Shown here: positions 1 to 64,000 of the stretch, one piece after another
How positions within the stretch are numbered: the stretch's first letter is position 1
Layout of the letters: every line of letters begins with the position of its first letter
NCBI GenBank assembly: GCA_024637315.1
Contig: JAGXFH010000086.1
Location: 1 to 64,000 of the forward strand
Direction of reading: 5' to 3'
Source: Brevirhabdus sp.
GTDB lineage: Bacteria; Pseudomonadota; Alphaproteobacteria; Rhodobacterales; Rhodobacteraceae
Length of the DNA stretch: 64,000 nt
Position numbers and translations under genes: made by a program
The notes under the pieces: generated by a model
Database searches by the model: none
The model's input: only the letters and a program-made list of their open reading frames with translations
Told to the model about the DNA's origin: nothing

Positions 1-716
<716 letters not shown>

Positions 717-739
717 GGCCCTTTAGCCTCATACTTCTG

Positions 740-755
740 GGGCCGCGCGCGGCCC
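740..755. repeat. 16-bp GC palindrome upstream of tuf
   Basis: GGGCCGCGCGCGGCCC is a perfect 16-bp palindrome in the 89-bp gap between the lipoprotein gene and tuf on the minus strand. There is no T-run after it in either direction, so it is a poor intrinsic terminator. It could form a short hairpin in the tuf leader. Its role is unknown. Confidence 0.5.
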
Positions 756-805
756 GGTTGATCGTCCGCGCGCTCGTTACTGGCTTGGGGGCGGAAAATC
801 AAGCG

Positions 806-1483
806 TCAGTTAGCCGCTTCTTCCGAACTGGATGGCGGGCCATCAAGTGGCGCGAACTCGATCGGTGTGGTCTCTGGCTCTGCGGTACCCTCAACCGGCG
901 CGACGGTGTCTTCGGGCTGTGTCCCCAAGGGCGGCAGGCCGAACCATTCGGGGTTTTCCAGCAGGTAGTCCTGAATTGCCTTGGCGGCATTGTTCGACAG
1001 CCGGACCATCTGCGTTTTCTTGTTCTGCGTCAGGCCCGAAGAGATCAGCGTCTCGCCCGAGACGCCCTCGAATATGGTCAGCTGCTTGGCATCGCCAGGA
1101 TTCAGTCGGGTCTGGGTTTCATCGTCCCAGACAAGGACGTTGATCACCAGCACCGATCTTGGCTTGAAGACCAGCGGCACACCCGGAATAGCCAAGGCGT
1201 AAGCCTCGACCTTGACGCCAAGATTGTAGAACTTCTCACCCTCGTAGCCGCCAAAGCGCTTGCCGATCGCGGTGGTCAGTTCTTCGGTCCATTCCTCATC
1301 CGTCGCGGTACGCGAGAACGGGCCGATCGTCGGTTCATCCACGACGACCACGTTGTGACCCAGGCGGAAGTCGCCCATCGGCACCTGTGGCGCGTTGACA
1401 TCCGCAGGCAGGCTGCAAGCGCCGAGCGCAGCAAGAGCCAAGACGGCAAGGCAAGTTTTGCGGATACTGGACAGATGCGGCAT
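806..1483 (-). CDS. Predicted outer-membrane lipoprotein, unknown function
   Basis: The 225-residue product starts with a classic type II signal peptide: basic n-region (HLSSIRK), hydrophobic core and lipobox LGAC, with Cys at about residue 23. After the cleavage site Ser-Leu follow, not Asp, which favours outer-membrane sorting. The mature domain is about 160 residues and ends in a Pro/Glu/Ser-rich low-complexity tail. The start at 1483 is chosen because it opens the signal peptide. The reading frame continues upstream, but that extension has no signal and overlaps the M48 gene. It resembles uncharacterised lipoproteins of Rhodobacterales. I recognise no enzyme motif. Confidence 0.8.
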   Translation of the reverse strand: MPHLSSIRKTCLAVLALAALGACSLPADVNAPQVPMGDFRLGHNVVVVDEPTIGPFSRTATDEEWTEELTTAIGKRFGGYEGEKFYNLGVKVEAYALAIPGVPLVFKPRSVLVINVLVWDDETQTRLNPGDAKQLTIFEGVSGETLISSGLTQNKKTQMVRLSNNAAKAIQDYLLENPEWFGLPPLGTQPEDTVAPVEGTAEPETTPIEFAPLDGPPSSSEEAAN

Positions 1484-1535
1484 CGACTTCTCCCTGATCT
1501 GCACCCTAGTTAGCCCAGCGCCCTGGCCATGGCAA

Positions 1536-2699
1536 TCAGCCCGAGGCGCTTCGGCAGATTCCGCGCAACTCTTGCCAGTCCTTCTCGCCCAACGACGGGC
1601 GGATGGGCCCGGCTTGGCGGCTGGCAGCGTCGCGGGCGGCGGCAATCCGGTTTCCGAGGCTCGGATGGGCCATGAAGTGCGCGACAATTCCATCACTGTC
1701 GCCATGTTCGGCACGTAGTCGTTCGAAGAAACTGGCGAGCGCGTCGGGCGACATTCCTTCTTCGGCCAACACGCCATGCGCAAAACTGTCGGCGCTGGCC
1801 TCTGCCTCTTGGCTATAGGTTGCGTCGATCAGGCGTTCCACCATGAACAGAACCGCGGCACCGCCGGCGAAATCGCCGAAGATCAGCCCCAGTACGCCAA
1901 TCGACCCGGCAGATCGCAACGCGCCGCGCGCCGGATCGCGATTCACCACATGACCAATCTCATGCGCGAAAACCGCCGCGACTTCGTCGGGATGTTCGGC
2001 GGCCTCGATCAGGCCTCGAAAGAACACGATACGACCGCCGGGCAGCGCGAACGCGTTTATCATCTCGTGATCCAGCACATGCACGGTTAGCGGATAGGGA
2101 AGGTCTGCTCCGCCCTCCAGCCTCGCCTGCATCCGCGCCAGTGCGGCTGCTCCTGCCGGATCGTCGCAGATGGTGACCGGATTGAAGTCGTTTTCCGACA
2201 GGGCGCTGCGAATCTGTTCGAACGTCGTATCGCCCAGCGCCTTCTCGCCCTCTGGCGGCAGGAATTCGGCCAGTTGATCCGCCATCACCGGCACGAGCAC
2301 AAAGACGATCAACGCGACCGATGCGAGCGCGGCCGCCGACCACGCCGCTATCCGCCCCCGGCCGCGGACAGGCGGTCGTTTTTGCAGGTTCGGACAGCGG
2401 GCCCGAACGATCGCAGGTGTCGCGATATCGCTAAGGATCAAACGGGCGAGTGGTGTATTTTCCGACGTCAGCACAAGCCGGTCGTGGGCCGCCTGATCCG
2501 GGATCGACCGCAGCGACGCCAGCGGCCAGCGCACCACACGTTCGTCCGGCAGGGTCAGCTGGATGGCGGAGTCCGGGCCGGCTTTGACGATGGCAATCTC
2601 TGCTCGATGAACAATCGCGGTCCTGCCGTCCAGAAAGTCGGCAAAGGCGTGATGGCCCTGCGGTGCCCTTTCAAAAGGGATCGCGGCGGGGTGCGTCAT
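1536..2699 (-). CDS. Membrane-anchored M48-family metalloprotease
   Basis: The 387-residue protein has an N-terminal cytosolic domain of about 125 residues, one transmembrane helix (AALASVALIVFVLVPVMA), and a periplasmic M48 peptidase domain. The zinc motif HEIGH is visible in AAVFAHEIGHVVNRDP, and the downstream metal-ligand Glu lies in EAEASADSFA. M48 proteases of this type (BepA/LoiP-like) degrade or chaperone envelope proteins. The start at 2699 overlaps the stop of the DUF898 gene (ATGA), so the two are translationally coupled. Substrate unknown. Confidence 0.88.
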   Translation of the reverse strand: MTHPAAIPFERAPQGHHAFADFLDGRTAIVHRAEIAIVKAGPDSAIQLTLPDERVVRWPLASLRSIPDQAAHDRLVLTSENTPLARLILSDIATPAIVRARCPNLQKRPPVRGRGRIAAWSAAALASVALIVFVLVPVMADQLAEFLPPEGEKALGDTTFEQIRSALSENDFNPVTICDDPAGAAALARMQARLEGGADLPYPLTVHVLDHEMINAFALPGGRIVFFRGLIEAAEHPDEVAAVFAHEIGHVVNRDPARGALRSAGSIGVLGLIFGDFAGGAAVLFMVERLIDATYSQEAEASADSFAHGVLAEEGMSPDALASFFERLRAEHGDSDGIVAHFMAHPSLGNRIAAARDAASRQAGPIRPSLGEKDWQELRGICRSASG

Positions 2700-3883
2700 A
2701 TGGCAGCCCCAAGATCCAGCGCCTCGGCAAAACCCTCGGCTTCGGTAAATTCGTCGCGGTCGCGTTGCTGGATGCCGGGCAGATGGTGGCTGCCGGTCAC
2801 ATCCAGCGTTTCCGCGTAGTGGCGCGCGAGGGGAAGAGTGACGAAGACATGCTGAAGCACCCCCCAACCGACGAAGATCATGAAGTATATCACGATCACC
2901 GCGAGGGTATTCAGCCAAACCGGAAGGGCAGCGCCAAGAGCCATCGGATCGAACTCACCCATCGATCCGACGATGGCGATGGCCATCCCGCCTAACGCCG
3001 CCACAAGCGCGGCCATGAAGACCGCCATCAGAGAACCGGCGATCAGGTTGCCGAGAAAATAGACCCGTAGCACCCGCCAAGGCCGCGGCCTGGCGACAAA
3101 GCCGATGCTACCAAGCGACTTTGCATTGGTGAGCAAGCGAAAGCTGTGCACCTTGTAATGCGCCAGACCGTAAAGCGTCAGAAACGTGCCGAAACCACCG
3201 ACAACCAGCGCCGCTTGGGTTGCGCCGCCGAGCGCGACAAGAACCGCCGTGCCAAGCCCGACAAGGCCCGCCAAAAGCGGCCGGAAGGGGCGGTAGAGCA
3301 TCTGCCAGCGGCCCGCCTGAACGAATCGCTCTGACCCGAAGAACGTCCGGTCAGTGCGGTATTTTTCCAGCGCAAAGGTCATGCGCGGCCACAAAAGACC
3401 CAAGGTCAGGATCGTGATCCCCCAGTGCAGGCATGCGCGCCCGGCATAACCCCAGGCGCCCGGCTCCATCCCGAAACGCAGGCCGCGCCAGCGAGTGCGG
3501 GCCAGAACATAGCGACGGGCGCGGTAACGGGCGTAGAAGATCATTGGAATCACGCCGACGAAAGACAGCGCGTAAGCCGCGAAGTTGTCCTGCAAAAGCG
3601 AGAAGGACAGAAACATCAGCAACAGATTCACGATGCCGACATAGAAGGCAAGGATGACAACCGCGATCAGGAAACCCAGCAGTTTTTCCAGGGGTTCGCC
3701 GACATACTCCAATGGTTGTCCACCGGGGCGGATGGCTGACCAATAGAACCGGCGCAAGCGTGTTTTCATCCAGAACCGGTAAATGCCAAGCGTCAAGACC
3801 GTCAGGATGCTGCTGGTCAGAGCGAGCCGGAACAGCCGTCCCCGAGTGCCGACATATTCTGTCTGAAGCTCGGTCAGCGCCAT
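2696..3883 (-). CDS. yjgN: YjgN/DUF898 family polytopic membrane protein
   Basis: The 395-residue protein has the DUF898 pattern: repeated blocks with a long hydrophobic segment followed by a basic, aromatic stretch (LGIYRFWMKTRLRRFYWS, then LGLLWPRMTFALEKYRTDR) and several more membrane spans to the C terminus. The function of the family is not established. It sits 4 bp after parC and overlaps the M48 protease gene by ATGA. The DUF898-M48 pairing suggests a joint envelope role, which is inference from context. Confidence 0.85.
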   Translation of the reverse strand: MALTELQTEYVGTRGRLFRLALTSSILTVLTLGIYRFWMKTRLRRFYWSAIRPGGQPLEYVGEPLEKLLGFLIAVVILAFYVGIVNLLLMFLSFSLLQDNFAAYALSFVGVIPMIFYARYRARRYVLARTRWRGLRFGMEPGAWGYAGRACLHWGITILTLGLLWPRMTFALEKYRTDRTFFGSERFVQAGRWQMLYRPFRPLLAGLVGLGTAVLVALGGATQAALVVGGFGTFLTLYGLAHYKVHSFRLLTNAKSLGSIGFVARPRPWRVLRVYFLGNLIAGSLMAVFMAALVAALGGMAIAIVGSMGEFDPMALGAALPVWLNTLAVIVIYFMIFVGWGVLQHVFVTLPLARHYAETLDVTGSHHLPGIQQRDRDEFTEAEGFAEALDLGAAI

Positions 3884-3887
3884 TGGC

Positions 3888-6197
3888 TCAAGTGAACCGG
3901 TTGTTGCGCGGGAATCCCCGCGGCGCCATGCGGCCTGACCCTGCGCGCTTGCCTATCCATTCCTCCAGATCGATTTCGGTGCGGGTGCGTCCGGCGGGAT
4001 CCTTCCAGCTCAACCCCTCGGCAAGAGTGAAGGTCGCGGCGTCCGACAACCCGCCATCCTTGTATTTCTGCAGACGAACCCCCTTGCCACGCCCCATTTC
4101 CGGCAGTTCGTCGAGCGGGAAGATCAACACCTTGCGGTTCTCACCAACGCAGGCGACATGATCGCCGGTCACCGACACGCAGACCTGCGCCTTGACGCTG
4201 TCCTTGACGTTCAGCACCTGCCGCCCGGTGCGAGTCTGTGCGATGACCTCATCCTCGGCAACGGTAAAGCCATCGCCGGCGGAGGAGGCAACCAGAAGCT
4301 TGCGGCCCGGTTTATAGACAAAAAGATCGACGATATCGCATTCATTCGGCAGATCGACCATCAGCCGCACCGGCTCGCCCATGCCGCGACCGCCCGGCAG
4401 GCTTGCGCCGGACAAGGTATAGAATCGTCCGTTTGTCCCAAACAGCAAGATCTTGTCTGTGGTCTCGGCATGGAAGGCGAAACGTGCCTCGTCACCGTCC
4501 TTGAACTTCATCTCCTGGCCCAGATCGACGTGGCCTTTCATCGCCCGGATCCAGCCCATCTTCGAGCAGACGACGGTGATGGGTTCGCGCTCGATCATCG
4601 CCTCGATCGGCACATCCTCGACCTCGCCCGCTTCCGCGAATGCGGTTCGCCGTTGGCCGCCCGCGTAATCTTTGCCAAACTGCTTGCGGGTTTCTTTCAA
4701 CTGCTCGGCGATTTTGGCCCATTGCAACGCCTCGCTATCGAGCAGGTCCTCTAGGCTCGCGCGTTCTTCCATCAGGGCATCGCGCTCTCGCACCAGTTCC
4801 AGTTCTTCAAGCCGCCGCAACGACCTCAGCCGCATGTTCAGGATCGCCTCGACCTGAACCTCGCTGAGTTCTCCGTCGCCAGTGGCCGGCAACGGAGACA
4901 AATAGTCCCTCTCGGACACCGCCCGCACATGGTCGCGACCCCAATCCTCGGCCATCAGCGCGGCCTTTGGATCATCGTCATAGCGGATGATGTCGATCAC
5001 CCGGTCGAGGTTGAGGAAAGCGATGATGAAGCCTTCCAGAACCTCCAGCCGGTGGTCGATCTTGTCCATCCGGTGCTGCGACCGGCGCAGCAGCACATCG
5101 CGCCGATGGTCGAGAAAGGCGCGAAGCACCTCTTTCAACGAACAGACCTTCGGCGTTCGGCCGTCTATCAGAACGTTCATGTTCAGGCTGAAGCGTGTTT
5201 CAAGGTCCGAGTTGCGGAAAAGCATTCCCATCAGCACTTCGGCATCGACGTTCTTCGAGCGCGGTTCGATCACCAGCCGGATGTCGTCGGCGCTTTCGTC
5301 ACGGACGTCGCCGAAGATCGGGATCTTCTTGGTCTGGATCAGTTCGGCCAGCCGCTCGATCAACTTGGATTTTTGCACCTGATACGGGATCTCGGTGACG
5401 ATGATTTGCCAGGTTCCACGACCCAGATCCTCGATTTCCCATTTCGACCGCAAGCGGAAAGACCCACGACCGGTGCGATAGGCTTCAACGATGTTTTCGC
5501 GCGGCTCGACGATCACACCGCCGGTGGGGAAATCCGGGCCGGGAACGTGATTGACGAGCGTCTCGTCACGCGCTTCGGGCGTCTTGATCAGGTGCAGACA
5601 GGCATCGACCAGTTCGACGATGTTGTGCGGCGGGATGTTCGTGGCCATGCCGACCGCGATCCCGCTAGAGCCGTTCGCCAGAAGGTTCGGAAAAGTCGCG
5701 GGCAGAACCACCGGTTCTTCAAGGCGGCCGTCATAGTTGTCGCGAAAATCGACCGCGTTTTCGGCGAGACCTTCCAGCAAGGCCTCGGCGGCGACGGTCA
5801 TCCGCGCCTCGGTATAGCGGCTGGCGGCGGGGTTATCGCCATCCACGTTGCCGAAGTTGCCCTGACCATCAACCAGCGGATAGCGGACGTTGAAATCCTG
5901 GGCCAGACGCGCCATCGCATCATAGATAGCCGCGTCGCCGTGGGGGTGGAAATCGCCCATCGTATCGCCGCTGATCTTCGCCGACTTCAGAAAACCACCG
6001 GATGAAGCCAGCCGCAGGCGGCTCATTGCATAGAGAATCCGCCGATGCACCGGCTTCAACCCGTCGCGCGCATCGGGCAGCGCTCGGTTCATGATCGTCG
6101 AGAGAGCATAGGTCAGATAGCGCTCGCCAATTGCTCGGCGCAGCGGCTCGGACACGTCAACAGGGCCGATATTGGGGGAGTCGGTGACCTCGCTCAT
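3888..6197 (-). CDS. parC: DNA topoisomerase IV subunit A
   Basis: ParC breaks and rejoins DNA to decatenate daughter chromosomes, working with ParE as a heterotetramer. The 769-residue product shows the N-terminal breakage-reunion domain with RPLPDARDGLKPVHRR-type sequence (here ALPDARDGLKPVHRRILYAM), the quinolone-pocket region HPHGDAAIYDAMARLAQDF, and the catalytic Tyr in AASRYTEARM. A coiled-coil region and a shortened C-terminal beta-pinwheel follow. GyrA-box repeats are not obvious, which supports ParC over GyrA. ATG at 6197 fits the conserved N terminus. A longer open frame upstream runs antisense through the SH3-domain gene and is rejected. First gene of a parC-yjgN-M48 operon. Confidence 0.96.
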   Translation of the reverse strand: MSEVTDSPNIGPVDVSEPLRRAIGERYLTYALSTIMNRALPDARDGLKPVHRRILYAMSRLRLASSGGFLKSAKISGDTMGDFHPHGDAAIYDAMARLAQDFNVRYPLVDGQGNFGNVDGDNPAASRYTEARMTVAAEALLEGLAENAVDFRDNYDGRLEEPVVLPATFPNLLANGSSGIAVGMATNIPPHNIVELVDACLHLIKTPEARDETLVNHVPGPDFPTGGVIVEPRENIVEAYRTGRGSFRLRSKWEIEDLGRGTWQIIVTEIPYQVQKSKLIERLAELIQTKKIPIFGDVRDESADDIRLVIEPRSKNVDAEVLMGMLFRNSDLETRFSLNMNVLIDGRTPKVCSLKEVLRAFLDHRRDVLLRRSQHRMDKIDHRLEVLEGFIIAFLNLDRVIDIIRYDDDPKAALMAEDWGRDHVRAVSERDYLSPLPATGDGELSEVQVEAILNMRLRSLRRLEELELVRERDALMEERASLEDLLDSEALQWAKIAEQLKETRKQFGKDYAGGQRRTAFAEAGEVEDVPIEAMIEREPITVVCSKMGWIRAMKGHVDLGQEMKFKDGDEARFAFHAETTDKILLFGTNGRFYTLSGASLPGGRGMGEPVRLMVDLPNECDIVDLFVYKPGRKLLVASSAGDGFTVAEDEVIAQTRTGRQVLNVKDSVKAQVCVSVTGDHVACVGENRKVLIFPLDELPEMGRGKGVRLQKYKDGGLSDAATFTLAEGLSWKDPAGRTRTEIDLEEWIGKRAGSGRMAPRGFPRNNRFT

Positions 6198-6329
6198 AGA
6201 TGCTGTGATAGCCGGGCCGGCTGACGGCGTAAAGAATCCTTCGGGGAAAAACGCCCGGAGTTTCCCGCCAAACGGAACCGGATTACACTGTACTGGGTTT
6301 GTATGAGTGATTCCGTCAAAAGGTGCGCC

Positions 6330-6890
6330 ATGATTCGACTTTTGCTTCTTCTCGTCGCGGGCATCGGACTGGCGATGTACTATGCGGACGAGATTGGCGG
6401 GGCGGATCACCGGGATCAAAGGACCGAACTTGCGCCAATCCCTACACCAGTTGCGGTAGCGACAAAGGAAGCCCCTGTCGTGCTGGCGTCGTTGGGTGTC
6501 GAACCCGCCGCGCCGGAAACCCGAACCACGCCGCGCCGGTCGAAGGCGCGCTCGAACTCTGCAAACATGGTTCCCTTCCTGAACCCGGTCGTCGTCGGCA
6601 CGGATGGCAGGATCGTGCCCATTGCCGCTGAACAGGAAACCACCGAGGCACCCGTGGAGACCGAGCCGGAAGAACCGCGAATCCCGGTGCGGTACGTCAG
6701 TGGCAACCGCGTCAACGTGCGGGGCGGGCCGTCGACCTCGAACGAGGTGATCGGCGCGGTCGAGTTCGCCGAGGCTGTGCAGGTCCTGTCGGACCCGACA
6801 GGGGATTGGGTGCTGATCCGGATCGAAGGCGACGGCATCGAAGGTTACATCTTCTCGCGTTTCCTTGCTGAAAGCGACCCGCAGAGCTGA
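6330..6890 (+). CDS. Exported SH3-domain protein
   Basis: From the ATG at 6330 the product is 186 residues. It begins with a hydrophobic export or anchor segment (MIRLLLLLVAGIGLAMYY), followed by a Pro/Thr/Ala-rich linker of about 100 residues. A C-terminal bacterial SH3 domain (about residues 125-180) carries the family signature NVRGGPSTSNEVIG and ends near the C terminus. Bacterial SH3 domains commonly bind cell-wall peptides. An ATG at 6303 in the same frame is possible. I prefer 6330 because AAAAGG lies about 8 bases upstream and the signal segment then starts at once. It is divergent from parC. Exact role unknown. Confidence 0.8.
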   Translation: MIRLLLLLVAGIGLAMYYADEIGGADHRDQRTELAPIPTPVAVATKEAPVVLASLGVEPAAPETRTTPRRSKARSNSANMVPFLNPVVVGTDGRIVPIAAEQETTEAPVETEPEEPRIPVRYVSGNRVNVRGGPSTSNEVIGAVEFAEAVQVLSDPTGDWVLIRIEGDGIEGYIFSRFLAESDPQS

Positions 6891-6949
6891 TCCCGCCCTT
6901 GCCTTCAACCGCTCTATTGGTTCTATGGCCAAAGCAAAAGGGGCAGGGT

Positions 6950-7780
6950 GTGCAGGGTAGATCCATTCTTATCACTGGATGTTCCTCGGGCATCGGCTAT
7001 GACGCGGCGCATGGGCTTGCGGGACGCGGCTGGCGGGTGTTCGCGACCTGCCGACAAGAGGCAGATTGCGAGCGGTTGCGTGGCGAAGGGCTTGAGAGCT
7101 TCGTTCTGGACTATGCCGACAACGCCTCGATCAAGACCGCCGTTGCCGAATGCCTGTCACGCACCGGAGGTACGCTGGATGCACTTTTCAACAACGGCGC
7201 CTATGCCATTCCGGGGCCGCTCGAGGATATCCCCCGCGACGCCCTTCGCGCGATCTTCGAGACCAACCTGTTCGGCTATCACGACCTGACGCGGCAGGTG
7301 ATCCCGGTCATGCGGGCGCAGGGGCACGGCCGGATCGTCAATTGTTCGTCGGTGCTCGGCCTCGTCGCCTATCGCTGGCGCGGTGCCTACAATGCCACGA
7401 AATTCGCGCTGGAAGGATTAAGCGATACGTTGCGCCTGGAACTGCGCGACACCGGCATCAAGGTTATCCTGATCGAACCAGGCCCCATCGCCACGGATTT
7501 TCGCAAGAATGCCATAAGACAGTTCGAGAAATGGGTCGACTGGGAGAGTTCGGCGAGTGTCGACCAATATCGCAGCTCGCTTCTGGACCAGCTCTACGGG
7601 GTGTCCGGCGCCTCGACTTTCGAACTGCAACCCGATGCCGTGACCACCAAGCTGATCCACGCGCTGGAAGCGGGCCGCCCCAAGCCACGTTATTTCGTCA
7701 CCACGCCCACCTATATCGCAAACATCTTGCGTCGGGTGCTACCGACCCGGATCCTGGACTGGGTCGTCGCCGGAAGGTAG
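6950..7780 (+). CDS. Short-chain dehydrogenase/reductase
   Basis: The 276-residue classical SDR has the cofactor-binding motif TGCSSGIG at about residue 9, NNGAY in place of the usual NNAG, the catalytic Ser in VNCSSVLG and the YxxxK motif in YNATKFALEG. Residues after the glycine motif (TCRQEADCERL) resemble NADP-preferring members. The start is taken as GTG at 6950, just before the Rossmann beta-strand and after AGGGG/CAGGG purines. A TTG at 6899 would add 17 residues unlike the family. Substrate unknown. It may be a stand-alone gene. Confidence 0.85.
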   Translation: MQGRSILITGCSSGIGYDAAHGLAGRGWRVFATCRQEADCERLRGEGLESFVLDYADNASIKTAVAECLSRTGGTLDALFNNGAYAIPGPLEDIPRDALRAIFETNLFGYHDLTRQVIPVMRAQGHGRIVNCSSVLGLVAYRWRGAYNATKFALEGLSDTLRLELRDTGIKVILIEPGPIATDFRKNAIRQFEKWVDWESSASVDQYRSSLLDQLYGVSGASTFELQPDAVTTKLIHALEAGRPKPRYFVTTPTYIANILRRVLPTRILDWVVAGR

Positions 7781-7850
7781 CGGCGAAATGCCGGTTCGCT
7801 TTTGCGTCCAAACCCGCTACATCGGCGGATAGCGCAAGGAAGGACCAGAT

Positions 7851-8057
7851 ATGTGGCGTGATCCGCTATTCATTATTGTCGTCATCGCCGTGCTGGTCGT
7901 TCTGGTCATACTGATGATCGGAATCGGCGGCTTTGCCAAAGGCGGCGACTTCAACCGCAAACATGCGAACCGGATCATGCGTTACCGGATCATTGCGCAA
8001 GCAATCGCTGTCGTGCTGATCGTCGGGTTCGTCGTGATACGCCAGATGGGGGGCTAA
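7851..8057 (+). CDS. Twin transmembrane helix small protein (HIG1-like)
   Basis: The 68-residue protein is made of two hydrophobic helices (about residues 7-27 and 47-64) joined by a basic loop GGDFNRKHANRIMRYRI. This matches the small alphaproteobacterial twin-helix/HIG1 family, some members of which associate with respiratory complexes. A good ribosome-binding site (GGAAGGA) precedes the ATG. The gene ends 3 bp before the adenosyltransferase gene, a pairing I know from other Rhodobacterales. Confidence 0.8.
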   Translation: MWRDPLFIIVVIAVLVVLVILMIGIGGFAKGGDFNRKHANRIMRYRIIAQAIAVVLIVGFVVIRQMGG

Positions 8058-8060
8058 CGG

Positions 8061-8633
8061 ATGGTCGTGCTGAACAAGATCTACACCCGAACCGGCGATG
8101 CCGGGGAAACCGCCCTGGGTAATGGAACGCGAGTTGCAAAATACTCGGCGCGGGTGACGGCCTATGGCACAGTCGACGAAACCAACGCGACCGTCGGTTT
8201 GGCCCGCCTTCAGGCAGAGGGCGAAATGGATGCGCAACTGGCGATGATCCAGAACGACCTCTTTGACCTTGGCGCAGATCTCTGCCGCCCTGACATGGAA
8301 AATGACGCAACCGCCGCATACCCGCCGCTGCGGATGTCGGACGTGCAGGTGTTGCGGCTGGAAAACGAAATCGACGCGATGAACGCGCGGCTGACACCGC
8401 TGCGTTCCTTCATCCTGCCGGGCGGCTCTGCGCTGGCGGCGCATCTGCACCTTTGCCGCACGGTGTCGCGCCGGGCAGAGCGGTTGACTGTCGAACTCGC
8501 CGGCGAGGAATCGGTAAATGCGGCGGCGGTGAAATACCTCAACCGCCTGTCGGACTGGTTCTTCGTGGCGTCACGGATCGCAAACAATGACGGGCATGAC
8601 GATGTGCTCTGGGTACCCGGCGCGAATCGTTAA
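8061..8633 (+). CDS. PduO-type cob(I)alamin adenosyltransferase
   Basis: This enzyme transfers the adenosyl group of ATP to cob(I)alamin, giving adenosylcobalamin. The 190-residue product opens with the ATP-binding signature KIYTRTGDAGETALGNG (family form YTRxGDxGxT). It contains YGTVDETNA and the helical-bundle residues LPGGS and CRTVSRRAERL, and ends with YLNRLSDWFFVASR. Length is normal for the family. It supplies the last adenosylation step for the cobalamin genes further right. Its stop overlaps the stop of the facing gene by 4 bp. Confidence 0.93.
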   Translation: MVVLNKIYTRTGDAGETALGNGTRVAKYSARVTAYGTVDETNATVGLARLQAEGEMDAQLAMIQNDLFDLGADLCRPDMENDATAAYPPLRMSDVQVLRLENEIDAMNARLTPLRSFILPGGSALAAHLHLCRTVSRRAERLTVELAGEESVNAAAVKYLNRLSDWFFVASRIANNDGHDDVLWVPGANR

Positions 8634-9124
8634 GCCTGCTTTTTCACCGGAATCCACAACTCGAAACCCCCTTCGCCGGTATTGCCGTCGAAATCTGGCC
8701 CGTAATACTCCACGCAAGGCCCATCGGCCAGGAAATAGCCCGATCCGGGCAGCCATTCAGCCATGACGAGGTGCCACTCTTCATGTATCTGAGAAATGTG
8801 GACCGGGCAGTGGAACTTGGCGTAATTGCCTGCTGGAACCCGCTGGGTCGTCAGACCCTGTGGCACCGTTTCGCCCTTGCGCAGCTGCATTCCGCACAGA
8901 TAGCCAAACCGCCCATCGGGCTGCATGCTATGGCAAACGCCGTAATATTCGCTCGGCACCATCTGCTCGGTCGGATAGCCCATCGCGGCATAGTTCGCCC
9001 ATTGCGAAGGAATGGCGACGCGCGTTCCCATATCGTATGAACCGTCGATGCCAGCGATCACGCGTTCTCCCAGACGTCCGATCCGGGTCGGCTTGCAGTC
9101 GCTATTCGATTTCCGGGTGGTCAT
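8630..9124 (-). CDS. GyrI-like effector-binding domain protein
   Basis: The 164-residue protein resembles stand-alone GyrI-like/AraC effector-binding domains (SOUL/SRPBCC-like fold, also called small-molecule-binding). Visible family features are the YGVCHSMQPDGRFGYLCGM segment and the C-terminal FELWIPVKK strand. The ATG at 9124 follows a clear Shine-Dalgarno (GGAGAG). It contains no DNA-binding domain, so it is not itself a transcription factor. Ligand unknown. It faces the adenosyltransferase gene with overlapping stops. Confidence 0.72.
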   Translation of the reverse strand: MTTRKSNSDCKPTRIGRLGERVIAGIDGSYDMGTRVAIPSQWANYAAMGYPTEQMVPSEYYGVCHSMQPDGRFGYLCGMQLRKGETVPQGLTTQRVPAGNYAKFHCPVHISQIHEEWHLVMAEWLPGSGYFLADGPCVEYYGPDFDGNTGEGGFELWIPVKKQA

Positions 9125-9334
9125 GGCGCTCTCCTCTGTTCCGGGGCAACTGGCACCAGACTGCCCCAATCCACCGCATAAAGCCAATTTCCCGTCGGTC
9201 ACAGGCGAAACGCGACGTCCCCGCACCTTGCCGAGTCGATTTTACCCTGTTTTCCCGCGCGATGACTCGCTAACACCGGTCCGAGAGCTCGAGGGCCCGT
9301 TCAAGGGGCCGGATTATTTAAGGAGACCGCGCAG

Positions 9335-10093
9335 ATGAAGGTTCTTGTGCCTGTCAAACGCGTGATCGACTACAACGTGAAAGTCCGCGTGAAGGCGGAT
9401 GGCAGCGGTGTCGATCTCGCCAATGTCAAAATGTCGATGAATCCGTTTGACGAGATTGCTGTCGAAGAGGCGATCCGCCTGAGAGAGGCCGGCAAGGCCG
9501 AAGAAATCATCGCCGTTTCGATTGGCGTCCGCCAAGCGCAAGAGACCTTGCGGACCGCTTTGGCAATGGGGGCGGACCGCGCGATCCTGGTGGTGGCCAC
9601 CGACGACGTGCATCAGGACATCGAACCTCTGGCGGTCGCCAAGATCCTCAAGGCCATCGTGGACGAAGAAAAGCCGGGGCTGGTTCTGGCCGGCAAGCAG
9701 GCGATCGACAACGACATGAACGCCACCGGGCAGATGCTGGCGGCGCTCCTTGGTTGGAGCCAGGCGACGTTCGCCTCGAAGCTGGAAATCGACGGGGACA
9801 GCGCCAATGTGACCCGCGAAGTGGATGGTGGCTTGCAGACCATCAAGGTAAAGATGCCTGCCATCGTGACGGTCGATCTGCGCCTGAACGAACCGCGCTA
9901 TGCTAGTTTGCCGAACATCATGAAGGCCAAGAAGAAGCCGCTGGATGAAAAGACCGCGGCCGATTACGGCGTCGACGTGACGCCGCGCCTCAAGGTCGTC
10001 AAGACCAGCGAACCGCAAAGCCGGAAGGCCGGGGTCAAGGTGGGGTCTGTCGACGAACTCGTCACGAAACTCAAGGAAGCGGGGGCAATCTGA
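9335..10093 (+). CDS. etfB: Electron transfer flavoprotein beta subunit
   Basis: EtfB forms a soluble FAD/AMP heterodimer with EtfA and carries electrons from acyl-CoA dehydrogenases to ETF:quinone oxidoreductase. The 252 residues show the usual start [37 protein letters not shown], the AMP-binding region MGADRAILV, and the recognition-loop signature [24 protein letters not shown] lies 8 bases upstream of the ATG. Its TGA overlaps the etfA ATG by one base. This copy looks intact, unlike its partner. Confidence 0.97.
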
Positions 10094-11019
10094 TGGCTGT
10101 ACTACTACTTGCCGAAGTCACCGATGGCCATTTGTCGGTCGATGCCACGGCTAAAACCGTCGCCGCGGTACAGTCGCTTGGAGATATCACGTTGCTGTGC
10201 GCCGGGGCCAGTGCCTCTGACGCGGCGATGGAGGCAGCCAAGATCGACGGCGTCAAAAAGGTGCTTTGCGCCGAGGATGCGAGCCTTGGTCATCGTCTGG
10301 CGGAACCAACGGCAGCACTGATCGTCAGTCTGGCGGGCGATTACGACCACATCGTCGCGCCCGCGACGACCGACGCCAAGAACGTTCTGCCGCGGGTTGC
10401 CGCTCTGCTGGACACGATGGTGATCACCGATGTGTCGGGTGTCATCGATGCCGAAACGTTCGAGCGTCCGATCTATGCTGGAAACGCGATCTAGACCGTG
10501 CAGACTTCGGATCCCAAGAAGGTCGTTTCGATCCGCACATCGTCCTTCGACGCGGTTGGTCTGGGGGGCTCGGCACCGGTGGAAAATATCAGCGCCTCCG
10601 ACAATCCGGGCCTTTCGGAATGGGTCGAGGACAAGGTCGCGGCAAGCGACCGACCGGAACTGACGAGCGCAGGCGTGGTGGTTTCGGGCGGTCGAGGTGT
10701 CGGGTCGGAAGAGGATTTTCACCTGATCGAAAAGCTGGCCGACAAGTTGGGCGCCGCCGTCGGCGCGTCGCGTGCTGCGGTTGATTCGGGCTACGCGCCG
10801 AACGACTGGCAGGTGGGTCAGACCGGAAAGGTCGTGGCACCCGATCTTTATGTCGCGGTCGGCATATCGGGTGCGATCCAGCATCTTGCAGGCATGAAGG
10901 ACAGCAAGATCATCGTCGCGATAAACAAGGACGAAGAGGCGCCGATCTTTCAGGTTGCCGATTACGGTTTGGTCGCTGATCTCTTCACAGCCGTGCCGGA
11001 ATTGATCGAGAAACTTTGA
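10093..11019 (+). pseudogene. etfA: Electron transfer flavoprotein alpha subunit, interrupted by in-frame TAG
   Basis: Reading straight through gives a full-length 308-residue EtfA. The N-terminal domain runs to about residue 190. The C-terminal FAD domain has [12 protein letters not shown] (about 198-209), [22 protein letters not shown] and the end [17 protein letters not shown]. Codon 134 (10492-10494) is TAG inside GNAI-stop-TVQTSD. Glutamine (CAG) is common at this position in related EtfA, so one C-to-T change explains it. The frame is the same on both sides and no indel is needed. A GTG lies at 10498 but has no ribosome-binding site, and the fragment would lack most of domain I. This is either a true nonsense mutation or a base error. 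Confidence 0.9.
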
Positions 11020-11041
11020 TCGAAACCCTGAATGAATGCAG

Positions 11042-11070
11042 AACGGCCTGCCGATTGGCGGGCCGTTTTC
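11042..11070 (+). terminator. Intrinsic terminator after etfBA
   Basis: An 11-bp stem, AACGGCCTGCC / GGCGGGCCGTT with one G-U pair and loop GATT, is followed by TTCGTTTCG. It lies 22 bp after the etfA stop and before the convergent DUF6473 gene. Its presence suggests etfBA is still an active transcription unit. Confidence 0.85.
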
Positions 11071-11076
11071 GTTTCG

Positions 11077-11901
11077 TCAAATGAGTTGGTTCAGCCTGTC
11101 CCTCAAAGCGTTGGCGGCGGCTTCCTGCACAACAGGGCCCAGCATCTCGTGGGCCGCCAGTTCTTCCAGTTGAGTATAGACCATCCGGTCGAATCCGGCC
11201 TCGATCTCTTCGCGGATTGCCACGACCTCGACCAGACCGGCGGTCTGGTTCACGATGGCATTCAGCATCGCGCGATCGACAAACAAAGGGTCTCGACAGC
11301 ACCAGTCGTCGCATCTTTCGTCCGGTGTCCGGTCGCTCATCCAAAGCAGCACAACCTTTCCGTCGATTTTCGTGATCATCGTTCGCATCCGCGCGACCCA
11401 GGCATCTTTCAACTCTTGCTGAACGATCGCGAATTTCTCTGTCGAACGTTCGGCCAGGTGCGACAGCAGATGCCGGGTGAAATGAAACTCTGTGAAATCC
11501 ACGTCCCGAAAGATCGTCGACAGCAGGCTCGATGCCTTCAAGAACCTGTCATTGCGGCGCGGATGCACCGAGTAATAGCGATTAGACATGTTCTGTGCGC
11601 CAGTGATCTGGATGACCGTCACTTCGGCGTTCCGGCAAATCTCGATCACCGTGTCGTCATTGACGGCCATGTCGTTTCCGGCATTGACGCAGCCAAGATT
11701 GACGACCGGTCTTTTGATCAGGCCCTGCAGCATATCCGGCAGCGGTTGTTCGATATACTTGCCATAGATCTCGGTGCCACCCAGAACCGCGACATACGGC
11801 TTGTCCAGCTCTTTTCGAGGCCCGCGAAACAGCAGCCTGGAATTGCCGTAACGACAGGGAAAGTAGTCAAGGGCACCTTCGCCCAAGTGTTCATAGGCCA
11901 T
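11077..11901 (-). CDS. DUF6473-like protein of Rhodobacterales
   Basis: The 274-residue cytosolic protein has no membrane segment or signal. Its N-terminal half (YFPCRYGNSRLLFRGPRK, VAVLGGTEIYGKYIEQPLP, VVNLGCVNAGNDM, ITGAQNMSNRYYSVHPRRND) matches a family I know from Rhodobacterales as DUF6473, often near sulfotransferase-like genes. The function is not established. A Cys-rich stretch DERCDDWCCRDPLF lies near residue 215. It is a single gene, convergent with etfBA and divergent from the dehydrogenase gene. Confidence 0.7.
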   Translation of the reverse strand: MAYEHLGEGALDYFPCRYGNSRLLFRGPRKELDKPYVAVLGGTEIYGKYIEQPLPDMLQGLIKRPVVNLGCVNAGNDMAVNDDTVIEICRNAEVTVIQITGAQNMSNRYYSVHPRRNDRFLKASSLLSTIFRDVDFTEFHFTRHLLSHLAERSTEKFAIVQQELKDAWVARMRTMITKIDGKVVLLWMSDRTPDERCDDWCCRDPLFVDRAMLNAIVNQTAGLVEVVAIREEIEAGFDRMVYTQLEELAAHEMLGPVVQEAAANALRDRLNQLI

Positions 11902-12059
11902 GTTCCACCCACATTGTTGAATTCACCCAGGCGCAGAGTCGCAGCGACACGTTGCGAATTGGATAAAGCCTCACTTGGATGCAAAGTTTATCCAATCTCG
12001 GCCCTTGCACCGGGCTTTCAGCGGGGCTTATGGTCCGGCAGCATCAAAAAGGGTCGGGC

Positions 12060-12935
12060 ATGGAAATCGCCAAGGTCGGAATTGTGGGCGCGGGTCAGAT
12101 GGGCAACGGAATTGCCCATGTCTTTGCTTTGGCAGGCTACGAGGTTTTGCTGAACGACATCAGCGAAGACAGCCTGAAAGCGGCGATCGACCTGATCGGC
12201 AAGAACATGGAACGTCAGGTCGCACGCGAAAAAATCACGGCGGAAGAAAAGAAGGCCGCGCTGGCCCGAATCAAGACCACGCTGACCCTCACCGACCTTG
12301 CCAAGACGGATCTGGTGATCGAGGCCGCGACGGAGCGGGAAACCGTCAAGACCGCGATTTTCGAGGATCTGGTGCCGCATCTTCTGCCCCACACGATCCT
12401 GACCTCGAACACCTCGTCGATCTCGATCACCCGTTTGGCGACCCGTACCGACCGCCCGGAAAAGTTCATGGGTTTCCATTTCATGAACCCGGTACCGTTG
12501 ATGCAGCTGGTCGAACTGATCCGCGGCATCGCCACCGATGAAGAGACCTACAAAGCCTGCCTTCAGGTCGTCGACCGGCTTGGCAAGACCGCCGCGAGGG
12601 CCGAGGACTTTCCTGCCTTCATCGTCAACCGAATCCTGATGCCGATGATCAACGAGGCGGTCTATGTGCTTTATGAAGGCGTCGGATCGGTCCGTTCGAT
12701 CGACGAGTCCCTGAAGCTGGGCGCAAATCACCCGATGGGACCTCTGGAATTGGCCGATTTCATTGGCCTCGATACCTGTCTTGCAATCATGAACGTGTTG
12801 CATGACGGTTTGGCCGATACGAAATATCGACCCTGCCCTTTGCTGACCAAATATGTCGAGGCCGGATGGCTGGGCCGTAAGACGGGCCGCGGATTTTATG
12901 ATTACCGCGGAGAAACGCCGGTTCCGACCCGCTAG
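12060..12935 (+). CDS. hbd: 3-hydroxybutyryl-CoA (3-hydroxyacyl-CoA) dehydrogenase
   Basis: This enzyme oxidises 3-hydroxyacyl-CoA with NAD(P), or runs in reverse to make 3-hydroxybutyryl-CoA. The 291 residues show the dinucleotide motif VGIVGAGQMGNGIAHVFA, the family stretch ILTSNTSSISITRLA and the catalytic His in GFHFMNPVPLMQLVE. The C-terminal domain holds AGRAEDFPAFIVNR-type sequence, GANHPMGPLELADFIGLD and GWLGRKTGRGFYDY. The start at 12060 is the first Met before the Rossmann strand. The upstream 27 codons in frame are unlike the family. The family tail overlaps the facing acyltransferase gene by 4 bp. Confidence 0.93.
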   Translation: MEIAKVGIVGAGQMGNGIAHVFALAGYEVLLNDISEDSLKAAIDLIGKNMERQVAREKITAEEKKAALARIKTTLTLTDLAKTDLVIEAATERETVKTAIFEDLVPHLLPHTILTSNTSSISITRLATRTDRPEKFMGFHFMNPVPLMQLVELIRGIATDEETYKACLQVVDRLGKTAARAEDFPAFIVNRILMPMINEAVYVLYEGVGSVRSIDESLKLGANHPMGPLELADFIGLDTCLAIMNVLHDGLADTKYRPCPLLTKYVEAGWLGRKTGRGFYDYRGETPVPTR

Positions 12936-13807
12936 TGTTTCAGCTTCAGCGTTTCCTCTCGCAGCCAATCCATGAAGCCGCGCGGATTTTCCTTCCAGCG
13001 CGCGATCGCATCCGGTTGGATTGGTCTGCCGACTATCGGGCGCTGCGGTTTGTTCAACGCATTGACCACCTCGTGGATCAAGAGGCCTTGACGGAGGGTC
13101 GCTGAAAGCTGGTTGGCGATTTGGTATAGCCGTGAATTGCTGCCCGGAAACCGGATCGGAACAACCGTCGCGTTCGAGCGGTGGATCATTTTGGCCGTGA
13201 ACGGGTTCCAGTCACGTTCCACCACCTTGCCGAACATGGTATCCGAAGACGCGACGACCCCTGACGGGAAAATCACGATGACGCCGCCCTTTTCTAGATG
13301 CACCATCGCCCGCTTGCGCATTTCAAGGCTCTTCTCGATGGCGCCTTCCTCATGCGGGAACGGCACCGGGATCATGAAACGCTTGACCTCCTCGACCTCG
13401 GTCAGAAGCGAGCGGGTCAATATCTTGTAATCCTGCCGTACCCGCCCGATCAGTTCCGCCAGCACCATGCCATCGACCAGGCCGTGCGGGTGGTTGGCAA
13501 CGATAATAACTGGCCCCGTGGCCGGAATCTGTGCGACTTCGTCGTCGGGCGTCTGCACGGCAACACCCATATGGTGCAGCGCCTGCGACCAAAACGCCTG
13601 CCCCTCCTGCACACCTTCCGCCTCGAACCGGCGGATCAGGCGCAGCAGCCAGAACTTGCCAGTCAGCCACTCCATGATCCGGATGGTGTTGGCCTTCCAG
13701 GGATTGGGAAAAGTATTGGCATAGGACAACTTGCGCTTGTCATACGGCACATAGTCCGTCGCCTGCGCCTCATCGGGTGACGGGGTGTCGTGAAGGCTTT
13801 CTACCAC
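12932..13807 (-). CDS. Lysophospholipid acyltransferase family protein
   Basis: The 291-residue PlsC-like acyltransferase has the catalytic block IIVANHPHGLVDGMVLAELI. The NHPxGxxDG form marks the haemolysin/OlsA-like subgroup rather than classical PlsC. Acceptor-binding motifs follow: FPSGVVASSD and the VVPIRFPGSNSRLY stretch. It transfers acyl groups to a lysolipid at the inner membrane. Whether the lipid is phosphatidic acid or ornithine lipid cannot be told from sequence. It lies 39 bp downstream of ptsH on the same strand. Confidence 0.82.
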   Translation of the reverse strand: MVESLHDTPSPDEAQATDYVPYDKRKLSYANTFPNPWKANTIRIMEWLTGKFWLLRLIRRFEAEGVQEGQAFWSQALHHMGVAVQTPDDEVAQIPATGPVIIVANHPHGLVDGMVLAELIGRVRQDYKILTRSLLTEVEEVKRFMIPVPFPHEEGAIEKSLEMRKRAMVHLEKGGVIVIFPSGVVASSDTMFGKVVERDWNPFTAKMIHRSNATVVPIRFPGSNSRLYQIANQLSATLRQGLLIHEVVNALNKPQRPIVGRPIQPDAIARWKENPRGFMDWLREETLKLKH

Positions 13808-13846
13808 TACGTTCCGGCCAATGTTCTGGGTGCTTGTCGCACCGCC

Positions 13847-14125
13847 TCAGAATTCCTCGCCGAACTTGTCGGCGACCAGCGCTTCCAGCGCTTCGGCCAG
13901 CTTTTCAGCCTCGGCGCCGCTTGTTTCTACTTCAATAGTGGTTCCCTTGGAGGCTGCCAACATCAAAAGCCCCATGATGCTGTCGCCAGAGGCGCTCAGC
14001 CCGTCCTTGGACACATTGGCCCGTGCGTCATGGGCTTCGACCACCTCGACCAGTTTGGCAGAAGCACGGGCATGCAGACCTTTCTCGTTCACGATGCGCA
14101 GCTGGCGAATTGTCTTGTCTGTCAT
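13847..14125 (-). CDS. ptsH: HPr-family phosphocarrier protein
   Basis: This 92-residue protein has the phospho-accepting His in KGLHARASAKLV (about residue 18) and the regulatory Ser in SGDSIMGLLMLAA, the site used by HPr kinase. In Rhodobacterales-type genomes this HPr belongs to a regulatory (nitrogen-type) PTS rather than a complete sugar uptake chain. It lies at the end of chvI-chvG-hprK-rapZ-EIIA-ptsH, 9 bp after the EIIA gene. Confidence 0.93.
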   Translation of the reverse strand: MTDKTIRQLRIVNEKGLHARASAKLVEVVEAHDARANVSKDGLSASGDSIMGLLMLAASKGTTIEVETSGAEAEKLAEALEALVADKFGEEF

Positions 14126-14134
14126 TTGGCCGGC

Positions 14135-14527
14135 CTACTTCACTGAGGCGTCGAAACTGTCGATGTACTTTCGACCGGCAGCCTTGGCGCAGTCAACCGC
14201 GCCAGCAACGGGCAGATGGCGGGATTTGGCCAGTTTGATCAACATCGGAAGGTTGGCACCATAAATGATCTGCCGATCTGTCACGGCACAGGCCAAGAGC
14301 GACAGATTGGAAGGCGAGCCACCGAACATGTCGGTCACGACCACCACGCCGTTCCCGGCATCGACACTGTCCGCGGCCGCGCAGATCTCTGCCTCTTTCA
14401 GCCTGCGATCATGATCAGGTTCAATGGCAATGGCACGAATCCCGGATTGCTTGCCGACGACATGCTCGACAGCGGCCAAGTATTCCTTGGCCAAACCACC
14501 ATGCGCGACGATCACAATACCGATCAC
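14135..14527 (-). CDS. PTS EIIA component, mannose family
   Basis: The 130-residue EIIA-Man domain protein stands alone without IIB/IIC. The start motif IGIVIVAHGGLAKEYL contains the phosphorylatable His, and VVVTDMFGGSPSNLSLL is the family's conserved loop. GTG at 14527 is the best start because it sits immediately before the first beta-strand. The longer upstream frame runs through rapZ. It likely acts as a phospho-relay sensor with the neighbouring HPr, coupling carbon or nitrogen status to ChvGI or central metabolism. Confidence 0.88.
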   Translation of the reverse strand: MIGIVIVAHGGLAKEYLAAVEHVVGKQSGIRAIAIEPDHDRRLKEAEICAAADSVDAGNGVVVVTDMFGGSPSNLSLLACAVTDRQIIYGANLPMLIKLAKSRHLPVAGAVDCAKAAGRKYIDSFDASVK

Positions 14528-14529
14528 GC

Positions 14530-15468
14530 CTATTCCCCAGTTCTGCCGCCGGACACGGGCGAACCGCCCCCACGCCGTTCCAGTTCCCTGTGCCTTATAG
14601 ACACCTGCCACCCAGATGCTGCAAGTGCATTCGCGAGTTTTTCCGCAACGGCAACTGAACGGTGTTGACCTCCGGTACACCCGAACGCAATGGCCAGATG
14701 CGCCTTTCCTTCTTCCGCATAAGCAGGCAGCAGCATTTCGGTCAGAGCTTGAATCTTGGCAAAGAACTCTGCGAACCGCTTGTCCTCGGCCACGAAAGTC
14801 GCGACGGCGTCATCCTTGCCGTTCAGCGCGCGCAGCGGCTCGGACCAGTATGGATTTCGAAGGAACCGGCAATCCAGGATCATGTCGACCCCGCGCGGAA
14901 TGCCCCGCTTGTAAGAAAATGACTGCACCGATACCGCCAGCTTCTGGGTGGCGCTGGCATCGAACCAGTCCTCGATTTCGGCGCGCAGATCATGCGGCGT
15001 CAGCTCTGACGTGTCGATCAGGATGTTGGCTCGTGCCCGGATCGGTCCCAGCAGATCGAACTCTCGCTCTATCCCGTGCTGCGGGGTTTCAGCCGGGGCC
15101 ATCGGGTGTCGGCGGCGCGTTTCGGAGTACCGGCGCATCAATACGTCGGCGCTGCAATCGAGATACAGCAATTCGACATCCAGAGCTGCGCGTGCCGACA
15201 GATCGTCAATCAATTCAATCAGCGCGTTGGTCGAGAAATCGCGGTTCCGCACGTCGATCCCAAGCGCCATAGGCCGGTCGATCGGCGGGCCGTCCAACAG
15301 TCGCGGCATCAGCGACAGCGGCAGGTTGTCGATCGCTTCGAAGCCCAGATCCTCCAGCACTTTGACCGCTGTGGACCGCCCGGCCCCGGAAGGCCCGGTC
15401 ACCAGCACAAGCCGGCGGCCCGAGGCAATCTGGTCCTTCAAAGATGTGGAATCGTCCTGTTTCGTCAT
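14530..15468 (-). CDS. rapZ: RNase adapter protein RapZ family (P-loop ATPase)
   Basis: The 312-residue RapZ/YvcJ family protein binds nucleotides through the P-loop [11 protein letters not shown] (about 24-34). It continues with [42 protein letters not shown], and the C-terminal [14 protein letters not shown] that in E. coli RapZ contributes to glucosamine-6-phosphate sensing. The start ATG at 15468 overlaps the hprK stop (TGATG). In enterobacteria RapZ controls GlmZ decay. That sRNA system is not evident here, so the target is open. Confidence 0.92.
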
Positions 15469-15899
15469 CACGCGCTCCTGCCGCCCCTTAGGTACTGCAA
15501 AATTGCAGCGGGAAAATGGCCGTGCACGTTGCTGTGAACCAATGGCACGTCGACGCCTTCGATCATTGTAGTTCGCTGTGGGGGCAGTCGCTGATCTTCG
15601 GCGAGGTCGAGATCGACGGCCAGCGTAACGCGGGCGGAGCTGACCGTATCGGCGGCAAGGATGCCGACACCCCTCGCCTCGATCCGACCCCGGATCGCCT
15701 GCGGACAACTGGCAAAGAGCGCACCGTCTTCCACCCGGAGCCTTACCCGGTCATCGGCCACAAGCTGCGCCCCGCGTGACATCAACTCCAGCGCCAGAGA
15801 GGATTTGCCGCTGCCGGACGCACCAAGGATCAGAACGGCCGCAGGACCGAGTGCGACGCAACTGGCGTGAACTGTAATGGCGGAACCGCTGCCACCCAT
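15468..15899 (-). CDS. hprK: HPr kinase/phosphorylase, short alphaproteobacterial form
   Basis: At 143 residues it consists only of the C-terminal catalytic domain of HprK, the usual form in alphaproteobacteria. It has the P-loop [15 protein letters not shown], the Asp-Asp pair ADDRVRL and [11 protein letters not shown]. It phosphorylates the Ser of HPr. The start at 15899 lies 4 bp after the chvG stop. An earlier Met at 15962 would overlap chvG by about 60 bp and add no conserved sequence. Confidence 0.9.
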
Positions 15900-15903
15900 C
15901 CCG

Positions 15904-17634
15904 TCACATCGGCAGGCCGACAACGAACCGCGCACCAAGTGGGTCCGAAGTGATGTCGGCATCGGTCGGGCGGATGTTCTCGGCCCAGATCACGCCGCCA
16001 TGCGCCTCGACGATCTGTTTGGAAATCGCAAGGCCAAGCCCGGAATTGTTGCCGAACTGTCCAGCGGGCCGCTCGGAGTAGAAGCGGTTGAAAATTTTGG
16101 TCAGCGCCTGTTCGGGGATGCCCGGCCCGGTATCCTCGACCACCACCAGCACCCGGTTGTCGCGCCGCCGCGCCCAGACCCGGATCGCGTCGCCGTCCTC
16201 GCAGAATGAAATCGCGTTGGTGATCAGGTTTACGAACACCTGCGCCAGGCGCGCCTCCAGCCCCTGCACCTGGATCGGCACTTTCGGTAGGTCCGAGATG
16301 AACTCGACCCCCTTCGCAGAAGCCTCCTTGCCCAGATGATCCGTCAGATTACGCAGCATATGCACCAGATCGAAGGGTTCCTCTTCTTCCTTCACCAACT
16401 CGCTATCCAGCCGCGAGGCATTCGAGATGTCGCTGACCAGCCGGTCCAGCCGCCGCACATCATGGTCGATCACATCAAGCAAGCGGTCGCGCTGTTCATC
16501 GCGCTTGGCCACCCGCAACGTGCCGACCGCCGAACGCAACGAGGCCAACGGGTTCTTGATCTCATGCGCGACATCGGCGGCGAACTGTTCATTCGCGTCG
16601 ATCCGGTCATAGAGTGCGGTCACCATGCCGCGCAACGCGCCAGACAGGCGACCAATCTCATCGGGCCGGCCCGACAGGTCGGGGATCCGCACCCGGCCGG
16701 GACTGACCTTTCGCGAATTGCGGTCCCGGCCAATCTCGGCCGCCGCAGCCAAATCAGACAACGGATTGGCTATGGTCGAGGCCAGCACGAGGCTCAGGCC
16801 GATTGAAACCAGAATCGCGATGACGAACATTTGCAGGACCTGTTCGCGCTCACTGCGGACCAGATCGTCAATCTCTCCTGCTGCACTTGTTACCGCGACA
16901 ACGCCAATAGGCCGACCATCGTGGAAAATCGGCGTAGCGACCGAGAACACCGCACTTCCATCGACACTGAACCCCGTATCGACCTGAGTGGGTCCGGTCA
17001 AAGCGCCAGGCACCAGCGCACGGGCCTGATTCTCGACGTTTCGCTCTATCTTTTCCGTTTGCGTCGGCGCCAACAGGTTCGAGATGCCTTCCCAGACGGA
17101 ATTCAGAAAGCCGGTGATGATCGTGCTGCGGTTGTCATCCTGCAGGCCCTGGATCTGCCGAAGCTCGGACCTTTCCATGCCCAGCGTGGTGGCGACGATC
17201 TTTTCGTCGCTGTCAAAAATGAAAACATCCACCCCCAGCGGCAGATTGAGTCCGCGCAATGTGGCTGTGGGGTCGATCCCCGCCCCCGACTCCAATCCGC
17301 CACCAGCACCTTCGGGCATCTGCGCCTCGAACACGTCTGCGATCAGTTCCGCCTCGACCACCAGCCCGCGCTCGCGTTGAAAAACAAGGCTGTCACGAAA
17401 CGGATTGAGATAGAGGACGCCCGCGACCAGAATGATCAGCGCCATCAGGTTGAACGTCACGATCTTGCGGGCGAGCGGCGAACGGTTGATGGAAATCAGG
17501 CCGCGCCGCTCACGGCGCGCTCTTATTTCGGAATCCGTTGTGGTATGCGGAGCGACCCAGTCGTCGCCCAGAACAACATCGGCCCGTTTTGCCGGTCTAG
17601 ATTCTTTCACGTCTATCCTCGACGCGAGCGTCAT
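15904..17634 (-). CDS. chvG: Sensor histidine kinase ChvG (ExoS/BvrS type)
   Basis: The 576-residue membrane kinase has an N-terminal cytosolic tail, TM1 (IVTFNLMALIILVAGVLYL), a periplasmic domain of about 180 residues and TM2 (MFVIAILVSIGLSLVLA). HAMP, HisKA with phospho-His in ADVAHEIKNPLASLRSA, and HATPase follow, with the N box NLITNAISFC, G1 DTGPGIPEQ, F box FNRFYS and G2 SGLGLAISKQ. ChvG is the envelope/acid-stress sensor paired with ChvI. Its ATG overlaps the chvI stop (TAATG). Loss of the system is often severe in related bacteria. Confidence 0.95.
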   Translation of the reverse strand: MTLASRIDVKESRPAKRADVVLGDDWVAPHTTTDSEIRARRERRGLISINRSPLARKIVTFNLMALIILVAGVLYLNPFRDSLVFQRERGLVVEAELIADVFEAQMPEGAGGGLESGAGIDPTATLRGLNLPLGVDVFIFDSDEKIVATTLGMERSELRQIQGLQDDNRSTIITGFLNSVWEGISNLLAPTQTEKIERNVENQARALVPGALTGPTQVDTGFSVDGSAVFSVATPIFHDGRPIGVVAVTSAAGEIDDLVRSEREQVLQMFVIAILVSIGLSLVLASTIANPLSDLAAAAEIGRDRNSRKVSPGRVRIPDLSGRPDEIGRLSGALRGMVTALYDRIDANEQFAADVAHEIKNPLASLRSAVGTLRVAKRDEQRDRLLDVIDHDVRRLDRLVSDISNASRLDSELVKEEEEPFDLVHMLRNLTDHLGKEASAKGVEFISDLPKVPIQVQGLEARLAQVFVNLITNAISFCEDGDAIRVWARRRDNRVLVVVEDTGPGIPEQALTKIFNRFYSERPAGQFGNNSGLGLAISKQIVEAHGGVIWAENIRPTDADITSDPLGARFVVGLPM

Positions 17635-18335
17635 TACTCTTCGTTATACCTGTATCCGATACCGTAAAGAGTTTCGATCGCTGTAAAGTCATCGTCAACA
17701 GTCCGCATCTTCTTGCGCAGCCGTTTGATGTGGCTGTCAATGGTGCGATCATCGACATAGACTTGGTCGTCATAAGCCACATCCATCAGCTGGTCCCGGC
17801 TCTTGACGAAGCCGGGGCGCGTGGCCAGCGCCTGCAACAACAGGAATTCCGTTACAGTCAGCGACACGTCCCGGCCCTTCCAGCTGACCGAATGCCGCAA
17901 CGGATCCATGCTCAATTCGCCACGGACCATGACCTTGTTCTCGTCGCCTTCTGGCGTGATGCCGGTTTCTATCGCTTCCTGGCGCCGAAGCAGCGCGCGG
18001 ATGCGTTCGACCAGCAGCCGCTGCGAAAAGGGTTTCTTCACATAGTCGTCGGCACCCATCCGAAGACCCAGAACCTCGTCGATCTCATCATCCTTCGAGG
18101 TCAGGAAAATGACCGGCATCGAAGATTTCTGCCGCACCCGCTGCAAGAGATCCATTCCATCCATCCGCGGCATCTTGATATCAAACACCGCCATATCCGG
18201 CAGACGCTTGTTAAAGGCATCAAGAGCAGCCTGCCCGTCATTGTAAGTTTCCACCTCGAAGCCTTCAGCCTCTAAGGTCATGGAAACGGACGTCAGGATG
18301 TTCCTGTCGTCATCGACCAACGCAATCCTCGACAT
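17634..18335 (-). CDS. chvI: DNA-binding response regulator ChvI
   Basis: The 233-residue OmpR-family regulator has a receiver domain with acidic pocket VDDDRN, phosphoacceptor Asp in [12 protein letters not shown], Thr in IFLTSKDD and Lys in DYVKKPFSQ. The C-terminal winged helix holds [31 protein letters not shown] and [10 protein letters not shown]. In this group ChvI controls envelope, exopolysaccharide and stress genes. The start at 18335 begins directly with the first receiver strand ([10 protein letters not shown]). It is divergent from pckA, the same neighbourhood seen in rhizobia and Agrobacterium. Confidence 0.96.
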
Positions 18336-18704
18336 AGCTGAGACCCTTCGTACTACTCTGTGTTTGTTTTTCTTGATATAATCCCGGTTTCTTCCTTTGG
18401 AATCAACAAAGAACTGCGAATCGTCGGAATTGTCGGCGTTTGGGTGATGCGAATAAGCCCAAGGAATGGCCAAATTGCCTCACTTTTCCGCCACCGGTTC
18501 CAATCCGCACAACATGATTGCGCTAAACTTGGGATGATTGCGCTAACTGCGTGACTACCCGCTGTTCCAGTTCAAAATCCGTATGTTATAGGCATATGAG
18601 ACAGTCGCAGGAGGTGGTCGCGGGGCAAGTCCCTGAGACGGAACTCGGCCCGGCGTCCGATCGAAACGCTAGAGACGCCGGGTATTGGCGCAGGAGCAAT
18701 GGAT
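18336..18704. other. Intergenic regulatory region between chvI and pckA
   Basis: About 370 bp without a gene separate the divergent chvI and pckA starts. The chvI-proximal part is AT-rich (GATATAATCC around 18375-18384). The pckA-proximal part contains the tandem repeat described separately and an AT-rich TATGTTATA at 18582-18590. I can not place -35/-10 pairs with confidence. The region must hold both promoters. Confidence 0.6.
18514..18546. promoter_or_regulatory. Tandem 13-bp direct repeat upstream of pckA
   Basis: ATGATTGCGCTAA occurs at 18514-18526 and again at 18534-18546. The copies are identical and their starts are exactly 20 bp apart, about two helical turns, so two protomers would sit on the same DNA face. 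It lies about 160-190 bp upstream of the pckA start and 180-210 bp upstream of chvI. OmpR-family regulators such as ChvI typically bind direct repeats, though usually with 10-11 bp spacing. The binder is unknown. Confidence 0.55.
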
Positions 18705-20303
18705 ATGACCACTGGACGGGTGAACCCGGCGCACACGCTGTCGGATCAGGAAATAACCGGGCTGGGTCAAGTCTATTACAACCTGATGGAACCCGCGTTG
18801 GTCGAAGAGGCGCTGAAGCGCAACGAGGGTACCCTTGGAAAGGGTGGAAGCCTGCTTGTAACGACCGGCAAGCATACGGGCCGGTCCCCCAAGGACAAGT
18901 TCGTCGTCAAGACGCCGTCCGTCGAGAAGGACATCTGGTGGGAAAACAACCCGCCAATGGATCCCGATGCCTTCGACCGCCTCCGTGCCGACATGCTGGC
19001 GCATATGCAGGGCAAGGATTACTTCGTGCAGGATCTTTTTGCCGGCGCCGACTCGGCGCATCGGCTGGATGTCCGGCTGGTCAACGAACTCGCTTGGCAC
19101 GGCCTGTTCATCCGGCACATGCTGCGTCGCCCGTCCCGCAAGGACCTGGATACGTTCACCCCGGATTTCACGATCATCAACTGCCCGAGCTTCAAGGCCG
19201 ACCCCGAAAAGCATGGATGCCGCTCGGAAACCGTGATCGCGATCAATTTCGACAAGAAAATGATGCTGATCGCAAACAGTGCCTATGCCGGAGAGAACAA
19301 GAAGTCTGTGTTCTCGGTGCTTAACTACCTGCTCCCGGAAAAGAAAGTGATGCCGATGCACTGCTCGGCCAACCATGCCCCCGGAAATCCGGTTGATACC
19401 GCGATTTTCTTCGGTCTTTCCGGCACCGGGAAGACGACATTGTCTGCCGATCCAAATCGCGTGCTGATCGGGGATGACGAACATGGCTGGTCGGATCGCG
19501 GCACCTTCAATTTCGAAGGCGGCTGTTACGCCAAGACAATCCACCTGTCGCCAGAGGCAGAGCCCGAGATATATGCGACCACAAGCAAGTTCGGGACCGT
19601 GGTCGAAAACATGACCTTCGACCCTGAAACCAAGGAGCTGAACTTCGAAGATGACAGCCTGACGGCGAACATGCGCTGCGCCTATCCGCTGGAATACATC
19701 TCGAACGCGTCGAAAACCGGTCTTGGCGGTCATCCCAAGAACATCATCATGCTGACTTGCGACGCATTTGGTGTCCTGCCGCCGATCGCTCGGCTGACAC
19801 CTGCGCAGGCCATGTATCACTTCCTGTCCGGCTTCACCTCGAAGACACCGGGTACCGAGGTCGGCGTCGTCGATCCGATCCCGACCTTTTCGACCTGTTT
19901 CGGCGCTCCTTTCATGGCCCGCCGCCCCGAGGTTTACGGCAACCTGTTGCGTGACAAGATCGCCAAATACGGAGCGACGTGCTGGCTGGTCAACACCGGC
20001 TGGACAGGCGGGGCCTATGGCACCGGAAGCCGGATGCCGATCAAGGCAACCCGCGCGCTTCTGTCGGCCGCGCTGGATGGATCGCTGGCCGATGCCAAGT
20101 TCCGCAAGGATCCGAGTTTCGGCTTCGAGGTTCCGGTGGCGGTTGCCGGTGTCGCTGATATTCTGCTTGATCCACGGCGGACTTGGGATGACGGTGCAGC
20201 CTATGACCGTCAGGCCCAGAAACTGGTCGAGATGTTCGCCAAGAACTTCGAGAAATACGCCGATTACATTGACGAAGATGTGAAAGCCGTGGCCATCGGC
20301 TGA
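18705..20303 (+). CDS. pckA: Phosphoenolpyruvate carboxykinase (ATP)
   Basis: PckA converts oxaloacetate and ATP to PEP, the entry to gluconeogenesis. The protein is about 532 residues. It shows the substrate motif [23 protein letters not shown] (P-loop), the metal-binding [23 protein letters not shown] and the adenine-binding region near [10 protein letters not shown]. Two in-frame ATGs occur, at 18699 and 18705. The AGGAG at 18691-18695 is 8-9 bases from the second, which I prefer. The last 40 bp overlap the 3' end of the facing hydrolase gene. Confidence 0.96.
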
Positions 20304-21211
20304 GGCGTACCAGTCGCGCTTCTCTCTCGGGCGGGACCGTCCAGAAACTTCAGGATCTCCGAGTTGACGCTACTCGGCTTGTCTTCGTGCAGGATGTGCG
20401 AGGCATTGGCGATGTCGACGATGCGCGCCCTGGGAAGCAATCCGGCCAACCGATCGGTCAGTCGGTGGAAGAGCTTCGGACTGTCGCTGCCCCGCAACAG
20501 CAGAACGGGATGATCCACTGACGAGACGTCGGCAGGTCTGAGCGGCGGATACCCTTGTCCCAGGATCTGCGCCCGGTCTGCTTTGCGATTTTCCCAGATC
20601 TGTTGATAGCGTCCGGGCGACAACGTGTTGAAGTAGCTGTCGCCCAGAATGCCCTTACCGAGCATCTGGATCGCCGCCTTGTCGTCACCCTGTCGGAATG
20701 CCAGCTCGGCCGGCTTCATCACGCGTCTCCTGAACCGCGCCAGAGTCATTGCGCTTCGAGGACGCTTGATCAGCATTTGCAGAATGTGGACGAAACTCGG
20801 GGGCATACGCGCAATCAAACCGATAACCGGCGGCTCGATCAGTACAAGTTTTCGAACCAGTTCGGGCCTCTGAATCGCGAGAAACAGCGCGATCTGACCG
20901 CCCATCGAATGCCCCACCAGATGCACCGCCCCGTGCTTGCGCGTCTCGATTATCGCCGCCAGATCATCAACATGAGGTTGGATCGGATCTTCTGCACCGT
21001 CGGCGAGTTCAGTATTGGGCCGGGCATAGCGACGGCTATATGCCAATACGCTGTAGCGCTCGCCAAGCGACTGCAACTGCTTGTCCCAAGTCCGCAGGTC
21101 CGACACGCCCCCATGCACCAGCACAAGCGAATCGCCACTGCCCCGCTCGACATAGGCAAGGCGGGTTCCGTTGACGGTCATGCGCGCGGTATTCTCGAAT
21201 GCAGTGTTCAT
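20264..21211 (-). CDS. Alpha/beta-fold hydrolase
   Basis: The 315-residue protein has the alpha/beta hydrolase elements in order: oxyanion-hole region VLVHGGVSD, nucleophile elbow VGHSMGGQ (Ser at about 102), an acid in [11 protein letters not shown] and catalytic His in [13 protein letters not shown]. There is no signal peptide, so it is likely cytosolic. The substrate cannot be predicted. The 3' end runs 40 bp into pckA on the opposite strand and encodes a Ser/Thr-rich tail that may be dispensable. Confidence 0.85.
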
Positions 21212-21252
21212 CGAAGGCTTCTTGTTAAGGGCATCGGCAAGGGCGGGCCGGT

Positions 21253-21936
21253 TCAGGTCGCGTCGCGCATCAGGATGCGGTCCCTGCCGCTGATAACAGC
21301 ATCCATCGGTATGTCGAAAGGCTGCGGGAAGATCGTCGACACGGCGGCGCTCGGCAGCCCTACACCGATCACCTGCGGCCGCTTTTCCATCGCGGCGAGC
21401 GTTCGGTCATAGAACCCTCCACCATAGCCCAACCGAAAGCACCCTGGATCATAACCGACAACGGGCGCGATCACCACGTTCGGCACGATCCTGCGATCCT
21501 CGGCCGGGATCGGGATGTTCCAGACCCCGCGCTCCATCCGGCAACCCGGACTCCATTCCCGAAAGACCAGCGGCCGTGCCTTTTCCACGACGACCGGCAG
21601 GGCAATCTGCGCGCCCTTGTCATGTGCTCGGCGCATCCAACCACGAAAATCCAGCTCGCCGCGAAACGGCCAGTAGAGGCTGATGATCCGCCCAGGACCG
21701 GGTGAGATCAATCGGTCCAACTCCTCCGCCATCTCTTGCGCGATACGCTCTCGCTCGTCTGCCGGAACGGCAAGACGCGCCGCAATCAGTTCTTCGCGTT
21801 TCGATTTCCGCCACCGCGCGGTGTCGGCCGCCGCCTCGGAATCGACCGCAAGATGACCGGTTCCGGTCTCGGCAAGTTCATGCGCGAAACAGGGCGACGA
21901 GGCATAGCCTCGCGAAGTATCGGAATCACCGTTCAT
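21253..21936 (-). CDS. 5-formyltetrahydrofolate cyclo-ligase
   Basis: The enzyme converts 5-formyl-THF to 5,10-methenyl-THF with ATP. The 227-residue product carries the family signatures RKSKREELIAAR-like N-terminal basic helix (WRKSKREELI), VIAPVVGYDPGCFRLGYGGGFYDRTL (ATP/substrate loop) and IGVGLPSA. About 35 extra N-terminal residues precede the usual family start and lack conserved features, so the true start may be further inside. It lies 41 bp upstream of the hydrolase gene on the same strand. Confidence 0.9.
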   Translation of the reverse strand: MNGDSDTSRGYASSPCFAHELAETGTGHLAVDSEAAADTARWRKSKREELIAARLAVPADERERIAQEMAEELDRLISPGPGRIISLYWPFRGELDFRGWMRRAHDKGAQIALPVVVEKARPLVFREWSPGCRMERGVWNIPIPAEDRRIVPNVVIAPVVGYDPGCFRLGYGGGFYDRTLAAMEKRPQVIGVGLPSAAVSTIFPQPFDIPMDAVISGRDRILMRDAT

Positions 21937-21979
21937 AATGTCATGGTTGCGCCCCGCGCCGCCGGTTGCAAGGCCGGCT

Positions 21980-22750
21980 TCAGGCCATCAGGCCGCGCCG
22001 CACCAGATTCAACCCGGCGATCACCAGAACCGCCAACGTCGCCTTGCGGAACTTCTCTTGATCCAGTCGGTCATGTGCCCAGTAACCGACGACCATCCCG
22101 ATCAGCGCCGGAACCACCAGCGCAACACTCAGCGGCATCGTCTGCGCGTTCAGGACGCCCGAGCGCAGATGCGCCAGCATCAACACGACAGCGCCAGAGG
22201 CATAAACCACCCCTTGTACCCGCATATGATCGCGCTTGGGCGTGTCGATTGCCGTCAGATAGGCCACGGTCGGCGGCCCCCACACCCCGGAAATGCCACC
22301 GATCAGCCCCGCGATACTGCCGATCACCACTTCCGCCCGACGCCGATGCTCGGGTGGGATCGTGGGCCGCCAGCCGACCAGTTGCACCACCGCAAACAGC
22401 GTGATCGGCACACCAAGGATCAGGAACATCACCGAGGCCGGCAACACCCGGACAAGTTGCGCACTCAGCGCGATGCAGATCAGCACGACGACGATATAGA
22501 GCCGGAATTTCTTCACCGACCCCAACGCCGCCCCCAAACCGCCGCGAAGCGCCTGCCAGACGTTGGACACGACGGTTGGCACGATCAATGCTGCAAGTGC
22601 GATCTCTGGCGGCATGAACGATCCCATCACCGAGATCATCACCATCGGCATCGCGAACCCGACCGCGCCCTTGACGAAACCGCCAACCACCGTCGCCATC
22701 AACGCGATACCGATGAAAAACGGATCAATTCCGCCGAATACCTGTTCCAA
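21980..22750 (-). CDS. Sulfite exporter TauE/SafE (TSUP) family permease
   Basis: The 256-residue integral membrane protein has about eight hydrophobic helices in two repeats. Each repeat carries the TSUP glycine-rich motif: VGGFVKGAVGFAMPMV near the N terminus and AGLIGGISGVWGPPTVAYL in the middle. The family exports sulfite, sulfoacetate and other organosulfur anions. The substrate here is not determined, and no taurine or sulfonate genes adjoin it. It lies 43 bp before the 5-formyl-THF cyclo-ligase gene on the same strand. Confidence 0.87.
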   Translation of the reverse strand: MEQVFGGIDPFFIGIALMATVVGGFVKGAVGFAMPMVMISVMGSFMPPEIALAALIVPTVVSNVWQALRGGLGAALGSVKKFRLYIVVVLICIALSAQLVRVLPASVMFLILGVPITLFAVVQLVGWRPTIPPEHRRRAEVVIGSIAGLIGGISGVWGPPTVAYLTAIDTPKRDHMRVQGVVYASGAVVLMLAHLRSGVLNAQTMPLSVALVVPALIGMVVGYWAHDRLDQEKFRKATLAVLVIAGLNLVRRGLMA

Positions 22751-22919
22751 TTCCGCCCCTCAGAGTTTCGTCAGACCGGTTCTAAGCCATTCGGCAGGGC
22801 TTGGCACCGGCGATTTATCCGCGACATTTTAGTTCGCCTTGCAATTCTTTTGAGCATTTTTATTGCGCTGCGCCTGCAAAGACCTTATTCCGGCCGGACC
22901 GAAAAAAGGAGTCGCCCCA

Positions 22920-24623
22920 ATGGCCCATGACGGACAAGATATGCACATGTCGAACGAAATCTTGCCGGACCTCACGGGCCTGACCGCCGCCGCCCTTCCC
23001 ACCGCCGAAGCGGTGCTTTCGCGCGCCACCGATCTGCTGCGCGATCGCCTGACCAAGGATGGCCGCATCTCCGCTGCCTTGCTGGACGCCAACCAGACCG
23101 CTGGCCATGCGCTGTCCTGGCTGGCCACCTATGTAGAGGCGTTGCGCCAGATGCAGGGCTGGGCCGAGCGACTGCAATCCGACGGCAAGTTCGGCGAGAT
23201 CGAGCAGTTGATCCACCAGATCGCCTTCGGTGAATACCTCGGGCAGATCCATGGAGGCATCCCGATGTCTCAGGGAGAGATCGCGCGGCTGCAGGATATC
23301 GGCCTGACGCTGGAGGATCAGGGTGCGCTGATGGACCCTGCCGTGATGACGTTGACCCAATCGGGAAACACGCAGGCCGCGCGGATGCGGCTGGTGGACC
23401 TCATGCAGGACAATCACGGCCACGCCACATTCGGCGCAACCGGACTTGATGACGAGCTTGAGATGATCCGCGATCAGTTTCGCCGCTTCGCCGATCAGCG
23501 GGTCACGCCGAACGCGCATGACTGGCACCTGAAGGACGAGCTGATCCCGATGGAGATCATCGAGGAACTCGCGGAATTGGGGGTGTTCGGTCTGACCATT
23601 CCCGAGGAATTCGGCGGCTTCGGCCTGTCGAAGGCCTCGATGGTCGTGGTGTCCGAGGAACTCTCGCGCGGTTATATCGGAGTCGGCTCGCTTGCGACTC
23701 GGTCCGAGATCGCCGCCGAACTGATCATTTGCGGAGGCACCGACGACCAAAAGGCCCAATGGCTGCCGAAGTTGGCCAGCGCAGAGATTCTGCCCACCGC
23801 GGTCTTCACCGAACCCAATACCGGCTCTGACCTTGGCAGCTTGCGAACCCGCGCGGTGAAGAACGGCGAAGAATACGCGATCACCGGCAACAAGACTTGG
23901 ATCACCCATGCGGCCCGCACCCATGTGATGACGCTGCTGGCTCGTACCGATCCCGACACCACCGACTATCGCGGCCTGTCGATGTTTCTTGCCGAGAAAA
24001 CCCCCGGCACCGATGCAGATCCGTTCCCGACCCCCGGCATGACCGGCGGCGAGATCGAGGTTTTGGGCTATCGCGGCATGAAGGAATACGAGCTTGGCTT
24101 CGACAGCTTCAAGGTGAAGGCCACGAACCTGCTTGGCGGGGTCGAAGGCCAGGGGTTCAAGCAACTGATGCAAACCTTCGAGAGCGCCCGCATCCAGACG
24201 GCGGCCCGCGCCATCGGTGTGGCGCAGAACGCGCTGGAGGTTGGTCTGCAATACGCGCTTGACCGCAAGCAGTTTGGCAAGGCGCTGATCACCTTCCCCC
24301 GCGTCGGCGGCAAGTTGGCGATGATGGCGGTCGAGATCATGGTTGCGCGGCAACTGACCTATCATTCCGCATGGCAAAAGGATCATGACAAGCGGTGTGA
24401 CCTAGAGGCGGGGATGGCCAAGCTGCTGGGTGCCCGCGTTGCTTGGGCGGCTGCCGACAATGCGCTGCAGATCCATGGCGGCAACGGCTTTGCGCTGGAA
24501 TACCAGATCAGCCGCATCCTCTGCGACGCCCGTATCCTGAACATCTTCGAAGGTGCTGCGGAAATTCAGGCGCAGGTCATCGCCCGGCGGCTGCTCGATC
24601 GCGGCGTTTCAGGACAGACGTGA
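22920..24623 (+). CDS. mcd: Acyl-CoA dehydrogenase, probable (2S)-methylsuccinyl-CoA dehydrogenase
   Basis: The 567-residue flavoenzyme has an N-terminal extension of about 150 residues before the normal acyl-CoA dehydrogenase domains. FAD/substrate motifs TAVFTEPNTGSDLGSLRT and GNKTWITHAART, and the C-terminal catalytic region NALQIHGGNGFALEYQISR with DARILNIFEGAAEIQ, are present. Length and extension match methylsuccinyl-CoA dehydrogenase, an ethylmalonyl-CoA pathway enzyme, but I can not separate it from other long paralogues by eye. AAAAAAGGAG precedes ATG 22920. As an ACAD it would pass electrons to ETF, whose alpha gene is interrupted in this window. Confidence 0.8.
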   Translation: MAHDGQDMHMSNEILPDLTGLTAAALPTAEAVLSRATDLLRDRLTKDGRISAALLDANQTAGHALSWLATYVEALRQMQGWAERLQSDGKFGEIEQLIHQIAFGEYLGQIHGGIPMSQGEIARLQDIGLTLEDQGALMDPAVMTLTQSGNTQAARMRLVDLMQDNHGHATFGATGLDDELEMIRDQFRRFADQRVTPNAHDWHLKDELIPMEIIEELAELGVFGLTIPEEFGGFGLSKASMVVVSEELSRGYIGVGSLATRSEIAAELIICGGTDDQKAQWLPKLASAEILPTAVFTEPNTGSDLGSLRTRAVKNGEEYAITGNKTWITHAARTHVMTLLARTDPDTTDYRGLSMFLAEKTPGTDADPFPTPGMTGGEIEVLGYRGMKEYELGFDSFKVKATNLLGGVEGQGFKQLMQTFESARIQTAARAIGVAQNALEVGLQYALDRKQFGKALITFPRVGGKLAMMAVEIMVARQLTYHSAWQKDHDKRCDLEAGMAKLLGARVAWAAADNALQIHGGNGFALEYQISRILCDARILNIFEGAAEIQAQVIARRLLDRGVSGQT

Positions 24624-24698
24624 GACGAGAACATCGGCATCGCGGTCGAGCACCGCAAGCGACAGCACAACCCAGATTCTACCTGTTCCTGAAGCGCT

Positions 24699-25931
24699 TC
24701 AGACCTCGGCAGGCTTTGCAATATCGACCACTAGTCGCGGCGCCCCCAGCCGCGGATGCAAGCGACCGGCGACAGCCCAGGCAGAGACCATCGCGACGCC
24801 GCAGGCCGCGAACACCCCGGCGACCGGGGCAAAAAGCAGAACGGCCCACGCGACGCCCGGCGTGAAGATGCCCGACACATCCCGGAAGCTGGAATAGACC
24901 GCGGCCATTTCCGTGCGCTCCGACGGTTTCACCGCCATCAGGAACGGCAGGCCGCCGCAGACGTCCAGCATCACCAGCGTTACAGAGGCTAAAGCCGCCA
25001 GTCCAAACGCAACCCACGGCAATCCCGAAAAAACCGTGAACCCGATCATCGCCGCGCCGCCCAGGATGAATGCCGCCCGCACCGACCACCGGACCGAAGT
25101 GCGATGCACCAGCCGCAGCATCATCGGGGTTAGGAACAGCAGCACGTTCGTGGCCGACAGAGCGATGCCTCCGATCTGGTCACCCAGCCCGGATTCGATG
25201 CAGTAGATCGGCAGGTAGACGACATAGACCCACCAGCCGCAGCTGCGGATCACGGCGAAGTACCAGCCCGCGATCAACCTTGGTTGCTGAAAGAAGCGCG
25301 TAAGGAACGCGATCGGGTTTGCTGCAGGTTTGCGCGCCTTGCTGATCTGCCTGCCGTTGCCCAGGCGAAGCCGCCAGAAGGTCACCAGTTGCGCAAGGCC
25401 AAACAGACCTGCCAGAAGAAACGGGGCCGGCGGCCACCAGCTGAGCAACCAGACGCCCGCAACGGGGCCGATCGCCCAGGGGGCTGCGCTAAAGACCATG
25501 CGCATGGTCTCGGCCTTGCCCAGATCGGCACGCTGGATGTAGTCCAAAAGATAGGCGTTGAAACAGATGAATGTCACGACGGTCGCGATCGCATTGACAA
25601 ACAGCGCCGCGGCGATGCCGATCGGGCCACCGAAGACCGCCAGCACCATGCCCACCAAGTACAACGCCGAACCGCCCGTGAACAGCCACCGGCGCGGGAC
25701 GAACCGCGACAGCCACGGAACCAGCAATCCGCAGATCAGCGCCAGTATGCCGACGAGGAAGTAGACCTGCGACACGACGGCCGCATCGCCCAAGGAACGG
25801 TAGATCACCAGCGGCATGACGGAAATCAGCGTTCCGCGCACTGCGGCGTCCATCCCGGCAAGCAGGGCGAACCCCTGCACGCTTGGCGCCGGCGAATGGC
25901 TTAGGTAGATAGGCGCGCGTGCTGAGATCAT
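24699..25931 (-). CDS. MFS transporter
   Basis: The 410-residue protein has about 12 hydrophobic segments in two sixes, with a central basic loop (RLRLGNGRQISKARKPAAN). This is the layout of major facilitator exporters. Conserved MFS A-motif-like sequence is weak (WLSRFVPRRWLF). No substrate-specific signature is visible. It is convergent with the mcd candidate and divergent from the META-domain lipoprotein gene. Confidence 0.82.
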   Translation of the reverse strand: MISARAPIYLSHSPAPSVQGFALLAGMDAAVRGTLISVMPLVIYRSLGDAAVVSQVYFLVGILALICGLLVPWLSRFVPRRWLFTGGSALYLVGMVLAVFGGPIGIAAALFVNAIATVVTFICFNAYLLDYIQRADLGKAETMRMVFSAAPWAIGPVAGVWLLSWWPPAPFLLAGLFGLAQLVTFWRLRLGNGRQISKARKPAANPIAFLTRFFQQPRLIAGWYFAVIRSCGWWVYVVYLPIYCIESGLGDQIGGIALSATNVLLFLTPMMLRLVHRTSVRWSVRAAFILGGAAMIGFTVFSGLPWVAFGLAALASVTLVMLDVCGGLPFLMAVKPSERTEMAAVYSSFRDVSGIFTPGVAWAVLLFAPVAGVFAACGVAMVSAWAVAGRLHPRLGAPRLVVDIAKPAEV

Positions 25932-26058
25932 CGGAATTTCTTGATTTTACACGCTGAACTAGATCGCCGGCCTTCCGCGGGGTCTCGCGTATCGGCGACA
26001 AAAAGTGTCGTTCCCGCGCGGGCTTGCCATCTTCCCAACCCTCAAGGATGATCTCGCC

Positions 26059-26451
26059 ATGATCCGATACGCGCTTTTTCTGCCGTTGCTGCTGGCTGCC
26101 TGCCCGAAAGATGAGACGATTTCCGGCTATGCCGACCCCGAGGCCACATTCGCCTTGCAGGAACTGGACGGCCGCTCCTTTGCGGCCCAGGCAACCATCT
26201 CCTTCCCCGAAGAGGGCCAGGTGCGCGGCACCGGCCCCTGCAACGGCTATTCAGCCGAGCAGAATGTGCCCTATCCGTGGTTCCAACTTGGCCCGATCCG
26301 CGCCACACGCCGCGCTTGCGCCGATCTGGCGCAAGAGTCGGACTTCTTCAGCGCCCTGCAGGCCATGACGTTGATCGAAGTGCATGGCGGTACCGTTATC
26401 CTGCGCGATGAGGCCGGTCGTGAAATGGTGTTCCGCGCCGCTCAACCCTGA
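26059..26451 (+). CDS. META-domain lipoprotein (HslJ-like)
   Basis: The 130-residue product has a short lipoprotein signal ([16 protein letters not shown], Cys about residue 15). The META domain follows, with [20 protein letters not shown], the signature [24 protein letters not shown] and [22 protein letters not shown]/HslJ proteins are associated with heat-shock or antibiotic tolerance, but their molecular role is unclear. The start at 26059 opens the signal. An ATG at 26005 in frame would bury it. Its 3' end overlaps recO by 10 bp. Confidence 0.85.
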
Positions 26452-27167
26452 CGCGCCAAAGCGTCGATCAGCCTTTGCCGCGCCTGCGGCAGCGGCTTGT
26501 CGCCCAATTGTGGCGCAAGCCATTTGGTCAGGAAAAACCCGGTCGTGATCAAGCCTTCTCGGATGCCGCCCGGATCAAGCGCCCCCTGCCCCAACAGGCT
26601 TTGCGGCAGCGGCAGCAACTTGTCCGCCCATTCTCCCGCGCCTGCCGCACTGACCGCGCGGCCGGTTTTCGGTGAGACATAGGTCAACCCGGCCTCGGTT
26701 CCGGTCACTGCACACTGCCCCAGATCGAGGCCAAAGCCCATATCATCCAGCAGCGACAACTCCCAGCGCAGGTAAGCCAACGGCCAGGCCTCGGTCTGCC
26801 CCAGCATGTCGAGCAGGGCCACCGTGCGCCGATACAGCACGGGATGCGCCTCGCGTTCGGGCAAACAAAACGCCAGCAGCGCGCAGGCCGCGTTCAAACC
26901 GGACAGGGCCAGCCGATCCGACATCACCGCCGCCGCGCGGCTTTGCACCGGCTCCACGGTGAAGGTGCCAAGATGTTCATCCAGCCGTGCCCGCCACGTG
27001 ACATCCAGTTGCGTGCCGGGCTGCAATACCGGCGCGATCTTGCGGCTGGTGCCGCCACGCACCACCCCGGCATGACGGCCATGTTCCGCGGTGAAAACCT
27101 CGATGATGGCCGCGGTCTCTCCGTGACGCCGCACACTCAGCAAGGCTCCTTGGTCACGCCATTCCAT
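26442..27167 (-). CDS. recO: DNA repair protein RecO
   Basis: RecO loads RecA on SSB-coated DNA with RecR in the RecFOR pathway. The 241 residues start with the N-terminal OB fold ([38 protein letters not shown]) followed by the helical domain [25 protein letters not shown]. The zinc-binding Cys cluster of some RecO proteins is absent: only one Cys ([10 protein letters not shown]) remains. It is the last gene of the long housekeeping run and lies 9 bp after the DUF1491 gene. Confidence 0.94.
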
Positions 27168-27176
27168 GCGACCAGA

Positions 27177-27509
27177 CTACTCCGATAAACCGGGCTCATC
27201 CAGCAGATGTCGCCCTTGCCGATCCTCAACCTCGATGATCCAGAGGTCCGGGTCAAAGCTGCGCTGTCGCGCAAGTGCCGCCTCGACGGCCGCATCCTCT
27301 CCCTCGGCGAGAACCACCCAGGTTCGTTCTCCGCTCATCAGGTCGAATGACCGCTGATACACCTTCGCCTGTCCATCCAGAGTATTCAGCTTGACCAGAA
27401 CAGCGCCAGCCGTCGCATCCCCCCTGGCGGTGACAAAGACAGGGATGTCGGCAAGCCGCAGCCGGGTCAGATAGGCGCTGACCCAGATACCGGCGGCCAG
27501 CCTTGTCAC
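27177..27509 (-). CDS. DUF1491 family protein
   Basis: The 110-residue cytosolic protein carries the DUF1491 pattern: N-terminal LAAGIWVSAYLTRLRLADIPVFV, then GAVLVKLNTLDG and a C-terminal DPDLWIIEVEDRQGRHLLDEP. Function unknown. It overlaps the era stop by ATGA and precedes recO by 9 bp. Era-DUF1491-RecO is a common alphaproteobacterial arrangement, so a link to RNA or DNA maintenance is possible. Confidence 0.88.
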   Translation of the reverse strand: MTRLAAGIWVSAYLTRLRLADIPVFVTARGDATAGAVLVKLNTLDGQAKVYQRSFDLMSGERTWVVLAEGEDAAVEAALARQRSFDPDLWIIEVEDRQGRHLLDEPGLSE

Positions 27510-28417
27510 TCGTTTCCGTCTCGAAAATCGAGCCCCATCTCATTGTACCGCTCACGCTCCTCAAGCCAGTTCGGGCGGACCTTGACCTGCAGGAACAGAT
27601 GCACCTTGCGGCCCATAAAGTCCTCCAGTTCGGCCCGCGCCGACTGGCTGACCGACTTGATCGTCTCGCCCTTCTTGCCAAGGATGATCCCCTTGTGCCC
27701 GTCCCGGGCGACATAGACGATCTGGTCGATCCGGGCGGATCCGTCCTCGCGTTCCTCCCAGCTTTCAGTCTCGACAGTCAGCTGGTAGGGCAGTTCCTGA
27801 TGCAGGCGCAGCGTCAACTTCTCGCGTGTGATCTCGGCGGCGATCATCCGGAGCGGCAGATCGGCGATCTGGTCTTCGGGATAAAGCCACGGGCCCTCGG
27901 GCAACTCCCCCGCCAGCCAGTCGCGCAAGTCCTCGACGCCATGACCCTTCTCGGCCGAAATCAGGAACGTCCTCACAAACGGATAAAGCGCGTTCATCTC
28001 CTTGGTCAGTGCCAGCAACACTTTCGCTTCGACCCGGTCGATCTTGTTGATCGCCAGCGCCACCGGCTGAGACCCTTCATGCGTTTTCAGCGTCTCGACA
28101 ATCTGCCTCACGCCGTCAGTGATGCCGCGATGCGCCTCGATCAGAAGAACCACGATATCGGCATCCGCCGCTCCGCCCCAGGCCGCCGCGACCATCGCCC
28201 GGTCCAGCCGACGCCGAGGTTGGAACAGGCCGGGAGTGTCCACAAAGACGATCTGGCTTTGTCCGGCCATCGCGATGCCGCGAATCCGGGTGCGGGTGGT
28301 CTGCACCTTGTGCGTGACGATGGAAACCTTGGCCCCCACCATTCGGTTCAGCAAGGTCGACTTGCCGGCATTCGGTTCGCCGATCAGGGCCACGAATCCG
28401 GCGCGTGTGTCAGTCAT
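27506..28417 (-). CDS. era: GTPase Era
   Basis: Era binds 16S rRNA and helps 30S assembly. The 303 residues have G1 GEPNAGKST, switch region [14 protein letters not shown]3 DTPGLFQ, G4 NKIDR and G5 SAEKGHG. The C-terminal KH domain holds [21 protein letters not shown] and [15 protein letters not shown]. The start ATG at 28417 lies 8 bp inside the end of rnc, so the genes are translationally coupled. The rnc-era pairing is highly conserved. Confidence 0.97.
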
Positions 28418-29099
28418 GACCCTTCTCCACCCGATGCAGCAACGCCTTGGCCGCCGCCTGTTCAGCCTGTCGCTTGGCGGGCGCGCTGGCCTGTGCGGCC
28501 TCTCCGCTCGCCAGCCGCGCCTTGATCGTGAAGACCGGCGCATGATCCGGCCCCTCGCGCGCAACCTCATCGTATGCCGGCGGCATCTGTCCCCGCGCCT
28601 GCGCCCATTCCTGCAACGCGGTCTTGGCGTCACGGGCATCATCCTCGACACGCTCGATCCGGCTGCCCCAAAGCTGCAGGATCATCGCGCGCGCAGGCTC
28701 CAGCCCGCCGTCAAGGTAGATGGCGGCAATCACCGCTTCCAGTGCATCCGCCAGCAATGCCTCTTTGCGCCGCCCGCCCGAAACCATCTCGGACCGCCCG
28801 AGCTTCAGCACGGCGCCCAGATCAACCTCACGCGCAACGTCGGCGCAGGTCTCCTTGCGCACCAGGGCATTGAAGCGCGGCGCCAACTGCCCCTCTGTAG
28901 CCCCTTGATCGGCCCGATACAGGGCCTCGGCCATGACCAGCCCGAGCACCCGGTCGCCCAGAAACTCCAGCCGCTGATTGTCCGGCCGGGTCGCAGTGGA
29001 AATCGAGGCATGTGTGACCGCGCGGATCAGCAGTTGGGCATCCTGAAATTCGTACCCGATCCGGGCACAGAACGCCTGCAAATCCGCGCCGATTTTCAC
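28410..29099 (-). CDS. rnc: Ribonuclease III
   Basis: RNase III cleaves double-stranded RNA in rRNA and mRNA processing. The 229 residues have the signature [20 protein letters not shown], the second catalytic acidic block [18 protein letters not shown], and a C-terminal dsRNA-binding domain ([28 protein letters not shown]). GTG at 29099 is chosen because it overlaps the lepB stop as GTGA. A longer frame from 29132 would add 11 residues read from within lepB. Confidence 0.95.
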
Positions 29100-29881
29100 T
29101 GGATCGCCTTGAAGAACCGGTCGCTGCGCCAAGTCCAGAAAAACAGCATGGACCGGCCAGCGGACGAGAACACGATCCGGTCAGCCCGGCCGATCAAGTT
29201 CTCGAACGGCACGAAACCAACACCCATGGCGGTCTGCGCCACCCGGCTGTCAGTCGAGTTGTCGCGGTTGTCACCCATGAAGAAGTAGTGCCCTGCGGGC
29301 ACAGTGTAGACCGGGGTATTGTCCAGCCGCGACTCGCGGATATTCAGAATGCCGTGGGACACTCCGTTCGGCAGGGTTTCGATGAACCGCTCCTTGATGC
29401 AGTCGCCGCCCAGACCGACCCCGCCATTGGCGCATTGCGGCAGACCACCGACCGGCCCCTGCTTGCCATAGGTCTCGACGAACTCTCCGAGCGGCTCTTG
29501 CTTTGCTTCGATGCCATTGATGAACAGCACGCTGTCCTTGACTTGAATCTTGTCGCCCGGCATGCCGATCACTCGCTTGATGTAGTCTTCACCACTTACC
29601 GGATGCCGGAACACGACCACATCGCCGACCTCGGGCTCTGACCCGAAAAGCCGATCAGGTATCGGGCAGATCGAGAACGGGCAGGACACTTGCGCGTAGC
29701 CATAGGCCATCTTGTTGACGAACAGGAAATCCCCGATCAGCAGCGTATCCTTCATCGATGAGGATGGGATCCAGAACGGCTGAAAGAAGAGTGTCCGGAA
29801 GACGCCTGCGATCAGCAGCGCATAGACCACCGTCTTGATGGTCTCGACGATCCCGTCCTGTTTCGCTGCCTTCTCGGCCAT
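29096..29881 (-). CDS. lepB: Signal peptidase I
   Basis: LepB removes signal peptides from exported proteins. The 261 residues have one N-terminal transmembrane helix ([16 protein letters not shown]), catalytic Ser in [14 protein letters not shown], Lys in [12 protein letters not shown], and box [12 protein letters not shown]. An inserted Cys-containing segment ([17 protein letters not shown]) lies in the beta-barrel domain, and two further Cys occur in [10 protein letters not shown], possibly disulfide partners in the periplasm. It is coupled to rnc by GTGA. Confidence 0.96.
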
Positions 29882-29938
29882 GTCTGATCCTGCCTTTGAG
29901 ATGTTGTCCCGGCTACATGCTCAGGGTGGTGCGGGGAG

Positions 29939-30340
29939 TCAAGCGATTGGCCGCGCCTCGATCACCACGAAAGCTTGCGCCCAAGGGTGGTCATCGGTCA
30001 ATGTAACGTGAATGATCGCCTCGTGCCCTGCCGGTGTCATCTGCGCCAGCCGGTCTGCGGCCCAGCCGGTGACATGCATCACCGGCTGTCCGGTGCGCAG
30101 ATTGCTGACCGCCATGTCCTTCCATGCAATGCCCATGCGCAGGCCGGTGCCCAACGCCTTTGAACAGGCCTCTTTCGCCGCCCAGCGCTTGGCATAGGTT
30201 CCGGCGGTATCCCTGCGCCGCTCAGCCTTGCGCTGTTCGATCTCGGTGAACACCCGGTTACGGAACCGGTCACCGAACCGGTCCAGCGTCCCCTGGACAC
30301 GGTCGATGTTGCACAGATCAGTCCCGATGCCGAGGATCAC
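29939..30340 (-). CDS. acpS: Holo-[acyl-carrier-protein] synthase
   Basis: AcpS moves phosphopantetheine from CoA to apo-ACP. The 133-residue protein has the two family motifs [15 protein letters not shown] (Mg-binding Asp) and [18 protein letters not shown] (Glu/Lys). The ATG overlaps the pdxJ stop by 4 bp (ATGA). The length is normal. Confidence 0.96.
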
Positions 30341-31095
30341 GCCCGCGCCTCCTCCATCAGCCGCCGCATTTCTGCGATGGCCGGGGTGAGGCCGCGAAAG
30401 ATCGCCTCGCCGATGATGAAATGGCCGATGTTCAACTCCATCACCTCGGGGAATGCCGCAACCGGCGTGACCGTGTCGTAGGTCAGGCCGTGACCGGCAT
30501 GAACCTCCAGCCCCAGATCATGCGCGAAGGCCGCCATGTCCCGCAGCCGTGCCAGTTCGGCATCGCGCGTGTCGAACCGGCCCTCGGCGTGGGCGTCGCA
30601 ATAGGCTCCGGTATGCAGTTCGATCACCGCCGCACCGATCCGGTTCGCAGCTTCGATCTGGGCGCGATCCGCGGCGATGAAGATCGACACGCGACAGCCG
30701 GCATCGCGCAGCGGAGCAATGAAATGCGCCAGATGGTTTTCCTCTCGCGCGACTTCCAGCCCGCCCTCGGTCGTCCGTTCCTCGCGCTTTTCGGGAACGA
30801 TGCAGACCGCATGGGGACGGTGGCGCAGGGCAATCTTCTGCATCTCGTCGGTCGCAGCCATTTCGAAGTTCAACGGCACCGTCAAAGCTTGCATCAGCCC
30901 GTCGATATCGGCATCCGAAATATGGCGGCGATCCTCTCGCAGATGCGCGGTTATCCCGTCGGCACCAGCATCCTCGGCCAGCTTGGCGGCACGGATCGGA
31001 TCAGGATAGGCTCCGCCGCGCGCATTCCGCACCGTCGCCACATGGTCGATATTGACGCCAAGCCGCAATTTCCCAAGAGGTTCCGTCAGTCCCAT
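30337..31095 (-). CDS. pdxJ: Pyridoxine 5'-phosphate synthase
   Basis: PdxJ condenses 3-amino-2-oxopropyl phosphate with DXP to pyridoxine phosphate. The 252 residues start with [17 protein letters not shown], including the phosphate-binding and catalytic residues. [51 protein letters not shown] and [12 protein letters not shown] complete the (beta/alpha)8 signature. It is followed directly by acpS. Confidence 0.97.
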
Positions 31096-31129
31096 CGCCG
31101 CGCTCCTTCCAGCCTGAGTCTTGTTCGTT

Positions 31130-31780
31130 CTAGCGGGCTTTCAAAGCGGCGTCAGCCTTTGCTTCTTCCTTGGCGCGTCTCTTTTCGTAGCGCTTTTTCA
31201 GCCGCTTGATACGCCCCTTCTGATAGGCGGCAATCACCGGCAGGGTAACGATGTAGGCAATCACCGCAACGACGATACCAGGAACGATACCGCCAATCAT
31301 ATACGGCAGGAACACGCGGTAGAAGAAGTTCGCCAACCGGTTCCAGTGCGCCACGTCCGAGGTGAACATCGCGGTGAAATTGGTCCAGAGTTCCAGCGAG
31401 GCGGTCGAGAATGCGTCGACAAGCTGCGGCAGCGGCAATCCATGCTGCATGCCCAGCATCCAGGACCCCAGTTCGATCGAGATCGTGGCGATGATCGGAA
31501 AGGTCAGCGGATTGCCGAAGAAGGTCGCTATCAGCGCCGCCATCAGATTGCCCTGCATGACGAATGCCAGGGCAATTGCCAGAACGAAGTGGAAGCCGAA
31601 AAACGGCGTGAAGCAGACGAAAACGCCGGCGGCAACGCCGCGCGCAATCTTGTGCGGTGGGTCGGGCAAACGGCGCAGGCGGTGTATGACGTAGCTTAGC
31701 GCACGGCTCCAGCCACCCCGGGGATAGAACCCCTCGGTGACCATCTGCGTGTAACTCCGCTTGGTGCGCCTCTTAAACAC
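31130..31780 (-). CDS. DUF2062 membrane protein
   Basis: The 216-residue protein has the DUF2062 core: [29 protein letters not shown]-type sequence, two or three membrane spans, and a short Lys/Arg-rich C-terminal tail ([20 protein letters not shown]). The role of the family is unknown. It lies 23 bp after rsh and 34 bp before pdxJ on the same strand, a fixed neighbour of these genes in Rhodobacterales. Confidence 0.86.
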
Positions 31781-31803
31781 GCCACACTACTCCGTTCCCT
31801 GTC

Positions 31804-33921
31804 TCAGGGTTTGCGCCCGGCATCCCTGTGGCGCTCGATCGAGGCCACTTCGCTGTCCGCCTCCAATGCCAGCATGACGGCGTGAAGATGCTCGATATCC
31901 CTTAAATCAACATCAATAATCAGGCGATAAAAGTCCGGCTTCCTGTCAAGAAAGTGAAGGTCGGATATGTTGGCCTTCTGTTCGCCGATCAGCGTGCAGA
32001 TCCGGCCCAATACGCCTGCATCGTTGCGGATCGTCAGATCGAGGCTGACAGTATGGGCGGGCGGGTGAACCCCGCTATGCCATTGCAGATCGACCCAGCG
32101 CTGCGGCTGTTCCTCGAACTCTGCCAGAACCGGACAGTCGATGGCATGGATGACCACGCCTTGCCCGCGGTAGGTTATTCCCACAATGCGCTCTCCGGGC
32201 GTCGGCTGGCAACAAGAGGCGCGCTTGAAGGTTTGGTCCGGCTTCAAACCGACGACAGCGCGCTTGATGTCGATCTCGTCGCCGCCGGTGGCAAGTTCCG
32301 GGTAGAGCACCCGCACCACGTCCCGTGCCGCCAGTTCAGCCGATCCCAGCCGTGCCAGCAATTCCTCTGCCCCCGGCAGGCTAAGCTGTTTGGCCGCGGT
32401 CGAAAGGGCCTTGTCGGTTGCACGTTTGCCGATGTGGTCGAACGCCACCCGCGCCAGTTCTCGCCCCAGTTTGATGAACCTTTCGCGATCTTCGTCGCGC
32501 AAGGACCGCCGGATCGCCGCCTTGGCGCGACCGGTCACGACAATGTCGATCCAACTTGATTGCGGCCGCTGCCCTGCGGCGGTGATAACCTCGACCGATT
32601 GGCCGTTCTTCAGTCGAGTCCACAAAGGCACGCGGATGCCGTCAACCTTGGCGCCGACGCAACTGTCACCGATCCGCGTATGGATCGAATAGGCGTAATC
32701 CAACGGCGTCGCCCCGCGCGGCAGCTTGATCACGTCACCCTTGGGCGTGAAACAGAAAACCTGGTCGGAATACATCTCCATCTTGACGTGTTCCAGGAAC
32801 TCGTCGTGATCATCCGCATTCTCGAAGCGTTCGCTCAAACTGGCGATCCACCGCGCCGGATCGACGGCGAACGGGTTCTCGACCCGAACACCGTCACGAT
32901 AGGACCAATGCGCGGCGACCCCGGCCTCGGCGACCTCGTTCATCTGGCGGGTGCGAATCTGCACCTCGACCCGCTTGCCGTCGCGGCCGGAAACGGTGGT
33001 ATGAATGCTGCGATAGCCGTTCGATTTCGGCTGGCTGATGTAATCCTTGAACCGTCCCGGCACGGCGCGCCAGCGTTGATGGATCGCGCCTAGCACGCGG
33101 TAACAGTCAGCCTCGTTGTCGGTGATGATCCGAAATCCGTAAATGTCGGACAGGCGGGAAAAGCCCTGGCCTTTCTCCTCCATCTTGCGCCAGATCGAAT
33201 AGGGCTTCTTGGCCCGCCCGAATACGTCCGCGTCGATATCGCCCTTTTCCAGCTCTGCGCGGATGTCGTTGGTGATCTTGTGGATCACATCGCCGGTCTC
33301 GCGCTGCAGGGTAATGAACCGACGGATGATCGAGTTTCGGGCCTCGGAATTCAGCACGCGAAACGCCAGATCCTCCAGTTCCTCACGCATCCACTGCATA
33401 CCCATGCGGCCTGCAAGCGGCGCGAAGATGTCCATCGTCTCGCGCGATTTCTGCGCCTGCTTGTCCTCGGCCAACGAGCGGATCGTCCGCATGTTGTGCA
33501 ATCGGTCGGCCAGCTTGACCAGGATCACCCGCAGATCCTTGGACATCGCCATGAAGAGCTTGCGGAAATTCTCCGACTGTTTGGTCTCGGACGAGGTCAG
33601 CTGCAGATTGGTCAGCTTGGTGACACCATCGACCAGTTCGGCGATCTCGGCCCCGAACTGCTCGGCAATCTCGCCATAGGTCGATTTGGTGTCTTCAATG
33701 GTGTCGTGCAGCAATGCGGTAACGATCGTCGCGTCATCCAACTGCTGCTCCGTCAGGATCGCGGCGACTTCGACAGGATGCGTGAAGTACTCTTCGCCAG
33801 AGCGGCGATACTGCCCGGCATGCATCTTCCGACCGTAGGCGTAAGCCTTGCGGATCAGCTCTGCGTTTGTCTTGGGATTGTAATTGCGGACCAGTTCGAT
33901 CAGGTCTTCGACGTCGATCAT
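31804..33921 (-). CDS. rsh: Bifunctional (p)ppGpp synthetase/hydrolase (RelA/SpoT)
   Basis: The 705-residue stringent-response enzyme makes and degrades (p)ppGpp. It has an intact HD hydrolase domain (YFTHPVEVAAIL, ALLHDTIEDT), a synthetase domain (YISQPKSNGYRSIHTTV, VEVQIRTRQMNEVAEAGVAAHW), TGS (VFCFTPKGDVIKLPRGATPLDYAYSIHT-type sequence), a helical domain and a C-terminal ACT domain. Both active sites look complete, as expected for the single Rsh of alphaproteobacteria. It lies 30 bp after rpoZ. Confidence 0.96.
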   Translation of the reverse strand: MIDVEDLIELVRNYNPKTNAELIRKAYAYGRKMHAGQYRRSGEEYFTHPVEVAAILTEQQLDDATIVTALLHDTIEDTKSTYGEIAEQFGAEIAELVDGVTKLTNLQLTSSETKQSENFRKLFMAMSKDLRVILVKLADRLHNMRTIRSLAEDKQAQKSRETMDIFAPLAGRMGMQWMREELEDLAFRVLNSEARNSIIRRFITLQRETGDVIHKITNDIRAELEKGDIDADVFGRAKKPYSIWRKMEEKGQGFSRLSDIYGFRIITDNEADCYRVLGAIHQRWRAVPGRFKDYISQPKSNGYRSIHTTVSGRDGKRVEVQIRTRQMNEVAEAGVAAHWSYRDGVRVENPFAVDPARWIASLSERFENADDHDEFLEHVKMEMYSDQVFCFTPKGDVIKLPRGATPLDYAYSIHTRIGDSCVGAKVDGIRVPLWTRLKNGQSVEVITAAGQRPQSSWIDIVVTGRAKAAIRRSLRDEDRERFIKLGRELARVAFDHIGKRATDKALSTAAKQLSLPGAEELLARLGSAELAARDVVRVLYPELATGGDEIDIKRAVVGLKPDQTFKRASCCQPTPGERIVGITYRGQGVVIHAIDCPVLAEFEEQPQRWVDLQWHSGVHPPAHTVSLDLTIRNDAGVLGRICTLIGEQKANISDLHFLDRKPDFYRLIIDVDLRDIEHLHAVMLALEADSEVASIERHRDAGRKP

Positions 33922-33951
33922 CCGGTCCGCACCTTTGGCGCGAAGGCGCCC

Positions 33952-34326
33952 TTACTGCTGCCCTTGCGCTTCCATCAGCGCACGCAGCAGGTTTTCCTCC
34001 GACATGTCGTCACGGGCCGGCTTGTCGACCTCTGCCCCCATCAGAAGCGCCATCGCGTCTTCTTCCGGCTCATCGACCTCGATCTGGGTCTGGTGGCTCT
34101 CTATCATACGCTCGCGCAGATCATCGGCGCTTTGCGTTTCCTCGGCGATCTCTCGCAGGCTGACGACAGGATTCTTGTCGTTGTCGCGATCCACGGTGAT
34201 CGGCGCACCGGCAGTAATCTCGCGCGCCCGATGGGCGGCAAGCATCACCAGCTCAAACCGGTTAGGAACTTTATCAACGCAATCTTCAACCGTCACGCGG
34301 GCCATTTGGCTCTCCAATCCTTGCAA
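33952..34326 (-). CDS. rpoZ: RNA polymerase omega subunit
   Basis: This 124-residue protein has the omega core [29 protein letters not shown] and a longer acidic C-terminal extension of about 60 residues (rich in Asp/Glu and Gln), typical of alphaproteobacteria. It stabilises the beta' subunit and takes part in (p)ppGpp response. Gene order rpoZ-rsh is conserved. Confidence 0.95.
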
Positions 34327-34402
34327 GGGAGGGTGTGGAAACGTCTATTTAGGCGGTCCTTCACATATTGACAAGCGCCGAATCCGCACGTTGGGGCCGG
34401 AT

Positions 34403-34990
34403 TCACAGGGGCTTTATCGCTTCGCGGTCGCTTTTTGGAAGGTTGCGCGCCATTTCCGCCACCGTCAGGCCGAAAACCGGATGCCGCCACCCCGCTGCGA
34501 CCTCTTCCAGGGGAATCAACACGAAGGCCCGATCCTGCATCCGGGGATGTGGCAAGATCAACCGATCCGGCGCACCAACGGACTGCCGTTCAGGCGGCAG
34601 ATCGGCCCAGCGCCGGAACGTCTCGGCATCCGGGACTATCCGGCGGCCCATCGCAAGCAGATCGACATCCAGCGTCCGCGCGCCCCACCGCGTCTCGCGC
34701 ACTCGACCCAGCCGCGATTCGACAAGGTGCAGCATCGTCAACAGGTCATTCGGCGACAATTCGCACATCACGCTTGCCGCTGCGTTAACGAAATCCGGCC
34801 CCGCACCGGCCGGAAAACAGGGGGTCTTGAATAACCGGCTGACAACACTGGGTTTAACACCCAGTTCGCCCAACATGGTCAGCGCGGCCAAAATGGTCTC
34901 TGCCGGCCCCCCAGCTGCCGATGACAGGTTCGAACCCAATGCAATCAGCGCGTGTGCCTGCCCGTTGTCGGAATCATTGTCTTGCAGCAC
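34403..34990 (-). CDS. folK: 6-hydroxymethyl-7,8-dihydropterin pyrophosphokinase
   Basis: FolK pyrophosphorylates hydroxymethyldihydropterin in folate synthesis. The 195 residues show HALIALGSNL near residue 13, FLNAAASV-like sequence (DFVNAAASVMCEL), the RWGARTLDVDLL motif with the metal-binding Asp pair, and LILPHPRMQDRAFVLIPL. It starts the long minus-strand run and is divergent from the NYN-domain gene. Confidence 0.94.
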   Translation of the reverse strand: MLQDNDSDNGQAHALIALGSNLSSAAGGPAETILAALTMLGELGVKPSVVSRLFKTPCFPAGAGPDFVNAAASVMCELSPNDLLTMLHLVESRLGRVRETRWGARTLDVDLLAMGRRIVPDAETFRRWADLPPERQSVGAPDRLILPHPRMQDRAFVLIPLEEVAAGWRHPVFGLTVAEMARNLPKSDREAIKPL

Positions 34991-35095
34991 GTCACAATTT
35001 CCCTATTTTACGCCAAGTTTCGTCAGTTTGATTATCGGCACTCACACTCACCCAATGCTGTCTTTGGCGAAGCGCATTTTGAGAGGACCTTTTTT

Positions 35096-35668
35096 ATGTT
35101 CTACAGAGACGAACGGCTGGCGCTGTTCATCGACGGGTCGAACCTGTATGCGGCCGCCAGGGCGCTGGGCTTCGATATCGACTACAAACTGCTCCGGCAG
35201 GAATTCATGCGACGTGGCAAATTGCTGCGCGCATTCTACTACACCGCTCTTCTGGAAAATGACGACTATTCCCCTATTCGCCCTCTGGTTGACTGGCTGC
35301 ACTATAACGGCTTCTCGATGGTCACCAAACCGGCCAAGGAATACACTGACAGCCAGGGACGGCGTAAGGTCAAGGGTAACATGGATATCGAACTGACCGT
35401 CGACGCCATGGAACTTGCGCCGCATGTCGATCATGTCGTGCTGTTTTCAGGCGATGGCGACTTCCGGCCGCTGGTCGAAAGTCTGCAACGTCAGGGCGTG
35501 CGGGTTTCGGTTGTTTCGACCATCCGCTCGCAGCCGCCGATGATCGCGGATGAACTGCGGCGTCAGGCCGACAATTTCATCGAACTGGAAGAGTTGAAGG
35601 AGGTCGTGGGGCGCCCCCCCCGCGAACCGCGCCAACAAGTTGAGGCGGAGGCCAGCGCCGAAAGCTGA
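35096..35668 (+). CDS. LabA-like NYN-domain protein
   Basis: The 190-residue protein is a PIN-like NYN nuclease-fold domain. The acidic residues of the putative active site lie in LALFIDGSNLYAAARALG, GNMDIELTVDAMEL and VLFSGDGDFRPLVESLQRQG. C-terminal RPPREPRQQVEAEA is low complexity. Start at 35096 follows GAGAGGAC with about 8-base spacing. NYN proteins of the LabA/DUF88 family are predicted RNases, but substrate and role here are unknown. A strong terminator follows. Confidence 0.9.
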   Translation: MFYRDERLALFIDGSNLYAAARALGFDIDYKLLRQEFMRRGKLLRAFYYTALLENDDYSPIRPLVDWLHYNGFSMVTKPAKEYTDSQGRRKVKGNMDIELTVDAMELAPHVDHVVLFSGDGDFRPLVESLQRQGVRVSVVSTIRSQPPMIADELRRQADNFIELEELKEVVGRPPREPRQQVEAEASAES

Positions 35669-35689
35669 GTCTGACCGGAAATTGATTGG

Positions 35690-35717
35690 AACCAGGGTAA
35701 TCGCACCCTGGTTTCAC
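35690..35717 (+). terminator. Intrinsic terminator after NYN-domain gene
   Basis: A perfect 9-bp stem AACCAGGGT / ACCCTGGTT with loop AATCGC is followed by TCACTTTC. It lies 21 bp after the stop, isolating this gene from ispH. Confidence 0.85.
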
Positions 35718-35785
35718 TTTCGACGCACTGGACCTTGATCGCCAAGACCAGTACCCCTTGCACCGGAACATCCGGACTCTGCATC

Positions 35786-36733
35786 ATGGCCGACCCACTC
35801 ACCCTCTATCTCGCCGCCCCAAGGGGCTTTTGCGCCGGCGTCGACCGCGCCATCAAGATCGTCGAGATCGCACTGCAGAAATGGGGCGCGCCGGTCTATG
35901 TGCGGCACGAGATCGTGCACAACAAATTCGTTGTGGACGGACTCCGGGAAAAGGGCGCGGTGTTCGTGGAATCCCTGGACGACGCTCCCGATGACCGGCC
36001 GGTGGTGTTTTCGGCGCATGGTGTCGCCAAGGCCGTCCCGGCCGAGGCTGAACGCCGCAAGATGATTTATGTCGACGCGACCTGCCCGCTGGTCTCCAAG
36101 GTTCATATCGAAGCCGAGCGGCATCACCAGAACGGGTTGCAGATGGTCATGATCGGCCATCATGGCCATCCTGAAACCGTCGGCACGATGGGCCAGCTGC
36201 CCGCGGGCGAGGTGCTGCTGGTCGAAACCGCCGAAGATGTCGCCAGCCTCGACGTCCGCGACCCCGCCAAGCTCGCCTTCATCACCCAGACAACTCTGTC
36301 GGTTGACGATACGGCAGGCATTGTCGAGGCGCTCAAGGCCCGCTTCCCGAACATCATCGGCCCCCATAAAGAGGACATCTGCTACGCAACCACCAACCGG
36401 CAGGCGGCGGTCAAGGTGATCGCGCCGAAGATCGACGCGCTGCTGGTGATCGGTGCGCCGAATTCCTCGAACTCGCAGCGTCTGGTCGAGGTCGGCCGCG
36501 CTGCCGGCTGCGCCTATTCGCAACTGGTTCAGCGCGCCGCGGATATCGACTGGCGCGCACTTGACGGCATCCGTGCCGTCGGTATCACCGCGGGCGCCTC
36601 GGCCCCCGAAGTGCTGGTCGATGAGGTCATCGACGCGTTTCGGGTACGCTACGACCTGACTGTTGAAATCATCGAAACCGCTCAGGAAAACGTCGAATTC
36701 AAGGTCCCGCGTGTTTTGAGACAACCGGCATGA
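35786..36733 (+). CDS. ispH: 4-hydroxy-3-methylbut-2-enyl diphosphate reductase
   Basis: IspH is the [4Fe-4S] enzyme that makes IPP and DMAPP at the end of the MEP pathway. The 315 residues have the three cluster cysteines in [23 protein letters not shown] and [12 protein letters not shown], and the HxxH region [17 protein letters not shown] plus catalytic Glu in [10 protein letters not shown]-like context. The start at 35786 ([14 protein letters not shown]) fits the family. Its stop overlaps the methyltransferase start by ATGA. Confidence 0.97.
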
Positions 36734-37323
36734 CCAAAGACCACAGGACGCTGGAGGTCTACGATCGGCGCGCCGCACAGTATGGCGACATGGTCAGCGC
36801 CGAGGACGAAGGCAGCGCGCTTGGACGCTTCACCGCGGAAATGCCCAAGGGTGGGCGGGTGCTCGATCTCGGCTGCGGTCCCGGTCATCACGCCGCAAGG
36901 ATGCAGGCCGAGGGGCTGGTCGTCGAGGCCTGGGACGGCTCCGTCGAGATGATCTCGATGGCCCTGAACCGACACGGCATCACCGCGCGGCACGCGAGCT
37001 TCGACGACCTCGATACCGCTGCCCGGTTCGACGGCATCTGGGCCAGCTTCAGCCTGCTGCACGCCTCGAAAGCGCAATTCGCGCATCACCTGCACTCTTG
37101 CCACCGGGCGCTGAAATCAGGCGGCACACTCTATCTCGGGATGAAGACCGGCACGGGGGAAAAGCGCGACGGTCTTGGTCGCTTTTACGCCTTCTATACG
37201 CAAGCGGAACTCGAAGCCTGTCTGGCAAGGGCCGGCTTCACGCCGTTCCACTTTCACACCGGCAGCGCGAAGGGTCTTGCCGGCGATAAAGCGCCCTATA
37301 TCGACATCTTGTCTCGTGCCTGA
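36730..37323 (+). CDS. Class I SAM-dependent methyltransferase
   Basis: The 197-residue Rossmann methyltransferase shows motif [18 protein letters not shown], motif [16 protein letters not shown] and the post-motif region [12 protein letters not shown]. The acceptor cannot be predicted. It is coupled to ispH by ATGA and its 3' end overlaps the rnhA GTG start by 8 bp. Operon ispH-methyltransferase-rnhA-TRIC. Confidence 0.88.
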
Positions 37324-37786
37324 ACTTTTCGCCTATACCGATGGCGCCTGCTCCGGCAATCCCGGCCCCGGCGGCTGGGGCGTCCTGCTGCTGGCCCGTG
37401 ACGGCGACAAGGTCGTCAGGACCCGAGAGCTTTCTGGCGGCGAGGCCGACACCACCAACAACCGGATGGAGCTTCTGGCCGCGATCAACGCCCTCGAGGC
37501 CCTCTCGCGGCCCACGTCGCTGACGGTCGTCACCGACAGCGCCTATGTGAAGAATGGCGTCACCCAGTGGATCCACGGCTGGAAGCGCAACGGCTGGCGC
37601 ACGGCAGGCAAGAAGCCGGTCAAGAACGTCGATCTGTGGCAGCGGCTGGAGGAAGCAACACACCGCCATCAGATCACCTGGGAATGGATCAAGGGCCATG
37701 CCGGCCACCCAGAGAACGAGCGTGCCGACGAGCTGGCCCGGGCCGGGATGGAACCGTTCAAGCCGGCAAAGGCGAACGGCAAGTGA
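37316..37786 (+). CDS. rnhA: Ribonuclease HI
   Basis: RNase HI cuts the RNA of RNA-DNA hybrids. The 156 residues include all DEDD catalytic residues: Asp in [18 protein letters not shown], Glu in [12 protein letters not shown], Asp in [11 protein letters not shown] and Asp with catalytic His in [17 protein letters not shown]. The start is GTG at 37316, directly before the first strand. Its TGA overlaps the next GTG (GTGA). Confidence 0.96.
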
Positions 37787-38403
37787 CCCTGCTTGCGGTC
37801 CTCGATTACGCATCGGTCTTCATCTTTGCCCTGACCGGTGCGCTGGTCGCCAGCCGTGCCCAGCTTGATGTTGTCGGCTTCGCCTTCGTCGCCAGCCTGA
37901 CGGCCGTTGGGGGTGGCACGGTGCGCGATGTGCTGCTGGACCGTGACCCGATCTTCTGGGTCGCGGCCCCCAGCTACATCCTTGTCGCCATCGCGGCGGC
38001 CGTGCTGGTCTTCTTCACCGCGCATCTTCTGGAAAGCCGCCTGCGTGTATTGACGTGGCTTGATCCCTGCGCGCTATCGACGGCGGTTCCGGCGGGCGTC
38101 GCCGCCGCACTGTCGCTCGATCAGCACTGGGGCATCGTGCTTCTGATGGGTATCGCCACGGGCTGTTTTGGCGGCCTCTTGCGCGATGTTGTCTGCAACG
38201 AAGTGCCTTTGGTCCTGAAACAGGGCGAACTGTACGTCACCGCCGCCTTTGCCGGTGCCGGTGCCGCACTTGTCGCGGCGCTGTTCATGCCTGCCGGCGC
38301 CGCCCTTCTGGCCTGCGCCGGCGTGACCTTCAGCTTGCGCGCCGGAAGCCTGATCTTTGGTTGGAGCCTGCCGGTCTACAAATCCCGGCCGCCGCGAACC
38401 TAG
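37783..38403 (+). CDS. TRIC-type / UPF0126 membrane channel protein
   Basis: The 206-residue protein has two copies of the UPF0126 unit, seven hydrophobic helices in all. The paired motifs [18 protein letters not shown] and [16 protein letters not shown] are the diagnostic GGxxRD signature. Prokaryotic homologues are trimeric cation channels, some members being assigned as glycine transporters. The start GTG at 37783 overlaps the rnhA stop. Confidence 0.87.
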
Positions 38404-38639
38404 CGCTTCGGCCCATAGGTGCGCCACAGCCAGATCAGCAGCATCGCCCCAAGCACCGCGCCGACAAATCCTGCCGCCCAGCCGGTCACGGTCAGCAGGA
38501 CCCGCAGCACCAACCCGCCGATCAGCGCCCCGAATATGCCGATGGCGACAGTGGTCACCAGATCGGTTTGCAGCTTCATCAACCGAGTCGCGATGAATCC
38601 CGCAGCAGCGCCGATTATCGCAAGCACGAGTATGGGCAT
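38400..38639 (-). CDS. GlsB/YeaQ/YmgE family membrane protein
   Basis: The 79-residue protein has three hydrophobic helices and glycine-rich segments (IIGAAAGFIATRLM, IGIFGALIGGLVLR, GFVGAVLGAMLLIWLW), the transglycosylase-associated family pattern. Members are stress-induced, but their molecular role is unknown. It overlaps the TRIC stop by 4 bp, convergently. Confidence 0.87.
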   Translation of the reverse strand: MPILVLAIIGAAAGFIATRLMKLQTDLVTTVAIGIFGALIGGLVLRVLLTVTGWAAGFVGAVLGAMLLIWLWRTYGPKR

Positions 38640-38699
38640 GGGTTCGATCCTTTCGTTCCACTTCCGATTTAGGATGTTGCCGCCTGAAATGTAGGACGC

Positions 38700-39599
38700 T
38701 CAGCTCAGCCGGTCCGGCAGGTCCAACCCCATTGCCAGCTCTTCAGCCGGCATCGGCCGCTTGCCTTCGCGCTGCGCCTCCAGGATCTCGACCGCGCCAG
38801 TGCCGCAGGTGACGGTAAAGCCATGCAGCACCTCTCCCGGCGCGCCCCGCCCTTCGACAAGCCGGCTTCGCAGCAGTTTCACCCGTTCGCCGCCGATCAA
38901 TGCCCAGGCCCCCGGAAACGGTGACAGGCCCCGGATCAGCCGATCAACCTCGTCGGCCGGACGCGCCCAGTCAACCCTTGCCTCGGCCTTGTCGATCTTC
39001 GCGGCATAGGTGACGCCCTCCTCCGGTTGCGCCTCGGCCTGCAACTTTGGCAATCGTTCCAGTGCCTCGACGATCTTTTCGGCCCCGAGGGCCGACAGAC
39101 GGTCATGCAGATCGGCGGTGGTCTCCTCGGCCCCGATCGGCGTTTCCGCCCGCAGCAGAACCGGACCGGTATCCAGCCCCGCCTCCATCTGCATGATGCA
39201 GATGCCGGTCTTGGCGTCGCCCGCCATGATCGCCCGGTGGATCGGCGCCGCCCCGCGCCAGCGCGGCAGAAGCGAGGCATGGATGTTCAGACAACCAAAG
39301 CGGGGCTGATCAAGCACCGGCTGCGGCAGGATCAGCCCGTAGGCCACGACCACCGCCGCATCCGCGCCGAAGGAGGCGAACTCCGCCTGCGCCTCGGGCG
39401 AACGCAACGATACCGGATGACGCACTTCCAGCCCCAAAGCCTCGGCGCGCGCCTGAACAGGACTTGGCCGATCCTTCTTGCCCCGCCCGGCGGGTCTTGG
39501 CGGCTGACAGTAGACCGCGGCAACGTCGTGTGCGGCTGCAACCAGCGCGTCAAGCACCGGAACCGAGAAATCCGGCGTGCCCATGAACACCAGTCTCAT
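38700..39599 (-). CDS. fmt: Methionyl-tRNA formyltransferase
   Basis: Fmt formylates initiator Met-tRNA with 10-formyl-THF. The 299 residues start [20 protein letters not shown]. The formyl-THF site is [16 protein letters not shown] with the catalytic Asn/His, followed by [12 protein letters not shown]. The C-terminal tRNA-binding domain is INGF-like ([13 protein letters not shown]). It is the third gene of def-def paralogue-fmt, coupled by ATGA. Confidence 0.97.
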
Positions 39600-40096
39600 G
39601 CCCGCCTGCCGATCTTGGCGGCCCGTTTCAGCAACATCTGCCGTTTCATCGCCGAGAGGTGATCGAAATACATCTTGCCGTTCAGATGGTCGATCTGGTG
39701 CTGAACGCTCGTCGCCCAGAGCCCCACGAAATCACGCTCTTCGACCTCGCCATACACGTTCAGGAACCGCACCGTCACCGCCCTTGGCCGCTCGATGGAC
39801 GCCGAAACGCCGGGCAGGTTCGGGCTGGCCTCGTCATGCAAGCGCATCTTCGACGAGGCATGCAAGATCTCGGGGTTGGCCATCCGTACCGACTGCCCGC
39901 GCTCGGCCGACGCATCGACAACCGCCAGCCGTTGCACAACCCCCAACTGAACCGCCGCCAGCCCGACCCCCGGCATCGCCTCCATCACCGCGATCATCCG
40001 GTCCCAAAGCGCCCGAACCTCATCGGTTACTGCCTCGACCGGCGCGGCCACTCTGCGCAACCGCCGGTCCGGCCAGGGGATGATCGCATGGCTCAC
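39596..40096 (-). CDS. Peptide deformylase paralogue lacking catalytic Cys and Glu
   Basis: The 166-residue protein has the PDF fold with motif 1 intact ([11 protein letters not shown], residues 42-52). Motif 2, normally EGCLS, reads EASPNLPG, placing Ser91 where the metal-binding Cys belongs. Motif 3, normally HEIDH, reads HQIDH (133-137), so the catalytic Glu is Gln134. Both His ligands remain. It is therefore probably inactive as a deformylase or has another job. The reading frame is intact and ATGA overlaps on both sides argue for retained function. Confidence 0.9.
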
Positions 40097-40623
40097 GGTC
40101 GCGCCAGTTCGCGCTTCATCTTCTGCATCTTGCGGGTGATCATCTGGCGCTTCAAGGGTTTGAGGTAGTCGATGAACAGCTTGCCTTCCAGATGGTCGAT
40201 CTCATGCTGAACACACGTGGACCACAGCCCGTCGAAATGCTCTTCCCGAAGCTTGCCATCCGGGTCGAGCCACGTCACCCGAACCTCGGCGGGCCGCTCG
40301 ACATCGGCATAATGCTCGGGGATCGACAGGCAGCCTTCCTCATAGACATTGGTCTCGTCCGACACCCATGTGACCTCCGGATTGAACAGCACCATCGGGC
40401 GCGGTGCGGCGCCTTCCTCCTTGACGCAATCCATCACCAGTAGCCGCTGCAACACGCCGACCTGCGGTGCCGCCAACCCGACGCCCGGCGCCTCATACAT
40501 CGTTTCCAGCATGTCATCGGCCAGCCTTCGCAGCTCTGGCGTGATCTCCGCCACAGGCTCGCAAACCTTCTTCAGGCGCGGATCGGGGTGCAAAAGGATC
40601 GGTCTCAGGCTCATTGCCATCAT
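40093..40623 (-). CDS. def: Peptide deformylase
   Basis: Def removes the N-formyl group from nascent proteins, using Fe(II). All three motifs are canonical: PGVGLAAPQVG, YEEGCLSIPE (metal-ligand Cys) and QHEIDHLEG (two His and catalytic Glu). The protein is 176 residues from ATG 40623. An alternative ATG three codons later (40614) is as plausible, since no clear ribosome-binding site decides. First of three coupled genes, def-paralogue-fmt. Confidence 0.96.
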   Translation of the reverse strand: MMAMSLRPILLHPDPRLKKVCEPVAEITPELRRLADDMLETMYEAPGVGLAAPQVGVLQRLLVMDCVKEEGAAPRPMVLFNPEVTWVSDETNVYEEGCLSIPEHYADVERPAEVRVTWLDPDGKLREEHFDGLWSTCVQHEIDHLEGKLFIDYLKPLKRQMITRKMQKMKRELARP

Positions 40624-40710
40624 TTAGGCGAAGCCCCGCCTCGGCGCAACGCCCCCTTGCACCCGCCGCTGGGGCCGCTAGCTTGCCCCGCGAGCAGACA
40701 GGAGGCCCGG

Positions 40711-41886
40711 ATGCCAATCGACTTCGACACGCCCATCACCATAAAGGGTCACCATTCCCAAAAGCATGATGAAATGCAGAAATACTTGGGAATCCGCGAG
40801 GAAGACGCAATACCGATGTGGGTCGCCGATATGGATTTCGCCGCCGCCGACTGCATCCTGGACGCGCTGCGGGCCGAGATCGACAACGGCTTTCTGGGCT
40901 ATTTCGGCGATGTGGGTCCGGTTTCCGAAGCGGTCTGCAACTGGATCAGCCAGCGCCACGGCTGGGACGCCGAGCCGGACTGGATCAGCTATTGCCACGG
41001 CGTCGTCGCCGGCTTCGCCACTGCGCTAGAGGCTTTCTCGGATCCCGGCGACGCGATCATCGTGTTTTCGCCGGTCTATCATTCGTTCTTCGGCAAAGCC
41101 CGTGCCAAGGGGCGCGAGATCCTGGAAAGTTCGCTGATCGAACGTGACGGCAGGTTCGAAATGGACCTCGACGCGCTCGCCTCCAGCCTGACAGGGCGCG
41201 AGAAGATCCTGGTCTTCTGCTCGCCCCACAATCCCGGCGGAAGGCTTTGGGCCGCCGATGAAATCCGCGCGGTCGCTCAGTTCTGCGAAACCCATGACCT
41301 GATCCTGATCTCGGATGAGATCCACATGGACCTCACCCATCCGGGCGCAAGACACATCCCGACCATCACCGCCGCGACGAACGCCCTGCCGCGACTGGTG
41401 GTGCTGACCGCTGCCTCCAAGACGTTCAACATGGCGGGCGGAGAAACCGGCATGGTGATCATTCCCGATCCCAAGCTGCGTGAAACCTACCGCAAGGCGC
41501 ATGCCGCGCTCGGCGGCACTCCGAACCGCTTCGGCATGATCATGATCAAGTCCGCGATGACCGATGGCGGTCCGTGGCTCGACGCCGCCCGCGCCTATAT
41601 CGCCGCGAATTTCAGCCTATGGCATGACCGCATCGGCGCATTGCCCGGTATCCGGGTGATGAACATGCAGGCCACGTATCTCTCGTGGGTCGATTTCACC
41701 GATACCGGGCTGAGCGAGGAAGAGATCAGCCACCGCATCGGCGTTGATGCCCGGATCGCCGCCAGCCCCGGCAAAGCCTTCGGGACAGGCGGCGCCCTGC
41801 ACAAGCGGTTCAATCTGGCCTTGCCGCGCGCCCGGCTCGTCGAGGCGATCGAGCGGCTCGAAACCGCTTTCGGGGATTTGCAGTAG
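40711..41886 (+). CDS. patB: PLP-dependent MalY/PatB-type C-S lyase
   Basis: The 391-residue fold-type I aminotransferase-like enzyme belongs to the MalY/PatB group, which cleaves cystathionine or similar thioethers. The N terminus has AIPMWVADMDFAAADCIL. SPHNPGGRLW and LILISDEIHMDL precede the PLP-binding Lys in LTAASKTFNMAGGETG. GGAGG lies 6 bases before ATG 40711. The true substrate (cystathionine or another S-conjugate) is not clear. Divergent from def. Confidence 0.88.
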   Translation: MPIDFDTPITIKGHHSQKHDEMQKYLGIREEDAIPMWVADMDFAAADCILDALRAEIDNGFLGYFGDVGPVSEAVCNWISQRHGWDAEPDWISYCHGVVAGFATALEAFSDPGDAIIVFSPVYHSFFGKARAKGREILESSLIERDGRFEMDLDALASSLTGREKILVFCSPHNPGGRLWAADEIRAVAQFCETHDLILISDEIHMDLTHPGARHIPTITAATNALPRLVVLTAASKTFNMAGGETGMVIIPDPKLRETYRKAHAALGGTPNRFGMIMIKSAMTDGGPWLDAARAYIAANFSLWHDRIGALPGIRVMNMQATYLSWVDFTDTGLSEEEISHRIGVDARIAASPGKAFGTGGALHKRFNLALPRARLVEAIERLETAFGDLQ

Positions 41887-42076
41887 GGCGGAAACAGCCG
41901 TCGAACATGTCCAGGGGATCGGCGGCCCGTGTCCTGCGCGAGCGACCCAGCGGGCGATCCGATCGAAGCTCAGGACCCGAAGCATCCATCCGGGGCATGA
42001 CGGCTTCGCCCAGAAATCAAGGCACCCAAAAGCCCAACCGGGCGCGCGACGAGATTCGGTTGAGCGTTACCTTGCC

Positions 42077-42421
42077 TCAGCGCAGCAAGGCGATCGGCGC
42101 ATTCTCGTCCCGGCAGAAATCCAGCGGTGCCTTGTCGACCGCTTCAGTGTGCCACTTGAACTCATAAACCATCTCGCCGGCCTCTTCCTCCGAGGCGACG
42201 ATGAGGCACTGATACAAATGCCGCGTCCCGTCATAAAGATCGACAAGCCCGCGCAAATGCGGCGCATCCTCTGCATCCAGCGCAAACCCTCCTTCCCAGA
42301 AACGCAGCACCGGATAGACCTCGTCATCGGTATGAACGCGCAACCGGCTCTTCTTTTGCAGCGCGCTTTTGCGGGCTATCTCAAGCCCCTCGCGCACTTC
42401 CTTCGGCAAGAAATCCGACAT
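42077..42421 (-). CDS. Hypothetical protein behind a CtrA-type site
   Basis: The 114-residue soluble protein is highly charged and has no signal or recognised domain. Recognisable stretches are LQKKSRLRVHTDDEVYPVLRF and VYEFKWHTEAVDKAPLDF. ATG 42421 is preferred, with GAGGGG 8 bases upstream. The ATG two codons earlier (42427) would put the same sequence too close. I think it is a conserved Rhodobacterales protein of unknown role. It has a TTAA-N7-TTAA site 64-78 bp upstream. Confidence 0.7.
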   Translation of the reverse strand: MSDFLPKEVREGLEIARKSALQKKSRLRVHTDDEVYPVLRFWEGGFALDAEDAPHLRGLVDLYDGTRHLYQCLIVASEEEAGEMVYEFKWHTEAVDKAPLDFCRDENAPIALLR

Positions 42422-42484
42422 CGCCATTTCCCCTCTACACCCTGACTTCAAGGATGCAGTGGTTTCTACACAGGTCAAGTAATG

Positions 42485-42499
42485 GTTAAATGACGTTTA
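42485..42499. promoter_or_regulatory. CtrA-type box TTAA-N7-TTAA inside a 19-bp inverted repeat
   Basis: TTAA at 42485-42488 and 42496-42499 are separated by exactly seven bases (ATGACGT). The whole element GGTTAAATGACGTTTAACC is a perfect 7-bp inverted repeat around TGACG. TTAA-N7-TTAA is the classical CtrA recognition sequence of alphaproteobacteria. It lies upstream of the hypothetical gene starting at 42421 and just after cobM. Binding is inferred. Confidence 0.65.
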
Positions 42500-42528
42500 A
42501 CCAGCGGCAAGCAACGGCGGAAAAAAAC

Positions 42529-43299
42529 CTATTTTGTTGCGACTCTTGGGCGCAATACATGCGGAATGGCCGGATTGTAGAGCGCCGAATCACGAAACGC
42601 CTGCCCCTCGCGCAGCGCCGGGCCGACCAGAATCAGGGCGGTGCGCGTGATCTTCTCGGCCCGAACCCTGGCATGGATATCGGCCAAGGTGCCGCGGATC
42701 AGCAACTGGTCGGGCCAGCCGACCCGGTAGGCCACCACCACGGGACAGTCGGGTCCATAATGCGGCGAAAGCTGGCGCTCGATCTCACGCAGATTGCGCA
42801 CCCCCAGATGAATCGCCAGCGTCGCGCCGGTGCGGGCGAAATTGTCCAGGGTTTCGCGTTCGGGCATCGCCGTCGACTTCATCGAGACCCGCGTCAGCAC
42901 GATCGACTGCGCAATCTCCGGAATTGTCAGTTCCTGTCCCAATGCAGCCGCCGCCGCCGCATAGGCGGGAACGCCGGGAATGATCTGATAATCAATCCCG
43001 TCCGCCCGTAGCCGCCTGATTTGCTCTGCAATCGCCCCGTAAAGCGACGGGTCGCCCGAATGAACCCGCGCAACATCCAGACCGCGTGAATGTGCCGCCA
43101 TGATCTCGGCGTGGGTTTCGTCCAGCGTCATCGCGGCGGTATCCAGAACCCGCGCGCCCTTCGGCGCACAGACCACGACCTCGGGCGGCACCAATGAGCC
43201 GGCGTAAAGGCAGACCGGGCATTCGCCGATCACCCGTTCCGCCTTCTTCGTCAAAAGCTCCGGGTCGCCCGGCCCCGCGCCGATGAAATAGACCGTCAT
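42529..43299 (-). CDS. cobM: Precorrin-4 C11-methyltransferase
   Basis: CobM methylates C11 of precorrin-4. The 256-residue SAM enzyme of the tetrapyrrole methylase fold has MTVYFIGAGPGDPELLTKKAERVI (motif A), CLYAGSLVPPEVV, ARVHSGDPSLYGAIAEQI and IPGVPAYAAAAAALG, then VVAYRVGWPDQLLIRGTLAD. It is the last gene of the minus-strand cob operon and overlaps cbiG/cobJ by ATGA. A T7 run follows the stop but no stable hairpin precedes it. Confidence 0.95.
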   Translation of the reverse strand: MTVYFIGAGPGDPELLTKKAERVIGECPVCLYAGSLVPPEVVVCAPKGARVLDTAAMTLDETHAEIMAAHSRGLDVARVHSGDPSLYGAIAEQIRRLRADGIDYQIIPGVPAYAAAAAALGQELTIPEIAQSIVLTRVSMKSTAMPERETLDNFARTGATLAIHLGVRNLREIERQLSPHYGPDCPVVVAYRVGWPDQLLIRGTLADIHARVRAEKITRTALILVGPALREGQAFRDSALYNPAIPHVLRPRVATK

Positions 43300-45206
43300 G
43301 CCCCGTCCTTCATCGTGTTCATGGCGCGGCTGGTTTGCGCCCCTGACGGTTCGTTGAACCGGTTCTCTTCCGGCCCGAACTCCGCGCCGCAGGCATCCGA
43401 CACCCCGGCAAGATCGCCATCGATCTTCCGCGCGTAGCCTCGCGGCGTGTACATCCTTGGTCCCTCGCCCAACATCGCCAGGCGAGTATGGGACGAGCCG
43501 ACCAGAACCACCGTCAGCATATCGACCTCGTCGACATCGAGATCCGCAAGCCGCCGATAGCGGATATGCTCATCGGGCCGCCCCAGCGACGAGGCCAGCA
43601 TGACCGGCGTGTCCTCTGGCCGATGCTGCAGCAGGATCTCCCGCGCCTCGGCCAGCAACGTTCGCCGGCGCATCGAAACAGGATTGTAGAATGCAATCAC
43701 GAAATCCCCCTCCGCCGCCGCACGCAGTCGCTTCAGGATATCCTCTCGCGGGGTCAGAAGATCGCTCAGCGAAATCGCACAGAAATCGTGGCCCAAAGGC
43801 GCGCCCGCCCGCGCCGCTGCCCCTTGCAGTGCCGATACGCCCGGCGAGCAGACGACCTCGACCCGCCGCGCCGCCGCCGAGACGCCCTGCGCCTTCGGCC
43901 CGCGGTCCAGAAGTTCGAAGACCAGCGCCGCCATCGCGTAAATCCCGGCATCGCCAGAGCAGATCAGCGCCACGTTCCGCCCTTCGCCGGCGCGCTCAAG
44001 CGCGTAGCGGCACCGCTCCTCCTCGCCGCCCAACGGGAAGTCAGTGCGTTTCCTGCCGACCGCCAAAGGTCCCAGAAGGTCAATATACAATCCATATCCA
44101 ACCAGTTCCTCGGCTTCTGAGATAAACCGGGACACTTCGGGTGTTCGCCACGCGGCCTGCCCCGGACCGATCCCGACCACCGAAAGCCGCCCCCGTGGGC
44201 GTCCTCGCATTTCGACGATCGGCTCCGAGGCCAGCGCCAGGGCAACCGTCGCATTCGCCGTCTTGCGCTTGGGGATCCAAAGCGTCGCCTCCGGCCCGGC
44301 CCCGGCCAAAGCCGCGCCTTCCGCAACGCCGTGGCAGCCGACCTCGGCAAACACGACGTCCGAGGGTGTCGCCAATCGTCCCGCTTCGGCCTCCAACTCG
44401 GCGGCGTCGAACAACCGCAACGGCAGGTCCAAACCAGTGGCCAGATCCAGAATCGCCGGCTCGTCCGCTTTCAGTTCGATCGTGAACACAGCCTTGACCG
44501 CACCAGCCGCAATCCCGGATTCGGCCATCACCTCGGCCACCAACCCGGCCAATTCCTCGGGCGGACAGTTCCGTGCGCAGCCCACGCCAAGGGCCGCTCT
44601 TTGCGGATGAAACGTCAGCGCCCCGGCAACCGCCGGCCGCATCGTCGCCGCGATCCGTACGCCATCACCCTCGGGCAATCCCACCAGCCACCGGGCCCGT
44701 TCGGCTTCCTCGCCGCCGATCCGGGCTCCGTCGCCCGCCAGAAGCACCGCCATCGCCCCCTTGGCCAGATTCGGCGTGCCCAGAACCCAACCCTCCGGCG
44801 GCTCGTCCAAAGACACGCCCAAAGCGACATCACCTGCCGTCGTCACCGCCGCCACGCCGCCCATCGCCTCGGCCACGACCTTCGCCAGCCGGTTCGCCCC
44901 GCGATGCCCGCCCAGAAGCGGCACTACAACGCCACCATCATCGGAAACCGAAATGACTGGCGGCTCGGTCTGCTTGTCCGCCAGCATCGGCGCGACCGCC
45001 CGGATCAGTATGCCCGAGGCGCAAACCCCGACCACCGGAACCCCGGCGGCGAACAACCCGCGCACATGCTCCAAAGCATCGGGGAAAAACGCATCCGCTC
45101 GCACAATGCGGCCCTCGCGCCCATGAACAAGCGCGCCCAAGGCTGCCGCCACCCGGTGCGCCACATCTTCGCCCGAGCGCGACAGCGCCACCACAACAGG
45201 TTTCAC
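43296..45206 (-). CDS. cobJ: Fused CbiG-type protein and precorrin-3B C17-methyltransferase CobJ
   Basis: The 636-residue protein joins two enzymes. Residues 1 to about 325 are CbiG-like: VPVVGVCASGILIRAVAPML, VVPLLGGHRGANRLAK and the C-terminal LGVGCARNCPPEELAGLV (CobE/CbiG-C). From about residue 338 comes CobJ: LSVVGIGPGQAAWRTPEV, CSGDAGIYAMAALVFELL, VVCSPGVSALQGAAAR and FYNPVSMRRRTLL. CobJ makes precorrin-4. The CbiG part cleaves C20 as acetaldehyde in anaerobic paths, so its role here is of interest. GTG 45206 overlaps the cobI stop (GTGA). Longer upstream frames run into cobI antisense of other frames and are rejected. Confidence 0.9.
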   Translation of the reverse strand: MKPVVVALSRSGEDVAHRVAAALGALVHGREGRIVRADAFFPDALEHVRGLFAAGVPVVGVCASGILIRAVAPMLADKQTEPPVISVSDDGGVVVPLLGGHRGANRLAKVVAEAMGGVAAVTTAGDVALGVSLDEPPEGWVLGTPNLAKGAMAVLLAGDGARIGGEEAERARWLVGLPEGDGVRIAATMRPAVAGALTFHPQRAALGVGCARNCPPEELAGLVAEVMAESGIAAGAVKAVFTIELKADEPAILDLATGLDLPLRLFDAAELEAEAGRLATPSDVVFAEVGCHGVAEGAALAGAGPEATLWIPKRKTANATVALALASEPIVEMRGRPRGRLSVVGIGPGQAAWRTPEVSRFISEAEELVGYGLYIDLLGPLAVGRKRTDFPLGGEEERCRYALERAGEGRNVALICSGDAGIYAMAALVFELLDRGPKAQGVSAAARRVEVVCSPGVSALQGAAARAGAPLGHDFCAISLSDLLTPREDILKRLRAAAEGDFVIAFYNPVSMRRRTLLAEAREILLQHRPEDTPVMLASSLGRPDEHIRYRRLADLDVDEVDMLTVVLVGSSHTRLAMLGEGPRMYTPRGYARKIDGDLAGVSDACGAEFGPEENRFNEPSGAQTSRAMNTMKDGA

Positions 45207-45904
45207 AACCACGGATCGGCCCCCTTCGTCAGCAGGATCATAGAGAAATACGGCGCCCGCTCCGGCGCCTCGGCCAATGCGCAAACGACCTCGCCCGGCA
45301 GGCTCGCGCGTTCCACATAGACCGCGCGACCTGTCAGCCCAAGCCCCTCGATCACCGCACGGATCTTCGGCAGATGCCGCCCGACCTTCAGGATCGCGAC
45401 GCTCTCCGCGCCCTCGATCCGCTCGCGCAACTCCGCTTCCGGCAGCGGCCCCGGCAGCACCGTCAACCGCTCGTTCCGTGCAGCCAGCGGCATCCCCGCC
45501 CTCGCCGCACAAGCCGTGATACTGGTCACACCCGGAACCACCTCGACCTCGAACCGCCCCGACAACCGGGCGTAAAGATACATGAACGAGCCGTAAAAGA
45601 ACGGATCCCCCTCGCACAGACAGACAACATCGTCACCCGCGTCCAGCGCCTCGGCGATCGCCGCAGCGCCCCTGTCGTAAGCCGCCTGCGCCGGTTCCCG
45701 GTCAGTCGTCATCGGCACATCCATGATGATCTCGCGGACGCCCGCCCCGATCACGCCGGCGGCTATCGAGCGCGCAAAACTCGCAGCGCCTTCCAGCGCC
45801 GGATAGGCCACGACCGTCGCCGCGCCGATCAGCCGCGCCGCCTTCAGCGTCATCAATTCCGGATCGCCGGGGCCAAGGCCGATGCCGAAAAGCTTGCCGG
45901 TCAT
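45203..45904 (-). CDS. cobI: Precorrin-2 C20-methyltransferase
   Basis: CobI makes precorrin-3A. The 233-residue SAM enzyme begins MTGKLFGIGLGPGDPELMTLKAARLI, with CLCEGDPFFYGSFMYLYARL and VVPGVTSITACAARAGMPLA. It ends with the PYFSMILLTKG segment seen in CobI/CbiL. The start ATG overlaps the cobL stop by ATGA, and the end overlaps the cbiG/cobJ GTG. Confidence 0.95.
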   Translation of the reverse strand: MTGKLFGIGLGPGDPELMTLKAARLIGAATVVAYPALEGAASFARSIAAGVIGAGVREIIMDVPMTTDREPAQAAYDRGAAAIAEALDAGDDVVCLCEGDPFFYGSFMYLYARLSGRFEVEVVPGVTSITACAARAGMPLAARNERLTVLPGPLPEAELRERIEGAESVAILKVGRHLPKIRAVIEGLGLTGRAVYVERASLPGEVVCALAEAPERAPYFSMILLTKGADPWL

Positions 45905-47100
45905 CGTTTCACAAGGCTCCATTGCGTCACCGGCATCAGCGCCCGCCAGCCGCGATAGGGACCGACCGGCTCGGCCCGGTTCACCGCCAGCTTGACCAAC
46001 TGCCCGCCGTGTTGCGCGTGAAGGTCCATCAGCACCGCCTCGCTTTCCAGCGTCACCGCATTGGCCACCAGCCGTCCCAAGGGCTTGAGCGCGGCGAAAG
46101 CCGCCTCGAACACCTCGTCCGACAGACCGCCACCGATGAACACCGCATCCGGCGCATCCAGCCCGGCCAGCGCCTCCGGCGCCTCGCCCTCGACAATCTC
46201 CAGCTTGGGAGTGCCCAGGGCCAGCGCATTCGCCGCCGCCATCGCCCGGCGATCGGCGCGCGGTTCGATCCCCACCGCACGTGCATTCCGCGCCGCCCGC
46301 ATCCACTCGACCGCGACCGAGCCACAGCCGGTACCGATATCCCACAAAAGCGCCGCCCGCATCGGCATCAGCTTGGCGACCGTCACCGCGCGAACCTCCT
46401 GCTTGGTCATCGTTCCATCATGCTGAAACAGGTCATCCGCCAGCCCCGGCACCCGCGGCATCAGCACCGCATCGGGCGCGGCGACGCAATCGACGGCCAG
46501 GGTGTTGAACGCCGGAACGACATGGTCCCAGCTCTCCGCCAGCCCCTCGAACCGCGCCTCGTTCTTGCCGCCCATCGCCGCCAGCACTGTCATCGGGCTT
46601 CGGCCAAACCCCCGCTCGGTCAGGAACCGCGCGATCTGCGCCGGCGTCTCCGCCCCAGTCGTCAGGATCAACAAGCGCTGATCCGGCTGGATGAACGCAA
46701 TCATTTGTTCCAACGGCCGACCATGCACCGTCAGGGTCTCGACATCGGCCATCGACCAGCCCATCCGGGCCGCCGCCAGTTGGAACGCCGAAATCTGCGG
46801 ATGGTAGATGATCTCTGCCGGCGGTATCGCCCGCCCGATCCGCGCGCCGACCGAGAACCACAGCGGATCCCCGGTCGCCAGCACGACCACGCGCTTGCCC
46901 TTCAGCCCCTGCAAGGTCTCGATCAGGGCGTCGAACGGATGCGGCCAGGCCAGCCGCTCGGCCACGACGCTGTCCGACAGCGCGTGATGCCGGTCGCCGC
47001 CGATGATCACTTCGGCGGCCTCGACCACGGCCCGCGTCGCAGGCGCCAGCCCCTCGAACCCGTCCTCGCCGATGCCGACGATATGCAGCCAGGCGCTCAT
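45901..47100 (-). CDS. cobL: Precorrin-6Y C5,15-methyltransferase (decarboxylating)
   Basis: The 399-residue bifunctional CobL is a fusion of a CbiE-type methylase (residues 1-200) and a CbiT-type decarboxylating methyltransferase (about 210-399). The N half has LHIVGIGEDGFEGLAPATRAV, LATGDPLWFSVGARI, ISAFQLAAARMGWSM. The C half has the motif LLWDIGTGCGSVAVEWMRAA and VFIGGGLSDEVFEAAF. It converts precorrin-6B to precorrin-8. ATGA overlaps on both sides. Confidence 0.96.
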   Translation of the reverse strand: MSAWLHIVGIGEDGFEGLAPATRAVVEAAEVIIGGDRHHALSDSVVAERLAWPHPFDALIETLQGLKGKRVVVLATGDPLWFSVGARIGRAIPPAEIIYHPQISAFQLAAARMGWSMADVETLTVHGRPLEQMIAFIQPDQRLLILTTGAETPAQIARFLTERGFGRSPMTVLAAMGGKNEARFEGLAESWDHVVPAFNTLAVDCVAAPDAVLMPRVPGLADDLFQHDGTMTKQEVRAVTVAKLMPMRAALLWDIGTGCGSVAVEWMRAARNARAVGIEPRADRRAMAAANALALGTPKLEIVEGEAPEALAGLDAPDAVFIGGGLSDEVFEAAFAALKPLGRLVANAVTLESEAVLMDLHAQHGGQLVKLAVNRAEPVGPYRGWRALMPVTQWSLVKR

Positions 47101-47735
47101 TCCGCCTCTCCGGGCAAGCCCGCCGCCAGCGCGTTGACCGCCGCCGAGGCAATCGCCGACCCGCCCCGCCGCCCGCGCAGAACGATGTACGGGCATCCAC
47201 GAGGGTTCGCCGCCAGTTCCGCCTTGCTTTCGGCCGCGCCGACAAACCCGACCGGAAAACCCAGGATCAGCGCCGGTTTCGGCCAGCCCTCGTCCAGCCG
47301 CTCCAGCAGATGAAAAAGCGCTGTCGGCGCGTTGCCGACAGCTACAACCGCACCTTCGATTCGCTCCCGCCACAACTCGACCGCCGCCGCCGAGCGGGTC
47401 GTGCCAAGCGCCGCGGCCCGATCCGGCACCGAGGCGTCATTCAGCGTCACCAGAACCTCGTTGCCAGCCGGCAAGGCCCGGCGGATGATCCCCGAGGCCA
47501 CCATCTCGCAGTCGCAAAGAACCGGCGCGCCTGCTGCCAAGGCAGTCTGTCCGCCCTCGAACGCGGCCTCCGAGAAATCCAGCCGGTCCGCAACCTCGAC
47601 CATACCGCTGGCATGGATCACCCGGATCGCCAGGGCCTGCATACCCGGCCCGAACCGGTCCAGCCGCGCCTCGCGCCGCACAGTGGCGAAACTCTCGCCA
47701 TAGATCGCCGCCGGGTCCTTCAGGTAAGGGCGCAT
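47097..47735 (-). CDS. cobH: Precorrin-8X methylmutase
   Basis: CobH moves a methyl from C11 to C12, yielding hydrogenobyrinate. The 212 residues contain the active-site His in RVIHASGMVEVADRL, PVLCDCEMVASGI and VAVGNAPTALFHLLERL, ending with PYIVLRGRRGGSAIASAAVNALA. It is separated by 64 bp from cbiX upstream and overlaps cobL by 4 bp. Confidence 0.96.
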   Translation of the reverse strand: MRPYLKDPAAIYGESFATVRREARLDRFGPGMQALAIRVIHASGMVEVADRLDFSEAAFEGGQTALAAGAPVLCDCEMVASGIIRRALPAGNEVLVTLNDASVPDRAAALGTTRSAAAVELWRERIEGAVVAVGNAPTALFHLLERLDEGWPKPALILGFPVGFVGAAESKAELAANPRGCPYIVLRGRRGGSAIASAAVNALAAGLPGEAE

Positions 47736-47799
47736 CGCCGCTCCTTCTTCTGTTCCGAAACATTCTCGCCGAAGGCTTGAACCTTCACAGAAAAGTCAA

Positions 47800-48885
47800 T
47801 CACGGCTTTGCCTTGCGCGCACTTTCCGGACCATGCGGATGATGTGCATGTGGATACTCTGCATGGTGATGGTGGTGGTGGGCATGATCATGATCGTCGT
47901 GATGGTGATCATGATGATGGTGATGCTCGGCAGCCAGGCGGCACTCGCCGGTGCAGAACGTATCGCAAAGCGCGCAATCGGCCACATTCGACCCCGGCGC
48001 GCTCGCGCCTTGCCCCTCGACATGGTGATGGTGGCTTTCCTGAACCGCGCCGACCTCGGCTTCGAAGCCCAGGACCTGCACCCGGTACTTGCACATCGCG
48101 CAATTCGGTGGCGGCACCTCGCCGACCTGTTCGGTGATCCGCTCGGCGAAAGTCTCCAGTACCAACGGATGGTCGTTCAGGTACCCGGCCTTGACGAACT
48201 GGATCTTGGGATGCTCTGCCGCGACCTGGTCGGTAAAGCCGTAGATCCGGTCGATCAGGATGCCGGTGAACAGGAAATACGGGAACACGATGACCCGGCT
48301 GTAGCCAAGCCGGGTCACATGCGTCAAACAGGGTTCGACAAGCGGAAAGGTCACACCGGAATAGCCGACCTCGCACCAGCCAAAGCCCATGCCTTCCCAC
48401 AGCATCCGCGCGATCTTGCTGACATTGGCATTCGCATCCGGATCGCTCGCCCCGCGCCCGATCACCACCAGGCAAGTCTCGGACAGCGGCAACGCGCCCA
48501 GCTCGGCATTGGCGCGATCGACAGCCTCCTGGACGCGCGCACCGGCAGCCGCGATCATCTTCGGATCGACACCCAGCTCCCGGCCATAGGAAACCTCGAC
48601 CCCGTTTGCCTTGGCGTAGGTGTTGAGAACCGTCGGGATGTCGTTCTTGGCATGCATCGCGGCGAACAGCATTCCCGGAACGGCGAGGATCCGCTCGCAC
48701 CCCTTGTCACGCAGCCGGTCCAGGCCGTCGCGGATCACCGGGTTGGCGAATTCCAGATAGCCGTAATCCGTCTCCCACGCGTCGGGCAGATAACCCGGCA
48801 GTTTCTGCGCGAGCACCGCGAACTCATCCACCGCTGCCTGAGACCGAGAGCCGTGGCCGCAGATCATCACCCCGATCTTCGACAT
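47800..48885 (-). CDS. cbiX: CbiX-type sirohydrochlorin chelatase with His/Cys-rich tail
   Basis: The 361-residue class II chelatase has two CbiX repeats: MICGHGSRSQAAVDEFAVL with active-site His, VPGMLFAAMHAKNDIP, then VVIGRGASDPDANANVSK and VIVFPYFLFTGILIDRI. C-terminal to the core is NCAMCKYRVQVLGFE (Cys-x-x-Cys), a second cluster ADCALCDTFCTGEC, and a tail of about 45 residues that is half histidine. Family members insert Co or Fe into sirohydrochlorin, and some bind an Fe-S cluster through such cysteines. The tail likely stores or delivers metal. Confidence 0.9.
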   Translation of the reverse strand: MSKIGVMICGHGSRSQAAVDEFAVLAQKLPGYLPDAWETDYGYLEFANPVIRDGLDRLRDKGCERILAVPGMLFAAMHAKNDIPTVLNTYAKANGVEVSYGRELGVDPKMIAAAGARVQEAVDRANAELGALPLSETCLVVIGRGASDPDANANVSKIARMLWEGMGFGWCEVGYSGVTFPLVEPCLTHVTRLGYSRVIVFPYFLFTGILIDRIYGFTDQVAAEHPKIQFVKAGYLNDHPLVLETFAERITEQVGEVPPPNCAMCKYRVQVLGFEAEVGAVQESHHHHVEGQGASAPGSNVADCALCDTFCTGECRLAAEHHHHHDHHHDDHDHAHHHHHHAEYPHAHHPHGPESARKAKP

Positions 48886-48888
48886 GGC

Positions 48889-49104
48889 TCAGGCCTCCTG
48901 CCGGTCTTTCGAACCGGCCCCTTCGGTGTCGGATTTCTTGCCGCGACCCTTCAGCATCCCCCAGACGCCAGCCGCAATGGCCGCGCCGATCGCCGCGCCG
49001 GCGACCCAGTGATTGTGACCGGCCGCATCGACCAGATGGCCGGGATGGGCCTGGGCAGCGCCCGCCGTCGTCAGCGCAACAAGACAGGGAAGGAATTTCA
49101 TCAT
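48889..49104 (-). CDS. Small His-containing membrane protein, first gene of cob operon
   Basis: The 71-residue protein has a signal-type N terminus (MMKFLPCLVALTTAGAAQA), a short His-rich exported stretch (HPGHLVDAAGHNHW), one transmembrane helix (VAGAAIGAAIAAGVWGML) and a charged tail. It resembles a small family that accompanies cobalamin genes in Rhodobacterales (I believe DUF6732). The first-gene position and the His motif suggest cobalt handling, which is inference. AAAGGA precedes the ATG. It lies 3 bp upstream of cbiX. Confidence 0.75.
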   Translation of the reverse strand: MMKFLPCLVALTTAGAAQAHPGHLVDAAGHNHWVAGAAIGAAIAAGVWGMLKGRGKKSDTEGAGSKDRQEA

Positions 49105-49399
49105 ACGTCCTTTCATCCGGGGGCCGGGCGGCGCCAAAGAGGCAAAGGCGTATCCTTCGACGACGCTGCCTGGGATCCCCGTCAGGGTCGATCTTCCGCA
49201 GCCAACCTCTCTGGCCCCGCCGGGGCTTCGTCATTCCCCGCGTATAGGCGGCGCATCCCGGAGGCGCAACGGGATAAGCGGCGCGGCGATCCCCGAAACC
49301 GACGCCCCTGTGCGCTGCCGCAGGGCCGCTGCGCGCTGCCTCCCGTTTTTCCCCGGCTGCTTCGGCACTATGTGAAAGTGCAACAGAAGGGAACGGACC
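49105..49399. other. Leader region between the cob operon and the GST-like gene
   Basis: This region of 295 bp carries no gene I can support. It must hold promoters for the divergent cob operon and the yqjG-like gene. The minus strand lacks the B12 box and the GCCACTG element of a canonical cobalamin riboswitch. It contains GC-rich inverted repeats such as GCCCCGCCGGGGC at 49214-49226. Confidence 0.55.
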
Positions 49400-50380
49400 A
49401 TGGCAATGGGCAAATTGATCGAAGGCAACTGGACGACCGATGAAACCGACCTGCGCAAACCAAGCGGCGCGTTCCGGCGCGCCGAAACCAGTTTTCGCAA
49501 TTGGGTCACACCTGACGGCAGTACCGGCCCCAGCGGATCTGGCGGATTTGCCGCGCAGTCGGGGCGCTACCATCTTTATGTCTCCGCTGCCTGCCCCTGG
49601 GCGCATCGCACGCTGATTTTCCGTCAGATCAAGGGGCTGACCGAACATGTCACCACCTCGGTCGTCCATCCCGACATGCTGGATGACGGCTGGACCTTCG
49701 CCACCGATCGTCCAGGCACCACCGGCGACACGCTTTTCGGCTTCGACTATCTGCGGGAGATCTACCTGAAGGCCGACCCGATCTATACCGGTCGCGTCAC
49801 CGTGCCAGTGCTGTGGGACAAAGAGCGCGGCACCATCGTTTCGAACGAAAGCGCCGAGATCATCCGGATGTTCAACTCTGCCTTCGACGGGGTGACCGGC
49901 AATACCGACGATTACTGGCCAAAGGATCTGCGCGCCGAAATCGAGACCGTGAACGACCGCGTCTACGAGACGGTCAACAACGGCGTCTACCGCGCCGGGT
50001 TCGCGACCACCCAGACCGCCTATGACGAAGCGGTCGAGGCACTTTTCGACAGCCTCGACTGGCTTGAAGTCCTGCTGTCTGATCAACGATACTTGATCGG
50101 CGACAGGCTGACCGAGGCCGACTGGCGGCTTTTCACGACGCTGGCGCGCTTCGACGCCGTCTATCACCTGCATTTCAAATGCAACCGAAGCAGGCTGATC
50201 GACTACCCGAATCTCTGGGCCTACGCCCGAGAACTGTTCCAGATGCCCGGCGTGTCCGAGACGGTGAATTTCGACCACATCGTGCGCCACTACCACTACA
50301 GCCACGACTCGATAAACCCGAACCGCATCATCCCGATCAACCCCGTGATCGACTGGACCGAACCGCACGGACGCGGCTAA
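49400..50380 (+). CDS. yqjG: Glutathionyl-hydroquinone reductase-like (omega-class GST family)
   Basis: The 326-residue protein has an extended GST layout: N-terminal thioredoxin domain with the catalytic Cys in VSAACPWAHRTLIFRQIKGL, VPVLWDKERGTIVSNESAEIIRMFN (GSH site), and an all-helical C-terminal domain (YLIGDRLTEADWRLFTTLARFD). The CPWAHR motif is that of GS-hydroquinone reductases of the Xi class, which reduce glutathionyl-quinones. A second ATG at 49406 is possible. It stands between the two cob operons but probably has a separate role. Confidence 0.88.
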   Translation: MAMGKLIEGNWTTDETDLRKPSGAFRRAETSFRNWVTPDGSTGPSGSGGFAAQSGRYHLYVSAACPWAHRTLIFRQIKGLTEHVTTSVVHPDMLDDGWTFATDRPGTTGDTLFGFDYLREIYLKADPIYTGRVTVPVLWDKERGTIVSNESAEIIRMFNSAFDGVTGNTDDYWPKDLRAEIETVNDRVYETVNNGVYRAGFATTQTAYDEAVEALFDSLDWLEVLLSDQRYLIGDRLTEADWRLFTTLARFDAVYHLHFKCNRSRLIDYPNLWAYARELFQMPGVSETVNFDHIVRHYHYSHDSINPNRIIPINPVIDWTEPHGRG

Positions 50381-50736
50381 TGCGTTCCGTAATGCTCGAC
50401 CAGTGCGGTCAGGTCGTCCGGCGTCATCTGTGACGGCATCATCGCGCAGGCGTTCGGGATATGCTGAAAAAGCGAACCATCCGAGAAGAAGCTGCTGTTG
50501 GTGGTGAAAATGATCTTGGTATCGGGGCAGCGATAGCTTGCGAAATCGGCGATCGCAAAGGCGCTGCCGTCTTCCAGAATCAGGTTCAGAACAATGATGT
50601 CGATCTCTTCGTTCCGAAGAACGTCGACTGCCTCGCTCTGGGAATGGGCCAGCGTGACAGCGCTGCCGCGCCGCTCAAGATGGCGGCGCCAGACCCAGCC
50701 AAGGTCCGGGTTGCTCTCTACAATCAAGACTCGCAT
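50377..50736 (-). CDS. Stand-alone receiver domain protein with degenerate phospho-site
   Basis: The 119-residue single CheY-like receiver has no output domain. The normal acidic pair is E7-S8 (LIVESNPDLG), the phosphoacceptor Asp is replaced by Asn51 (IIVLNLILEDGSAFA), and the usual Lys in the last loop is missing (CAMMPSQMTP). It should therefore not be phosphorylated by the normal route. ATG 50736 is chosen over the one at 50799 because it opens directly on the first beta-strand. A TTAA-N7-TTAA site lies 68-82 bp upstream. Stop overlaps yqjG by 4 bp. Confidence 0.83.
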   Translation of the reverse strand: MRVLIVESNPDLGWVWRRHLERRGSAVTLAHSQSEAVDVLRNEEIDIIVLNLILEDGSAFAIADFASYRCPDTKIIFTTNSSFFSDGSLFQHIPNACAMMPSQMTPDDLTALVEHYGTH

Positions 50737-50803
50737 CCTAACCTCAACTGCCCTTCGGGCCTGTTCGCTAACCATTCCCAAGACAGAAGGTGCTACCAAA
50801 TCG

Positions 50804-50818
50804 TTAACAACAGGTTAA
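50804..50818. promoter_or_regulatory. CtrA-type box between receiver and DUF1636 genes
   Basis: TTAA (50804-50807), seven bases (CAACAGG), TTAA (50815-50818) form a perfect TTAA-N7-TTAA site. Flanks read GTTAAC and GTTAACC. A further TTAA lies at 50836-50839. The site is upstream of both the receiver gene (minus) and the DUF1636-cobC-cbiB operon (plus), so the target is ambiguous. The receiver is a more typical CtrA-linked gene. Confidence 0.7.
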
Positions 50819-50909
50819 CCCGCACGAAAGCTTCATTAACCTCTGCATGCCTGTTGCTTCTGGGTTCCGAATCCGCTCAATGGGTCCGGCGAACGGAATA
50901 AGGCAAGTC

Positions 50910-51281
50910 ATGACCACCTGGATCACCATCTGCGACACCTGCAAGCGCGACGGCTGGAACTCTGGCGAAACCGGAAAGACCGACGGCGAGACCCTGGCCG
51001 CGCTGATCGAGCATGCCGCCGCCGACACCGCTGTGCGCACCCGCCGCACCTCTTGCCTGATGGGCTGCACCCATGGCTGCAACGTTGCCGTGCAGGCAGC
51101 GGGCAAGCTTTGCTATACGATCGGGAATTTTCTGCCCGACCGCAGATCCGCAGAGGCGATCGTGGCCTATGCCGCGCTTCATTCTGAAACCGAATCCGGC
51201 CAGGTGCCCTACCGCCAGTGGCCCGAAGGCGTGAAGGGCCATTTCGTCACCCGCCATCCGCCGCTGCCGCCTGAAGAATGA
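50910..51281 (+). CDS. DUF1636 family predicted metal-binding protein
   Basis: The 123-residue protein has a set of Cys residues in TICDTCKRDG, SCLMGCTHGCNVAVQAAGKLCY, matching DUF1636 (a thioredoxin-like/2Fe-2S ferredoxin-like fold in annotation). Members often lie in cobalamin operons. The start ATG at 50910 follows AAGG. It overlaps cobC by ATGA, so it belongs to the cobC-cbiB operon. A metal or Fe-S role in cobalt chemistry is inference. Confidence 0.85.
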   Translation: MTTWITICDTCKRDGWNSGETGKTDGETLAALIEHAAADTAVRTRRTSCLMGCTHGCNVAVQAAGKLCYTIGNFLPDRRSAEAIVAYAALHSETESGQVPYRQWPEGVKGHFVTRHPPLPPEE

Positions 51282-52210
51282 CCCGCAAGCGCGACCACGG
51301 AGGCGGCCTCGACGCGGCGATCGCGCAATATGGAGGCAGCCGCACCGACTGGCTCGACCTTTCCACCGGCATCAATCCCGTGCCCTATTCGGTGGGCGAG
51401 ATCGCGCCCAATGCCTGGACCGCGCTGCCCGATCAGGGCGCGACGGACCGGCTGATCGAAGCCGCGCGCCAGTTCTGGACCGTGCCCGACGCGGCGCGGA
51501 TCGTGCCGGCACCGGGCGCGTCGGCGCTTATCGCGCGGTTACCGGCCCTTGCCCCGCCCGGCGCCGTCTCGATCCCCGAACCGACCTATAATGAACACGC
51601 CGCCGCCTTTTCGGCGCAGGGCTGGACAATGTCGCAGACTGATCCGGCCGCAGAGGTCATCGTCCATCCCAATAACCCCGATGGCCGGATCTGGACCGCG
51701 GCGGACCTTACCGCTCGGTTCACCATTATCGACGAAAGTTTCGGCGACGTGGCGCCCGAAACTTCGCTCATCCACGTCGCGACCCGCCCCGGCACCCTGA
51801 TCCTGAAGAGCTTTGGCAAGTTCTGGGGCCTCGCCGGCCTGCGCCTGGGCTTTGCGATCGGCGACCCGGCCCTTGTCAGCCGCCTCGCCGATCTGCTTGG
51901 CCCGTGGCCCGTTTCCGGCCCGGCGCTGGACTGCGGCGCCCGTGCGCTGGCAGATCTCGACTGGGCGCAAGCCACCCGCGAACGGCTCGCCGATGACGCC
52001 GCCCGCCTCGACGCGCTGATGGCCCCACATTCAAGCCTCGTCGGCGGCACCACCCTCTTCCGTCTTTACGCGGTGGACGACGCGACAGCATGGCAGGTGC
52101 GCCTTGCCCGACACAAGGTCTGGTCCCGCATCTTCCCCTACTCCGACACCTGGCTTCGCCTCGGCCTGCCCGCACCGGATCGCTGGCCACAACTGGAAGC
52201 AGCCCTGTGA
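51278..52210 (+). CDS. cobC: L-threonine-O-3-phosphate decarboxylase-like CobC/CobD
   Basis: The 310-residue PLP enzyme provides (R)-1-amino-2-propanol phosphate for the lower-loop linker of cobalamin. It has DHGGGLDAAIAQYGG at the N terminus, STGINPVPY, APGASALIARLP, EPTYNEHAAAF, the FTIIDESFGD strand and PLP-Lys in LKSFGKFWGLAGLRLGF. Length is a little shorter than in enterobacterial CobD. ATGA overlap before and GTGA overlap after fix it in an operon with cbiB. Here I use the Pseudomonas-style name cobC. Confidence 0.93.
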   Translation: MTRKRDHGGGLDAAIAQYGGSRTDWLDLSTGINPVPYSVGEIAPNAWTALPDQGATDRLIEAARQFWTVPDAARIVPAPGASALIARLPALAPPGAVSIPEPTYNEHAAAFSAQGWTMSQTDPAAEVIVHPNNPDGRIWTAADLTARFTIIDESFGDVAPETSLIHVATRPGTLILKSFGKFWGLAGLRLGFAIGDPALVSRLADLLGPWPVSGPALDCGARALADLDWAQATRERLADDAARLDALMAPHSSLVGGTTLFRLYAVDDATAWQVRLARHKVWSRIFPYSDTWLRLGLPAPDRWPQLEAAL

Positions 52211-53115
52211 CCCACGCCGCGATGCTGACCCTCGCGCTGATCCTCGACGCGATCTTCGGCGAACCCCGCTGGCTCTGGGACCGCCTGCCGCATCCCGCCA
52301 TCCTGATGGGCCGCGCCATCGACTGGACCGACCGGCGATTCAACAACGGCAAGGATCGCAAGCTGAAAGGTATCGCCGGCATCGCCGCGCTGGCCCTGAT
52401 CGCCGCAATCCTCGGCGCGGTGATTGCCGCTTTCGGCCCGGCCGTCGAAATCCTCGCCGCCGCGATCCTCCTGGCCCAGCGCAGTCTCACCAACCATGTC
52501 GGCGCCGTCGCCGACGCGTTGCGCCTGTCGCTGCCCGCCGGCCGGCAGGCCGTGGCCCAGATCGTCAGCCGCGACACCCGCGACATGGACGAACCCGCCA
52601 TCGCCCGCTCTGCCATTGAAAGCGCTGCCGAAAACCTCTCGGACGGGGTCATAGCGCCGACCTTCTGGTTCCTCCTGCTGGGTCTGCCGGGCCTGATGGT
52701 CTACAAGCTCGTCAACACCGCCGACAGCATGATCGGCTACCGCACCCCACGCCACGAGGCATTCGGCTGGGCCGCCGCCCGGCTCGACGATGCGCTGAAC
52801 TGGATTCCTGCGCGCCTGACCGCCGCGCTGATTGCAGCGGCACACCTGCGCTTCGATATCTGGCCGCAGGTCCGGCGGGACGCCGCGCTGCACAAATCCC
52901 CCAATGCCGGCTGGCCAGAGGCCGCGATGGCCGCAAGTCTCGACATCGCGCTGGCCGGTCCGCGCAGCTATGACGGCGAACGCCGCGACTTCCCGTTCGT
53001 CAACCCGGCTGGCCGCCACGCGCTGACCGCGGATGACATCGACGCCACGACCAACGCCCTCTGGCGGACATGGGCGATAACCCTCGCATTCGCGACCCTT
53101 CTGGCGGTTGCGTGA
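52207..53115 (+). CDS. cbiB: Adenosylcobinamide-phosphate synthase CbiB/CobD
   Basis: The 302-residue membrane protein attaches aminopropanol (or its phosphate) to adenosylcobyric acid. The family motifs are LILDAIFGEPRWLWDRLPHP, AILMGRAIDWTDRRFN, IESAAENLSDGVIAPTFW and NTADSMIGYRTPRHEAFGW. GTG at 52207 overlaps the cobC stop. Met at 52222 is an alternative. Called cobD in Pseudomonas-style names. Confidence 0.95.
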   Translation: MTHAAMLTLALILDAIFGEPRWLWDRLPHPAILMGRAIDWTDRRFNNGKDRKLKGIAGIAALALIAAILGAVIAAFGPAVEILAAAILLAQRSLTNHVGAVADALRLSLPAGRQAVAQIVSRDTRDMDEPAIARSAIESAAENLSDGVIAPTFWFLLLGLPGLMVYKLVNTADSMIGYRTPRHEAFGWAAARLDDALNWIPARLTAALIAAAHLRFDIWPQVRRDAALHKSPNAGWPEAAMAASLDIALAGPRSYDGERRDFPFVNPAGRHALTADDIDATTNALWRTWAITLAFATLLAVA

Positions 53116-53160
53116 CCCCCGCATCCTGCTAACCTGCCGCCAAACTCAACCGGAGGTTCC

Positions 53161-54336
53161 ATGCGTTTCCCCCTGACCGTTGCCGCCGCCGCACTGGCGG
53201 CAGCCCCCGCCTTCGCCAATGTCCCCTGCGGCGGCTCGTTTTCCAGCTTCATCGCGAACCTCAAACAGGAAGCCCGCGCCAACGGCCATTCCGCCGCCAC
53301 CGTCGATCGCTTCTTCGCCACTGCACAGCAAGACCCCAAGGTCATCCGCGCCGACCGGTCTCAAGGCATCTTCCAGATGAGCTTCATCGACTTCTCGCGC
53401 CGCGTGATCAGCCAGAACCGCATCGACAACGGCAAGCGCAACGCGCAGAAATATGACGCGATTTTCGATGCCGTCGAACGCAATTACGGCGTTTCGCGCG
53501 GTGTGCTTCTGGCTTTCTGGGCGCTGGAGACCGACTACGGCCAGGTACAGGGTGATTTCAACACGCTGAATTCGCTGCTGACCCTGTCGCATGATTGTCG
53601 CCGGCCATCGCTTTTCCAGCCGCAGATCCACGCCGCCCTGAAGCTTTACGAGCGCGGCGATTTCGATCCCGCCATGACCAAAGGCGCCTGGGCCGGAGAG
53701 ATCGGCATGGTCCAGATGTTGCCCGAGGATATCCTGGTGAACGGTGTCGATGGCGACGGCGATGGCAAGGTCAGCCTCAAGACCTCACCCGCCGATGCGC
53801 TGATGTCGGGTGGCAAGATGCTGCGTGGCCTCGGTTGGCGCCCCAACGAGCCGTGGCTGCAAGAGGTCGTGGTCCCCTCGAACCTGAACTGGGCCGAGAC
53901 CGGCCTGACCAGCAGCAAGTCCGTCGACCAGTGGACGAAACTGGGCGTGAAACCCCGCGCCGGTGCGCTTGGCCCCGGCAACCTCAACGCCTCGATCCTG
54001 CTGCCGATGGGCCGCAAGGGCCCTGCCTTCATGACCTATCCGAACTTCCAGGTCTATTTCGAATGGAACAAAAGCTTCGTCTACGTCACCACCGCCGCCT
54101 ATTTCGCCACCCGGCTGGAAGGCGCGCCGGTCTTCAACGCCGGAAATCCGGACCCTGCGCTTTCTGATGCTCAGATGAAAAATCTGCAGCAGAAATTGAC
54201 CGCGCGTGGCCACGATGTCGGCAATATTGACGGCATCCTGGGTGCGCTGACCCGCGCCGCCGTGCAAAAGGAACAGATCCGCCTCGGCCTGCCTGCCGAT
54301 GCCTGGCCGACGGCGGAGTTGTTGCAGAAACTCTAA
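53161..54336 (+). CDS. Lytic murein transglycosylase (MltB-like) with peptidoglycan-binding domain
   Basis: The 391-residue exported enzyme has a signal peptide (MRFPLTVAAAALAAAPAFA), then an SLT_2/MltB-type domain with the catalytic Glu in LAFWALETDYGQVQGDFNTL and WAGEIGMVQMLPEDI. The domain ends with VYVTTAAYFATRLEGAP. The C terminus has a PG_binding_1 domain (MKNLQQKLTARGHDVGNIDGILGALTRAAV). It cleaves glycan strands to anhydro-muropeptides. A single gene, 45 bp after cbiB. Confidence 0.9.
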   Translation: MRFPLTVAAAALAAAPAFANVPCGGSFSSFIANLKQEARANGHSAATVDRFFATAQQDPKVIRADRSQGIFQMSFIDFSRRVISQNRIDNGKRNAQKYDAIFDAVERNYGVSRGVLLAFWALETDYGQVQGDFNTLNSLLTLSHDCRRPSLFQPQIHAALKLYERGDFDPAMTKGAWAGEIGMVQMLPEDILVNGVDGDGDGKVSLKTSPADALMSGGKMLRGLGWRPNEPWLQEVVVPSNLNWAETGLTSSKSVDQWTKLGVKPRAGALGPGNLNASILLPMGRKGPAFMTYPNFQVYFEWNKSFVYVTTAAYFATRLEGAPVFNAGNPDPALSDAQMKNLQQKLTARGHDVGNIDGILGALTRAAVQKEQIRLGLPADAWPTAELLQKL

Positions 54337-54359
54337 CCCCCCCGTCGCCGGGCCTGCAG

Positions 54360-54728
54360 TCATTGCATCGCCAGCCGCTGGCGAACCGGAAACCTTGTGC
54401 CATCGGCGATGATCAGCACCAGCCGGTCGCCATCCATGACGAATGTATCGCACCGCGAACCGCTAACGACGAAATCAACGCAAACAGATCCTTGTGGCCC
54501 CAGCACATAGGTGCCGTCCCACGTTTCTCCGCCATCAACATAGGTGTAAATATAGCTGCCATCCGCATAATAGTAGGATTTCGAGCCATCGAAGAACTCG
54601 ATCACCTGCCCCGACAAGGCGGCACTCAACCGCGCCTCATCCAAGGCGGTATCTGAAGGTCGCATTCCCTGCGCCGTCGCCGCAATCGTGAACGACATCA
54701 GAACAACTGCAGCCAAATACCGCATCAC
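54360..54728 (-). CDS. Small exported protein, unknown function
   Basis: The 122-residue protein starts with a signal peptide (MMRYLAAVVLMSFTIAATA). The mature part has a Tyr/Gly-rich middle (FFDGSKSYYYADGSYIYTYVDG) and two Cys (VCVDFV and SRCDTFV) that could form a disulfide. No known family motif is seen. It is convergent with the transglycosylase gene. Confidence 0.7.
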   Translation of the reverse strand: MMRYLAAVVLMSFTIAATAQGMRPSDTALDEARLSAALSGQVIEFFDGSKSYYYADGSYIYTYVDGGETWDGTYVLGPQGSVCVDFVVSGSRCDTFVMDGDRLVLIIADGTRFPVRQRLAMQ

Positions 54729-54941
54729 GTGCCCCTTTTGTATTGCAGGATCCTAACTCGGGTCGCAGGCGATACCGCATCACGATAAAGCGACCGGCAG
54801 GGCTGTGCGTTGCGGCAAACCGCAGACATCTTGGCACTTCGACAGTGTCGACAGAACCGGCGAACAGGCGTAAACTTTGAAATGTGAAACCGCCGGTGGG
54901 TCGGCATCTTCAAGTCTTGACAGTCACTTTTTCAGCCGACA

Positions 54942-54959
54942 CCCCGGCCATTATCGGGG
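54942..54959 (+). promoter_or_regulatory. Hairpin covering the GYD-gene ribosome-binding site
   Basis: CCCCG (54942-54946) pairs with CGGGG (54955-54959), and the same G-run is the probable Shine-Dalgarno for the ATG at 54969. A TTGACA lies at 54917-54922 without a clear -10. Translation control by this stem is a guess. Confidence 0.3.
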
Positions 54960-54968
54960 GACCAATCC

Positions 54969-55301
54969 ATGCCGTATTACATGTTCACGGGACGCTATTC
55001 GACCGACGCGATCAAGGCGATGGTCAACAAGCCGCAGGATCGCGAAGCCGCGGCGCGCAAACTGGCCGAGAGCGTCGGCGGCAAGCTGCACCACCTGTTT
55101 TTCGCCTTCGGAGACGAGGATGTATACGCGCTGATCGAAGCACCCGATGACCGCGCGATGGCCTCGGCCGCGATGGTCATCGGCGCGTCCGGCGCGATGT
55201 CGGGCGGCAAGACGATCAAGCTGATGACAGCGCAAGAGGCGATGGAGGCGATGAAAGCCGCCGGCAAGGCCGCCTCGGGCTACACGCCCGCGACCGGCTG
55301 A
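54969..55301 (+). CDS. GYD domain protein
   Basis: The 110-residue protein matches the GYD family (MPYYMFTGRYSTDAIKAMV, AESVGGKLHHLFFAFGDEDVYALIEAPDD). These small alpha/beta ferredoxin-like domains have no settled function. The C-terminal helix is Met/Ala/Lys-rich. The ATG follows GGGGGACC. Confidence 0.85.
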   Translation: MPYYMFTGRYSTDAIKAMVNKPQDREAAARKLAESVGGKLHHLFFAFGDEDVYALIEAPDDRAMASAAMVIGASGAMSGGKTIKLMTAQEAMEAMKAAGKAASGYTPATG

Positions 55302-55332
55302 ACCGCCGCTGCTGGCAGGCGAAAGCCGGTGC

Positions 55333-55458
55333 TCAGCACGCATCCAGCAACGATGAGATCATGCCCGATTGGCAGGATTTCGCCTGCAACTGCCGGGGCT
55401 CGACCCCGAAAGCGGCAAGAAGCGTCACTATGGTGGCGATGGCCAGAAATTCGCGCAT
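55333..55458 (-). CDS. Small ORF, 41 residues, signal-like N terminus
   Basis: The reading frame encodes a 41-residue peptide with a hydrophobic start (MREFLAIATIVTLLAAFGVE) and a Cys pair in SCQSGMISSLLDAC at the very end. GAGGT lies 6 bases before the ATG. Start, stop and ribosome-binding site are all in order and no gene overlaps it. A TTAACCATTAA element is 40 bp upstream. It may be a short exported peptide of the kind common in Rhodobacterales, but no family is recognised. Confidence 0.5.
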   Translation of the reverse strand: MREFLAIATIVTLLAAFGVEPRQLQAKSCQSGMISSLLDAC

Positions 55459-55497
55459 GGTCAACCTCGGTCGTTTGTTCACGACCTGTTCTAGCGA

Positions 55498-55508
55498 TTA
55501 ACCATTAA
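55498..55508. promoter_or_regulatory. TTAACCATTAA, CtrA half-site-like element
   Basis: TTAACCAT is a known CtrA half-site form in Caulobacter, and here it is followed by a second TTAA with 3-bp spacing. It lies between the smc stop and the 41-residue ORF, about 40 bp upstream of the latter's start. Confidence 0.4.
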
Positions 55509-55534
55509 TGCGGCGTTACCCAAGTTGACGAAAG

Positions 55535-58500
55535 TCACGCCACCATCTGCTCGGCCCGCTTGAGGTCGACCGATACCAGTTGGCTGACGCCCTGCTCGCC
55601 CATCGTGACGCCGAAAAGCCGGTCCATCCGGGCCATCGTCACGGCGTGGTGAGTGATGATCAGAAAGCGCGTATCGGTTTGCCGAGTCATCTCGTCCAGC
55701 ATGTCGCAGAACCGCGTGACGTTGGCGTCGTCCAGCGGCGCGTCGACCTCATCCAGCACGCAGATCGGTGCCGGATTGGCCAGGAAAACGGCAAAGATCA
55801 GCGCCAGTGCGGTCAAGGTCTGCTCGCCCCCCGACAGCAGCGACAGCGTCGCCAGACGCTTGCCCGGAGGCTGGCACATGATCTCGAGGCCCGCCTCCAG
55901 CGGATCGTCGCTCTCGACCATCACCAGCTTGGCCTCGCCACCGCCAAAGAGGTGCTTGAACAACATCCCGAAATTGCTGTTCACCTGTTCGAACGCGGTC
56001 AGCAACCGCTCGCGGCCCTCGCGGTTCAGGCTGGCAATCCCGGTGCGCAGTTTCTTGATCGCCTCTTCGAGGTCGGTCTTTTCGCTGACCAGAGCATCAT
56101 GCTCTTGCTGCACCTCTCTTGCATCCTCCTCGGCCCGCAGGTTCACCGCGCCCAGTGCGTCTCGGGTCCGCTTCAGCCGGTTCACGTCATTCTCGATATG
56201 TTCGACCGAGGGCATCTGGTCCGGCACCACGTCGAGCTTCTCCAGAAGCTTCTCTGGAGTCGTCTCCTGCTCCTCGGCGATTCGCTCGGCGGCCAGAGTC
56301 ACGGTTTCCTTCGCCGCGTCCGCCCGCGCCTCGGCACGGGCCCGGGCCTCACGCGCCTCGGAGGCGGCGCGTTCCGCGTCCCGCTCGCCCGCAACCGCCT
56401 CGCGCAGGGCGATTTCCGCCTCGGCCAGCCGGTCCGCCGCCGTCTTGCGGCGACCCTCGGCCGAAGCAATCGCATCGACCAGTTTGGCGCGTTCCGCGGC
56501 AATCTCCTCGGGTGCCGCACTCGCCGTGGCCAGTTCGACCTCGGAAGCCGCCTTGCGCTCGCCCAGTTCGGCAATCCGCTTGCCCGCCGTTTCCAGCCGG
56601 TGCCGCCAACCGCTGACCTCTTTCGCCACCTCCTGGCCGCGGCGCACCCGCGCCTCGCCCTCGCGGCGCAATTCGTCATGCGCCGATCGCCGCGACATCA
56701 TCGTGATTCGCGCCGCCTCGACGGTCATCTTGACATCCTCGACAGCACCACGCGCCGCATCGAGATCGCCAAGTTCGGCCATCGCCGCCTCGGCCTCTTG
56801 CAGCCGGGTCCGCGCGGCCATCGCCTCTTCTTCATGCCGCGCCACGGCCAGCCGCAGGCTTTCCATCTTGCCGCCCGCAATATTGCGATCCGCCTCGGCG
56901 CGGCTCATCGCGCGGCTCGCCTCGGTCATCGCCCGATCCGCCTCGCGCCGCGCCTCGCGGGCCGCCCGGTCCGCCTCGGTCAGGTCCACCAGCCGCGCCT
57001 TCAGCGTCTCATGCGCCTGCATGGCACCCATCGCGCGGGCGGTTGCCTCCTCCAGATCCTGCTTCAATTCCTGCAACCGGTTAAGCTGCTGCAACCGCAG
57101 GGCCGCTGCACTCGGCGCATCCTCGGCCCCCGAGCGGTAGCCGTCCCAACGCCACAGATCGCCCTCGACACTGACCAGCCGCTGCCCCGGCTTCAGTTCT
57201 GCCTGCAGCCGCGCACCGTCGCTTGCGTCAACCAGGCCAACCTGCCCCATCCGGCGCACCAGAACGCCCGGCACCGAAACATGATTGGTCAGCGCCGCGA
57301 CACCTTCGGGCAGCGCTTGCGGCAAGGCATAGCCCGGCAATGTCGCCCAGCCCGAGGCCGCGTCATCCTCGATCGCCGGGGCCCGCAGATCATCGGCCAG
57401 CGCCGCACCCAGCGCCTTCTCGAATCCCGGATCGACCCGCAGAAGGTCCAGCACCTGACCGCCCTCGGCCGTATCACGCTCTACCAGTTTGGCCAGCGCC
57501 GCCACCTCGGCCCGCAGCGCATTCGCTTCGCCTTCGGCCTCGCTACGACTGGCCCGAGCGTCTGCTTCGCGGCCCTGCGCCTCGGCGCGCGCATCATCCG
57601 CCGCGATCAAAGCCGCCTCGGCAGCCTCGGCAGCCGCCATCGCGGCCCCTTGCGCCGCTTCGGCTGCCGCAAACTCTGCGCCCGCCATGCCCAGCGCGCC
57701 TTCGGCCTCGGTCGCCGCATCGCGCGCCCGTTCTGCCTCGGCCACGCTCTTGGCCAGGGTCTTGTCGGCATCCTCGCGCAACCGATGCGCCGAGTGATGC
57801 CGGGCCGAAAGCCGCGCCACATCCTCGGTCAGTTCGGCCAAGGTCTCCTCTCGCTGCTGCAGCACCGCACCCGCGTCGCGCGCCTCCGCCGCCGCGGCTT
57901 CGAGCTTCTCGGCATGGCCCAGCGCAGCCTTGGCGAGCTCCTTCGCCTCCCAGTCAAGCCGCTCGATCGTTTCCCCGGCATCCCGGTTCAGCGCCTCTTC
58001 GCGCTCGATATCATGCGCCAGCTGCGTGATCCGCGCGGTCAGCGTCTCGATCGCCTCAATCGCCCGCGCCTGCCGTTCATCCAACGTATCGCGCTGCACC
58101 TGCAAACGCTGCAACACCGCCGCGGCGATCGCCTGTTCCTCGCGCAGGGGCGGTAGACCGGCCTCGCCCTCTTCGCGCAGCTTGGCCGCGGTCCGCGCCA
58201 GACGCTCGGCTTCCGCCGCCGCCTTGACCCACCCGGTCAATTCGGTATCCGCCGCCGCGCGGGCATCCTCGGCCTCGCGCCAGCGTCGGTAAAGCAGCAT
58301 CCCCTCGGCCTGCCGCAATTCATTGCCGATCTCGCGGTAGCGCGCCGCCTGTCGCGCCTGCCGCGCCAATTGCTGCAACTGGTTCGCCAATTGCTCGATC
58401 ACATCATCGACGCGCAGCAGGTTGCCTTCCGCACCCTTCAGCTTCAACTCTGCCTCGTGGCGCCGCTGGTACAACCCGGAAATCCCCGCCGCTTCCTCAA

Positions 58501-58990
58501 GGATCCGCCGCCGCGCCTTTGGCCGCGCATTGATCAGTTCTGAAATCTGCCCCTGCCGCACCAGCGCCGGCGAATGCGCACCGGTCGAGGCATCGGCGAA
58601 CAGCATCTGCACGTCGCGCGCCCGCACGTCCTTGGTGTTGACCTTGTAGGCGCTTCCGGCATCGCGGGTGATCCGCCGCGTGATCTCCAGATTGTCGAGA
58701 TCGTTGAACCCCGACGGCGCCAGACGTTCCGAGTTGTCGATCATCAGCGCCACTTCGGCGAAGTTGCGCGCCGGGCGTGTGGCGGCCCCCGCAAAGATCA
58801 CGTCCTCCATCCCGTCACCGCGCATCGCGGTAGGACGGTTTTCGCCCATCACCCAGCGCAACGCTTCCAGAAGGTTCGACTTGCCACAGCCATTCGGTCC
58901 GACGACCCCGGTCAGCCCATCGGTGATGATCAGATCGGTCGGATCGACAAAGCTCTTGAAGCCGTTGAGGCGCAGTTTGGTGAAACGCAA
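55535..58990 (-). CDS. smc: Chromosome segregation protein SMC
   Basis: SMC is the condensin ATPase that organises the chromosome with ScpAB. The 1151 residues start with LRLNGFKSFVDPTDLIITDG and Walker A VVGPNGCGKSNLLEAL. Two long Ala/Glu/Arg-rich coiled-coils flank a hinge around residues 500-620 (GQVLDLLRVDPGFEKALGAAL, PGVLVRRMGQVGLVDAS). The C-terminal head has the signature LSLLSGGEQTLTALALIFA and Walker B PICVLDEVDAPLDDANV. Length is normal. The long open frames on the opposite strand are shadows of GC-rich coiled-coil codons. Confidence 0.97.
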   Translation of the reverse strand: MRFTKLRLNGFKSFVDPTDLIITDGLTGVVGPNGCGKSNLLEALRWVMGENRPTAMRGDGMEDVIFAGAATRPARNFAEVALMIDNSERLAPSGFNDLDNLEITRRITRDAGSAYKVNTKDVRARDVQMLFADASTGAHSPALVRQGQISELINARPKARRRILEEAAGISGLYQRRHEAELKLKGAEGNLLRVDDVIEQLANQLQQLARQARQAARYREIGNELRQAEGMLLYRRWREAEDARAAADTELTGWVKAAAEAERLARTAAKLREEGEAGLPPLREEQAIAAAVLQRLQVQRDTLDERQARAIEAIETLTARITQLAHDIEREEALNRDAGETIERLDWEAKELAKAALGHAEKLEAAAAEARDAGAVLQQREETLAELTEDVARLSARHHSAHRLREDADKTLAKSVAEAERARDAATEAEGALGMAGAEFAAAEAAQGAAMAAAEAAEAALIAADDARAEAQGREADARASRSEAEGEANALRAEVAALAKLVERDTAEGGQVLDLLRVDPGFEKALGAALADDLRAPAIEDDAASGWATLPGYALPQALPEGVAALTNHVSVPGVLVRRMGQVGLVDASDGARLQAELKPGQRLVSVEGDLWRWDGYRSGAEDAPSAAALRLQQLNRLQELKQDLEEATARAMGAMQAHETLKARLVDLTEADRAAREARREADRAMTEASRAMSRAEADRNIAGGKMESLRLAVARHEEEAMAARTRLQEAEAAMAELGDLDAARGAVEDVKMTVEAARITMMSRRSAHDELRREGEARVRRGQEVAKEVSGWRHRLETAGKRIAELGERKAASEVELATASAAPEEIAAERAKLVDAIASAEGRRKTAADRLAEAEIALREAVAGERDAERAASEAREARARAEARADAAKETVTLAAERIAEEQETTPEKLLEKLDVVPDQMPSVEHIENDVNRLKRTRDALGAVNLRAEEDAREVQQEHDALVSEKTDLEEAIKKLRTGIASLNREGRERLLTAFEQVNSNFGMLFKHLFGGGEAKLVMVESDDPLEAGLEIMCQPPGKRLATLSLLSGGEQTLTALALIFAVFLANPAPICVLDEVDAPLDDANVTRFCDMLDEMTRQTDTRFLIITHHAVTMARMDRLFGVTMGEQGVSQLVSVDLKRAEQMVA

Positions 58991-59247
58991 AACCCGGTTC
59001 CCGGAGTGATTCCAGTCAGAGCGCGATTGTTCGCATGCAAGGGCCTCGAGTCAACGCCCAACCCCAGCATCTGGATCACCTCGGCCAGTTATCCACAACA
59101 TATCGCGGCCGCGCCTCAGGTTCATGCCCAACCGACGCGACGACTGGGATCGAGAGACCCGGACAGTTGCGCAGCGGACGAAGCGGTTGTCGCCCGCTGC
59201 TGCCTTCGGCATCGGGTGCGCGGCATGAACCGCGCACCAGCAAAGTT

Positions 59248-59829
59248 TCACCCCTGATTATGCTCGCAGGTCACCATCGGGTTGAATGGCATCAGGTCGC
59301 CAGAGGGATTCTCGCGGAACAGCCAGACGTGCTGGTCGAAGTGCGGCATAAAGCCATGCGCCTCGTCCCCGGGCGTATTGGGATCGTCCATCATATGCTC
59401 CCATGCACGCCCGTTCATCATCGGGGGACCGTCGTGACCCTTAGACATCCACGCTGCTTCAAACACGAGGTTCTCGATTCCGACCAGCTCTAGCGAACCA
59501 TCAGCCTGCGGCTCGTAAAGCAAGATCGCAGGCGCCATGAAGTCGGTGTGTGTGCCGGCTCCGTCGACGCGGTCGCCTGGAGGCGAAAGCATCAAGAGGT
59601 CGGGCCGAAGGTAGTGGATACCCATGCTGCCCCATTCTGGGGGCAAGCCCTCGTGTTCGGCACTGATGCAGTGCCCCGACGGGTCCGGCATGTACCCGTC
59701 AGCGAGCGCCACCTCGACATTCCTGTACTTCTCCGCTGCGGCCCGCATCGCACCGAAGTCAAACTCATCTGCGAACACAGGACCAGTGCATGCGATCGCT
59801 CCAGCAATAACGTAAATTGACTTTCTCAT
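59248..59829 (-). CDS. Exported protein, unknown function
   Basis: The 193-residue protein has a signal peptide (MRKSIYVIAGAIACTGPVFA) and a mature domain rich in Met, His, Pro and Asp. Stretches such as ALADGYMPDPSGHCIS, GIHYLRPDLLMLSPPGD and FMPHFDQHVWLFRENPSG may bind metal or be part of an envelope protein. No annotated family is recognised with confidence. GGGGGG lies before the ATG. Divergent from the cobalamin-riboswitch transcript. Confidence 0.72.
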   Translation of the reverse strand: MRKSIYVIAGAIACTGPVFADEFDFGAMRAAAEKYRNVEVALADGYMPDPSGHCISAEHEGLPPEWGSMGIHYLRPDLLMLSPPGDRVDGAGTHTDFMAPAILLYEPQADGSLELVGIENLVFEAAWMSKGHDGPPMMNGRAWEHMMDDPNTPGDEAHGFMPHFDQHVWLFRENPSGDLMPFNPMVTCEHNQG

Positions 59830-60250
59830 TTTGAACCCCCCAGTTCCGAAGGTCCTTCCCGGGACCATTCTGGCTGGAGAATACCACATTCCAGGGAACG
59901 GTGCGGGGGAATTCTTGCGCCGGTCGGATTTCTGCCGATGCTGTTGAAAAGATCGAAGAACGCTCAGCCTCGTCCGACTCTCTGGAACATCCGAGTTGGG
60001 CGAATCCGGCCCATCAACAGTCGTCTGTCCGCAGGGTCGTTGCTGGAACACATGCCCGCCGAACGGCCAGATCTGCCCGGGAACGGCCGGGCTATTCTTC
60101 AAACCGTCAACATTGGCGACAAACCCCACCAACGGGATATGCCGACACCTTGACGAATTGACCGACGCGCCTCTGCCCTGCGCCGCAATCCAGCCGCCGC
60201 GTGTCGCAATCAACCTTGACCCGGCGCATCCATTCCTGCCAAATGGCCCG
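59830..60250. other. Long intergenic region upstream of the cobalamin riboswitch
   Basis: This 421-bp stretch has no frame with a family match or good ribosome-binding site. It should contain the divergent promoters for the exported-protein gene (minus) and for the riboswitch transcript (plus). A possible -35 TTGACC at 60216-60221 lies before the aptamer but the -10 is weak. Confidence 0.5.
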
Positions 60251-60438
60251 GCATGGTTCCCCGCAAACATGCCAAGCATGGGGGAACATATGGGAATGTG
60301 GTGAGGGAGACCCAATCCGGGGCCCAAAGCCGCAGCCGCCCCCGCGACTGTAAGCGGTGAGTGTGTCGTCAATCAGCCACTGGGCAACCGGGAAGGCGGC
60401 GCCACGCGATGACCCGCAAGCCAGGAGACCAGCCATGC
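60251..60438 (+). ncRNA. Cobalamin riboswitch (AdoCbl type)
   Basis: Canonical elements occur in order. The closing helix GCATGG (60251-60256) pairs with CCATGC (60433-60438). Then come GGGAATGTGGTGAGGGAGACCC-like sequence, CCCCGCGACTGTAAGCGG (about 60340-60357), GCCACTGGGCAACCGGGAAGGC (60376-60397) and the B12 box AGCCAGGAGACCAGCC (60419-60434). The aptamer binds adenosylcobalamin and would lower expression of the downstream cobalt-uptake gene cbtB when B12 is plentiful. Confidence 0.96.
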
Positions 60439-60454
60439 GCCGGACCTTGACCCT

Positions 60455-60472
60455 CCCGTCGGGTGTGACGGG
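60455..60472 (+). promoter_or_regulatory. Expression-platform hairpin before the cbtB ribosome-binding site
   Basis: CCCGTC (60455-60460) and GACGGG (60467-60472) form a 6-bp stem with loop GGGTGT, directly before TAAAGGAG and the cbtB start. No T-run follows, so the switch probably acts by hiding or exposing the ribosome-binding site rather than by termination. Confidence 0.6.
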
Positions 60473-60487
60473 TAAAGGAGAATGAAC

Positions 60488-60652
60488 ATGACGACCAAGA
60501 CCCTGACACGTGTTGACACCAGCCTCGCCTCGATCGCGCTTGCCGCGCTGACGGGGGTGATGCTGCTCATGATTGCCGGTTTCGCGCAAGCCTCGGTGCT
60601 GCATGACGGTGCGCACGACACTCGCCACGCCATCGCCTTTCCCTGCCACTGA
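60488..60652 (+). CDS. cbtB: CbtB-like cobalt transporter small subunit
   Basis: The 54-residue product (56 from the ATG at 60482) has one transmembrane helix (LASIALAALTGVMLLMIAGF) and a C-terminal metal-ligand tail, HDGAHDTRHAIAFPCH. This is the size and layout of CbtB, the small partner of CbtA. AAAGGAG fits the second ATG (60488) better. It directly follows the cobalamin riboswitch and precedes cbtA by 4 bp, which settles the assignment. Confidence 0.9.
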   Translation: MTTKTLTRVDTSLASIALAALTGVMLLMIAGFAQASVLHDGAHDTRHAIAFPCH

Positions 60653-60656
60653 GCCA

Positions 60657-61349
60657 ATGACCAGACATCTGCTGACCAGCGCGTTGCTCGCTGGCCTGGC
60701 AGCAGGGCTGATTGCGGCCCTGCTCCAGTTCTGGCTTGTGACCCCGCTTCTGCTGGAAGGTGAGCTTTACGAATCCGGCATCCGCAGCCATTTCGCCGCC
60801 AGCCTCGACGCTCCGGTCCAAAGCCCTGCCGGCGCCGCCGAGGGGCTGACGCAAGACCTGTCGCGCCACATCATGACCGCCGGGTTCAACCTTGTGGCCT
60901 ATACTGCTTTCGCCCTTATCTTGCTGGCCGCGATGACTTTCGCGGAACGCTTCGGCCATCCTCTCGGCGCCCGCTCCGGCATCGTCTGGGGTGTTTGCGG
61001 CTTCTTCGCCCTGCACCTTGCCCCCGCTGTCGGACTGCCCCCCGAGCTGCCCGGCACCATCGCGGCAGAGGTCGAGCTGCGACAGGTCTGGTGGCTTGCC
61101 ACCGCTGCCGCAACCGCGCTTGGCCTTGGCCTGATCGCCTTCGGCGCGGGTCTCTTGCCCGCCATAGGCATCGCCGCACTGGCGCTGCCGCATCTCATCG
61201 GCGCGCCGCATCTCGACACCTATTTCGGCATCGCACCCCCCGAACTCGCCGCTGAATTCGTCGCCCGCAGCCTTGGCGTCGCGGCCGCCAGCTGGGTTGT
61301 CCTCGGCTGGCTCACGGCCTATTTCTTCACCCGAAAAACCGAAAGCTGA
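60657..61349 (+). CDS. cbtA: CbtA-type cobalt transporter
   Basis: The 230-residue membrane protein has five or so helices, with the CbtA pattern LLTSALLAGLAAGLIAALLQF, a His-containing loop and the family stretch WGVCGFFALHLAPAVGLPPELPG. CbtAB is a predicted cobalt uptake system repressed by B12 riboswitches. The start at 60657 follows the cbtB stop by 4 bp and precedes cobW by 3 bp. Confidence 0.93.
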   Translation: MTRHLLTSALLAGLAAGLIAALLQFWLVTPLLLEGELYESGIRSHFAASLDAPVQSPAGAAEGLTQDLSRHIMTAGFNLVAYTAFALILLAAMTFAERFGHPLGARSGIVWGVCGFFALHLAPAVGLPPELPGTIAAEVELRQVWWLATAAATALGLGLIAFGAGLLPAIGIAALALPHLIGAPHLDTYFGIAPPELAAEFVARSLGVAAASWVVLGWLTAYFFTRKTES

Positions 61350-61352
61350 TCC

Positions 61353-62414
61353 ATGGCACAAAAGATCCCCGCAAGCGTCATCACCGGCTTTCTGGGCAGC
61401 GGCAAGACCACGCTGATCCGAGACATGCTTGCCAATGCGAACGGCAAGCGGATTGCCCTGATCATCAATGAATTCGGTGATTTGGGGGTGGATGGCGACA
61501 TCCTCAAGGGTTGCGGCGACGCGACCTGCTCCGAGGATGACATCATGGAGCTGTCGAACGGCTGCATCTGCTGCACCGTGGCCGAGGACTTCATCCCGAC
61601 GATGCAGAAACTGCTGGCCCGCGACATCAAGCCCGACCATATCGTGATCGAAACGTCGGGGCTCGCGCTGCCGCAGCCCTTGGTTCGCGCGTTCAACTGG
61701 CCCGAGATCTCTACACAAGTCACCGTCGACAGCGTCATCACGGTCGTCGACGGCAAGGCCGTGACCGAGGGCCGCTTTGCCCATGACGTCGCCGCCGTCG
61801 ATGCACAGCGCAGTCTCGACGACAACCTCGACCACGAAACCCCGCTGTCGGAGCTTTTCGAGGACCAGATTGCCTGCGCCGACATGATCGTCGTAAACAA
61901 GACCGACCTTCTGTCCGGCGCCGAGGCCGAGGCCCTGGTGGCGCGTCTGCGCGGCGACAGCCGCGCAGGTGTGCACGTGATCAAGGCCACGATGGGCGCG
62001 CTGCCGATTGATGTGCTGCTGGGTCAGGGCGTCGGCGCCGAACACGATCTCGATGCCCGTCACGAAGTGCACCATCACCACCACGACGACGACGGCGACG
62101 AGGATGATCACCACCACGAGCACGGCCATGACGAGTTCGAGAGTTTCGTTGTGACACGCCCCGAAATCACCGACCCGGCCGCCTTCGCGATTCAGCTTGC
62201 CGATACGATCCGCAGGCACGACATCCTGCGTCTCAAGGGGTTCGCCGCCGTCGCCGGAAAACCGATGCGCCTGACCCTGCAAGCGGTCGGGCCGCGCGTC
62301 GACTGCTATTTCGACCGGCCGCTCATCGCGGGTGAGCGCCGCGAAACCCGCCTCGTCGTGATTGGCGAAGCGGGACTGGACCGGGCCGCGATCGAGGCGG
62401 CGCTGGCGGCATGA
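61353..62414 (+). CDS. cobW: CobW cobalt-binding GTPase
   Basis: CobW is a G3E-family metallochaperone, thought to feed cobalt to CobN. The 353-residue protein has Walker A TGFLGSGKTTLIRD (residues 11-24), the metal motif NGCICCTV (Cys 71, 73 and 74), INEFGDLGVD and NKTDLL, and a His/Asp-rich loop around 240-262. The C-terminal domain is as usual. It overlaps the acetyltransferase gene by ATGA. Confidence 0.96.
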   Translation: MAQKIPASVITGFLGSGKTTLIRDMLANANGKRIALIINEFGDLGVDGDILKGCGDATCSEDDIMELSNGCICCTVAEDFIPTMQKLLARDIKPDHIVIETSGLALPQPLVRAFNWPEISTQVTVDSVITVVDGKAVTEGRFAHDVAAVDAQRSLDDNLDHETPLSELFEDQIACADMIVVNKTDLLSGAEAEALVARLRGDSRAGVHVIKATMGALPIDVLLGQGVGAEHDLDARHEVHHHHHDDDGDEDDHHHEHGHDEFESFVVTRPEITDPAAFAIQLADTIRRHDILRLKGFAAVAGKPMRLTLQAVGPRVDCYFDRPLIAGERRETRLVVIGEAGLDRAAIEAALAA

Positions 62415-62860
62415 TCTCCGTCGCACCCGGAGATCCCCGCAGCCCCGAGGGCCGCGCCTTGCTTGCAGCCAGCCACGCGCTGCAGCAATCGCTCTACCCG
62501 CCGGAACATATCTTCGCCTTGTCCATTGATGATCTCTGCGCAGCCGAGATCGCGTTTTTCATCGCGCGGCGGGGCGACACGGCCACCGGCTGCGCCGCGC
62601 TCGCGAACAAACGGGACTACGGCGAGGTCAAGTCGATGTTCGTCGACCCTGCCGCCCGTGGCTCGGGCGCCGGTGCGGCTCTGATGCATCAACTCGAAGT
62701 CCATGCGCGCCGCCTGGGCTTGCCGATCATGCGCCTGGAAACCGGCGATGACCTGCATGCCGCCCAACGCCTCTACCAACGCTACGGCTTCAGTGTTTGC
62801 GGCCCCTATGGTGACTATTCCGAGGGTCCGCATTCGGTCTTCATGGAAAAACGGCTGTGA
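62411..62860 (+). CDS. GNAT family N-acetyltransferase
   Basis: The 149-residue protein has the GNAT core with VKSMFVDPAARGSGAGAALMHQLE (acetyl-CoA binding loop) and LETGDDLHAAQRLYQRYGF. The substrate is unknown. The start overlaps cobW by ATGA, so it is co-transcribed with cobalt genes, though a direct B12 role is unproven. Confidence 0.88.
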   Translation: MISVAPGDPRSPEGRALLAASHALQQSLYPPEHIFALSIDDLCAAEIAFFIARRGDTATGCAALANKRDYGEVKSMFVDPAARGSGAGAALMHQLEVHARRLGLPIMRLETGDDLHAAQRLYQRYGFSVCGPYGDYSEGPHSVFMEKRL

Positions 62861-62871
62861 TGCGCCGGACG

Positions 62872-63039
62872 CTAGGACTTGCCCGGCTTCTTGTCATCCT
62901 CCGGTTTCGCCGGGTCGGCCTTGTCGGCTGGCCGGGTCTTGCCGCCAAAGGGGTTGTTGCGCCCCCCCGGCGCGTTGTCGTCGCGGAACTTCGGCCGGTT
63001 CTTTCCCGGCTTGCCGCCACCCGATTTCTTGTAATCCAT
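62872..63039 (-). CDS. Small Gly/Lys-rich protein, 55 residues
   Basis: The short, very polar and disordered-looking protein begins MDYKKSGGGKPGKNRPKF and continues with GGRNNPFGGKTRPADK. It has no hydrophobic segment. AAGGA lies about 5 bases before the ATG at 63039. It runs opposite to the flanking cob genes, so it interrupts the cbtB-cobW run before cobN. I have a sense of similar small Rhodobacterales proteins but no function. Confidence 0.6.
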   Translation of the reverse strand: MDYKKSGGGKPGKNRPKFRDDNAPGGRNNPFGGKTRPADKADPAKPEDDKKPGKS

Positions 63040-63116
63040 GATCCTTGCGCCTTTCGTGGAAGCCACGGCCACGCCCTAGCCCGAAACCCCATCCCCGCAC
63101 AAGGCGCGCCCTGCTG

Positions 63117-64000
63117 ATGCATCTTCTTGCCGCCACACCCGGCGCCATCGACGATGGCACCGAGCCGGTTGATCTTGGCCAGAGTCCGGCGGATGTGGTC
63201 TTCCTGTCTGCCGCCGATACCGAGATTGCCGCACTCAGCGAGGCGCGGGCCGAGATGGCTGATCCGCCCACCCTCCGCCTTGCCAGCATCATGCACCTGC
63301 GTCACCCGATGTCGGTCGATCTGCATATCGAACATTGCGCCGCGAGATCCCGTCTGGTGATCGCGCGCGTGCTGGGCGGCGCCGGTTATTGGAGATACGG
63401 CCTCGAACAATACGCCGCACACCTCCATGCCGCTCGCATCCCGTTCGCTGCCCTGCCCGGCGATGACAAACCCGATGCCGAGCTTCGCCAGCTCTCAACC
63501 ATACCGGAAGACGACTATGACGCGCTCTGGGCCTACTTGGTCGAGGGCGGCCCCGAAAACGCAACCGGCTTTCTGCGCCACGCCAAAGCCATGCTGGACG
63601 GCACCGACCGGCCCGCCCCGGCCAGGCCGCTCTTGCGCGCCGGTCTCTACTGGCCGGGGGCCGGCATCAGCGATCTGGAAACTCTGTGCGGGCAATGGAC
63701 CGATGGCGCCCCGATCGTGCCGCTGGTCTTTTACCGCGCACTGGTGCAGGGCGCCGGTCTGAACCCGATCAACCGCCTGACCCGCGCGCTGCTGCGCCAA
63801 GGCCTCAATCCGATGCCGGTCTTCGTCGCATCGCTGAAAGACCCGGTCTCGGTGGCCACGCTCGACCACCTTTTCACAGAGCACCCGCCGCAGGTCATCC
63901 TGAACTGCACCAGCTTTGCCGTCGGCTCACCTCATGACGGCGATACCGGTCCCGCGAACCCGTTGGCAGCCCCTTCTGCCAACAACGCCCCGGTCTTTCA
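63117..64000 (+). CDS. cobN: Cobaltochelatase CobN subunit, 5' part (cut by window edge)
   Basis: CobN is the large subunit of the ATP-dependent aerobic cobaltochelatase (with CobS and CobT), inserting Co(II) into hydrogenobyrinate a,c-diamide. The first 294 residues are visible, including MHLLAATPGAIDDGTEPVDL, ARVLGGAGYWRYGLEQYA and PVFVASLKDPVSVATLDHLF, typical of the CobN/BchH N-terminal region. The rest lies beyond position 64000. ATG at 63117 fits the family start, though no good ribosome-binding site is seen. Confidence 0.95.
   Translation, partial: MHLLAATPGAIDDGTEPVDLGQSPADVVFLSAADTEIAALSEARAEMADPPTLRLASIMHLRHPMSVDLHIEHCAARSRLVIARVLGGAGYWRYGLEQYAAHLHAARIPFAALPGDDKPDAELRQLSTIPEDDYDALWAYLVEGGPENATGFLRHAKAMLDGTDRPAPARPLLRAGLYWPGAGISDLETLCGQWTDGAPIVPLVFYRALVQGAGLNPINRLTRALLRQGLNPMPVFVASLKDPVSVATLDHLFTEHPPQVILNCTSFAVGSPHDGDTGPANPLAAPSANNAPVF

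Follow-up and report, generated by a model that had tools for sequence, protein, structure and literature searches.

The gene at 50377-50736 of the window (the whole 64,000-nucleotide stretch of Brevirhabdus sp. DNA that was analyzed) is proposed to be osp, which would encode a CtrA-activated, phosphorylation-independent inhibitor of CckA acting in a negative feedback loop. We assign this reading a probability of about 0.85. The earlier note on this DNA had seen here a possible CtrA-regulated, phosphorylation-independent adaptor; the link to CtrA and a probable phosphorylation-free action on the CckA/ChpT/CtrA pathway were upheld, but the protein is very probably Osp rather than an unknown adaptor. 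An odd-looking receiver is in this way placed in a described circuit, which is thought to replace DivK/DivL in the control of CckA in the Rhodobacterales. The new part is modest, since the Osp family itself was described in 2022, and consists of the natural Asn51 and the recurrence of Asp51 loss. Two elements of the locus are at the center of the argument:

50377-50736, minus strand: very probable osp orthologue, a stand-alone receiver of 119 amino acids with Asn51, Ser8 and Met100 (ATG at 50736)
50804-50818, no strand assigned: CtrA-type site, exact TTAA-N7-TTAA, 68-82 bp ahead of the ATG of osp

The translation of the open reading frame and the alignment bore out that Asn51 stands in the place of the phosphoacceptor. 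Receivers normally carry Lys at the loop position that matches Met100 of the window protein, and the loss of this Lys was likewise confirmed. The acidic pair had been described as replaced by Glu7-Ser8. Ser8 does replace Asp, but Glu7 is normal, because CtrA has E7-D8 at 30/30 loci (the best-scoring loci of the 55 genomes with a match, out of 61 searched); on this alignment, the loss really concerns position 8. Thr79 is retained. The Pfam receiver score, 29 bits, is just below the cut-off of 30.2, the NCBIfam profiles gave weak receiver matches only, and the CpdR model scored 27.6 bits against a cut-off of 180. The claim that the receiver fold is kept was substantiated by an AlphaFold2 model with five strands (mean pLDDT 86, pTM 0.83) and by comparison with PDB structures, where all 50 matches listed, with query TM values of 0.78-0.89, were receivers or receiver-like proteins; RR468, in structures of its complexes with the kinase HK853, is one of them. 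The helix 4 region is poorly defined in the model, with no helix of normal length assigned and a mean pLDDT of 63 for the block 81-90. DivK and CpdR resemble the window protein in being stand-alone receivers of the CckA/CtrA network, and they work via phosphorylation of a conserved Asp. PMC9430884 states the same for DivK. While DivK and CpdR possess the phosphoacceptor Asp, the acidic pair and the Lys, the window protein has Asn51, Ser8 and Met100 instead.

A closer counterpart is Osp (RSWS8N_09785) of Cereibacter (Rhodobacter) sphaeroides, described in PMC9430884. It is a 120-residue single-domain receiver that has Asp51, lacks the acidic pair and the Lys, and was not seen phosphorylated. 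Osp binds the transmitter domain of CckA and blocks its autophosphorylation, leaving dephosphorylation unchanged, and the osp gene is activated by CtrA. An Osp D51N mutant was functional, D51A is cited there as functional too (Oh et al. 2003), and a strain whose Osp function was lost turned out to carry an H115D substitution. Swimming rings measured 1.12 cm for D51N Osp and 1.64 cm for the wild type, values that were each compared with the osp mutant rather than with one another. According to the same paper, FixT of Sinorhizobium meliloti and Caulobacter is also a single-domain receiver without the acidic residues that inhibits kinase autophosphorylation while unphosphorylated; unlike that of Osp, its target is FixL. 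The window protein resembles C. sphaeroides Osp in length, receiver fold, absence of Asp at position 8, absence of the Lys and presence of His115, and differs from it in having Asn51 where Osp has Asp51.

Taken together, the sequence comparisons indicate that the window protein is very probably the orthologue of C. sphaeroides Osp. The comparison was made through genome G051, picked as the likeliest Cereibacter by its PufX, the second-best match (E 4.5e-33); the genome with the best PufX match, G045, was not among the osp matches listed. We infer that this genome belongs to C. sphaeroides or to a close relative of it. Its osp-like locus, L201, encodes 120 amino acids with Asp51 and His115. An exact TTAA-N7-TTAA ends 53 bases ahead of the ATG (54 bp in the published osp), and the distances to the upstream gene (243 bp) and to the next ATG (111 bp) fit those published for osp; the upstream gene gave a TetR_N match below the cut-off. 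The window protein and the L201 protein are each other's only matches at the thresholds used, with 46% identity (53/116 residues identical, gap-free), and the window genome has a single osp-like gene. The two loci are alike in the upstream CtrA-type site, the linked neighbor genes and this reciprocal match. They differ in the position of the site, 67 bases ahead of the start codon in the window and about 54 in C. sphaeroides, and in the immediate flanking genes.

Osp-like matches were found in 168/295 genomes of the family. A set of 154 non-redundant osp loci was assembled from 150 loci of the match listing (the window's own included) and six of the seven loci from a contig scan, less two duplicates; G051 is not among them. 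Six of the scanned loci came from metagenome-assembled genomes of Rhodobacteraceae or Paracoccaceae, and L037, from an Odoribacteraceae genome, was dropped as a weak match. A protein search of plasmids yielded no match. Distant orthologues are under-represented in these 154 rows because, apart from the loci of the contig scan, the best-scoring listed matches were taken. The near-invariant residues W16, D64, F84, D86, G87, N95, D108 and H115 are all present in the window protein; position 115 is His in 120/154 rows and Tyr in 30/154, and Lys occurs at position 100 in none of the 154. The gene that converges with osp in the window is also part of the conserved neighborhood:

49400-50380, plus strand: GST family gene (Pfam GST domains), convergent with osp, its end overlapping the osp end by 4 bases

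A homologue of this gene lies downstream of osp at 123/154 loci, and a homologue of the gene downstream of osp in L201 lies downstream of osp at 59/154. Since both occur together at 55/154 osp loci, synteny ties the window locus to L201.

The site stated by the earlier note to lie 68-82 bp upstream of the gene was found, exact, at 50804-50818. The window has two exact TTAA-N7-TTAA sequences where shuffles predict 0.02. In the whole genome no enrichment of the pattern was detected (16 sites, every one of them listed for both strands, compared with 22 for a reversed-pattern control), so that one lone site proves little. It is conservation across osp loci that sets this site apart from a chance occurrence. 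In the 200 bp upstream of osp an exact site was present at 67/154 loci (mean 0.58 and maximum 3 in 50 rounds of shuffling), and a site with no more than one mismatch at 127/154 (shuffles: mean 11.8, maximum 18), leaving 27/154 without even a one-mismatch site. In the downstream control stretch, 0/152 loci had the exact site and 1/152 a site within one mismatch. Of 68 exact upstream sites, 58 begin 72 to 95 bp ahead of the start codon. The occurrence of osp with CtrA-like sites across the Rhodobacterales was already published (PMC9430884). For the putative control of the window osp promoter by CtrA, the conserved site is the sole support.

The identity of residue 51 was compared in the 153 readable rows, window included (one of the 154 lacks that position). 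Asp is present in 120, Asn in 24, Ser in 4, Glu in 3 and Gln in 2, which means that Asp51 is absent in 33/153. The Asn orthologues sought were thus found, but the earlier note had named orthologues with a restored Asp as evidence against its reading, and such orthologues are the majority: Asn51 is not a fixed trait of the family. Asp51 in most orthologues does not decide the question of a phosphorylation-free role, because Osp with the engineered D51N change is functional in C. sphaeroides (PMC9430884), and for the same reason Asn51 is compatible with function. Nonetheless, most relatives keep Asp51, which may be of importance to a number of them. The full protein tree requires 23 changes at position 51; after collapsing branches with SH-aLRT below 70, 80, 90 and 95, the lower bounds for Asp51 losses are 21, 17, 6 and 2, respectively. 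With so short a protein and so weak a tree, repeated loss of Asp51 among Osp proteins is likely but not proven. At the 30 best-scoring CtrA loci from this bacterial family, Asp51, Asp8 and Lys101 were retained in 30/30. Loss in 33/153 rows against complete retention in CtrA suggests that Osp, unlike CtrA, can do without the acceptor, and lends evolutionary support to the idea that Osp works unphosphorylated. No mention of natural Asp51 loss was found in the available parts of PMC9430884, PMC11999139 and PMC12471899.

Three other explanations of the locus were weighed. An Osp relative could have kept the fold and the site and now bind another kinase, ChpT or DivL, a change of partner that the identity of only 46% to the L201 protein would allow; the genome has a single osp-like gene, synteny and site are conserved, helix 1 is conserved and a CckA candidate is present, all of which make this very improbable. 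Asn51 could also mark an inactive, drifting copy of osp that no longer controls CckA. Most readable rows retain Asp51 (120/153), and the gene seems to decay in places, as four matches listed elsewhere carry an in-frame stop. In the window, however, the open reading frame is full length and the near-invariant positions are kept; the nearest relative among the matches listed, 81% identical, shares both Asn51 and the exact site; and D51N Osp is functional in C. sphaeroides (PMC9430884). We give decay even less credence than a change of partner. The last explanation concerns the gene on the other side of the site:

50910-51281, plus strand: DUF1636 gene (PF07845, 95 bits), divergent from osp, starting 91 bp beyond the site

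The CtrA-type site could serve this gene rather than osp, given that it lies 91 bp ahead of the DUF1636 start and that, at the 48/154 loci with a divergent DUF1636 homologue upstream of osp, 40 have a site within one mismatch. At the 106 loci where DUF1636 was not found, the site occurs just as often (exact in 52/106, at most one mismatch in 87/106). Service to DUF1636 alone was discarded on account of this equal frequency, and the explanation is the least probable of the three. Control of both osp and the DUF1636 gene by the 50804-50818 site is possible.

The preferred reading, osp as a feedback inhibitor of CckA, requires the rest of the pathway. The window genome contains CtrA (421 bits, cut-off 350), ChpT (87.6 bits, cut-off 22.9) and a CckA candidate with 511.7 bits, the next best protein scoring 88.8; the Brucella CckA model has a cut-off of 1000, reached neither by this candidate nor by any control genome. 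By analogy with C. sphaeroides, the circuit would operate in the window organism as follows. Phosphorylated CtrA would bind 50804-50818 and raise osp transcription, and Osp would dock on the DHp-CA transmitter domain of CckA, stopping the autophosphorylation of the kinase. As a consequence, less phosphate would reach CtrA via ChpT and phosphorylated CtrA would fall, closing a negative feedback loop. Osp would not be switched by phosphorylation, the acceptor position having become Asn in the window lineage. Receivers usually contact their kinases through helix 1, and docking of Osp would use this same face; the conservation of helix 1 residues in the 154 rows (W16 in 152/154, H19 in 133/154 and R22 in 144/154) fits such docking. 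A perfect TTAA-N7-TTAA (G000:C63:290175-290189, L189) lies 50 bp ahead of the first possible start codon of the cckA candidate, and CtrA may for this reason also act on cckA in this genome. Four other stand-alone receivers of the window genome showed no CpdR match at the cut-off (best shown, 44.2 against 180 bits), in a scan that left out a fifth, L186, cut by the contig end.

A further idea, tentative and in our view rather doubtful, is that Osp shed its phosphoacceptor repeatedly in the Rhodobacteraceae and that forms with a natural Asn51 inhibit CckA more tightly and permanently. The swimming ring measured for engineered D51N Osp, smaller than that for the wild type, points this way, within the limit given above for these two values. 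If so, CckA activity in these lineages would depend only on how much Osp is present, which CtrA and protein turnover would determine.

Some additional observations were made on the sampled loci and the window. Four of the osp matches listed (L097, L109, L145 and L154, from genomes G176, G181, G249 and G184) have one in-frame stop each, and these are either decayed copies or sequencing errors. A small gene at 42077-42421 on the minus strand, 8 kb from osp and without a Pfam family, is the homologue (46% identity) of the gene that directly follows osp in L201. The second perfect TTAA-N7-TTAA of the window (42486-42500) lies 64 bp ahead of the likely ATG of this small gene; its role as a conserved companion site was not supported, as 0/59 homologues had an exact site in the up to 200 bp before them and three had one with a single mismatch. 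Between this old neighbor of osp and a point beyond osp, 42529-53115 contains genes whose translations, judged by eye, resemble cobalamin biosynthesis genes, and it looks as if this cobalamin-like cluster came between osp and its old neighbor.
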